Shown here piece after piece: positions 1-35,492 of a stretch of DNA of 35,492 bases. The notes beneath the pieces were generated by a model. It saw nothing but the letters and a program-made list of their open reading frames with translations. It made no database searches and was not told the DNA's origin. The position numbers and the translations under genes are program-made. The DNA is from an uncultured Clostridia bacterium. Its GTDB lineage: Bacteria > Bacillota > Clostridia > Christensenellales > Aristaeellaceae. Location of the stretch: positions 1 to 35,492 of the forward strand of contig CAMENN010000016.1 of the NCBI GenBank assembly GCA_945928315.1, in the 5' to 3' direction. The stretch's first letter is position 1, and each line of letters starts with the position of its first letter.

Positions 1-39
1 GGCTCCGGTCCCAGGCTAGGGGTTTGGGGGACTGGAGCC
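1..39. repeat. Imperfect inverted repeat (hairpin)
   Basis: GGCTCC-g-GTCCC at the left pairs with GGGAC-t-GGAGCC at the right, giving a stem of about 12 bp around a G-rich loop. No U-tail follows, so it does not look like a terminator. It begins at the window edge and may be part of a longer element. It belongs to the same gene-free, hairpin-rich stretch (1-340) as the next two entries. Confidence 0.5.
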
Positions 40-74
40 GAGCGCGCCCTGTGGGACCGAAGCCGAGCGCGCCC
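37..74. repeat. Short direct repeat, two copies
   Basis: GCCGAGCGCGCCC occurs at 37-49 and again at 62-74, a 25-bp period. It lies inside the non-coding left edge. No convincing gene was found in 1-340 on either strand: the open frames there have no ribosome binding site and read through the repeats. Confidence 0.55.
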
Positions 75-84
75 AGAGGGCGAA

Positions 85-288
85 GAAGCGAGGCGGAGCG
101 TCGGGAACTGCAAGGAGCACCGCCTGCGGTGCGACTATGCAGGCTCCCCGGATCGATGAAGCGAGGCGGAACGTCGGAAACGGAAAGGAGCGCTTGCGCG
201 ACTATTCCGTTTCCCGGCCTGAAATCCCCCATCGTCCCCATACGAAGCCAAAACGAAAGCCGCAGCGGAGCGAAGCGACTATTGCGGC
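85..288 (+). repeat. Three structured repeats with a GGA/GACTA internal loop
   Basis: Units 1 and 2 start with the same direct repeat (GAAGCGAGGCGG, at 85 and 158, period 73). Each of three units then folds as an outer stem, GGA, an inner hairpin starting GC and ending GC, GACTA, and the outer stem's other arm. Unit 1 has outer CTGCA/TGCAG (108-112/138-142) and inner GCACCGC/GCGGTGC. Unit 2 has outer GGAAACGGAA/TTCCGTTTCC (176-185/205-214) and inner GCGC/GCGC. Unit 3 has outer GCCGCA/TGCGGC (259-264/283-288) and a short GC-GAA-GC inner loop. Stem sequences differ while pairing is kept. The conserved loop can form tandem sheared G.A pairs. The family is not recognised. Confidence 0.55.
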
Positions 289-344
289 TGCGCCAACGTC
301 GCTTGAAGCCGCCGCTTATCCACACAAGCCCCTTGGAAATGCAC

Positions 345-388
345 AAAAAACGCTCATCTCCCCCATTCTGTGGGAGACGAGCGTTTTT
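345..388 (-). terminator. Rho-independent terminator of the metal-efflux operon
   Basis: A 13-bp stem with one mismatch (350-362 with 372-384) has A-runs on its left and T-runs on its right, so it can end transcription in both directions. It lies just downstream of the minus-strand ArsR-family gene stop and closes the operon that starts near 2970. Confidence 0.85.
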
Positions 389-412
389 CTTCGCCTTTTG
401 GCAGAAATGCCC

Positions 413-775
413 TTATTCCTCCTCGATATGCTCGAGGCCCTGATCGATGATCGTGCGCACATGGCCGTCCGCCAGCGAGTAGAAGATCGACTTCCCCTCG
501 CGCCGGCTCTTGACCAGCTTGTTCTGCTTGAGAATCCGCAGCTGATGCGACACCGCGCTCTGCGTCATGCCCAGCGCCGCCGCCAGATCGCACACGCACA
601 CCTCCGCCTCAAAGAGCACAAACAGAATCCGGATGCGCGTGGAATCGCCGAACACCTTGAACAGCTCCGACAGGTCGTAAAGCGCCTCTTCCTCGGGCAT
701 CTTTTCGCGCACCAGCGCCAGCAGCTCCTCATGGACCTCCGTCGCCTCGCAGCACTCGTACTCGATTTTCTTCAT
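413..775 (-). CDS. ArsR/SmtB-family metal-sensing repressor, CadC-like
   Basis: A 120-residue winged-helix repressor expected to bind the operator at 2943-2964 and to release it when zinc, cadmium or lead binds. The core from about residue 36 to 101 has the ArsR helix-turn-helix (GMTQSAVSHQLRILK). Both known metal sites of the family are visible: an alpha3N-type cysteine set (C8, C9 and C60-V-C62) and an alpha5 site D103-x-H105 ... H116-xx-E119, with the same spacing as the zinc site of SmtB and CadC. It is the last gene of the operon, 13 nt after the ATPase stop, with a GAAGGGA ribosome binding site. Metal specificity is inferred from the residues; that it represses its own operon is inferred from the operator. 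Confidence 0.93.
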   Translation of the reverse strand: MKKIEYECCEATEVHEELLALVREKMPEEEALYDLSELFKVFGDSTRIRILFVLFEAEVCVCDLAAALGMTQSAVSHQLRILKQNKLVKSRREGKSIFYSLADGHVRTIIDQGLEHIEEE

Positions 776-788
776 GACCGTTCCCTTC

Positions 789-2657
789 TCACACCCTCGG
801 CGTGCGCATCGCGCGGATCGCGTTGAGCACCGCGATGACCATCACGCCCACGTCGGCGAAGATCGCCGCCCACATGCCCGCGATGCCCAGCGCGCCCAGC
901 ACAAGGCAGACCGCCTTCACGCCGATGGCAAACACGATGTTCTGGTAGACGATGCGCAGGCACTTCTTCGCAATCGCGATGGCCGCGGCAATCTTGCGCG
1001 GATCGTCGTCCATGAGCACGACGTCCGCCGCCTCAATCGCCGCATCGGAGCCGAGCGCGCCCATCGCGATGCCCACGTCCGCGCGGGAGAGCACCGGCGC
1101 GTCGTTGATGCCGTCGCCGACAAACGCCACCATCTCGCCCCTGCTCTTGCCCGCGAGGATCTCCTCCACGCGGGTCACCTTGTCCGCCGGAAGCAGCCCG
1201 CTGTGCACCTCGTCGATGCCAAGCTCCGCCACCACCTGCTGCGCGACCGCGTCGCGGTCGCCGGTCAGCATCACCGTGCGCGTCACGCCCACGCGGTGCA
1301 GCGCCGCAATCGCGTCCTTCGCGCCGGGCTTGACCTGGTCGGCGATCAGGATGCAGCCGGCATACGCGCCGTCCACGGCGACATGCACGACCGTGCCCAC
1401 GCCCTCGCAGGGCTTGGCCTCAACGCCCATGCGCGCCATCAGCCGTTCGTTGCCCGCGGCGACCAGACGCCCATCGACCTTTGCCGTCACGCCGTGGCCG
1501 CTGATCTCCTCCACGTCGCAGACGCGCGCGGCGTCGATCGCCTGCCCATACGCCTTTTTGAGGCTCTGGCTGATCGGATGGGACGAATAGCTCTCCGCCA
1601 GCGCGGCCAGCTCGATCAGCTGTGCCTCGCTCATTCCCTCCGGGTAGACGCCGCTGACGGCGAACACGCCGCGCGTCATGGTGCCGGTCTTGTCAAAGAC
1701 GACGGTCTTCGTCCGGGAGAGCGCCTCGAGGAAGTTGGAGCCCTTGACCAGCACGCCGTCGCGGCTCGCGCCGCCGATGCCCGCAAAGAAGCTCAGCGGG
1801 ATCGAGACGACCAGCGCGCACGGACAGCTGATGACCAGGAACGTCAGCGCGCGCAGCACCCACTCGCCAAGCTGCGCCTCCATGCCCATGGCCAGCCGCA
1901 CGACGGGCGGCAGGACCGCCAGCGCCACCGCGCCATAGCACACGGCCGGTGTGTACACGCGGGCAAACCTGGTGATGAAGTTCTCCGGCGCGGACTTGCG
2001 GGAGCTGGCGTTCTCCACCAGCTCGAGGATCTTCGACACGGTGGATTCGCCGAACTCGCGCGTGGTGCGGATGCGCAGCAGGCCGCTCATGTTCACGCAG
2101 CCGCTGATGACCTCGTCGCCCTCCTGCACCTCGCGCGGCAGGCTCTCGCCGGTGAGCGCGCTAGTGTTGAGCGTCGCATGGCCCTCGACGATCACGCCGT
2201 CAATGGGCACCTTCTCGCCCGGGCGCACGACGATCACGCTGCCCACGCCGACCTCGTCCGGATCAACCTGCGTCAGTTCGCCGTCCCCGCCCTCGATGTT
2301 GGCGTAGTCCGGGCGGATGTCCATCAGCGCGCTGATGTTCTGGCGGCTCCTGCCGACGGCGTAGCTCTGGAACAGCTCGCCAATCTGGTAAAAGAGCATG
2401 ACCGCGACGCCCTCGGCGTAGTCGCCCAGCGCGATCGCGCCGACGGTCGCCACCGCCATGAGGAAGTTCTCGTCGAACGGCTGGCGGTTTTTGACGCCCT
2501 TGACAGCCTTGATCAGGATGTCATAGCCGACGACCGCGTACGGAATCATGTACAGGAGAAAGCGCAGCGCCCCCTGCACGGGCACAAAGTGCAGCACGAG
2601 GAGCAGCGCCGCAGCCGCCAGAATCCGCCAGAGCATCCTTTTCTGTTTCCGGTTCAT
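789..2657 (-). CDS. Zinc/cadmium/lead-translocating P-type ATPase (P1B-2)
   Basis: A 622-residue membrane pump that exports divalent metal using ATP. Visible motifs in order: TGES actuator (169-172), CPC in the transport helix (278-280), DKTGT phosphorylation site with D322, SHP (359-361, H360), GDGIND hinge (514-519), and K581 with D602 in the last helices, the 21-residue spacing typical of ZntA/CadA zinc pumps. The start at 2657 follows a GGGAGG site 8 nt upstream; an earlier in-frame ATG at 2720 would overlap the preceding gene. Unlike most ZntA/CadA pumps it has no N-terminal HMA domain: the protein begins almost at the first membrane helix, and the HMA domain is a separate gene immediately upstream. 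This fits zinc/cadmium efflux; cadA-like is the nearest description. Confidence 0.95.
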
Positions 2658-2680
2658 CCCTTTTGCCTCCCTCGATCGGA

Positions 2681-2899
2681 TCAAAAGAAGATTTCGCAGT
2701 CGTCCTCCACGCGCTTGCACGCGGCGAGCACCTGCGGCATGACCGCCTTCGGGTCCGCGCCGTCCTCAAACTCGACGGCCATCTTGAGCGTCATGAAGTT
2801 CACCGTCGCGCTCTTCACGCCCCCGGTCCGCTTCGCAGCCTCCTCCATCTTCGCCGCGCAGTTCGCGCAGTCCACCTCGATCTTGTACGTCTTCTTCAT
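2681..2899 (-). CDS. Stand-alone heavy-metal-associated (HMA) domain protein
   Basis: A 72-residue single HMA domain with the metal site D10-C11-A-N-C14, the DCxxC form found in N-terminal domains of zinc/cadmium ATPases. It also ends with two cysteines in its last 14 residues. The start at 2899 follows AAAGGA; the in-frame ATG at 2938 lies 39 nt further upstream, close to the operator. It is the first gene of the operon and its stop lies 23 nt before the ATPase start. It probably hands metal to the ATPase in trans, replacing the domain the ATPase lacks. Copper chaperones (CopZ) have the same fold but usually a GMTCxxC motif, so copper is less likely. Confidence 0.9.
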
Positions 2900-2942
2900 G
2901 GGGATCGTCCTTTCTGTCGGGCGCACCCGGCGTTTCATTTTT

Positions 2943-2964
2943 CATATGAACGATTATTCATATG
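2943..2964. promoter_or_regulatory. ArsR/SmtB-type operator, perfect inverted repeat
   Basis: CATATGAA - 6 bp - TTCATATG is a perfect 8-bp inverted repeat. It resembles the AT-rich operators bound by SmtB, CzrA and CadC. It lies just downstream of the -10 box of the minus-strand promoter, over or right after the expected transcription start, where a bound repressor would block the operon. Confidence 0.85.
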
Positions 2965-2973
2965 TTTAAGCTT

Positions 2974-3002
2974 ATTGTAGCACCGGATGCGGGCGTTGTC
3001 AA
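2974..3002 (-). promoter_or_regulatory. Promoter of the metal-efflux operon
   Basis: On the minus strand, -35 TTGACA (3002-2997), a 17-bp spacer and -10 TACAAT (2979-2974). This is a near-consensus housekeeping promoter, as expected for an operon controlled by a repressor rather than an activator. Confidence 0.85.
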
Positions 3003-3058
3003 CAGCTTTTTGCGGTTTTCATCAAAAACGGGGAGAAACCGTCCGGAAAAGCTCGTCC

Positions 3059-3087
3059 TTGCTGCACCCATGCCGCCATGCTATAAT
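3059..3087 (+). promoter_or_regulatory. Promoter of the acetyltransferase gene
   Basis: -35 TTGCTG (3059-3064), 17-bp spacer, -10 TATAAT (3082-3087), 25 nt upstream of the start codon. Confidence 0.75.
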
Positions 3088-3111
3088 GAACTCATCAACC
3101 AAGGAGGCCCC

Positions 3112-3882
3112 ATGGAACCGTCATTCATCACGCTCACGCCGGAAAATCTGGCGCAGGAGCACCTGTGCTGCATCATTCGCAGCAAAAAGCCGCACCCCGG
3201 CGTCGAGGCCAAGCGGCGCTGGCTCGCGGAGCGCATCCCGGAGGGACATGTCTTCCGCAAGCTGGACGTCAATGGCACGGTCTTCATCGAATACGCACCG
3301 CTGGAGACGGCGTGGGTACCCGTCGTGGGCGACAATTACCTCTATATCTACTGCCTGTGGGTGCTTGGCGAGTTCCGCGGCAAGGGCTATGCCCGCGCGC
3401 TCATGCAGTCCTGCATCGACGACGCCCGCGCGCAGGGCCGCTCCGGCATCTGCATGCTCGGCGCGGAGAAGCAAAAGGCCTGGCTCTCCGACCAGAGCTT
3501 CGCGCAGCGCTTCGGCTTCACGGCCGTGGACGGCGCGCCGAACGGCTATCAGCTGCTGGCGCTCTCCTTCGACGGCACAAAGCCGCAGTTCGCGCCCGGC
3601 GCAAAGGCCCAGCGCATCGACAGCCCGGAGCTGACCGTCTACTACAGCGACCAGTGCCCGTACATCGCGCAGAGCGTGGAGCTCGTGCGCAAAACCTGCG
3701 CCGAATGCGGCGTGCCGTTCCATCTCATCCGCGTGGACACGCTGGAAAAGGCGAAGGCACTGCCCTGCGTGTTCAACAACTGGGCGATGTTCATGAACGG
3801 TGAATTCGTCACGGTCAACCTGCCGGACGCCGCCGCGATCCGCCGCCTGCTCGCGAAGCGCGATGCGGAAAGCGGTCATTGA
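3112..3882 (+). CDS. GNAT N-acetyltransferase with YoaP-like C-terminal domain
   Basis: A 256-residue two-domain protein. Residues about 1-165 are a GNAT acetyltransferase fold with the acetyl-CoA loop motif EFRGKGYARALMQ. Residues about 172-250 (from ELTVYYSDQCPY) resemble the YoaP-like/thioredoxin-like C-terminal domain of Bacillus YoaP. That domain keeps one cysteine in the QCPY motif rather than a CxxC pair, so a redox role is doubtful. The start at 3112 is fixed by AAGGAGG at 3101-3107 and a promoter just upstream. The acetyl acceptor is unknown. The gene appears monocistronic, since the next gene has its own promoter overlapping this stop codon. Confidence 0.85.
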   Translation: MEPSFITLTPENLAQEHLCCIIRSKKPHPGVEAKRRWLAERIPEGHVFRKLDVNGTVFIEYAPLETAWVPVVGDNYLYIYCLWVLGEFRGKGYARALMQSCIDDARAQGRSGICMLGAEKQKAWLSDQSFAQRFGFTAVDGAPNGYQLLALSFDGTKPQFAPGAKAQRIDSPELTVYYSDQCPYIAQSVELVRKTCAECGVPFHLIRVDTLEKAKALPCVFNNWAMFMNGEFVTVNLPDAAAIRRLLAKRDAESGH

Positions 3883-3907
3883 CATTTCCCGCCAAAAGGA
3901 CTACACT
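3879..3907 (+). promoter_or_regulatory. Promoter of aminopeptidase C, overlapping the upstream stop codon
   Basis: -35 TTGACA (3879-3884), 17-bp spacer, -10 TACACT (3902-3907). The -35 box overlaps the TGA (3880-3882) of the acetyltransferase gene. Confidence 0.8.
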
Positions 3908-3944
3908 GGTCCCATCCCATATCACCCGGAAGGAGCATTTCACC

Positions 3945-5279
3945 ATGGAAGCTACGTCCATCACCTCCGAGCTGCTGGCGCGCTGGTCCGCGGATTACCG
4001 CGCCGACGACCGCCGTCAGCTCGCCACCCTTGCCCTCGCCAAGCACGACGTGAACGAGGTCGCCTTTGTCTCCGCCGGCGCGCAGGCCATGCGCCAGAAG
4101 TTCTCGCTGGAAATCAAGACCCTCGAGGTCACCAACCAGATGAATAGCGGCCGCTGCTGGCTCTTCGCCGCGACGAACGTCGTGCGCGAGGCCATCGCCC
4201 GCGAGCTGAACCTCGAAAAGTTCGAGCTCTCGCAGAGCTATCTCGCGTTCTGGGACAAGTTCGAGCGCGCCAACTACTTCCTCGAGAGCATCCTCGAGAC
4301 AGCCGATCTGCCCACGAGCGACCGCACCGTCTCCTTCATTCTCTCCACGGGCGTGCACGACGGCGGCCAGTGGGACATGTTCGTGAACATCGTGCGCAAG
4401 TACGGCCTCGTGCCCAAGGACGTCTATGACGAGACGTACCAGTCCAGCCACACGAACAGCATGAACGCCGCGCTCAACCGCAGCCTCACCGTCACGGCCA
4501 TCCGCCTGCGCGCCATGGTTGCCGCGGGCGAATCCGCTGAGGCGATCAAGGCGGTCAAGGACGAGGCGCTCGGCCGCGTCTACGGCTTCCTGTGCAGCTG
4601 CTACGGCGAGCCGCCGCGCGCGTTTGACTTCGAGTATGTGGACAAGGACGGTATCTACCACATCGAAAAGGGCCTGACGCCCCGCGCGTTTGCCGCGCGC
4701 TATGCCGACGACATGCTGGGCAGGACCGTCAGCATCATCAACGCGCCGACGAAGGACAAGCCCTTCCACAAAACCTACACCATCCGCCTGCTGGGCAACG
4801 TGGTCGGCGGCAACGACGTGCGCCACCTGAACCTGGCGATGGACGAGTTCAAGGCCGCGATCATCGCGCAGCTTCGTGCGGGCAAGGTCGTCTGGTTCGG
4901 CAGCGACGTGGGCAAGTTCGGCGAGCGCAAGCTGGGCATCTGGGACGACGGCTGCTTCAACCTGCCGCTGCTCACCGGCCTGCCGATGGAGATGAGCAAG
5001 GCCGACGGCCTCGACTACGGCTACGCGGCGATGAACCACGCGATGGTCATCACCGGCGTGAACCTCGAGGACGGCAAGCCGACCCGCTGGAAGATCGAGA
5101 ACAGCTGGGGCGACGAGCGCGGCGAGAAGGGCTATTACGTCTGCTCAGACAGCTGGTTCGACGAATACGTCTATCAGGCCGCGGTCGAACGCGAGTACCT
5201 GGGCGAGCTGGCTGCCTGCTGCGACGCCGAGCCGACCGTGCTCGAGCCGTGGGACCCGATGGGCACGCTGGCCCGCTGA
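3945..5279 (+). CDS. pepC: Aminopeptidase C (bleomycin hydrolase family, peptidase C1B)
   Basis: A 444-residue cytoplasmic cysteine aminopeptidase that trims N-terminal residues from peptides. The papain-type triad is visible: C71 in NSGRCWLF, H365 in MNHAMVITG and N386 in IENSWG, together with the typical YLAFWDKFERANYFLE segment. Length matches PepC and bleomycin hydrolase (about 440-455 residues). The start at 3945 is chosen because GGAAGGAG (3928-3935) lies 9 nt upstream; the open frame extends further upstream, but that part overlaps the promoter. It is followed by its own terminator, so it is a single-gene unit for peptide turnover. Confidence 0.96.
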   Translation: MEATSITSELLARWSADYRADDRRQLATLALAKHDVNEVAFVSAGAQAMRQKFSLEIKTLEVTNQMNSGRCWLFAATNVVREAIARELNLEKFELSQSYLAFWDKFERANYFLESILETADLPTSDRTVSFILSTGVHDGGQWDMFVNIVRKYGLVPKDVYDETYQSSHTNSMNAALNRSLTVTAIRLRAMVAAGESAEAIKAVKDEALGRVYGFLCSCYGEPPRAFDFEYVDKDGIYHIEKGLTPRAFAARYADDMLGRTVSIINAPTKDKPFHKTYTIRLLGNVVGGNDVRHLNLAMDEFKAAIIAQLRAGKVVWFGSDVGKFGERKLGIWDDGCFNLPLLTGLPMEMSKADGLDYGYAAMNHAMVITGVNLEDGKPTRWKIENSWGDERGEKGYYVCSDSWFDEYVYQAAVEREYLGELAACCDAEPTVLEPWDPMGTLAR

Positions 5280-5285
5280 ACAGAC

Positions 5286-5339
5286 AGGGCGCTGAGCGCA
5301 GATGCTCCTTGGGAGTGGTGCGCATCAGCGCCCTTTTTT
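5286..5339 (+). terminator. Rho-independent terminator after pepC
   Basis: AGGGCGCTGA pairs with TCAGCGCCCT across an internally structured loop, followed by TTTTTT. It starts 7 nt after the stop codon. Confidence 0.9.
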
Positions 5340-5693
5340 CGCACGCTTGAATCGATCTGTCTTTTTTATTGATAGTTGATCTTTCATAAAGCTTTCGGCA
5401 TTTTCCTTCATGCGGAAGCGGGACCTGCTTGTGTTTCCCTCTCCTGTGCGGCAGCTCCGCCCTGTCCGCAATAAACAAACCCCGTAGACTCATTGGGATT
5501 TCTTATCATCCCGCATCCGTTTTTGTCCTGATTTTACATCATTTTTATCATTTATTTACACATTTCTCACAATATCCCCGCCCGTCATTAGTTTTTCTTT
5601 GGATTCCATCGCGAATTATCATTTGTCATTTGGCCCTTGTCCCGCTATAATGGCACCACATCAAGAAGCGCCGCAAAAAGGGAGGGCCTGTTT
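5340..5693. other. Intergenic region, AT-richer than its surroundings
   Basis: About 350 bp with no supportable gene. It is T-rich on the plus strand and holds the promoter of the MATE gene: -35 TTGTCA (5623-5628), 17-bp spacer, -10 TATAAT (5646-5651). The long leader position and the LysR gene in the same unit make this the place to look for a LysR binding site, but I could not single out a clear T-N11-A palindrome. Confidence 0.6.
5623..5651 (+). promoter_or_regulatory. Promoter of the MATE-LysR unit
   Basis: TTGTCA - 17 bp - TATAAT, close to consensus, 42 nt upstream of the MATE start codon. Confidence 0.75.
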
Positions 5694-7088
5694 ATGAAGG
5701 AAAACACCAAAGAACATGCATTGTTTGAAAGTAGCCCGATTCCGCTGGCTATCCTTCGTCTGGCTCTGCCCACGGTCATCGGTCAGGCGATACTCGTCAT
5801 CTACAACATGGCCGACACGTTCTTTATCGGCCTCACCGGCAGCGACGCGATGGTCAGCGCCGTCACGGTCTGCACCCCGGCCTTCATGTTCCTCTCGGCG
5901 ATCTCGAATCTCTTCGGTGTCGGCGGCTCCAGCGTCATTTCCCGCTCGCTGGGATGCCGCCTGACGGACCGCGCCCAGCGCACCTCTGCGTTTGCCTTCT
6001 GGGGCTGCCTGCTCACGACAATGCTGTACGCCTTGGGCGTCTGGCTGCTGCTCGACCCATTCATTGACGCACTCGGCGGATCGGACGCCGCCGTGCACGC
6101 TCATGCGCGCGGCTATCTGATCATCACTGTCGTGCTCGGCGGGCTGTGCACCTCCATGAGTGCCCTGCTGGCCCACCTCGTCCGCTCGGAGGGGCGCAGC
6201 ACACAGTCCAGCATCGGCATCGTGCTCGGCGGGCTGCTCAACATCGTGCTTGACCCGCTGTTCATGTTCGTGCTGCTGCCGCGCGGACAGGAGATCCTCG
6301 GCGCGGCCATCGCCACGACGCTTTCCAACCTGCTCTCCACGCTCTATTTCGCGCTGCTGCTTCGCCGTATGCGCAGGAACACGGTGCTCAGCGTGCGCCC
6401 CATGCCCGGGATGTTCTCGCAGGGCATTCCCTCCGCGGTACTCAGCTGCGGACTGCCCGCCTGCCTGATGACGCTGTTTGAAAACATCTCCTACGCCGTA
6501 CTCGACCACCTCATCGCGCTCAACGGCGTCGCGATGCAGGCCGGACTCGGCGTGGCCAAGAAGGTCAACATGCTCGCCCACAGCATCGTGCGCGGCATGG
6601 CGCAGGGCGTGCTCCCGCTCGTCAGCTACAGCTATGCCTCCGGCAATCACGTCCGCATGCGCCGCGCGGAGACGCTTTCCATGATCATCTCCGTTGCGCT
6701 GGCCTCCGCCTGCATGGCCGTCTGCCTGCTCTTCAGCGAGCCGCTCATCACGTTGTTCATCCCGCACGGCACGCAGTCCGTGCACTGCGGCGCGCGTTTC
6801 CTGCGCATCCTGTGCATCGGCGGTCCGTTCTCCGCCTGCGCATACGCCATCATCAGCTTCTTCCAGGCGGTGGGCTGCGGCCTGCGTTCCTTTGTGCTCG
6901 CCATCCTGCGCAAGGGGCTGCTGGATATCCCGCTCATGTTCCTGCTGCGCGGTATCTCCCCCGTCTTCGGCATCGTCTGGGCGACCCCCATCACCGACGT
7001 CGTCTGCTGTGTCGTCTCACTGCTGATGTTCTTCTCGTTCCTGCGGGCACATCACCCGCAGCCCGCGCCCGTTCCGGCGCTCGACTGA
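5694..7088 (+). CDS. MATE-family efflux transporter
   Basis: A 464-residue integral membrane protein with about 12 hydrophobic segments. It begins with the MATE pattern of a short polar N-terminus (LFESSPIPLAILRLALPTV) and the NMADTFFIGL motif in the first helices, which is characteristic of DinF/NorM-type multidrug and metabolite exporters driven by Na+ or H+. The start at 5694 follows GGGAGG at 5680-5685; a 5' extension in frame would run into the promoter. A LysR gene follows 15 nt later in the same direction and probably regulates it. The substrate cannot be told from sequence. Confidence 0.93.
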   Translation: MKENTKEHALFESSPIPLAILRLALPTVIGQAILVIYNMADTFFIGLTGSDAMVSAVTVCTPAFMFLSAISNLFGVGGSSVISRSLGCRLTDRAQRTSAFAFWGCLLTTMLYALGVWLLLDPFIDALGGSDAAVHAHARGYLIITVVLGGLCTSMSALLAHLVRSEGRSTQSSIGIVLGGLLNIVLDPLFMFVLLPRGQEILGAAIATTLSNLLSTLYFALLLRRMRRNTVLSVRPMPGMFSQGIPSAVLSCGLPACLMTLFENISYAVLDHLIALNGVAMQAGLGVAKKVNMLAHSIVRGMAQGVLPLVSYSYASGNHVRMRRAETLSMIISVALASACMAVCLLFSEPLITLFIPHGTQSVHCGARFLRILCIGGPFSACAYAIISFFQAVGCGLRSFVLAILRKGLLDIPLMFLLRGISPVFGIVWATPITDVVCCVVSLLMFFSFLRAHHPQPAPVPALD

Positions 7089-7103
7089 GAAAGGAGGACA
7101 ATC

Positions 7104-8018
7104 ATGATCGATCCCAAGCTAGTCTCGCTGCTCGAGGTCTGTGAAACCGGCAACTTCACCCGCGCCGCCGAGCACCTTTCCCTCACCCAGCCCGCGGTCA
7201 GCCAGCACATCCATGCGCTGGAACAGGAGTTGGGCGTGCACATCTTCGAGCGAAGCAACAACGCCCTGCACACCACGCGCGAGGGTGAAATCGTCGTCAA
7301 ATACGCCAAGCGCATGATGGCACTCCAGCGCAATATGCTTACCGCACTGACCAGCGAACGCGAGCAGATTGCCTCACTGACCGTGGGCATTACGCACACG
7401 GCGGAGAGCAATGCCATCGCGGAGGCCCTGGCGCGCTACGTGGAACTGCACGAGAATGTGACCATCAAGATCATCACCAGTTCGGTCGATAAGCTCTGCG
7501 GCATGCTCAAGAATTTCGAGATTGATTTCGCCATTATCGACGGCAAGAAGCCCGACCCCGCGTTCCGCTATCTGATGCTCGACACCGACAGCCTGATGCT
7601 CATCGTTTCCCCCGAGCACCGGCTTGCGCGGAGCGCAAGCGTCACCATCGATGATCTGCTGCACGAGAAGCTCATCCTGCGCCTGCCCAATTCCAGCACG
7701 CGCAAGCTGTTTACCTCCGCGCTCGAGTGCCAGGGGCTGAGCCTGCGCGGTTTCAACGTCGTGCTGGAAATCGACAACATTGCGACCATCAAGGATCTGA
7801 TCCGCCGGGACTTCGGCGTCTCCGTCCTCGCCCGCAGCGCATGCATGGACGAGATCAGCAAGCACAAGCTCGTCGCGCTGCCGATCAACAACCTGCCGAT
7901 GATGATGGAAACCAACCTCGTCTGTCCGCCCGATTTTGACCATCCGGAGCTGCTCTCGGAAATTGTGCGCTGCTACCACGAGACGCTCGGCGGTCCGAAG
8001 GCCGGTGCAGCCCGGTGA
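7104..8018 (+). CDS. LysR-family transcriptional regulator
   Basis: A 304-residue regulator. Residues about 3-62 are the LysR winged helix (helix-turn-helix around 16-40, TRAAEHLSLTQPAVSQHI), followed by a linker and a type-2 periplasmic-binding-fold effector domain from about residue 90 (TVGITHTAESNAIAEAL). A strong AAAGGAGG site precedes the ATG. It is co-transcribed with the MATE gene, so an obvious role is effector-dependent control of that exporter. Its stop codon overlaps the GTG start of the next ORF (GTGA), which suggests translational coupling. The effector is unknown. Confidence 0.93.
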   Translation: MIDPKLVSLLEVCETGNFTRAAEHLSLTQPAVSQHIHALEQELGVHIFERSNNALHTTREGEIVVKYAKRMMALQRNMLTALTSEREQIASLTVGITHTAESNAIAEALARYVELHENVTIKIITSSVDKLCGMLKNFEIDFAIIDGKKPDPAFRYLMLDTDSLMLIVSPEHRLARSASVTIDDLLHEKLILRLPNSSTRKLFTSALECQGLSLRGFNVVLEIDNIATIKDLIRRDFGVSVLARSACMDEISKHKLVALPINNLPMMMETNLVCPPDFDHPELLSEIVRCYHETLGGPKAGAAR

Positions 8019-8350
8019 GCACGCTCATCGTTGCGGTGCGTCCCGGTGATGCGTCCGCAGTTCAGGCATTGCTCACCCGCTTCGGCGCAGCTGTTACCCC
8101 GCTTCCCAGTGAGCAGAGCCTGTGCCGCCTGAGCGCCGTCATGCCACAGCCCCGCCTGCATCCGGCGCTCGCCGCCCTGCGCAGGGGCATCCCGTCGCTC
8201 CAGCTGTGCGCCATCGAGCAGACGCCGGAGCCGGACGACGACGATGCGCCCGCCCAGCCGGTTTGCGCGTTTCGCGCGCTCACCGAGCCATCCCCCTGTG
8301 GGGAGCTTGCAGCCAGACGGCTCTATGGCTTCAAAACCCGGACAGACTGA
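8015..8350 (+). CDS. Small hypothetical protein coupled to the LysR gene
   Basis: A 111-residue product starting at a GTG that overlaps the LysR stop by 4 nt (GTGA). No family is recognised. The N-terminus (STLIVAVRPGDASAVQALL) looks like a beta-strand/helix start of a small alpha/beta domain, the middle is rich in Leu and Pro, and an acidic run (EPDDDDA) lies near residue 71. No signal peptide or membrane helix is seen. The overlap and the terminator right after the stop support a real third gene of the unit; the unremarkable composition and lack of homology leave open that it is spurious. Confidence 0.55.
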   Translation: MSTLIVAVRPGDASAVQALLTRFGAAVTPLPSEQSLCRLSAVMPQPRLHPALAALRRGIPSLQLCAIEQTPEPDDDDAPAQPVCAFRALTEPSPCGELAARRLYGFKTRTD

Positions 8351-8351
8351 T

Positions 8352-8382
8352 CCCGTCGTGCAGCCGCACGACGGGTGTTTTG
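8352..8382 (+). terminator. Rho-independent terminator of the MATE-LysR unit
   Basis: CCCGTCGTG (8352-8360) pairs with CACGACGGG (8367-8375), a 10-bp stem counting the C8361-G8366 pair, followed by TGTTTTGT. It starts directly after the stop of the small ORF. Confidence 0.85.
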
Positions 8383-8454
8383 TATTACCCAAACTCCCTT
8401 TTTCTCCCACCTTCCATAAGCTGTGCATTATGGCGCGCATACCCTTTTCTGTCT

Positions 8455-8483
8455 TTGTCACAATCCGCATCCGCATGTATAAT
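8455..8483 (+). promoter_or_regulatory. Promoter of the hydratase gene
   Basis: -35 TTGTCA (8455-8460), 17-bp spacer, -10 TATAAT (8478-8483), 42 nt upstream of the start codon. Confidence 0.8.
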
Positions 8484-8524
8484 AAGGATAGAAAATTCTG
8501 CTTGCGGGAAAGGAGCAATTTGTC

Positions 8525-10789
8525 ATGATCAAACTCTACGACGGCGGCGTCTATCTCGTCGGTGGACGCGACATTGTGGAAAGCGGCGAGGAGCTGACCC
8601 GCCGCACCGGCCGCACGGTCACGCCGCAGGAGGGCGCACAGGGCACCATGGCCTACGGCATCCTGAGGGCGCACAACAAAAGCGGCGATATGGACCACCT
8701 CAAAATGCGCTTTGACAGCCTGACCAGCCACGACATCACCTACGTCGGCATCATCCAGACGGCGCGGGCCTCCGGCATGAAGGAGTTCCCGATGCCCTAT
8801 GTGCTCACCAACTGCCACAACAGCCTGTGCGCCGTCGGCGGCACCATCAACGAGGATGACCACCGCTTCGCCCTCTCCGCCGCGCACAAATACGGCGGCA
8901 TCTACGTGCCCGCGAACATGGCCGTCATACACAGCTACAACCGCGAGATGATGGCCGGCTGCGGCCGCATGATCCTCGGCTCCGACAGCCATACGCGCTA
9001 CGGCGCGCTGGGCACGCTGGCCGTCGGCGAGGGCGGCGGCGAGCTGGCCAAGCAGCTCGTCGGGCGCACCTACGACGTCGCCCGCCCCGGCGTCATCGCC
9101 ATTTACCTGACCGGCACGCCGCGTCCCGGCGTCGGCCCGCAGGACGTGGCGCTCTCCATCATCGGCAAGGTCTATGCCAACGGCTATGTCAAGAACAAGG
9201 TCATGGAGTTTGTCGGCCCGGGCATCGCGAATCTGCCGGTGGAATACCGCAACGGCATCGACGTCATGACCACCGAGACGACCTGCTGGTCCTCCATCTG
9301 GGAGACGGACGCGCGCACCGAGGAGTACCTCGCGCTGCACGGCCGCCCCGAGGCGTACAAAAAGCTCGCTCCCGCGGACATCGCCTACTACGACGGCTGC
9401 GTCTACGTCGACCTGTCCACCATCGAGTGCACGATCGCCCTGCCGATGCACCCCAGCTACGCGCTGCCCATCGACGAGCTGAAGCGCAACGCCGCGGACA
9501 TCCTGCTCGACTGCCAGAAGCGCGCCAACGAGCAGATCACCGGCGCGGCGCTCGACCTCGTCTCCAAGGTGCATGACGGTGCGGTGTGGGTCGACCAGGG
9601 CATCGTCGCGGGCTGCTCCGGCGGCACGTTCGACAACGTCTGCGCCGTCGCGGACATCCTGCGCGGCCACAGCTGCGGCAACGGCGCGTTCCGCATGAGC
9701 GTCTATCCGGGCAGCATGCCCGCTGCCATCGAGCTGATGAAGAACGGCGCGCTCACCGACATCGCCGCCGCAGGCGCGATCATCCGCGAGTGCTTCTGCG
9801 GCCCCTGCTTCGGCGCGGGCGATACCCCGGCCAACGGCGAGCTTTCCATCCGCCACACCACGCGCAACTTCCCCAACCGCGAGGGCAGCAAGCCCGGCGA
9901 GGGGCAGATGGCCGGCGTCGCGCTCATGGACGCGCGCTCCATCGCCGCCACGGCGATCAACGGCGGCAGGCTGACCGCCGCGACCGACCTCGACATGACC
10001 TATACCGCGCCCGCGTACCACTTCGACCGCTCCGTCTACGACAAGCGCGTCTACAACGGCTTCGGCCGTCCGGAGCCGGAGCACGAGCTGCGCATGGGCC
10101 CGAACATCAAGGACTGGCCGGAGCTGCCCGCGCTCTCCGGGGATCTGCTGCTGCAGGTCGTCTCCTACATCACCGACCCCGTGACCACGACGGACGAGCT
10201 GATTCCCTCGGGCGAGACGTCCTCCTACCGCTCCAACCCGCTGCGCCTGGCGGAGTTCGCGCTCTCGCGCAAGGACCCGCAGTACGTCGGCCGCGCGAAG
10301 GCCGTGCACGCCATCGAGGCGGCGCGCGAGCAGGGCGAGGCCCTGCCGGAGGCCGTGCAGCGCGTCTATGAGGCGCTCGCGAAGGTGACGCCGGTCGATC
10401 CCGCGAACACGGTCATCGGCTCCACGATCTACGCGCGCAAGCCGGGCGACGGCTCCGCGCGCGAGCAGGCCGCCAGCTGCCAGCGCGTGCTGGGCGCAGC
10501 GGCGAACATCGCGGGCGAGTACGCGACGAAGCGCTACCGCTCCAACTGCATCAACTGGGGCATGGCACCGCTGCTGACGAAGGAGCCGGAAAAGCTCTCG
10601 CTGGGCTGCTGGGTGTTCGTGCCGGGCCTGCGCAATGCGATCCTCGCGGGTGAGCAGCAGTTCAGGGCGTTTGTCGTCACGGAAGACGGCACTGTCACAA
10701 AGACGGTGCTGACCATGGACCCGCTGACCGTCGACGAGCGGCAGATCATCGCCGACGGCTGCCTGATCAACTACTATCGCAGCCACTGA
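8525..10789 (+). CDS. Aconitase-superfamily hydratase, YbhJ-like
   Basis: A 754-residue iron-sulfur hydro-lyase of the aconitase superfamily, closest in length and layout to the uncharacterised E. coli YbhJ group. The 4Fe-4S ligands are visible: C364 (AGCSGGT) and C425/C428 (CFCGPCFGAG). Their spacing (61 and 3) is close to that of aconitase C358/C421/C424. Other marks are the GSDSHTRYGALG motif near residue 155 and a C-terminal swivel domain with GDGSAREQAASCQR and NCINWG. The start follows AGGAG 9 nt upstream. The substrate is unknown: homologues include citrate, homoaconitate and isopropylmalate enzymes, but the length and missing family-specific segments argue against plain AcnA or LeuC. 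A CoA-transferase lies convergently downstream. Confidence 0.88.
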   Translation: MIKLYDGGVYLVGGRDIVESGEELTRRTGRTVTPQEGAQGTMAYGILRAHNKSGDMDHLKMRFDSLTSHDITYVGIIQTARASGMKEFPMPYVLTNCHNSLCAVGGTINEDDHRFALSAAHKYGGIYVPANMAVIHSYNREMMAGCGRMILGSDSHTRYGALGTLAVGEGGGELAKQLVGRTYDVARPGVIAIYLTGTPRPGVGPQDVALSIIGKVYANGYVKNKVMEFVGPGIANLPVEYRNGIDVMTTETTCWSSIWETDARTEEYLALHGRPEAYKKLAPADIAYYDGCVYVDLSTIECTIALPMHPSYALPIDELKRNAADILLDCQKRANEQITGAALDLVSKVHDGAVWVDQGIVAGCSGGTFDNVCAVADILRGHSCGNGAFRMSVYPGSMPAAIELMKNGALTDIAAAGAIIRECFCGPCFGAGDTPANGELSIRHTTRNFPNREGSKPGEGQMAGVALMDARSIAATAINGGRLTAATDLDMTYTAPAYHFDRSVYDKRVYNGFGRPEPEHELRMGPNIKDWPELPALSGDLLLQVVSYITDPVTTTDELIPSGETSSYRSNPLRLAEFALSRKDPQYVGRAKAVHAIEAAREQGEALPEAVQRVYEALAKVTPVDPANTVIGSTIYARKPGDGSAREQAASCQRVLGAAANIAGEYATKRYRSNCINWGMAPLLTKEPEKLSLGCWVFVPGLRNAILAGEQQFRAFVVTEDGTVTKTVLTMDPLTVDERQIIADGCLINYYRSH

Positions 10790-10838
10790 CGCTTCCTGCG
10801 CGTTTTCTGCGGCAAAGCCGCTTCATGCAGCACAAATA

Positions 10839-10885
10839 CAAAGAAGGTTCAAGGAGCCGGGCTCCCTGAACCTTCTTTGTTTTCC
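10839..10885. terminator. Shared terminator between convergent hydratase and CoA-transferase genes
   Basis: CAAAGAAGGTTCA (10839-10851) pairs perfectly with TGAACCTTCTTTG (10867-10879), with a further GGAGC/GCTCC inner stem and TTTTCC on the plus side. The minus-side tail is less U-rich (TATTTGTG), so it is strongest for the hydratase. Confidence 0.85.
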
Positions 10886-10914
10886 TCCTGTGTCCCCTTC
10901 CCCGCGGAAAGGCA

Positions 10915-12426
10915 TCACACCTCCACCTCAAAGGGCAGCAGCGAGAGAATATCCTGCTGCACATCGACGCCGGGGTAGACCTCCAGCAGCTTGAGGCCGC
11001 GCGCGGTGAGGATGAACACGCAGCGCTCGGTGACGTAGAGCACGCGCTGTCCGTTGGCCACCGCATTCCGGGCGGAGAAGCTGACGCTGCGCACATCGCG
11101 CACAAACTTGGGGACCGTGCCGTTCTGCACAATCGTGACGGTTTCCCCCTCGCAGCTGACCTCCAGCCCCTTGGTGTTGAAGGTCAGGCAGAAGACGACC
11201 GTGGGCGTCCTGGCGGTGATGTTGGCGAAGCCGCCGATGCCCGCATAGGTGCCCGGCCCGCGGTGCGCATTGACGTTGCCATGCCGGTCCACCTCCAGCG
11301 CGCCCATGAAGCAGATGTCCAGCCCGCCGTGGTTGTACAGGTCAAACTGGTTGGCCATGTCGTAGACCGAGGCGGCGCCGATCATCGCGCCGAACACCTT
11401 GCCGGAGGCGGGAAATCCGCCGATGCCGCCGGATTCGACGGTCAGGGTGATGTGGTCGAGCATCCCGTTTTCCCGGGCGTAGGCGGAGATCGTCTCCGGA
11501 ATGCCGATGCCAATGTTGACGATGTCCTCCTGGCGCAGCTCGCGGGCGGCGCGCCTGCCGATGATGTGGCTGGCCAGACTGCGCTGGCGGTGGCCCGAGG
11601 TCTGCGTCTCCAGCTTTTCCGTCCAGTCGTTCCAGTCCTCGTAGCGGATTTCAAAGCTGCCGGTGAGGGCCTGCAGTGCCTCCGGCCGCGGCTCGGGCGG
11701 CTGCACTACGATCGCATCGACCAAACAGCCCGGAATGATGGCGTTTCTCGGGCGGGAGGGCATGTCCACGATGCGGTCCACCTGCACGATGACGATACCG
11801 TTGTTCGATTTGGCCGCCTGACAGATGGAAAGCGCGTCGCCGGACATGTACATGTCGTCAAAGGAGATATTGCCCTTGCGGTCGGCTGCAGTGCCCTTGA
11901 TCAGGGCGACGGTGATGCGGGGCAGCTTGTAGTAGAGGAACTCCTCCCCATCCACCTCGACCACCTTGACGAACGAGCTGTCCGTGGAGATGGGATTGAT
12001 GCCCGGCCCCTCGCGCCGGGGATCGACGAAGATGTCGAGGCCGACCTTCGAGAGCGCGCCGGGAAGGCCGCCCGCCTGTGCACGGATGGCATGGGAGATG
12101 CAGCCCAGCGGCAGGTTATAGGCCTCGAAGCGGTTTTCGAGGATGATCTTCTTGGTGCTGGGCATCGCGCCGAAGTGGCCGCAGATCAGGCGGTCCACCG
12201 CGCCGGCGCGGATATAGCCCTCCGCGCTGCGGTCCTCCTCCCACACGCCAAAGCCGGCGCTGGAGACGATCGTCAGGTGCTTGGGCGAGTGGGTCTGCTG
12301 GTATCTGCGGCCCAGCGCCTCATGGAGCTCGACCGGGTTTTCGATGCCGACAAAGGAATTGACGCAGATGCAGTCCCCGTCCCGGATGAGGCTGATGGCT
12401 TCTTCTGCCGTCATGATGCGATACAT
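10915..12426 (-). CDS. Family I acyl-CoA:acetate/3-ketoacid CoA-transferase
   Basis: A 503-residue fused alpha-beta CoA-transferase like Pct and YdiF. It moves CoA between acyl-CoAs and free acids (acetate, propionate, acetoacetate or similar) through a glutamyl-CoA thioester. The N-terminal half (1-260) carries the alpha-type fold; the C-terminal half (from about 285) carries the beta-type fold with the catalytic ESG motif, E331, in TLTVESGGIGGFP, the same place as E333 in YdiF. The start at 12426 is chosen over an upstream ATG because the region before it is a structured leader; the AAGGCGG site is weak. Substrate preference cannot be read from sequence. The neighbouring hydratase suggests organic-acid metabolism. 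Confidence 0.92.
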   Translation of the reverse strand: MYRIMTAEEAISLIRDGDCICVNSFVGIENPVELHEALGRRYQQTHSPKHLTIVSSAGFGVWEEDRSAEGYIRAGAVDRLICGHFGAMPSTKKIILENRFEAYNLPLGCISHAIRAQAGGLPGALSKVGLDIFVDPRREGPGINPISTDSSFVKVVEVDGEEFLYYKLPRITVALIKGTAADRKGNISFDDMYMSGDALSICQAAKSNNGIVIVQVDRIVDMPSRPRNAIIPGCLVDAIVVQPPEPRPEALQALTGSFEIRYEDWNDWTEKLETQTSGHRQRSLASHIIGRRAARELRQEDIVNIGIGIPETISAYARENGMLDHITLTVESGGIGGFPASGKVFGAMIGAASVYDMANQFDLYNHGGLDICFMGALEVDRHGNVNAHRGPGTYAGIGGFANITARTPTVVFCLTFNTKGLEVSCEGETVTIVQNGTVPKFVRDVRSVSFSARNAVANGQRVLYVTERCVFILTARGLKLLEVYPGVDVQQDILSLLPFEVEV

Positions 12427-12586
12427 AGGGATCAACCGCCTTTTTTGGGATATGGCAGGGCAGAAAAAAGCCTGCACGGCCGTGCAGGTCAGCGGCGATG
12501 ATCTCCGGCAAGCGGCTGCGTCCCTGCAACGCTGTGTCCATCGCCGACGCGTCCGGCGGAGGGCCGCCGTCCGGTCATCTGAATCC
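12427..12586 (-). promoter_or_regulatory. Long structured 5' leader of the CoA-transferase gene
   Basis: About 160 nt separate the promoter from the start codon. Read on the minus strand, the leader contains CGGCGG/CCGCCG, then CGGCGATG paired with CATCGCCG around a structured 40-nt loop, and then the perfect hairpin CCTGCACGG/CCGTGCAGG (12471-12488) followed by CTTTTTT. That last part has the form of an intrinsic terminator about 45 nt before the ATG. The upstream segment GTTGCAGGG can pair with CCTGCA of the terminator arm, so an alternative antiterminator is possible. It matches no riboswitch class I can recall. Confidence 0.5.
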
Positions 12587-12591
12587 TATGT

Positions 12592-12620
12592 ATTGTAACA
12601 TGAAATCGCTTTGCCCGCAA
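12592..12620 (-). promoter_or_regulatory. Promoter of the CoA-transferase gene
   Basis: On the minus strand, -35 TTGCGG (12620-12615), 17-bp spacer, -10 TACAAT (12597-12592). Confidence 0.7.
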
Positions 12621-12671
12621 GTGCGAGCTTTGTGATGCATCCCGGCCGGGCCCAGCTCCTCGGCCCAAGAC

Positions 12672-12705
12672 GGAAAAAGGGCCCGGAAACTCGTCCCGGA
12701 CCCTT
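12672..12705 (-). terminator. Terminator-like hairpin, minus strand
   Basis: AAGGGCCCGG (12677-12686) pairs with CCGGACCCTT (12696-12705) with one mismatch. On the minus strand the 3' arm runs into TTTTT (12678-12674). It could end transcription from the phosphomutase gene, about 190 nt upstream on that strand, and insulate the CoA-transferase promoter. Confidence 0.6.
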
Positions 12706-12897
12706 CACTGCTCGATGGTTTGAAAGCCATGCAGAATGCATGCGTCCTGTGCCCATTCGCATCTGCATTCTCTTCGGGAGGTCATGGGGACTGCCGTCCC
12801 CATCCCCCGGCCTGGGGCTTTGCCCCAGACCCCACCAGGGACCAATCCCCGGACCCTTCTTCGCTTCGCGCCTGCAGCCCGTTTTTTCTGTAAACCC
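12706..12897. other. Gene-free spacer with hairpins
   Basis: No supportable gene. An open frame at 12586-12768 on the minus strand has no ribosome binding site. The stretch holds TGGGGA/TCCCCA and TGGGGC/GCCCCA hairpins and the 61-bp dispersed repeat listed separately. Confidence 0.6.
12811..12871. repeat. 61-bp dispersed repeat, copy A
   Basis: It matches 22923-22983 at 55 of 61 positions with no gaps. It contains the hairpin TGGGGC-ttt-GCCCCA, a degenerate CAGGGA...TCCCCG pair and the tail CTTCTTCGCTTCGCG. Like copy B, it lies just downstream (about 27 nt) of the stop codon of a minus-strand gene. Confidence 0.75.
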
Positions 12898-14622
12898 TTA
12901 CGCCATCAGCGCCTTGCAGGCCGTGACCAGCGCCTCGTTCTGCGCGGCGGAATCCTCGTGGCTCTTCGCGTTCGTATTGACATAGAGCTTGATCTTCGGC
13001 TCCGTGCCGGACGGACGGATGCAGACCCAGGCGTCGTCCTCCAGCTCAAAGTAGAGCACGTCGGACTTGGGCAGGCCCGCCGGGGTCACGGTGCCGTCGG
13101 CCGCGGTGCGGGTGCCGGCCAGGTAGTCGCGCACGGCGAGGACCTTCTTGCCGGCCAGCTCCTTCGGCGCGTCGGCGCGCAGGTTCTTCATGATGCTCTG
13201 CATCTTCGCCACGCCGTCCTTGCCCGGCAGCGTCACGGAGACGACCTTCTCGACGTAGTAGCCGTAGGTCGCGTAGATCTCCTGCAGGATGTCGTAGAGC
13301 GTCTTGCCCTGCGTCTTGGCCCAGGCCGCCGCCTCGGCGATGAGCAGGGAGGCGTTGACGCCGTCCTTATCGCGCACAAAGGTGGAGGACAGGAAGCCGT
13401 AGCTCTCCTCGAAGCCGAAGACGAAGGTGTGGTCGCCCTTGTCCTGGAACTGCTGGATCTTCTCCGCGATCCACTTGAAGCCGGTCAGCGTGTCAAAGCA
13501 CACGAGGCCAAAGCTCGCGGCGATCTTGCGCGCCAGCTCGGTGGAGACGACGGACTTGACGACCGCGCCGTCCTTCGGGAGGGTGCCCAGCGCCTGACGG
13601 CTCTTGAGGATGTAGTACAGCAGCGTGCAGCCGATCTGGTTGCCGGTCATCAGGTAGTACTTGCCCTCGTTGTCCTTGACGGCGATGCCCACGCGGTCGC
13701 AGTCCGGATCGGTGCCGAAGATGCAGTCCGCACCGACCTCGTCCGCCAGCTTCATCGCCATGGCGAAGGCCGCCGGGTCCTCGGGATTCGGGACCTTGAT
13801 GGTGGAGAAGTTCGGATCGGGCAGCTCCTGCTCCTTGACGATGTACACGTTCTCGATGCCGATCTCGCTGAGGATGCGGCGCACCGGCTTGTTGCCGGAG
13901 CCGTGCAGCGGCGTGTAGACGATCTTGAGCTCCTTGCCTGCGGTCTTCATCAGCTCCGGCTGGACGGAGAGCGTCTTGACGTCGGCGATGTAGTCGTCGT
14001 CGACCTCCTTCTTGCCGATGATCTGCAGCAGGCCCGCCTCGCGCGCAGCCGCCTCGTCCATCTCCACCGCGTCCTGATAGCGGTTTTTGCGGATCAGGGC
14101 GAGCACCTGGTCGGCGTACTCCGGCGGCATCTGCGCGCCGTCCTCCCAGTAGACCTTGTAGCCGTTGTACTGCGGCGGGTTGTGGCTGGCGGTGATGACG
14201 ATGCCCGCGATGGCATGCAGATGGCGCACCGCGTAGGAGAGCACCGGCACCGGGCGCAGCTCATCGAACAGGTAGACGTGGATGCCCTCATGCGCCAGCA
14301 CCAGCGCGGACGCCTTGGCAAACTCCGGGCTCATGCGGCGGGAGTCGTAGGCGATGACCACGCCGCGGCGGGCATACTCGGGGTTCTGGCTGTTGATGTA
14401 GTCGGCGAAGCCCTTGGTGGCCCGGCGCACGTTGTACAGGTTCATGCGGTTGGTGCCCGCGCCGAGCACGCCGCGCATGCCCGCGGTGCCGAAGGACAGC
14501 TCGGTATAGAAGCGGTCCTCGATTTCCTTCTCATTGCCCTCAAGGGCGCGCAGCTCCTCCACCGTCGCCTTGTCATCCGCGAAGTCGCGCAGCCAGGTCT
14601 CGTATTGTTCACGATAAGTCAT
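12898..14622 (-). CDS. Phosphoglucomutase/phosphomannomutase (PgcA type)
   Basis: A 574-residue alpha-D-phosphohexomutase that interconverts hexose 1- and 6-phosphates, feeding cell-envelope precursors and glycogen or sugar catabolism. All four signature sites are present: the phosphoserine loop TASHNP with S146, the metal loop GTDPDCDRVGIA, the sugar-binding FGFEESYGF and the phosphate-binding RPSGTEPKIKLYV near the C-terminus. Length fits the Bacillus PgcA group (about 580). The start at 14622 follows GGAGGG 9 nt upstream; the frame stays open for more than 1.8 kb upstream, but that is antisense to pepF and is not coding. It is transcribed divergently from pepF. Confidence 0.95.
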   Translation of the reverse strand: MTYREQYETWLRDFADDKATVEELRALEGNEKEIEDRFYTELSFGTAGMRGVLGAGTNRMNLYNVRRATKGFADYINSQNPEYARRGVVIAYDSRRMSPEFAKASALVLAHEGIHVYLFDELRPVPVLSYAVRHLHAIAGIVITASHNPPQYNGYKVYWEDGAQMPPEYADQVLALIRKNRYQDAVEMDEAAAREAGLLQIIGKKEVDDDYIADVKTLSVQPELMKTAGKELKIVYTPLHGSGNKPVRRILSEIGIENVYIVKEQELPDPNFSTIKVPNPEDPAAFAMAMKLADEVGADCIFGTDPDCDRVGIAVKDNEGKYYLMTGNQIGCTLLYYILKSRQALGTLPKDGAVVKSVVSTELARKIAASFGLVCFDTLTGFKWIAEKIQQFQDKGDHTFVFGFEESYGFLSSTFVRDKDGVNASLLIAEAAAWAKTQGKTLYDILQEIYATYGYYVEKVVSVTLPGKDGVAKMQSIMKNLRADAPKELAGKKVLAVRDYLAGTRTAADGTVTPAGLPKSDVLYFELEDDAWVCIRPSGTEPKIKLYVNTNAKSHEDSAAQNEALVTACKALMA

Positions 14623-14683
14623 GACACATAACCCTCCGTCCGTATGGTATTCAGGCAGGTCTTTCGGAAAAACCTCTGTGACA

Positions 14684-14712
14684 ATTATAATGCAAAACAC
14701 CCTGATTTGAAA
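14684..14712 (-). promoter_or_regulatory. Promoter of the phosphohexomutase gene
   Basis: -10 TATAAT (14689-14684) with a poor -35, TTTCAA (14712-14707), at 17 bp on the minus strand. Confidence 0.6.
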
Positions 14713-14752
14713 GAGGAATTTGGCGGATTTTTCTTTTTCTGACGGTTTTTGC

Positions 14753-14781
14753 TTGTTCCCCACGGGAAAGGTGTGTATAAT
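14753..14781 (+). promoter_or_regulatory. Promoter of pepF
   Basis: -35 TTGTTC (14753-14758), 17-bp spacer, -10 TATAAT (14776-14781). A GCCCC/GGGGC hairpin lies in the leader, just upstream of the ribosome binding site TGGAGGA (14824-14830). Confidence 0.7.
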
Positions 14782-14835
14782 GAAGGGGCTGTCACACTGC
14801 AAAAGCCCCTCCGACGGGGCGAATGGAGGAAAACG

Positions 14836-16587
14836 ATGAAGACGAACTGGGACCTTTCCGTATTCTACAAGAGCTTTGACGATCCGGCGTTTGCCGCCGA
14901 TCTGGCCGCCCTGCCCGGGCGCATCGACGCGCTCACGGCGATGATCGACGCCCCCGCTGACGACGAAATCGCGAAGCTGCGCGGCATCGTGGAGGCCTTC
15001 GAGGCGCTGAACGAGGCAAGCGAGCCGCTGTACATGATGGTGATGCTCACCCTCTCCACCGATGCGCAGAACCCCGCCGCCAACGCGGCGCAGACGCCGC
15101 TCAACCGCGCGGGCATGGCCTTTGCGCAGATGGAGAGCCGCCTCTCGCGCTACCTGGCCTCGCTCGACAACCTCGATGCGCTCATCGAGGGCGATGAGGT
15201 GCTGCGTGCGCGCGGCTTTGCCCTGCGCGAGTACGCGGAGACCGCGCGCCACCAGATCGATCCGGCGCTCGAGGGCCCGGTGCTCAAAATGCAGCTCTCC
15301 GGCGGCAAGCAGTTCTCCGAGCTGCGCGGCAAGCTGGACGCGACGGTGCTGGTCGATTACCGCGGCGAGCAGATTCCCCTCTCCGCCGCGCGCGCGAAGG
15401 CATACGACGCCGACCCCGCCGTCCGCCGCGACGCCTACGAGGCCGAACTGGCGGCCTACAAGAAGATCGAGCTGCCGATGAGCTACTGCCTCAACGCCAT
15501 CAAGGCGGAGGCGTGCACGATGGCGGAGCTCAAGGGCTACAAGGACGTGCTGGACATGACGCTGTGCGAATCCCGGCTGACGGCCAGGACGCTTGACGCC
15601 ATGTGGACGGCGATCCGCGAGGCGCTGCCGCAGCTGCGCGGCTACTTCAAGGCGAAGGCGAAGCTGCTGGGCCACAAGAACGGCCTGCCCTTCTACGACC
15701 TGTTTGCGCCGGTGGGCAGCTGCGCGCGCACCTACACCATCGAGGAAGCGCGTGACATGCTGCTCTCCGTCTTCGGCCGCTTCTGCCCGGAGATCGCCGA
15801 CATGATGAAGACCGCCTTTGAGGACGGCTGGATCGACGTCTATCCGCATGCGGGCAAGCGCGGCGGCGCGTTCTGCTCCGGATGCTACAGCAAGAACATC
15901 AGCCGCGTGATGACCAACTTCACCGGCAGTCTCTCCGATATCAGCACGCTGGCGCACGAGCTGGGCCACGCCTTCAACAACCGGATGCTCTGCCGCGTGC
16001 CGTCCATGATGACCGAGACGCCGATGCCGCTGGCGGAGACGGCCTCCACCTTCAACGAGACGGTGCTCGCCGCCGAGGTGCGCAAGGGCGCCAGCCGCGA
16101 CGAGGAGCTGATGCTGCTGGACGCGAGCCTGACGGAGAACACGCAGGTGATGGTGGACATCTACTCCCGCTTCCTCTTCGAGCAGAAGGTCGTGGACGCG
16201 CAGGCGGACCACGCGCTGAGTGTGGATGAGCTGAAGGAGGCGATGCTCTGGGCGCAGGAGCAGTCCTACGGCGACGGCCTTGACCCCGAGGTGCGCCACC
16301 CGTACATGTGGGCCTGCAAGAGCCACTACTATTCCACCGGCCGCCACTTCTACAACTTCCCATACGCGTTCGGCGGCCTGTTTGCCCGCGGCCTCTACGC
16401 GCGCTATGAGCAGGAGGGCGCGTCCTTCGTGCCGGTCTATTGCGACCTGCTCTCGCGCTTCGGCAGCGACACCATCGAGCACATCACCGCCAGCGTCGGC
16501 ATCGACGTGACCACGCCGGACTTCTGGCGCAGCGCCGTGGCAAGCGTCGTCGCCGAGGCGGAGCGCTTCGCCGAGCTGGTGGGGTGA
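14836..16587 (+). CDS. pepF: Oligoendopeptidase F-type metallopeptidase (M3B)
   Basis: A 583-residue cytoplasmic zinc peptidase that cleaves short oligopeptides. The zinc site HELGH is at 374-378 (TLAHELGHAFNN), and the third ligand E401 follows in MPLAETASTFNE, as in PepF. The N-terminal helical lobe (about 1-190) and the FYDLFAP segment near 286 fit the family. The start at 14836 has TGGAGGA 5 nt upstream. The stop is directly followed by the membrane acyltransferase gene, which is likely co-transcribed. Confidence 0.95.
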   Translation: MKTNWDLSVFYKSFDDPAFAADLAALPGRIDALTAMIDAPADDEIAKLRGIVEAFEALNEASEPLYMMVMLTLSTDAQNPAANAAQTPLNRAGMAFAQMESRLSRYLASLDNLDALIEGDEVLRARGFALREYAETARHQIDPALEGPVLKMQLSGGKQFSELRGKLDATVLVDYRGEQIPLSAARAKAYDADPAVRRDAYEAELAAYKKIELPMSYCLNAIKAEACTMAELKGYKDVLDMTLCESRLTARTLDAMWTAIREALPQLRGYFKAKAKLLGHKNGLPFYDLFAPVGSCARTYTIEEARDMLLSVFGRFCPEIADMMKTAFEDGWIDVYPHAGKRGGAFCSGCYSKNISRVMTNFTGSLSDISTLAHELGHAFNNRMLCRVPSMMTETPMPLAETASTFNETVLAAEVRKGASRDEELMLLDASLTENTQVMVDIYSRFLFEQKVVDAQADHALSVDELKEAMLWAQEQSYGDGLDPEVRHPYMWACKSHYYSTGRHFYNFPYAFGGLFARGLYARYEQEGASFVPVYCDLLSRFGSDTIEHITASVGIDVTTPDFWRSAVASVVAEAERFAELVG

Positions 16588-16598
16588 TTTCTGCCGCC

Positions 16599-17627
16599 AT
16601 GCCGGACAAGCAGCGTCTTCCTTGGCTGGACAGCGCGCGGGGCATCGCCATCCTCCTGGTCGTGCTCGGGCACATCGGGCAGGGGGCGACCCCGCTTCGC
16701 CAATGGGTTTACGCCTTCCACATTCCCCTGTTTTTCATTCTGACGGGCATTCTGCTCCGCCTGAGGCCGGACCGCCTGGATCAGCCCTTTGGATGCTTCG
16801 TCCGGCATCGGGCCCGCCAGCTGCTCTATCCCTATCTGACGTTCAGTGCCGTCGTGATGGTCTATGTGCTTCTGCGGCATGGCGTCAGCGCCTGCGGACG
16901 CGTGCTCATCTACACCCTGACGCTTGAGGGGCACACGACACTGTGGTTTCTGCCCGCCTGTCTGCTCGCCGAGTGCCTGTTTTTCGCCATCCGCCGGAGC
17001 CGCTTCAGGGACTTCCCCTGCTTTCTGCTGCTCGCGCTCGGTTCGGGCCTCTATGCCGCCGCGCAGTTCCATGTGCTCGGCGGCGGCGAGCCCGCTGCGG
17101 CAGGGCCGCTCTTCGGCATGCTGAACTTCTTCTGCCGGGCAGCCATCGGTTCCGTCTTTGTGTACGCCGGTTACGCCCTCTATCCCCGCCTGACCCGGCG
17201 GATCGATGCGCTTCCCCGGTGCGCCCAGGTGCTGTCATCCACGGGCGTCATGGTCGTATGTGCGTTTGCCGCACAGCTCAACGGCCTTGTGGACCTGCAT
17301 TACTGCGTGCTCAATCACGCCGTGCTGTATTATCCGCTGGCGCTCGCCGGTTCCTTCAGCCTCATTCTCCTGCTGCGCAGCCTCGACTGCCGCTGCGCCA
17401 TGCTGGTGTTTTTCGGCAGGAATTCGCTGACCGTCATGGCGACGCACTACGCGCTGCCCATCGTCAATTTCGCGATCTGGTGCGTCAGTTTCCTGTCCGC
17501 GGGCCAGCACGTCGCATCCGACCTGCTGGCGCTGCTCATCGTCATGGCGCTGGAAGCCGGCGTTATCGGGCTGATCAACCGTCTTCTGCCCTGGATGCTT
17601 GCGCCGCCCAAGTCCGCCGGCCGCTGA
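16599..17627 (+). CDS. Membrane acyltransferase family 3 protein
   Basis: A 342-residue protein with about ten hydrophobic segments. It starts with LDSARGIAILLVVLGHIG, the pattern of acyltransferase-3 enzymes that O-acylate cell-wall or surface sugars (OatA, WecH and related); H24 of LGH is the likely catalytic histidine. The start is uncertain between ATG 16599, preceded at good distance by GGGGTGAT (16581-16588), and an in-frame GTG at 16584 that overlaps the pepF stop. ATG is preferred. The substrate is unknown. It is compact and lacks the extracytoplasmic SGNH domain found in OatA. Confidence 0.88.
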   Translation: MPDKQRLPWLDSARGIAILLVVLGHIGQGATPLRQWVYAFHIPLFFILTGILLRLRPDRLDQPFGCFVRHRARQLLYPYLTFSAVVMVYVLLRHGVSACGRVLIYTLTLEGHTTLWFLPACLLAECLFFAIRRSRFRDFPCFLLLALGSGLYAAAQFHVLGGGEPAAAGPLFGMLNFFCRAAIGSVFVYAGYALYPRLTRRIDALPRCAQVLSSTGVMVVCAFAAQLNGLVDLHYCVLNHAVLYYPLALAGSFSLILLLRSLDCRCAMLVFFGRNSLTVMATHYALPIVNFAIWCVSFLSAGQHVASDLLALLIVMALEAGVIGLINRLLPWMLAPPKSAGR

Positions 17628-17640
17628 TTTCACAATTTGA

Positions 17641-17670
17641 TTGCAATCCCTCCCCGCTTTGTGCTATACT
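17641..17670 (+). promoter_or_regulatory. Promoter of the smpB-ssrA unit
   Basis: -35 TTGCAA (17641-17646), 18-bp spacer, -10 TATACT (17665-17670). Confidence 0.7.
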
Positions 17671-17702
17671 ATAGCGTAGCAGCAAACGGGGAGGGATTCG
17701 TG

Positions 17703-18179
17703 ATGGCGCGGGCGAAGGGCATCAAGCCCATGGCACAGAACAGAAAAGCGTTTCACGATTACTTCGTCGAGGAGCGCATCGAATGCGGCATGGAGCTTCA
17801 CGGCACCGAGGTCAAGAGCATGCGTCAGGGGCGCATGAACCTCAAGGAGAGCTTCGCCATCGTGAAGGACGGCGAGGTGCTGGTCTGCGGCATGCATATC
17901 AGCCCCTATGAGCAGGGCAACATCTTCAACACCGATCCGCTGCGCCAGAAAAAGCTGCTGCTGCACAAGAGCCAGATCCGCCATCTGGCGCAGGAGTCCG
18001 GCAAGATGGGCTATTCGCTCATCCCGCTGCAGGTCTACCTGAAGGATGGGCGCTTCAAGCTGGAGCTGGGCCTTTGCAAGGGCAAAAAGCTGCACGACAA
18101 GCGTGAGGACATGGCTGAGCGCGACACGAAGCGCGAGATTCAGCGCGCGCTGCGCTCAAAGAACCGCGGCGAGGAATGA
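17703..18179 (+). CDS. smpB: SsrA-binding protein SmpB
   Basis: A 158-residue partner of tmRNA in trans-translation, the rescue of stalled ribosomes. It has the SmpB oligonucleotide-binding barrel with GMELHGTEVKSMRQG near residue 31 and the basic C-terminal tail (HDKREDMAERDTKREIQRALR) that enters the mRNA channel. The start at 17703 follows GGGGAGGG and gives the usual 150-160-residue length. Its stop lies only 12 nt before the tmRNA 5' end. Confidence 0.97.
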   Translation: MARAKGIKPMAQNRKAFHDYFVEERIECGMELHGTEVKSMRQGRMNLKESFAIVKDGEVLVCGMHISPYEQGNIFNTDPLRQKKLLLHKSQIRHLAQESGKMGYSLIPLQVYLKDGRFKLELGLCKGKKLHDKREDMAERDTKREIQRALRSKNRGEE

Positions 18180-18191
18180 GCCGCTCTTTAT

Positions 18192-18539
18192 GGGGGTGTA
18201 CTGGTTTCGACGGGATTGTGGGCGGTTGGGTAAGCGAGCCGTGGCCCCGGGCCACGTAAAAACCGGGAAATTAAAAATGAACTGACAATAACGATTATTG
18301 CCTCGCGGCCTGATTAGGCTGCGCGTCGGCCCAGCGATCCCGCTGCGCTGGATCCCGGCGTCAATTAGCGGGCCATGACCATGCCTAAGCTTTGCCGCAT
18401 GGCCACATCATGAAGCTACTGAACCCCTGAGCCCGTCTGTGGGCGCCTGGGAGAGGGAATGTCAAAACGCAGACTGCGCTCGGAGAAAGCCTGACAGTCG
18501 CTTTTTCGGACAGGAGTTCGATTCTCCTCACCTCCACCA
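18192..18539 (+). ncRNA. ssrA: tmRNA (ssrA)
   Basis: The tRNA-like ends are clear: GGGGGTG (18192-18198) pairs with CACCTCC (18529-18535) with one G.U pair, followed by A and an encoded CCA. The T arm is AGGAG-TTCGATT-CTCCT. The 5' part has the tmRNA-typical CTGGTTTCGACGGG. The tag frame best reads ACT GAC AAT AAC GAT TAT TGC CTC GCG GCC TGA (18281-18313), giving TDNNDYCLAA with the usual LAA end. Length is 348 nt, as expected. Confidence 0.96.
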
Positions 18540-18542
18540 AAT

Positions 18543-18596
18543 AAGCACGATAGTTTTGATACGAGAGTATCTGAAACTATCGTGCTTTTTCTTTTT
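18543..18596 (+). terminator. Rho-independent terminator of tmRNA
   Basis: AAGCACGATAGTTT pairs with AAACTATCGTGCTT, with an inner GATAC/GTATC, followed by TTTCTTTTT. It starts 4 nt after the CCA end. Confidence 0.92.
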
Positions 18597-18850
18597 GCCA
18601 AAGCGCCTGTGACACAAGGCTTTTCGGCGCAGTTGCCCTTTGAGTTAGTTTCATTGTGAGCTTTTATGGATACATTTTCTCCGTGTTGGATAGTTGCTTC
18701 ACTCTCTGCCGCAAAACACAATGAAACTTTTTATAGAGGAATGGTTTCAGAGTGGCTGGCATAGTTTCATCGTGTTTAAGAGGTTATAAATCATCCAACC
18801 ACCATCGTATTCAAAATTCACGAATCACTGCCGTTACCTCTCCCCACAAT
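18597..18850. other. AT-rich gene-free scar region with inverted repeats
   Basis: No supportable gene. Composition is clearly AT-richer than the flanking genes. AGTTTCATTGTG (18647-18658) has a perfect inverted copy CACAATGAAACT (18717-18728) and an 11/12 direct copy AGTTTCATCGTG (18763-18774). The region lies between the tmRNA, a common integration site, and the McrC-like remnant, which suggests the leftover of an integrated island. Confidence 0.5.
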
Positions 18851-19108
18851 CTATCCGATGAAGACCTGTCGGAATTCCGATTCACTCACCTGCATCTTTG
18901 ATACGAAAGACTCATAATTCTCTGCGTCAATGGGTATTTTCAACCCGTGTTTTATAATGCAAATATCATCTCTCGGCACAACATTCGCTTCATAAGTGGA
19001 GCCCTTGTTGAGCCATAGTTGCAGGTCATCTGCTCCTTCAGCTTCTGGATACAGGTAGTACCCTTTCTTTGCATCAAATCGGAGCATATAAGACTCGTAT
19101 TCGTCGTC
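18851..19108 (-). pseudogene. C-terminal remnant of an McrC-like restriction protein
   Basis: About 80 codons ending at a proper stop, without a start or ribosome binding site. The product, from EYESYMLRFDAKKGYYLYPE to SESEFRQVFIG, resembles the end of McrC-family proteins of McrBC-type 5-methylcytosine restriction systems: the segment after the nuclease core, with the YLYPE motif and the LKIPIDAENYESF stretch. The homology is from memory of the family and is not computed. Upstream the frame runs without break into the 3' end of a sugar permease gene in another frame, so the fragment is a fusion product of deletion. An ATG at 19087 could be used, but a functional protein is unlikely. Confidence 0.55.
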
Positions 19109-20034
19109 CGGCGGGAGATCCAGTTGACCAGCACCAGCACCACGCAGTTGACGACGGAGTTGAACAGTCCGGCCGCCGTGGAGAAGGAGAAGTCCTTGTC
19201 CACCAGGCCGACCTTGTAGACATAGGTGGAAATGACCTCGGAGCCGGTCAGGTTTGTGGGGTTTTGCAGCGCGTAGACCTTTTCATAGCCCACGTTGAGC
19301 ACCTGGCCGCACTGGAGGATGAACAGCGTGATCATCGTCGGCACCAGCACGGGGAAGTTGATGTAGATGATGCGCTGGAGCCGGTTCGCGCCGTCGATCT
19401 CCGCAGCCTCCAGCAGCGAGCGGTCCACGCCGGAGAGCGCCGCGAAGTAGATGATGGCGCCCCAGCCCATGCCCTGCCAGATGCCGCTGAGGACGTACAC
19501 CCATTTGAACAGGTCCGGCCGCTGCATGAAGGCGACCGGCTCGATGCCGATGGCCTTGAGCCCTACGTTGATGATGCCCGAGGACGGGTTGGTAAAGAGG
19601 ATGACCATGCCGCAGACCACGACGGTGGAGATGAAGTGCGGCGCGTAGGAGACCGTCTGGAACAGGCGCTTGAGCGGCTCACTGCGCATCTCGTTGACCA
19701 TCAGCGCGAGGATGATGGGCATCGGGAAGCCCAGCACCAGCGAGAGCAGGCTCAGCGAAAGCGTGTTCTTCAGGATGATCGGGAACCAGTAGGAGCGGAA
19801 GAGCCGGCGGAAGTTGTCCAGCCCGCACCATGCGCTGCCCGCGATGCCCCGCTTGAGGCTGTAATTCTTGAACGCGATGACAATGCCGTACATCGGCTTG
19901 TAGGCAAACAGAATCAGATAGATCAGCGCGGGCAGAATCATCACCAGCAGCTGCCACCGCCGGGAGACTCTGCACAGGGTTTTCATTCCCCTTTCCCGCA
20001 GGCTCGGCTGTCCTGCACTTGTCCTTTTTGTCAT
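18952..20034 (-). CDS. Sugar ABC transporter permease (LplB type), fused to foreign 3' sequence
   Basis: Residues 1-315 are a CUT1-type inner-membrane permease with six hydrophobic segments and the EAA loop EAAEIDGANRLQRIIYINFP that docks the ATPase. The native C-terminus would end around NTSL plus one or two residues. Here the frame continues into unrelated AT-rich DNA for 45 more residues (from about 19090), overlapping the McrC-like remnant in another frame. The partner permease and binding protein that normally follow LplB are missing, so this looks like an operon cut by deletion. The start at 20034 follows AGAAGGG; an alternative ATG at 19986 has its site too close. It may still be expressed but is probably not functional alone. 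Confidence 0.8.
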   Translation of the reverse strand: MTKRTSAGQPSLRERGMKTLCRVSRRWQLLVMILPALIYLILFAYKPMYGIVIAFKNYSLKRGIAGSAWCGLDNFRRLFRSYWFPIILKNTLSLSLLSLVLGFPMPIILALMVNEMRSEPLKRLFQTVSYAPHFISTVVVCGMVILFTNPSSGIINVGLKAIGIEPVAFMQRPDLFKWVYVLSGIWQGMGWGAIIYFAALSGVDRSLLEAAEIDGANRLQRIIYINFPVLVPTMITLFILQCGQVLNVGYEKVYALQNPTNLTGSEVISTYVYKVGLVDKDFSFSTAAGLFNSVVNCVVLVLVNWISRRTTNTSLICSDLMQRKGTTCIQKLKEQMTCNYGSTRAPLMKRMLCREMIFAL

Positions 20035-20070
20035 GATTTCAACTGCCCTTCTATTTGTTTTTGCTCATTC

Positions 20071-20099
20071 ATCCTACATCCTGTGCCGTTTTTTGTCAA
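20071..20099 (-). promoter_or_regulatory. Promoter of the orphan permease
   Basis: On the minus strand, -35 TTGACA (20099-20094), 17-bp spacer, -10 TAGGAT (20076-20071). Confidence 0.7.
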
Positions 20100-20242
20100 T
20101 TTGGTCAGATTCGCAGAAAAGAATCGCCCGGCTGCCCGTCTCCCGCGGCGGTTTTTTCGCCAAACGCCCCGCTCTGCGAATTTCACCACAGCGCGCCCGG
20201 CCGGGCACATGCGCTCCGGACACACGTTTTTTCACAAATGCA

Positions 20243-20271
20243 TGGAAAAAGCGGGAAGCCTGACGTATAAT
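20243..20271 (+). promoter_or_regulatory. Promoter of the GH31 gene
   Basis: -10 TATAAT (20266-20271) with a weak -35, TGGAAA (20243-20248), at 17 bp. It may need an activator. Confidence 0.6.
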
Positions 20272-20316
20272 GGAGCCAGCAACGGGCACCTGCCCGGATT
20301 ACAGGAGTGTATGCAT

Positions 20317-22710
20317 ATGCAACCGGAATACGCCTCCCCCTATCGTCCGCTCGCCCGTCCGGACGCGGTCGTCGCCGGCGGCACATGGCGCTTCACCGTG
20401 CTGACCGACGCGCTCATCCGCGTGGAGTACGACGAGGACGGCCGCTTCACCGACGCACCGACGCAGACCGTCCAGTGCCGCGAGTTTTCCCTGTGCCGCT
20501 TCACCGTCCGCCGGGACGGCGAGGGGCTGACCCTCGAGACGGACAGGCTGCTGCTCACCTATGCCGGCGGGCCGTTCACCGAAGGCTCCCTGTCCGTGCG
20601 CGTCCTCGGCGCCGATCCGGAGCGCGGCGTCTGGCGCTTTGGCCGCAGGCCCTGCGCACCGCTGGGCGGCACCGCGCGCACGCTCGACCGCGCGGACGGC
20701 GCCTGCGCGCTCGGCCCCGGCCTGTTCTCCCTGGACGGCTGGGAGATCCTCGACGACAGCGCCTCGCTGACCATCACGCCGGACGGCTGGGTCGCGCCCC
20801 GTCGCCCCGGCCTGACCGACCTGTACGTCTTCGGCTACGGGCGGGACTACGCCGGCGGCCTGCGCGACTTCTACCGCCTGACGGGCGAAACGCCCATGCT
20901 GCCCCGCTACGCGCTGGGCAACTGGTGGAGCCGCTACTACCGCTACAGCCGGGACAGCTACATCGCGCTGATGGACCGTTTCCGCGAGGAGCGCGTGCCC
21001 TTCAGCGTCGCCGTCATCGACATGGACTGGCACCTCGTGGACATCGACCCGCGGTACGGCACCGGCTGGACGGGCTACACCTGGAACCGCGCGCTCTTCC
21101 CCGACCCTCCTGCCTTCCTGCGCGAGCTGCGCGAGCGCGGCTTGAAGGTCACGCTGAACCTGCATCCGGCCGACGGCGTGCGCACCTATGAGGAGCGCTA
21201 TCCCGCGCTCGCCGCGCACATGGGCGTGAAGCCGGGCGAAAACGTCCCCTTCGACGTCGCCTCGCCCGAGTTCATGAAGCACTACTTCGAGGACGTGCTC
21301 CACCCGATGGAGGCGGAAGGCGTGGACTTCTGGTGGATCGACTGGCAGCAGGGCACCCGCGCCGGCATGGAGGGCCTCGATCCGCTGTGGATGCTCAACC
21401 GGTACCACTTCGAGGACTCCGGGCGCGACGGCCGCCGCCCGATGACCTTCTCCCGCTACGCCGGACCCGGCTCCCACCGCTACCCGGTGGGCTTCTCCGG
21501 GGACACGGTGGTCTCGTGGGATTCGCTCAACTTCCAGCCCTACTTCACCAGCACCGCGGACAACATCGGCTACGGCTGGTGGAGCCACGACATCGGCGGC
21601 CACATGCAGGGCATCAAGGACGACGAGCTCTACGGCCGCTGGGTGCAGCTGGGCGTCTTCTCCCCCATCTGCCGCCTGCACAGCACCAGCAGCGAGTTCA
21701 ACGGCCGCGAGCCCTGGCGCTACGGCGCGGAGGTCTGCCAGATGGCCGAATCGTTCCTGCGGCTGCGCCACCGGCTGATCCCCTATCTGTACACGATGAA
21801 CCACCGTGCATGGGCGCAGGGACAGCCGCTCTGCCAGCCGATGTACTACCTGGAGCCGGAGAACCCCGCAGCCTACGCCGTGCCCAACGCGTATACCTTC
21901 GGCACGCAGCTGCTCTGTGCGCCCATCACCCGGCCCGCGCCCGCGGGGAGCCCGGCCTCCGGCGCGCAGGTCTATCTGCCCGAGGGCGGATGGACGGACA
22001 TCTTCACCAGCGTGCGCTACAGCGGCGGCCGAACCCTCGCGATGTACCGCGACATCCGCAGCTTCCCGGTGCTCGCGCCCGACGGCGCGATCCTCCCGCT
22101 GGATGACTGCCCCGAGCGCGCAGCGCAGGGCAATCCCGAGTGCCTGACGGTGCGCGTCTATCCCGGCACGAACGGCGCGTTCACCCTCTACGAGGACGAC
22201 AACGAGACGACCGCCTACCGGCGCGGCGACTGCGCGCTGACCGATCTGGTCTACACCGACGGCGCACAGCCCTCGCTGCGCATCGCGGCGCACGGGCAGC
22301 TCGATCTGCTGCCCGCCGAACGGCGCTTCACCGTGGAGCTGATGGGCGTGCAGCGCGCGGCGGTCACGGTCCGGGCGGACGGCGAGCTTCTCCTTCCGGA
22401 ATGCGCCTACGACGAGGAGCGTGCGGCGCTCATCGTCCGCCTGCCCGCGCTCTCCCCGGAGAAGGCGCTCGAGCTAACCTTTCCGGAGGGCCTTGAGCGC
22501 GCCGAAGGGATGGCGCTGCGCTGCGCCTACGCCTTCCTCGACCGGGCGCAGATGCCCTACAACCTCAAGCAGCGGATCTACGACACCCTGTGCAAGGCGC
22601 CCGACGCGCAGACGGCGCGCATCCGGCTGGAGACGACGGTGCACGATCCCGTCCTCCTCGGCGCGCTGCTCGAGCTGATCGACGCGCACCCCGGCGCCAT
22701 CCTCCGCTGA
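20317..22710 (+). CDS. Glycoside hydrolase family 31 (alpha-glycosidase)
   Basis: A 797-residue retaining alpha-glycosidase, probably cytoplasmic, since no signal peptide is seen. It has an N-terminal beta-sandwich (about 1-170), a TIM barrel from GNWWSRYYRY (201) with VAVIDMDWH, and C-terminal beta domains. The likely nucleophile is D342 in WWIDWQQGT and the acid/base D396 in GFSGDT. WIDWQQG replaces the WxDMNE motif of classical maltase-type members, so it belongs to a divergent subgroup and the sugar cannot be assumed to be glucose. ATG 20317 is preferred over 20311 because AGGAG (20303-20307) is then 9 nt away. It is divergent from the truncated permease, suggesting a former glycan-use locus. 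Confidence 0.93.
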   Translation: MQPEYASPYRPLARPDAVVAGGTWRFTVLTDALIRVEYDEDGRFTDAPTQTVQCREFSLCRFTVRRDGEGLTLETDRLLLTYAGGPFTEGSLSVRVLGADPERGVWRFGRRPCAPLGGTARTLDRADGACALGPGLFSLDGWEILDDSASLTITPDGWVAPRRPGLTDLYVFGYGRDYAGGLRDFYRLTGETPMLPRYALGNWWSRYYRYSRDSYIALMDRFREERVPFSVAVIDMDWHLVDIDPRYGTGWTGYTWNRALFPDPPAFLRELRERGLKVTLNLHPADGVRTYEERYPALAAHMGVKPGENVPFDVASPEFMKHYFEDVLHPMEAEGVDFWWIDWQQGTRAGMEGLDPLWMLNRYHFEDSGRDGRRPMTFSRYAGPGSHRYPVGFSGDTVVSWDSLNFQPYFTSTADNIGYGWWSHDIGGHMQGIKDDELYGRWVQLGVFSPICRLHSTSSEFNGREPWRYGAEVCQMAESFLRLRHRLIPYLYTMNHRAWAQGQPLCQPMYYLEPENPAAYAVPNAYTFGTQLLCAPITRPAPAGSPASGAQVYLPEGGWTDIFTSVRYSGGRTLAMYRDIRSFPVLAPDGAILPLDDCPERAAQGNPECLTVRVYPGTNGAFTLYEDDNETTAYRRGDCALTDLVYTDGAQPSLRIAAHGQLDLLPAERRFTVELMGVQRAAVTVRADGELLLPECAYDEERAALIVRLPALSPEKALELTFPEGLERAEGMALRCAYAFLDRAQMPYNLKQRIYDTLCKAPDAQTARIRLETTVHDPVLLGALLELIDAHPGAILR

Positions 22711-22741
22711 GCGGCGTTTGGCCGGTTTCCCGTTTCATCAG

Positions 22742-22790
22742 AAAGAGCCCGCATGCCTCCGGTCCGACCCCGGTCATGCGGGCTCTTTTT
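22742..22790 (+). terminator. Rho-independent terminator after GH31
   Basis: AAAGAGCCCGCATG (22742-22755) pairs perfectly with CATGCGGGCTCTTT (22775-22788), followed by TTC. It also has an A-run on its left, so it may act in both directions. Confidence 0.9.
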
Positions 22791-23029
22791 CTGTTGTCAT
22801 ACCACGCTCAAATAGAACCAGGCCGTTCGATAACCGACCGTCAGGTAACGCTTCGCTCCCTGACTGCTTTTTTGATCGCTTCGCGATATGGGAACGTTAG
22901 GGGCCTTGCCCCTAAAACCCTGCCTGGGGTTCCGCCCCAGACCCCGCCAGGGACCAGTCCCTGGACCCTTCTTCGCTTCGCGCTTATGGTTCGTTTCTAT
23001 CCGAGATAAATATTAGAATAAAATCAGCA
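22791..23029. repeat. Hairpin-rich repeat region including 61-bp repeat copy B
   Basis: About 240 bp without a gene. It holds a chain of short hairpins: GTCAGG/CCTGAC (22840-22864; read on the minus strand it has a GA/GTTA internal loop loosely like the left-edge repeats), GATCGC-ttc-GCGAT, AGGGG-cctt-CCCCT, TGGGG-ttcc-CCCCA and CAGGGA-ccag-TCCCTG. Positions 22923-22983 match copy A at 12811-12871 in 55 of 61 bases. It sits directly downstream of the minus-strand phosphoesterase stop. Confidence 0.7.
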
Positions 23030-24241
23030 TCATTCGCTCCCGTACGGGCTCAGCATCCGGTGATCCCGGAGGAGGAAGCCCGTGGTGTAGGGCACCGCGC
23101 TCTCGATCACCGAGGGAATCCAGCTGTTGTAGATCGTTCCCACCGCCAGCTCGACGAGGAGGCCGTATCCGGGATGCGCGCGCAGCGCATCCGCGTGCTC
23201 GCTCACCGTGCCGTGCGCCCGGCTGTCCATCAGCTGCCAGAAGAAATCCTCCGCCTGCGCCAGCGCCTCCGCTCCGACGTCCCGGTCCCCGCGCAGCCGC
23301 TCGACGATCCCCCGGCAGCGCGCCTGCTCCAGCTCCGTCTGACAGGCGTCGAACCCGAGCAGGCTCGGATCATACGTGCCGCTCTGCGCGGCCCAGTCGC
23401 TCACCGCGATCTGCCGGGGCGTATAGCGGCAGGACTCGCCGTCCACCTCCAGCATCGCATAGCAGCAGGGATAGGCGATCGCCTGATCGACGACCAGCTC
23501 GGCCAGCTCCCCCTGCACGGCGACGCACCGCTTGTGCAGGTGCCCCGCCAGGTACAGCTGCACGCCGTACGATTCCAGCAGGCCGGCCGCCCTGTCCTTG
23601 TGGACAAACGGCGTGCTGTACCCGGTCAGCAGCGGATAGTGCCCCGCCGCGATGACCGGCCAGCCCTTCTCCCGCGCCAGCTCGAGCTGCCCCTGCATCC
23701 ACGCCAGCGTGGCCTCCGACAGCGACGCCTCGTACCGCTGGCCGGTGTATCCGTTCGTATCCAGCAGCAGGAGCAGATAGCTGCCCACCCTCACGCTGTA
23801 GCTCAGCGACGCCGGGTCGCGGCTGTAGGCCTCGCCGTAGCCGAAATCCTCATACAGCCGGGCGAACGCGTCGGTGCCGGTCTCCCCGATGTCGTGGTTG
23901 CCGGGGAGCACATAGACCGTGAGCCCGCTCTCCTCCGCCCGGCGCAGCTTCTCCGTCAGCGCCTCGTGCTGCACGAGCCGTCCCTGATTCGTGATGTCCC
24001 CGCACAGCAGCAGCACATCCGCGCCGCTGCCTGCGGCGTCCCACAGGAGCGCGTCGGTGATCTCCAGGTTGTAGGGCACGAGCGGATTGATCAGGCCCGT
24101 ATCCCGGTTGGCCGGGTTGACATGCAGGTCCGCGGCGACGGCGATCGTGAAGGGCTCCCCCTCTTCGATCTGCCGCGCGGCCGCCGGCGCGCAGAGCGCG
24201 GTCAGCAGCAGGCACAGCGTCCATGCGACGATTCCCTTCAT
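23030..24241 (-). CDS. Secreted calcineurin-like metallophosphoesterase
   Basis: A 403-residue protein with an N-terminal signal peptide (KG.. followed by a hydrophobic core to about residue 22, APAAA/RQ). The phosphoesterase signature is complete: D38-L-H40, G81-D82, GNHD (114-117), GHYP and GHLH, forming a two-metal site. The C-terminal third (about 280-403), helical and rich in charged residues, is typical of larger secreted members. It probably hydrolyses phosphomonoesters or diesters outside the membrane, possibly for phosphate scavenging. The start at 24241 has AGGAAGGAAG upstream. No lipobox is seen, so it is either free or anchored by means I cannot see. Confidence 0.9.
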   Translation of the reverse strand: MKGIVAWTLCLLLTALCAPAAARQIEEGEPFTIAVAADLHVNPANRDTGLINPLVPYNLEITDALLWDAAGSGADVLLLCGDITNQGRLVQHEALTEKLRRAEESGLTVYVLPGNHDIGETGTDAFARLYEDFGYGEAYSRDPASLSYSVRVGSYLLLLLDTNGYTGQRYEASLSEATLAWMQGQLELAREKGWPVIAAGHYPLLTGYSTPFVHKDRAAGLLESYGVQLYLAGHLHKRCVAVQGELAELVVDQAIAYPCCYAMLEVDGESCRYTPRQIAVSDWAAQSGTYDPSLLGFDACQTELEQARCRGIVERLRGDRDVGAEALAQAEDFFWQLMDSRAHGTVSEHADALRAHPGYGLLVELAVGTIYNSWIPSVIESAVPYTTGFLLRDHRMLSPYGSE

Positions 24242-24342
24242 CGGTGCTTCCTTCCTCTCAAGCCGCTCCGGGCGCAGCGGTCATCCGGTTTCCGCGCGGC
24301 CGGGCTGTCCTTCCCGCCCCTCCCGGCTCCGCCTTTTCACCT

Positions 24343-24371
24343 ATGATACCGCAACGGCGCCGCGCTGTCAA
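24343..24371 (-). promoter_or_regulatory. Promoter of the metallophosphoesterase gene
   Basis: On the minus strand, -35 TTGACA (24371-24366), 17-bp spacer, -10 TATCAT (24348-24343). Confidence 0.8.
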
Positions 24372-24522
24372 ACCCCCGCGCGGGCTTCTCCGAAAAACGC
24401 ACGGCTTTTCCCCGGGCTCAATGCGGACATCCGCCCGGTCCGGCGCCCCGCCTTTTATGGTAGAAAAAGCTTCGCCGATTTTGTGATTCGGCCTCAGATA
24501 TTGACCTTTTCCGCCGGGCCGG

Positions 24523-24551
24523 TTGCGAACTTCCCCGGCAATCCATATAAT
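24523..24551 (+). promoter_or_regulatory. Promoter of the GH5-like gene
   Basis: -35 TTGCGA (24523-24528), 17-bp spacer, -10 TATAAT (24546-24551). Transcription would begin after the upstream ATG at 24554, which rules that ATG out as the start. Confidence 0.8.
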
Positions 24552-24619
24552 AAATGCAAATGGATTTGGACACTTTGCCCATCTTCGGGCGACACAAGGA
24601 AAGGAAGGCGAATCATCGC

Positions 24620-25732
24620 ATGGGTGAAATCTGGAGCAGGGAGCGCTCCTGGGCCTGGTACAACGAGCACAACTGGCTGCGCGGCTGCAACTTCATGAGC
24701 AGCGACTGCGCAAACCGGATCGATCAATGGCAGGAGGAGGGCTTCGAGGAGCGCCTCAAAACCGCGGACGAGGAGCTGGCGCTCGCTGCGCAGACCGGCT
24801 TCAACAGCATCCGCATCATTCTCGAGTTCTTCGTCTGGGACAAGCAGCACGACGGCTTCATGGAGCGCTTCGACCGCTATCTGGAGACAGCGTGGAAGCA
24901 TGGCATCTCCTGCATGGTCGTGCTGGGCAACGACTGCATGCAGCCGAAGGAATTCACCAAGCCCATGACGCTGGGCCCGCAGTCCTATGACTGGGGCTAC
25001 CACGGCGGCCGCAAAAAGAGCCAGCACAGCCAGTTCGCCGGCATGGGCTATCACCTGCTGGACGAGCCGGAGCTGGCGCAGCGCCATTACGAATGGGTGC
25101 GCGAGATCATCGAAACGCACAAGAACGACGAGCGCATCTGCATGTGGGACATCTACAACGAGGTCGGCAATTCCAAGCGCGAGGAGGCGACCATGCCCCA
25201 CCTCAAAAAGTTCTTCGAAATCGCCCGGGAGATCGACCCCATTCAGCCGCTGACCTGCTGCGTCTGGCGCATGCCGGCCGACCGCGACCAGCCGTTCACT
25301 GAGATCGAGCAGTATGCCTGCGAGCACTCGGACATCATCTCCTACCACAATTACGGCTCCTACGAGAGCAACATTCAGCAGATCCGCCGGCTGAAGGAGA
25401 CCTACGGCCGCCCGATCGTCAACACCGAATGGCTGGGCCGCTGCCTGCACAACACCGTGCAGGAGATGTTCCCCCTGTTCTACCTGGAAAAGATCGGCTG
25501 CTACAACTGGGGCTTCGTCGCGGGCAAGTACCAGACCTATGAGCCCTGGGAGGGCCTGTGGCAGCGCTATGAGAAGGACCCCAACGCGGACATCGACTTC
25601 ACCAAGTGGTTCCACGACCTGTACCGGCCCAGCCACCACCCCTACGATCCGAAGGAGATCGAGATCATTCAGCGCTACTGCCGCCTGGCCGATGAGGACT
25701 TCGCCCGGGCGCAGGCCGCCAGACAGGGCTGA
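24620..25732 (+). CDS. GH5-like (beta/alpha)8 glycoside hydrolase
   Basis: A 370-residue TIM-barrel glycosidase of the GH-A clan, often annotated as cellulase-family or xylanase-like. The acid/base E181 lies in WDIYNEVGNS (strand 4) and the nucleophile E270 in IVNTEWLGR (strand 7), the clan A arrangement. RGCNF at residue 21 and SYHNYG near 241 are also typical. No signal peptide is seen, so it acts on imported oligosaccharides. ATG 24620 is preceded by AAGGAAGG. It is upstream of, and separated by a terminator from, the kinase/regulator and ABC transporter genes; a shared substrate is an inference. The glycan is unknown. Confidence 0.88.
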   Translation: MGEIWSRERSWAWYNEHNWLRGCNFMSSDCANRIDQWQEEGFEERLKTADEELALAAQTGFNSIRIILEFFVWDKQHDGFMERFDRYLETAWKHGISCMVVLGNDCMQPKEFTKPMTLGPQSYDWGYHGGRKKSQHSQFAGMGYHLLDEPELAQRHYEWVREIIETHKNDERICMWDIYNEVGNSKREEATMPHLKKFFEIAREIDPIQPLTCCVWRMPADRDQPFTEIEQYACEHSDIISYHNYGSYESNIQQIRRLKETYGRPIVNTEWLGRCLHNTVQEMFPLFYLEKIGCYNWGFVAGKYQTYEPWEGLWQRYEKDPNADIDFTKWFHDLYRPSHHPYDPKEIEIIQRYCRLADEDFARAQAARQG

Positions 25733-25792
25733 CCGCCGGATTTCCATGACAGGATGAACGCCTCCTGATTCCCGGGGAGACGGCACACGCGA

Positions 25793-25845
25793 GACAGGCG
25801 CTGCTGCGGATGCCCCCTCCGCAGCGGCGTCCTGTTCCGTTTTGG
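25793..25845 (+). terminator. Rho-independent terminator after the GH5-like gene
   Basis: ACAGG-CGCTGCTGCGGA pairs with TCCGCAGCGGCG-TCCTGT (one G.U pair), followed by a short CCGTTTT tail. Confidence 0.75.
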
Positions 25846-25880
25846 GGGACTTTTTCCTCGTCTCCGCAAAGCGGTTATGG

Positions 25881-25886
25881 TATAAT
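25881..25886 (+). promoter_or_regulatory. -10 box of the kinase/regulator operon
   Basis: TATAAT at 25881-25886, 66 nt before the kinase start. No good -35 is seen at 16-18 bp (TCGTCT), so activation by a regulator is possible. Confidence 0.55.
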
Positions 25887-25951
25887 GGTGATACAGGGGC
25901 CTCCTGCGCCGTGCCCTCCCCGACCGCCCTTCGCCAGAAAGGAGCACCGTT

Positions 25952-27718
25952 ATGTCCCGCAAGAAGAAGCTGTATTCCCTGCTGGCAATTCTCTGCTCCG
26001 TCACGCTGCTGGTCACGGGCGTGATCTGCGTGCTGATTCTGGAGCTGGCGAAGCAATCCACCGCCAACTTCGAGAACTTCATCATCGAAAGCCGGCAGCA
26101 GGAGATCAGTTCTGCGGTCCACGCCTTTTCCAGCGACGTGGATACGCTGCGTCTGCTCATGCTCAACGAGCTGGAGGACAACACGCTGACCCGCCTGCAG
26201 CTCTACTACGACAGCGCCATCTTCAACTACAACTACCTCTGGCAGGCCGATCTGGTGCAGCGCCAGATCAGCACCATCCAGAACTCCATGTCCTTCGTCG
26301 AGTCCGTGGACATCTACATGCCGGACTCCAAGCGCGGCGTCTCCGGCGGCTCCGTCTTCCCTTTGACGGATGAAATGCTGGAAAGCGCGCGCGCCGTCAT
26401 GGCCGGGGACGTGACGGGCATCCGGGTCAGCGACGGCAAGATGCTGCTCTATCTGAGCCGGGCGCCCCTCGCCTCCGGCACGGTGCACAACGCGGTCATC
26501 GTGGCCACCTTCTCCTCCCGCCTGCTCTACCGGTATCTGCTCAAATACCTGCCGGACACCGATCACTCCATGCTCGCCGTCTATCCGACGGAGGGCGACA
26601 CGCGGACCCCGTTTACCCTGAGCGCCGAGCTGCCCGCGGCGAGCGCTCAGGGCATCGGCGAGGCGGTGAGCGTCAGCGACAGCGGCTTCATGCGCTATGA
26701 CCTGGCGGGCGAGCAGTACCTGCTCACCTGGGAGCGCACGCCCTCCCTCCCCCTGAGGCTCTGCCAGCTGACGCCGATGAGCCTGATCACCGAGCAGATG
26801 CGTGAGTACCGGCGCATGATCATGGTGGTCTGCGTCGTCAGCGCCATCGCCCTGCTGGCGCTGGCCTGCTTCCTGCACCGGATGGTGCACAAGCCGGTGA
26901 CGACGATCAACTCCGCGCTGAGCAAGGTGGGCAAGGGCGACCTCACCGTCCGCCTGACCGACGCCAACTGCACGGAGTTCCAGGAGATCTACGACCAGTT
27001 CAACCAGATGACCGTGCGGCTCCAGGAGCTCATCGACCGGGAGTACGCGCTCAAGCTGCTCAACGCCAAGAGCGAGCTCAAGCAGCTGCGCTACCAGATC
27101 CGCCCGCACTTCCTCTACAACACGTATTTCAACCTCCGCGCGCTGCTGATGAACGAGGAGTATGACGCCGCGGAGCAGATGATGGACGTGCTGGGGCGCT
27201 ATCTGCGCTACATCACCACCTCCGACCGCGACGAGGCCACGCTGCGGGACGAGCTGGCGCACGCCGCCGCCTACATGGACATCCAGAAGATGCGCTTCGG
27301 CGCCCGGCTGGAAACCCGGATGGCGCCCTGTCCGCCGCAATACGAAGACAAGCCCGTGCCCCGCATCATCGTGCAGCCGCTGATCGAGAACGCGTTTGAG
27401 CACGGCATTCGGGACATGAAGGACACCGGCGTGATCTCCGTCAGCTTCGAGGCGGAGGGAAACCGGCTGTCCATCCTCGTGGACGACAACGGCCCGAACG
27501 CCTCCGATGAGCTGATCGAAAGGATGCAGGCCGTGCTGGATGCCGACAGCTGCGCCCCGATGGGGGACTCCGTCGCCCTGAGCAACATCCACCGGCGCAT
27601 CCGCATCCTCTATGGCCCGGGAAGCGGGCTGTATGTCTCCCGCTCGCCGCTGGGCGGCTTCCGCTCTGAAATCCACATGATTGGAGAGAAAAAATATGCT
27701 TCGGCTGATGATCGTTGA
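25952..27718 (+). CDS. YesM-type sensor histidine kinase
   Basis: A 588-residue membrane kinase. Layout: a transmembrane helix at about 8-31, an extracytoplasmic sensor region (about 35-285), a second helix (288-307), a HAMP linker (about 308-360), the His_kinase domain with the phospho-acceptor H386 in QIRPHFLYN, and an HATPase_c domain with the N-box QPLIENAFEHG. This LytS/YesM group usually pairs with AraC-type response regulators and senses carbohydrates or transport state. The start at 25952 has AAAGGAG upstream. Its 3' end overlaps the regulator gene by 23 nt, so the two are translated together. Confidence 0.95.
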   Translation: MSRKKKLYSLLAILCSVTLLVTGVICVLILELAKQSTANFENFIIESRQQEISSAVHAFSSDVDTLRLLMLNELEDNTLTRLQLYYDSAIFNYNYLWQADLVQRQISTIQNSMSFVESVDIYMPDSKRGVSGGSVFPLTDEMLESARAVMAGDVTGIRVSDGKMLLYLSRAPLASGTVHNAVIVATFSSRLLYRYLLKYLPDTDHSMLAVYPTEGDTRTPFTLSAELPAASAQGIGEAVSVSDSGFMRYDLAGEQYLLTWERTPSLPLRLCQLTPMSLITEQMREYRRMIMVVCVVSAIALLALACFLHRMVHKPVTTINSALSKVGKGDLTVRLTDANCTEFQEIYDQFNQMTVRLQELIDREYALKLLNAKSELKQLRYQIRPHFLYNTYFNLRALLMNEEYDAAEQMMDVLGRYLRYITTSDRDEATLRDELAHAAAYMDIQKMRFGARLETRMAPCPPQYEDKPVPRIIVQPLIENAFEHGIRDMKDTGVISVSFEAEGNRLSILVDDNGPNASDELIERMQAVLDADSCAPMGDSVALSNIHRRIRILYGPGSGLYVSRSPLGGFRSEIHMIGEKKYASADDR

Positions 27719-29288
27719 CGACGAGGTCCGGATTGCCGATTCCATCTATGACCTGATGCAGGAACACTTCGACCTGGAGCTCTACCGCTGCTATTCCGCG
27801 CTGGATGCCCTGGAGATCATCCGGACGATGCGCTTTGACATCGTGATCACAGACATCTCCATGCCCGGCATGAACGGCCTCGAGCTGCTCAGCCGCACGC
27901 AGGCCATCTGGCCCAAATGCCACTTCCTCATCCTGACCGCCTACGACAGCTTCGACTACGCCTACGAAACCCTCCGGCATGACCGGGTGGACTATCTGCT
28001 CAAGATCGAGAGCTGCGACACGATCTGCGCGTGCGTCGAAAAGAAGCTGGCCATCATCGGGGCGGAGCGGGAAAAGGAGGAGCGGCTCCAGCACTACGGC
28101 CAGGTCGTGCAGCAGGTCGGCGAATCCATCAACCGCTATCTGCTCAAGCGGATCATCGTCAACGGCATTCCCCTTCCCGATCAGAAGGACCTTGACGCGT
28201 TCCCCGTCCCCATCCGCCTGAACCAGCCCGTCGTGCTCGCGCTGCTGGCCATGAGCGACCAGAACCCCCTGACCAATAACGAGGACTCGATGGACATCCT
28301 CCATTCCGTGGAGACGCGGCTGACGGCTTACGGTCTGCAGGCGCCGTCCTACCTCTCCTCCGGCACCATTGTGCTAGCCATCCAGTCCGCGCAGAGCGGC
28401 GCCCTCGCCGGCAATCTCTCCACCTATGCGCACACGGCACTGGAAACCCTGCCCCAGCGCGTGGAGGATGCCACCGGCCATCGCCTGGCCATCCTGTGCG
28501 CGGACCAGCCCGTTTCCTGGTCACAGATTCACGCGCTGTATCTGCGGGCCGCCGTCGCGCTGGAGAACATCCGCAGCAGCAGCGGCATGGTGCTCCTGTC
28601 CGTGGAGGAGGAGCTCCGCCGATCCGGGCAGGAGCTCTCCTTCCCCAGCATGGAGGAAACCGGCATGCTCTGGGACATGATCAAGAGCGGCAGCACGGAG
28701 GCGCTCGGACAGGTGCTCCGCGAGCGCCTGCAGGGCGTCGCGTCCCCGGCTGCGCTGCCGCAGCGGACCCTCTCCGCGCTGGGCTATCTCATTCTGGAGG
28801 CGGACAGGCTCTATGCGGTCGGGGATGGCTCGCGATCCGCGCACCTGGCCTCCTGCAAGGGATTTACCTCCATGGATGCCTGGATCGACGCGCTGTGCGG
28901 CTATCTTTCGGACATCCGCCACAGCCGCGAGGAATCCTGGAAGTCCCGGGAGGCCTGGCTCATCGTCCGCATCAACCAGTACATCGAGCAGCACTATCAG
29001 GAGGACCTGACGCTGACCCTGCTGGCCGAGGAGATGCACTACAACCCTGCCTATCTTTCGCGCTTCTACAAGGCGAACACGGGCGTGAACCTGATGACCC
29101 ACCTGTACAGCGTTCGAATTCAGAAGGCCCGTGAGCTCCTGCTCGGCAGCAACGACAAGGTTTCCGACATCGCGCGCAAGACGGGCTTCTGCTCCACCAA
29201 GTATTTCAACCGGGTGTTCAAAAAGGTCGTCGGAATCTCCCCCTCCCAGTTCCGCCGGGACAGCATCGTCGGCGCCGGGAATCCGTAA
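27696..29288 (+). CDS. YesN-type response regulator with AraC DNA-binding domain
   Basis: A 530-residue regulator. The receiver domain (1-120) has D8/D9, the phospho-acceptor D53 in ITDISMPGMNG, T81 and K103. A long middle region (about 125-420) follows, and the C-terminal AraC/XylS domain has two helix-turn-helices (from YIEQHYQEDLTLTLLAEEM to the FSPSQFRR-like end ISPSQFRR). ATG 27696 is preferred: GGAGAG lies just upstream and the gene overlaps the kinase. It most likely activates the solute-binding protein and permease genes that follow at 29574. Confidence 0.95.
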   Translation: MLRLMIVDDEVRIADSIYDLMQEHFDLELYRCYSALDALEIIRTMRFDIVITDISMPGMNGLELLSRTQAIWPKCHFLILTAYDSFDYAYETLRHDRVDYLLKIESCDTICACVEKKLAIIGAEREKEERLQHYGQVVQQVGESINRYLLKRIIVNGIPLPDQKDLDAFPVPIRLNQPVVLALLAMSDQNPLTNNEDSMDILHSVETRLTAYGLQAPSYLSSGTIVLAIQSAQSGALAGNLSTYAHTALETLPQRVEDATGHRLAILCADQPVSWSQIHALYLRAAVALENIRSSSGMVLLSVEEELRRSGQELSFPSMEETGMLWDMIKSGSTEALGQVLRERLQGVASPAALPQRTLSALGYLILEADRLYAVGDGSRSAHLASCKGFTSMDAWIDALCGYLSDIRHSREESWKSREAWLIVRINQYIEQHYQEDLTLTLLAEEMHYNPAYLSRFYKANTGVNLMTHLYSVRIQKARELLLGSNDKVSDIARKTGFCSTKYFNRVFKKVVGISPSQFRRDSIVGAGNP

Positions 29289-29350
29289 GGCCGCCTCTGG
29301 CCGCCCGTTTGCCTGCATCCAGGCGCGCTTTCTTGTGCAGAAATCTCAGA

Positions 29351-29388
29351 AAAACCGGCCCAATGAATAGATTTGGGCCGGTTTTTTA
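29351..29388 (+). terminator. Rho-independent terminator after the response regulator
   Basis: AAAACCGGCCCAA pairs with TTGGGCCGGTTTT, followed by TT. The stem is perfect and also has an A-run on its left. Confidence 0.92.
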
Positions 29389-29473
29389 TGCACACAGACA
29401 AAAACAGTCGCTTTGGAGCAGGCTGCACGGGCCAAACGGTAAAAATCGAATCCGAAATGACAAAAACGTGGGG

Positions 29474-29502
29474 TTGTATCCCTGAAGTCATAATAATATA
29501 AT
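29474..29502 (+). promoter_or_regulatory. Promoter of the ABC transporter operon
   Basis: -35 TTGTAT (29474-29479), 17-bp spacer, -10 TATAAT (29497-29502). A 10-bp palindrome CCCGTACGGG (29517-29526) lies in the leader. The region upstream of the -35, after the terminator at 29388, is where the AraC-type regulator would be expected to bind. Confidence 0.7.
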
Positions 29503-29573
29503 CACATTACAAGCTTCCCGTACGGGCTTGATCGGGGAGCACGCACGAACCCACAGAAAAAGGAGGTTATCCC

Positions 29574-31277
29574 ATGAAACGCATCCTGACCCTGGCGCTG
29601 GCGCTCTGCCTCAGCCTGATCCTCGTCACGGCCCTGGCCGTGGACCAGCACGACAAGGACTACTTCGACACACAGGTCCAGCTGCTGGCCGACAACCTGC
29701 AGAAGTTCTACGAGGAGAACTACGGCGAGGGCGACCTGGTCGCGCCGTATGACGAGCCGGTGGAAGTGACCATCGTCAACTACTACAACACCAACCTGGA
29801 GACCAACATGGCGACCTGGACGGACTGGTGGGGCGAGACGCTCGAGAACAACCGCTACGTCGCCGCGGCCGAAAAGGCGCTCAACATCAAGATCAAGTAC
29901 CTGTGGCTGAAGAACGACGCGGACAAGGGCTATGAGAAGCAGCTGCGTCTGGCCATCACCGCGGGCGAGATCCCGGACATGTTCATCGTCACCAACCAGA
30001 ACGATCTGGTTCAGCTGGCCGAGTCCGGCCTGATCATGCCGGTGGATGACGTGGTGGACAAGTACTTCACCACCTGGGACAAGGAGATCCAGAGCTCCGA
30101 CGGCGGCAAGCTCTACGAGATGGCCATGTACGACGGCCAGTGCTACGGCATCCCCTGCAACATCTCCGATACGGATACCTTCTCCTACATCTGGCTGCGC
30201 AAGGACTGGATGGAGAAGCTGAACCTTGAGGCGCCGAAGACGATGGACGACCTCAGGAACATCATGCTCGCTTTCAAGGAGGCCAAGCTGGGCGGCAGCG
30301 AGAACACCTACGGCATGGTGATCGACAAGGACCTCTACTACTCCACCCGCGGCCTGTTCGCCGGCTTCGGCGCCTATCCGGAGTTCTGGGTTGAGGATGA
30401 AAACGGCGGCCTCGTCTGGGGCGGCACGCAGGAGAACGTGAAGAAGGCCCTGACCTACCTCAACGGCCTGTACAACGACGGCCTGCTGGATAAGGAGTTC
30501 ATCACCCAGAGCAACACCGACGCCAAGGCGCTGATGTTCAACAGCCAGGCCGGCATCCTCTACGCCGGACACTGGCTGGCGCACGACCTGCAGAAGCTGC
30601 ACGACAACGATCCGGAGTCCGACTGGATTTGCGTGGCGCTGCCCTCCGAGACCGGCGCGCCCGTCGAGCAGTACCTGACGCCCGTCAAGCGCGGCTGGAT
30701 CGTCATCAACGAGAGCTACGAGCACCCCGAGGTTGCGGCCAAGATCCGCGCGCTGTGCACCTTTGCGGCGCAGGGCGGCATCTGCGACGGCACCTGGTGG
30801 TTCTCCAACGATCAGGCGCAGGCTCTGGAGCCCTTCCAGGCGAGCGTCTCCTCCTGGGACAACTACAACACCTACCTCAACCTGCTGGAGTGCTATGACA
30901 AGGGCGGCGACACCTCCGTGCTGCGCGCCAAGGCCATCACCTACTGGAACAACCTGACCTCCGGCTCCTCCATCTGGGCCTGGGAGCACATGTTCGGCAA
31001 CGGCGAAACCACCCCGATGGTCGTCCTGCGCGACGCGATTGAGAACGAACGCATCCACTACGACGGCTTCCTGGGCGCCCAGAACGAGTTCATGCAGGAC
31101 CGCTGGAGCGTCATCAAGGACGAGCAGCTGACCGCCTTCACCAAGATCATCATCGGTGAGGTTGGCGTGGAAGAGGGCTTTGCCGACTGGCTGAAGACCT
31201 TTGACTCCATGGGCGGCACGCAGATCACCCGCGACGTCAACGAGTGGTATGCGCAGTCCCAGGCTATGAAGGAGTAA
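29574..31277 (+). CDS. Extracellular sugar-binding protein (LplA type), no lipobox
   Basis: A 567-residue solute-binding protein for a CUT1-type carbohydrate importer. It has an N-terminal signal peptide (MKRILTL...VTALA, cleavage near residue 22). The mature part has the two-lobe binding-protein pattern with ITAGEIPDMFIVT and WLRKDWMEKLNL, typical of LplA/YtcQ proteins of the YesMN-linked transporters. No L-x-[GA]-C lipobox follows the hydrophobic core: the only early cysteine (C12) is inside it. A Gram-positive binding protein normally needs a lipid anchor, so this is odd. AAAGGAGG precedes the start. It is followed by a hairpin and the two permease genes; the ligand is unknown. Confidence 0.92.
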   Translation: MKRILTLALALCLSLILVTALAVDQHDKDYFDTQVQLLADNLQKFYEENYGEGDLVAPYDEPVEVTIVNYYNTNLETNMATWTDWWGETLENNRYVAAAEKALNIKIKYLWLKNDADKGYEKQLRLAITAGEIPDMFIVTNQNDLVQLAESGLIMPVDDVVDKYFTTWDKEIQSSDGGKLYEMAMYDGQCYGIPCNISDTDTFSYIWLRKDWMEKLNLEAPKTMDDLRNIMLAFKEAKLGGSENTYGMVIDKDLYYSTRGLFAGFGAYPEFWVEDENGGLVWGGTQENVKKALTYLNGLYNDGLLDKEFITQSNTDAKALMFNSQAGILYAGHWLAHDLQKLHDNDPESDWICVALPSETGAPVEQYLTPVKRGWIVINESYEHPEVAAKIRALCTFAAQGGICDGTWWFSNDQAQALEPFQASVSSWDNYNTYLNLLECYDKGGDTSVLRAKAITYWNNLTSGSSIWAWEHMFGNGETTPMVVLRDAIENERIHYDGFLGAQNEFMQDRWSVIKDEQLTAFTKIIIGEVGVEEGFADWLKTFDSMGGTQITRDVNEWYAQSQAMKE

Positions 31278-31294
31278 AATCGAATCTCTTCGCG

Positions 31295-31324
31295 CTGTGC
31301 CGGTCGCCTCGGCGGCCGGCACAG
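31295..31324 (+). terminator. Intercistronic hairpin after the binding-protein gene
   Basis: CTGTGCCGG pairs with CCGGCACAG around a 12-nt loop, with no U-run. In such operons a hairpin here usually protects the binding-protein mRNA and lowers read-through to the permeases, giving more binding protein than channel. Confidence 0.6.
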
Positions 31325-31349
31325 TCCGTTTCCGATCGGAGGATGCGCC

Positions 31350-32288
31350 ATGACGCAGAAGAACACCGCAACCCATTCCCACAAGCGCAGAAGAGGCATC
31401 AGCAGGGCCGAGCTGCCGCTGCATTTGATGCTGATTCCCGGAATCGTGATCATCTTCATCTTCCACTACATCCCCCTTGGCGGCCTGGTCATCGCCTTCC
31501 AGCGTTTTATTCCGGCCAAGGGGCTCTTTGGCAACCAGAAATGGGTGGGCCTGCAGAACTTCGAGTACATCTTCTCCATGCCCAACACCATGAACGTGCT
31601 GACCAATACCGTGGTCATCGCCGGGGCCAAGATCGTCCTCAACCTGATCATCCCCATCACCGTGGCGCTCATGCTCAACGAGCTGCAAAGCTCCAAGCTC
31701 AAGCGGACCGTGCAGACGGTGATCTACTTCCCGCACTTCCTGAGCTGGATCATCTTCGGCTCCATCATCATGGACCTGCTCAGCCCGCAGAACGGCATCG
31801 TCAACAAGCTGCTCGGCGCGCTGGGCACCGACCCCATCTTCTTCCTCGGCGACAACCGCTATTTCCGCCAGACCATCATCTGGACGGACATCTGGAAGAA
31901 CTTCGGCTACGGCACGGTGGTCTACATGGCGTCCATCACCAGCATCGATCCCACCCTGTATGAAGCGGCCGCCATCGACGGCGCCAACCGCTGCCAGCAG
32001 ACCCGGCATGTGACGCTCCCCGGCATGCGCATGATCATCGTGCTGATGATGGTGCTCAGCCTGGGCAACGTGCTCAACGCCGGCTTCGACCAGATCTACA
32101 ACATGTACAGCCCGATCGTCTACGAAACGGGAGACATCATCGATACCATGGTCTACCGCCTGGGCATGGAGAACGCCAAATACTCCCCTGCGGCGGCCGT
32201 AGGCATCTTCAAATCCGTCGTCTCCATGGTGTTCATCTCGGCCTCCTACTATGTGGCGGACAGATTCTTCGACTACCGGCTGTTCTGA
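31350..32288 (+). CDS. Sugar ABC transporter permease (LplB type)
   Basis: A 312-residue inner-membrane permease of the CUT1 class with six hydrophobic segments. The EAA loop EAAAIDGANRCQQTRHVTLP (about residue 208) contacts the ATPase. The N-terminal 20 residues are basic and cytoplasmic. GGAGG precedes the ATG at good distance. It forms the channel with the next gene product; the next start codon lies 18 nt after its stop. No ATPase gene is in the operon, which is usual for this class, where a shared MsmX-type ATPase serves several importers. Confidence 0.95.
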   Translation: MTQKNTATHSHKRRRGISRAELPLHLMLIPGIVIIFIFHYIPLGGLVIAFQRFIPAKGLFGNQKWVGLQNFEYIFSMPNTMNVLTNTVVIAGAKIVLNLIIPITVALMLNELQSSKLKRTVQTVIYFPHFLSWIIFGSIIMDLLSPQNGIVNKLLGALGTDPIFFLGDNRYFRQTIIWTDIWKNFGYGTVVYMASITSIDPTLYEAAAIDGANRCQQTRHVTLPGMRMIIVLMMVLSLGNVLNAGFDQIYNMYSPIVYETGDIIDTMVYRLGMENAKYSPAAAVGIFKSVVSMVFISASYYVADRFFDYRLF

Positions 32289-32305
32289 GTGAAAGGAGCG
32301 TCTTC

Positions 32306-33220
32306 ATGACCGCAACTGCAAGGCATTCTTCCCGGAACCGCATCAGGGAGAGCACCAGCCGCAGGGTCTTCCGCGTGATCAACACCACGGTGCTCATCCT
32401 TCTGGCGCTCATCTGTCTGCTGCCGTTCATCAATGTGCTCGCCATCTCCTTCAGCGACAGCTTCTTTGTGGACAGCAACCAGGTGTACTTCTGGCCCAAG
32501 GGCTTCACGCTGAGCGCCTATACCTACATCCTGACACGGGCCAGCTTCTGGTCCTCGTTCCGCACCTCCCTGCTGCGCGTGGCGCTGGGCGGCGCGCTGA
32601 ACCTGTTCTTCATCATCCTGACGGCCTATCCGCTCTCCAAGAGCAACGACCGGCTGCACTTCCGCAACGTGTATACCTGGTATTTCTTCATCACCATGCT
32701 CATCAGCGGCGGCATGATCCCCAACTACCTGCTGATCTGCAACATGGGCCTGCGGGATACCATCTGGTCGCTGGTGCTGCCCGGCGCGCTGCCGGTCTTC
32801 AACCTCGTGCTGATGCTCAACTTCTTCCGCCAGGTGCCCCCCGCCCTGGAGGACGCCGCCCTGATCGACGGCGCGGGCCATCTGCGCACGCTGGTGCAGA
32901 TCTATCTGCCGGTTTCCCTGCCCGCCATCGCGACCATCACCCTGTTCTGCATCGTCAGTCACTGGAACGCCTGGTTTGACGGCATGATCTACATCACCAC
33001 GCCGAGCCGGATTCCCATGCAGACCTACCTGCGCAGCATTCTGATCGACATGAACATCGCGGAGATGTCCGCGGATGACTACGAGCTGTACGCCTCGCTG
33101 GCCAACCGGACCGTCAAGTGCTCGCAGATCATCGTGGCCACCATCCCGATCCTGTGCGTCTATCCGTTCCTCCAGCGTTACTTCGTCAGCGGCATCGTGC
33201 TCGGCAGCGTCAAGGGCTGA
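32306..33220 (+). CDS. Sugar ABC transporter permease (LplC/YtcP type)
   Basis: A 304-residue second permease with six hydrophobic segments and the EAA loop EDAALIDGAGHLRTLVQIYL (about residue 191). The C-terminal YFVSGIVLGSVKG ending is typical of LplC/YtcP proteins. AAAGGAG lies upstream of the ATG. It is the last gene of the transporter operon and is followed by a strong terminator. It pairs with the preceding LplB-type protein. Confidence 0.95.
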   Translation: MTATARHSSRNRIRESTSRRVFRVINTTVLILLALICLLPFINVLAISFSDSFFVDSNQVYFWPKGFTLSAYTYILTRASFWSSFRTSLLRVALGGALNLFFIILTAYPLSKSNDRLHFRNVYTWYFFITMLISGGMIPNYLLICNMGLRDTIWSLVLPGALPVFNLVLMLNFFRQVPPALEDAALIDGAGHLRTLVQIYLPVSLPAIATITLFCIVSHWNAWFDGMIYITTPSRIPMQTYLRSILIDMNIAEMSADDYELYASLANRTVKCSQIIVATIPILCVYPFLQRYFVSGIVLGSVKG

Positions 33221-33280
33221 GCAGCGATGCATGCGCCCTCGCGGCGCCAGTGCTTCCGCCGGACAGAAAACAGACAGAAA

Positions 33281-33329
33281 AACCGGGCTCCCTCCCGCTC
33301 CATGAGCAGGCAGGGGAGCCCGGTTTTCC
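33281..33329. terminator. Bidirectional terminator after the transporter operon
   Basis: AACCGGGCTCCCT (33281-33293) pairs with AGGGGAGCCCGGTT with one bulge, with A-runs on the left and TTTTCC on the right. The minus-strand membrane-protein remnant ends 11 nt to its right, so it could serve both. Confidence 0.85.
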
Positions 33330-33339
33330 GCGTTTCCCT

Positions 33340-33482
33340 TCACCCAACGGCATTGAATGCCGGGATGACGATGCCCAGCGTCGCGAGCACCACGCCGGCC
33401 GCGCGGTTGAGCACCTCGGGCTTCGCCCTGTTGGCGAAGATCGCCAACGGGACATGCGCTCCGGAGATGCTGCGCAGGCGCA
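33340..33482 (-). pseudogene. C-terminal remnant of a small membrane protein
   Basis: The last 40 or so codons of a minus-strand frame read GAHVPLAIFANRAKPEVLNR and then a hydrophobic helix AAGVVLATLGIVIPAFNAVG before a stop that abuts the terminator. This looks like the end of a polytopic transporter, perhaps TauE/SafE-like, but I am not sure of the family. The upstream part (to about 33590) does not continue the homology and has only short frames, although a GGAGGAAAGCGC-ATG lies near 33560-33570. The remaining DNA up to 33658 shows nothing else. Confidence 0.35.
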
Positions 33483-33658
33483 CAAAAGCGCTCATGCCGA
33501 ACTGCTGCATGAGCGCCTGTTGTGGACAGCATGCGCCTTTTTGCAGGTATCCCTGCCGTTCATGCGCTTTCCTCCGGATTTTGATCACGCGTCAAGGACG
33601 CCGTGCTTCGGGTTCATATCCATGTGATGGCCTTGGTGACGGGACGCGCCGGGAAAAC

Positions 33659-35044
33659 TCAGTACGGCGCAGCAGAGCCGGTGCTCCCAAGCGTACAGCT
33701 CATGCCGGGCTGTCCATTGCCGCTCACCGCATTCGTCCTCCCATCGCGCGCCCAATCCCCGACGCCGCTGGTCACCATGTACACCCCCTGATTGCTGCTG
33801 CCGAACGCATAGCTGCCCCGATAGGTGAACATGCTGCCGGACGCCTGCAGGAAGATTTGCTGCAGCGGACACCAGGTTCCGCCGGATTGTGCGAGCACGC
33901 GGGCGTTTCGCAGCTCCATGCTGCGGACATCCCCCGCCGAGCCGGGATCAAAGTTTTCCAGGAACACCGCCACATTCCCGGTGAAGCATGCGTCGCTGTA
34001 GCCCAGGTCATAGCAGCAGAGCCGGGTCCATGCGCCGGTTTCGAGATCACAGATCCACTGCTCCACCTGCGTGTTCCCCGTTGCGGGCGATTCGACGCAG
34101 GCCATCAGCATGCGATACCAGCGGCCCGCCTCCCACGCATAGGGAACGATGGTGTGCGCGCCCGTTCCCTCGCCGCCGAAAGCATCCGTCCCTGCGCTCT
34201 GTTCGGGATAGACGCGCTGCGCGCGAATGGTCGTCCGCGTTCCGTCCGCGTCCGTGGCATACACATCCCAGAAAGACAGGATGCTCACATTTCCGTCTTT
34301 CGTGTCCTGCAATCCGGCATAGGCGTGCGCCGCATTCACCTCGATGCGGGCATAGCGCTGCTCAAGGCTGCGCATGTCGATTGACCAGCATCCCAGGCAG
34401 CAGTATGTGTCCTCCGCAAGATGGTCCGCCCTGAAGTCAATGGCGTACTGCGTAAAGCCCCCGATGTCCTTTGCCTGCAGCCATCCGCTAACATAGGGCG
34501 CGCGAGCGGCTTCCCCGGAGCGGGCCTGAATCTGCGCCGGCGCGGGCATGTCCAATACGCCGTTCCAATCCATAGCCGGTACGCCGCTGAGCGTTGTCGG
34601 TTCGCTTGTCAGCAGAAAAGCGGCGGAGTGCACCGGGGTGTCGTCGATCAGCCAGGTTGCCGTGTGCAGCCCCGCGTTCATGCAGGATTGCATCTTGTCA
34701 TGGTAGATGTGGGCGGACAGGGCTGCGCCGGGCGCAAGGTCAGAGACCTGCCACGACCACGCCTGTCCGTTGTCCACAATGACGCTGAAGCGCTCAACAG
34801 GCAGTGTGCTCTGACCGGCGTACGTCAGCTCGAGATAGAACGAATAGAATTCGTCGGCGCCCAGCGCGGACAGGTCCGCCCACTCCCCGCAGGTGCGCAC
34901 CTTCTTTTCCTGGCTGATGCTGTACACGGCAATCGCCGATTCCGCCCTGAACAGCGCCGGATCCACGGCATCGGCCCGCGCGGCGCAAAGGCCGAGCCAG
35001 ATGAGAACCGCCGCGAGAATACCCGTCTTTTTCAGAAAAGCCAT
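33659..35044 (-). CDS. Secreted DUF3472-like protein
   Basis: A 461-residue exported protein. The signal peptide spans residues 1 to about 26 (MAFLKKTGILAAVLIWLGLC...ARADA). Residues about 55-150 look like a CARDB-type beta-sandwich (FYLELTYAGQ... VIVDNG), and residues about 190-400 match my memory of DUF3472: GGFTQYAIDFRA, the FWDVYATDADG and GGEGTGAHTIVPYAWEAGRWY stretches. The function is unknown; relatives occur near glycan-degradation genes and may bind carbohydrate. ATG 35044 is chosen because GGGGAGAG lies 6 nt upstream; an earlier ATG at 35068 has no such site. Many cysteines (about 13) are unusual for a secreted clostridial protein. The tandem repeat array begins about 60 bp upstream. 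Confidence 0.8.
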   Translation of the reverse strand: MAFLKKTGILAAVLIWLGLCAARADAVDPALFRAESAIAVYSISQEKKVRTCGEWADLSALGADEFYSFYLELTYAGQSTLPVERFSVIVDNGQAWSWQVSDLAPGAALSAHIYHDKMQSCMNAGLHTATWLIDDTPVHSAAFLLTSEPTTLSGVPAMDWNGVLDMPAPAQIQARSGEAARAPYVSGWLQAKDIGGFTQYAIDFRADHLAEDTYCCLGCWSIDMRSLEQRYARIEVNAAHAYAGLQDTKDGNVSILSFWDVYATDADGTRTTIRAQRVYPEQSAGTDAFGGEGTGAHTIVPYAWEAGRWYRMLMACVESPATGNTQVEQWICDLETGAWTRLCCYDLGYSDACFTGNVAVFLENFDPGSAGDVRSMELRNARVLAQSGGTWCPLQQIFLQASGSMFTYRGSYAFGSSNQGVYMVTSGVGDWARDGRTNAVSGNGQPGMSCTLGSTGSAAPY

Positions 35045-35102
35045 ATCCGTCTCTCCCCAAATATGCACGCCATCCGGCGGTCACGTGCCCAACCGTATTT
35101 AC

Positions 35103-35252
35103 GCGGCCTGCTTCCGCCACCGGCGGCGGCCGCGCGAAAACCTCCATCGATGCGAACGCTGCACCTTCCCCGACTTCTTCGCTGCCTATGAAAAAAACTC
35201 GACGCTCTGTCGAGGCTTTTTGGTGCGCTTACCGGACTCGAACCGTTTTCCC
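35103..35252. repeat. Tandem array unit 1 (150 bp)
   Basis: The unit starts GCGGCCTGCTTCCGCC and contains, in order on the plus strand: the CCGCC/GGCGG hairpin region, CATCGATGCGAACGC, CTTCGCTGCCTATG, the hairpin CTCGAC-gctct-GTCGAG flanked by A7 and T5, and TGGTGCGCTTACCGG-ACTCGAACC, which on the minus strand reads as a tRNA T-arm-like segment ending in ACCA. A degraded piece of a preceding unit (CCAACCGTATTTAC) lies at 35089-35102. Confidence 0.85.
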
Positions 35253-35404
35253 GCGGCCTGCTTCCGCCACCGGCGGCGGCCGCGCGAAAACCTCCATCGA
35301 TGTGAACGCTGCACCTTCCCCGACTTCTTCGCTGCCTATGAAAAAAAACCTCGACGCTCTGTCGAGGCTTTTTGGTGCGCTTACCGGACCCGAACCGTTT
35401 TCCC
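35253..35404. repeat. Tandem array unit 2 (152 bp)
   Basis: Nearly identical to unit 1, with a 2-bp gain that extends the terminator-like hairpin to CCTCGAC/GTCGAGG. GTTTTC-c-CGCGGCC (35245-35258, at the unit junction) pairs with GGCCGCG-c-GAAAAC (35278-35291) in 13 of 14 positions, enclosing the CCGCC/GGCGG hairpin. A-runs and T-runs on the two sides make the second hairpin terminator-like on both strands. Confidence 0.85.
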
Positions 35405-35492
35405 GCGGCCTGCTTCCGCCACCGGCGGCGGCCTCATGAAAACCTCCATCGATGCGAACGCTGCACCTTCCCCGACTTCTTCGCTGCCTATG
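35405..35492. repeat. Tandem array unit 3, cut by the window end
   Basis: The first 88 bp match units 1 and 2 except that GGCCGCGCGAAAAC has become GGCCTCATGAAAAC, which breaks the long stem. The array continues beyond the window, so the copy number is unknown. Confidence 0.8.

Follow-up and report, generated by a model that had tools for sequence, protein, structure and literature searches.

Hairpin repeats carrying copies of RNA 3' ends behind tRNA, tmRNA and 5S rRNA genes in a genus of Clostridia

A class of repeats stands behind tRNA, tmRNA and 5S rRNA genes in one genus of Clostridia, and behind tRNA genes in other Clostridia; its layout is a terminator, an inverted RNA 3' strand (often short or decayed), a hairpin that we call the tip, a direct copy of the RNA 3' end, and a terminator. 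The array from which this class was recognized lies at the end of the window, i.e. the whole stretch of DNA analysed, which at 35492 bp is all of contig C16 of its genome (G000; 2.94 Mb in 189 contigs), and in it the 3' half of tRNA-Val(CAC), with a terminator, is copied in tandem, each copy having a hairpin, tip h, that replaces the variable region. We tentatively read the array, with a probability that we put a little below an even chance, as REP-like folded repeats bearing 3' ends copied from stable RNAs, by a mechanism that we infer.

The array itself is well delimited. TRF returns a single array at 35091-35492 (period 152, 2.7 copies, 95% match, score 730), and a BLAST search with unit 2 against the whole genome (E <= 0.001) gives three places, 35103-35252, 35253-35404 and 35405-35492, with the same starts as the three tandem units of about 150 bp in the original prediction; unit length is 150-152 bp. 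Since the contig stops at 35492, inside the array, the array is cut. Read on the minus strand, a complete unit consists of the anticodon loop and the 3' strand of the anticodon stem (TTC[AG]CATCGATGG), the hairpin (AGGTT-hairpin-AAC), the T-arm (GGTTCG[AG]GTCC), the 3' strand of the acceptor, ACCA, and a terminator-like hairpin with a T-run, which bears out the proposal that tRNA 3' ends and terminators are repeated here in tandem. On this strand the anticodon-loop pieces are at 35458-35446, 35306-35294 and 35156-35144, GGTTCG[AG]GTCCGGTAAGCGCACCA is at 35396-35373 and 35244-35221, and the hairpin with T-run is at 35367-35341 and 35215-35191.

The three units differ in how well they are preserved. 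In unit A, the outermost and the first on the minus strand, the anticodon-stem 3' strand, tip h and the start of the T-arm are matched at 35385..35453 (minus, 81.6 bits) by R2, a covariance model built from 18 h units of which unit A is one, with the anticodon loop running from 35458; the T-arm (GGTTCGGGTCC), acceptor 3' strand and ACCA follow at 35373..35396 (minus, scripted pattern position), and the hairpin with T-run at 35341..35367 (minus), where the scan finds a terminator-like site on the plus strand only (35349-35367). The same parts of unit B, also a member of the R2 model, are at 35233..35301 (minus; 85 bits, E 6.5e-16; anticodon loop TTCACAT from 35306), 35221..35244 (minus; T-arm GGTTCGAGTCC, acceptor 3' strand and ACCA, by scripted pattern position) and 35191..35215 (minus; terminator hairpin and T-run, terminator-like on both strands at 35198-35214), and its hairpin has a folding energy of -31.3 kcal/mol. 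Unit C (35083..35151, minus; R2, 59 bits, outside the model-building set) is the innermost and is decayed: the tip is kept, the T-arm is degenerate, and the acceptor, CCA and terminator were not seen in this unit, which is the nearest to the gene that follows the array on this strand, a gene with DUF3472 (33659..35044, minus; Pfam PF11958, 125 bits).

The units are not tRNAs and are probably not transcribed independently. A tRNA search of the array, suggested earlier as a check, returns neither a tRNA nor a complete cloverleaf (ARAGORN; Rfam at gathering); it had also been noticed, correctly, that no 5' tRNA half is present and that the spacing between T-stem and acceptor is one nucleotide short, a shortness that looks like decay because the acceptor strand of several relatives reads AAGCACC-ACCA. 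A pattern scan of the window units gives 3 terminator-like sites against a mean of 0.6 in shuffles and no sigma-70-like promoter, and with a terminator between units the suggestion of one stable small RNA per unit is left unsupported. An assembly artefact is ruled out, as units are internal to contigs in two relatives (G019, C92; G028, C11). The inverted arm of the class layout is not detectable in the window when compared with the full tRNA tail: the three spacers give p 0.65-0.88 (uncorrected), the inverted complement of the acceptor alone is equalled by 40 of 1000 shuffles, and the DNA fold of unit B pairs a short acceptor complement (z -3.2 for the whole stretch). Among the h-unit spacers of all genomes, only 9 of 22 reach p <= 0.017 (uncorrected), in G005, G009, G018, G019 and G028.

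The source of the copies is evident from the relatives; those that could be identified are metagenome-derived Clostridia, several of which come from the rectum of sheep, goat and water deer. An intact tRNA-Val(CAC) gene is found upstream on the same contig in 6 of the 10 genomes with strong h matches; the units stand directly behind it in G019, G021, G026 and G028, and cassettes intervene in G005 and G009. A 76-nt tRNA-Val(CAC) query has matches in 22 of 29 genus genomes and none in the window's assembly; as the contig ends inside the array, the missing gene probably falls in the gap that follows it. It had been argued that a complete tRNA gene just outside the window might account for the 3' halves as simple duplicates; the relatives suggest that such a gene is there, but the copies are not simple duplicates, since each carries the hairpin. 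The pattern CACATCGATGGAGGTT occurs at 18 places in 10 of 29 genus genomes, several in tandem or near contig ends, and R2 gives 22 matches of at least 59 bits in 10 genomes, 18 of the 22 being the model-building sequences. At E <= 0.001, R2 matches 15 genomes among 100 relatives, all of the window's own genus; full-length h matches away from tRNA-Val are weaker ones only, in 5S-type and other palindromes, and the exact 29-base window pattern is found in 0 stretches of named genomes.

Within the tRNA copy, the GC-rich hairpin forms a structured module of its own. There is hardly any variation at its ends, GTT..AAC, and its outer stem varies on both sides; in the alignment 94.4% of cells are paired as against 76.4% in shuffles, and the covariation score is 0.397 against 0.097 shuffled and at most 0.079 slid, the tested structure being derived from the same alignment, whose rows are related. 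Pairs changed on both sides number 8, a less telling figure that 87 of 500 shuffles reach. From the pattern of substitutions, tip h looks like a module under structural constraint. A 25-bp core of the tip is dispersed in several genomes. Loci L010, L013, L014, L015 and L016 hold a dispersed palindromic repeat of about 98 bp (GGGACCGAAGCCTGCCGCCGCC..) with the inner hairpin of the window tip, which at L015 lies behind a tRNA-Ala gene, its terminator and an inverted T-arm; at L263, L252, L265 and L269 a window-type tip sits in another palindrome (CCAAAGAGGTT..AACGGAAAGCCCTTTGG or similar) with no recognized RNA gene.

Units of the same class with a second tip, E2, came to light when the DNA behind the tRNAs of G000 and G021 was searched for copies of each tRNA's 3' end; several direct scores in this search come from neighbouring tRNAs in clusters. 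That such copies stand behind every tRNA is ruled out, as most of the tested tRNAs of these two genomes show none; the first units were those of tRNA-Val(GAC) in the window's genome and of tRNA-Asn and tRNA-Val(GAC) in G021. Their layout is a terminator, an inverted tRNA 3' strand, a tip of about 80 nt, and a direct tRNA 3' end, mostly with CCA and often followed by another terminator. The covariation score of E2 is 0.473 against 0.119 shuffled and at most 0.047 slid, again for a structure taken from the alignment tested, with related rows. The E2 model, R1, matches 22 of 100 relatives, which fall in 8 of 69 genera, and a single genome has up to 39 copies; in a class sample of 291 genomes it matches 6, with E up to 1e-6.

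Overall, E2 recurs behind ten other tRNA kinds and tmRNA. We examined 71 E2 sites, a chosen sample that comprises all matches of G000, G003, G007, G009, G013, G014 and G021, together with 10 of 11 from G005, 12 of 23 from G017, 4 of 6 from G028, 3 of 5 from G011, 3 of 39 from G010, 1 of 39 from G019, 1 of 4 from G008 and 1 from G030 (76 matches, minus two duplicates in L212 and three cut by locus ends). An intact tRNA gene (Trp, Val-GAC, Ser-CGA, Asn, Ala-GGC, Leu-CAG or Pro-CGG) lies within 700 nt upstream of 37 of these sites and an intact tmRNA gene upstream of 4; by a reading of the arms by eye, the others divide into 16 flanked by a tRNA or tmRNA 3' end with no intact gene in the stretch scanned, and 14 in other palindromes (GAGGGTTCGG..AATCCCTC). 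The arms belong to the gene in front of them: at the 37 sites behind intact tRNAs, the site's own tRNA is the best match of the direct arm in 37/37 and of the inverted arm in 35/37, and all 7 E2 matches of G000, G013, G014 and G021 are at tRNA 3' ends. Arm complementarity exceeds the best shuffle in only 26 of the 71 sites, and many inverted arms are therefore short or decayed. In other genera and families, 6 of 16 E2 matches follow a tRNA at 51-64 nt with arms that match by eye (Ala twice, Ser-GGA twice, Leu-CAA, Lys-CTT); the remaining 10 have no such tRNA before them. The window has a tmRNA gene of its own (18192-18539, plus; RF00023, 170 bits), with no repeat unit behind it by eye, unlike those of G005, G007 and G009. 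The tag GHDHA* given for it by ARAGORN looks wrong, another frame reading ..TDNNDYCLAA*; tags in relatives are DNSEYAFAA or DNNNYCLAA.

The window-type tip h is also found in tandem copies of the 5S rRNA 3' end, on which R2 gives partial or weaker matches (32-41 bits). A pattern search, with 15 loci of which two cover one place, yields 12 such units on 7 contigs of G003, G010, G017 and G026, up to three in tandem. A native-like 5S end is found upstream on five of the 7 contigs, and Rfam confirms the 5S at L253 (53.9 bits), L264 (61.2) and L267 (38.1; gathering 38); at L266 there are three exact copies of 30 nt from the 5S end with its trailer. One account of the window, a neutral tandem duplication of the tRNA-Val 3' end and terminator after a chance hairpin insertion, with no mechanism shared among loci, would fit units that are 95% alike and an innermost one that decays. 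We consider it very improbable: already disfavoured, it has to contend with recurrence at ten tRNA kinds, tmRNA and 5S, with tips that covary.

The tRNA-Val(CAC) locus appears to be shaped by small cassettes inserting into the tRNA as well. In G009 an intact tRNA-Val(CAC) and a partial copy that starts at the anticodon arm are separated by about 2.1 kb, in which lies a single large ORF (Listeria-Bacteroides repeat); this segment is a cassette inside tRNA-Val(CAC), with the 3' half, its terminator and the hairpin units displaced downstream. The 100 nt that follow the partial tRNA of G009 share 91% identity with the 100 nt behind the intact tRNA of G019; for those behind the intact tRNA of G009 the figure is 60%, which equals the shuffle maximum. 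To this extent the locus is an integration target, as had been suggested for the array, in the relative G009. In RGIG6282 (G003) the tRNA-Val is followed directly by a terminator and tRNA-Ala, with no units; from these layouts the locus can be assigned three states, namely without units, with units (as in G019), and with cassette and units. Partial tRNA-Val copies flank segments in G005, G009 and G021, those of G005 and G021 measuring about 0.6-3.1 kb; genes between such copies, in these and other genomes, encode a PD-(D/E)XK family protein and a DUF1269 protein, and AbiEii occurs twice in or beside the array of G004. Pfam gave no match for 4 of 10 proteins tested, and a motif screen of ORFs picked no integrase between the tRNA-Val(CAC) copies of G005, G009 and G021.

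Further features of these loci were seen in passing. At L076 (G004:C158) and L077 (G002:C156), partial tRNA-Val(CAC) copies are separated by segments with other genes, and TCGATGTGAACG-like repeats near the copies at L076 are possible integrase binding sites of a cassette system. A shared motif, GTTATGTAC/T.., was noticed by eye where segments with unrelated genes end, some 20-30 nt ahead of the displaced copy of tRNA-Val (L071, 5200-5290; L073, 8430-8490; L082, minus, about 517-560; L072, 500-560). A 102-bp tandem repeat (L007, 756-1145) runs in frame in the ORF just upstream of tRNA-Val(CAC) in G021.

These layouts bring forward a different origin, in which the array would be made of displaced or duplicated att half-sites of elements that use tyrosine recombinases and enter at the anticodon loop (Val-CAC) or the T loop (the E2 kinds); in a variant, arms and tip may fold together into a single-strand att site like those of integron cassettes. 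The copies start at the anticodon loop and the T loop, two of the three crossover subsites in tRNAs (anticodon loop, T loop and junction) that PMC4383910 names. The displaced cassette of G009, the state without units in RGIG6282, the partial copies around segments in three genomes and tmRNA as a target all agree with this, as do the Phage_integrase genes that neighbour units at Trp and Val(GAC), which account for 5 of 9 ORFs tested, the majority of these ORFs having been chosen with a motif screen. Islands in tRNA and tmRNA genes, as treated in the same source (Islander; PMC4383910), have a regenerated tRNA and a displaced 3' fragment, which is also what the tRNA-Val(CAC) of G009 shows, but the window units differ from these islands in having no cargo between them and a hairpin within each tRNA fragment. 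We think an att-site origin unlikely. Against it stand the displaced tRNA-Val copies next to cassettes, which have no tip, and the same tip type and tandem layout in the 5S 3'-end repeats; 5S genes are not known as classical integrase targets. Integron attC arrays also combine folded, covarying hairpins with small gene cassettes in a row, and differ from the present repeats, whose arms are tRNA 3' ends. No integron integrase was found above the curated cut-off in the 29 genus genomes (0/29), which weighs against the att-site origin too, and an integron is ruled out: each of the 14 control genomes likewise has matches below the cut-off, which tyrosine recombinases in general would be expected to give.

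The nearest known layout is that of the tyrT locus of E. coli, with which we compared the array because a weak RtT match in relatives pointed there (24.2 bits at L163, gathering 45; absent from a later search of 14 unit loci that included the same region). The tyrT repeats have so far been known as a curiosity that stands alone in E. coli. At tyrV/tyrT, K-12 carries 3.1 copies of a repeat of 178 bp, in which the last 19 nt of tRNA-Tyr with CCA recur three times directly and the 10-nt GGGGAAGGAT three times inverted, before a structured stretch; Rfam finds RtT (RF00391, rttR) there three times. Like the window units, these are tandem units with a direct tRNA 3' end and CCA, as units A and B have it; the overall layout is that of the E2 units, with a direct copy that by eye starts at the same T-loop position, whereas the window copy starts in the anticodon loop. 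The tips differ: R1 is not significant on tyrT (best E 0.81). RF00391 (gathering 45 bits) has no match in the window and in 0 of 100 relatives, with the E. coli control positive. With different tips and no RtT among the relatives, we take the window array to have the layout of tyrT and not to be an RtT member. Our literature search found no description of these Clostridia repeats.

An RNA-level function has been proposed for E. coli rtT, and tRNA, tmRNA and rRNA genes are in general strongly transcribed. A function of this kind, in which read-through RNA from the tRNA, tmRNA or rRNA promoter would be cut into small structured RNAs, or the units would be serial terminators or processing decoys that insulate the next gene, is in keeping with the tyrT precedent, with the position of the units behind such genes, with tips that covary, and with the hairpin and T-run that end both complete window units. 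We regard it as quite improbable, given terminators that separate units which have no sigma-70-like promoter, a presence that differs between genomes (10/29, with absence in RGIG6282), and the many tips outside RNA genes.

The reading as REP-like repeats is the one that we prefer, with the lack of a sigma-70-like promoter, the terminators between units and the dispersed tip copies in favour of a DNA role. REP/BIME-type palindromic repeats are likewise short, covarying, dispersed hairpins, a likeness that extends to the 25-bp core common to the window tip; they differ from the tips described here, which are embedded in copies of stable-RNA 3' ends. The units would be REP-like, non-autonomous folded DNA repeats whose tips act as hairpins at the DNA level, inserted or copied into hairpin loops; strand switching or recombination at two hairpins, the terminator and the RNA stem-loop, would have supplied the host-derived arms, taken from strongly transcribed genes for stable RNAs at their 3' ends, and tandem duplication would later have enlarged the arrays. 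Where small gene cassettes enter tRNA-Val(CAC), directed by the tRNA, they may also push older 3' halves and units outward. Several points tell against REP-like repeats: the inverted arm, not detectable in the window against the full tRNA tail and within reach of shuffles at many h spacers and E2 sites; the 8 doubly changed pairs of tip h, a number that 87 of 500 shuffles reach; the integrases encoded next to some units, which suit an att-site origin equally; and the conservation of structure, which would also fit an RNA function. A bolder form, possible but doubtful, is that these folded DNA repeats are mobile, capture stable-RNA 3' ends (tRNA, tmRNA, 5S) as inverted and direct copies around a conserved tip, and move or amplify via the single-stranded fold, with E. 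coli tyrT as another branch that has a different tip.

Our findings turn the tyrT oddity of a single locus into a comparative problem with a test set, i.e. ten tRNA kinds, tmRNA and 5S in Clostridia, and raise the question whether the hairpins act in DNA, in recombination and mobility, or in RNA, in processing and termination. The repeats may further explain why some assemblies break behind such genes.
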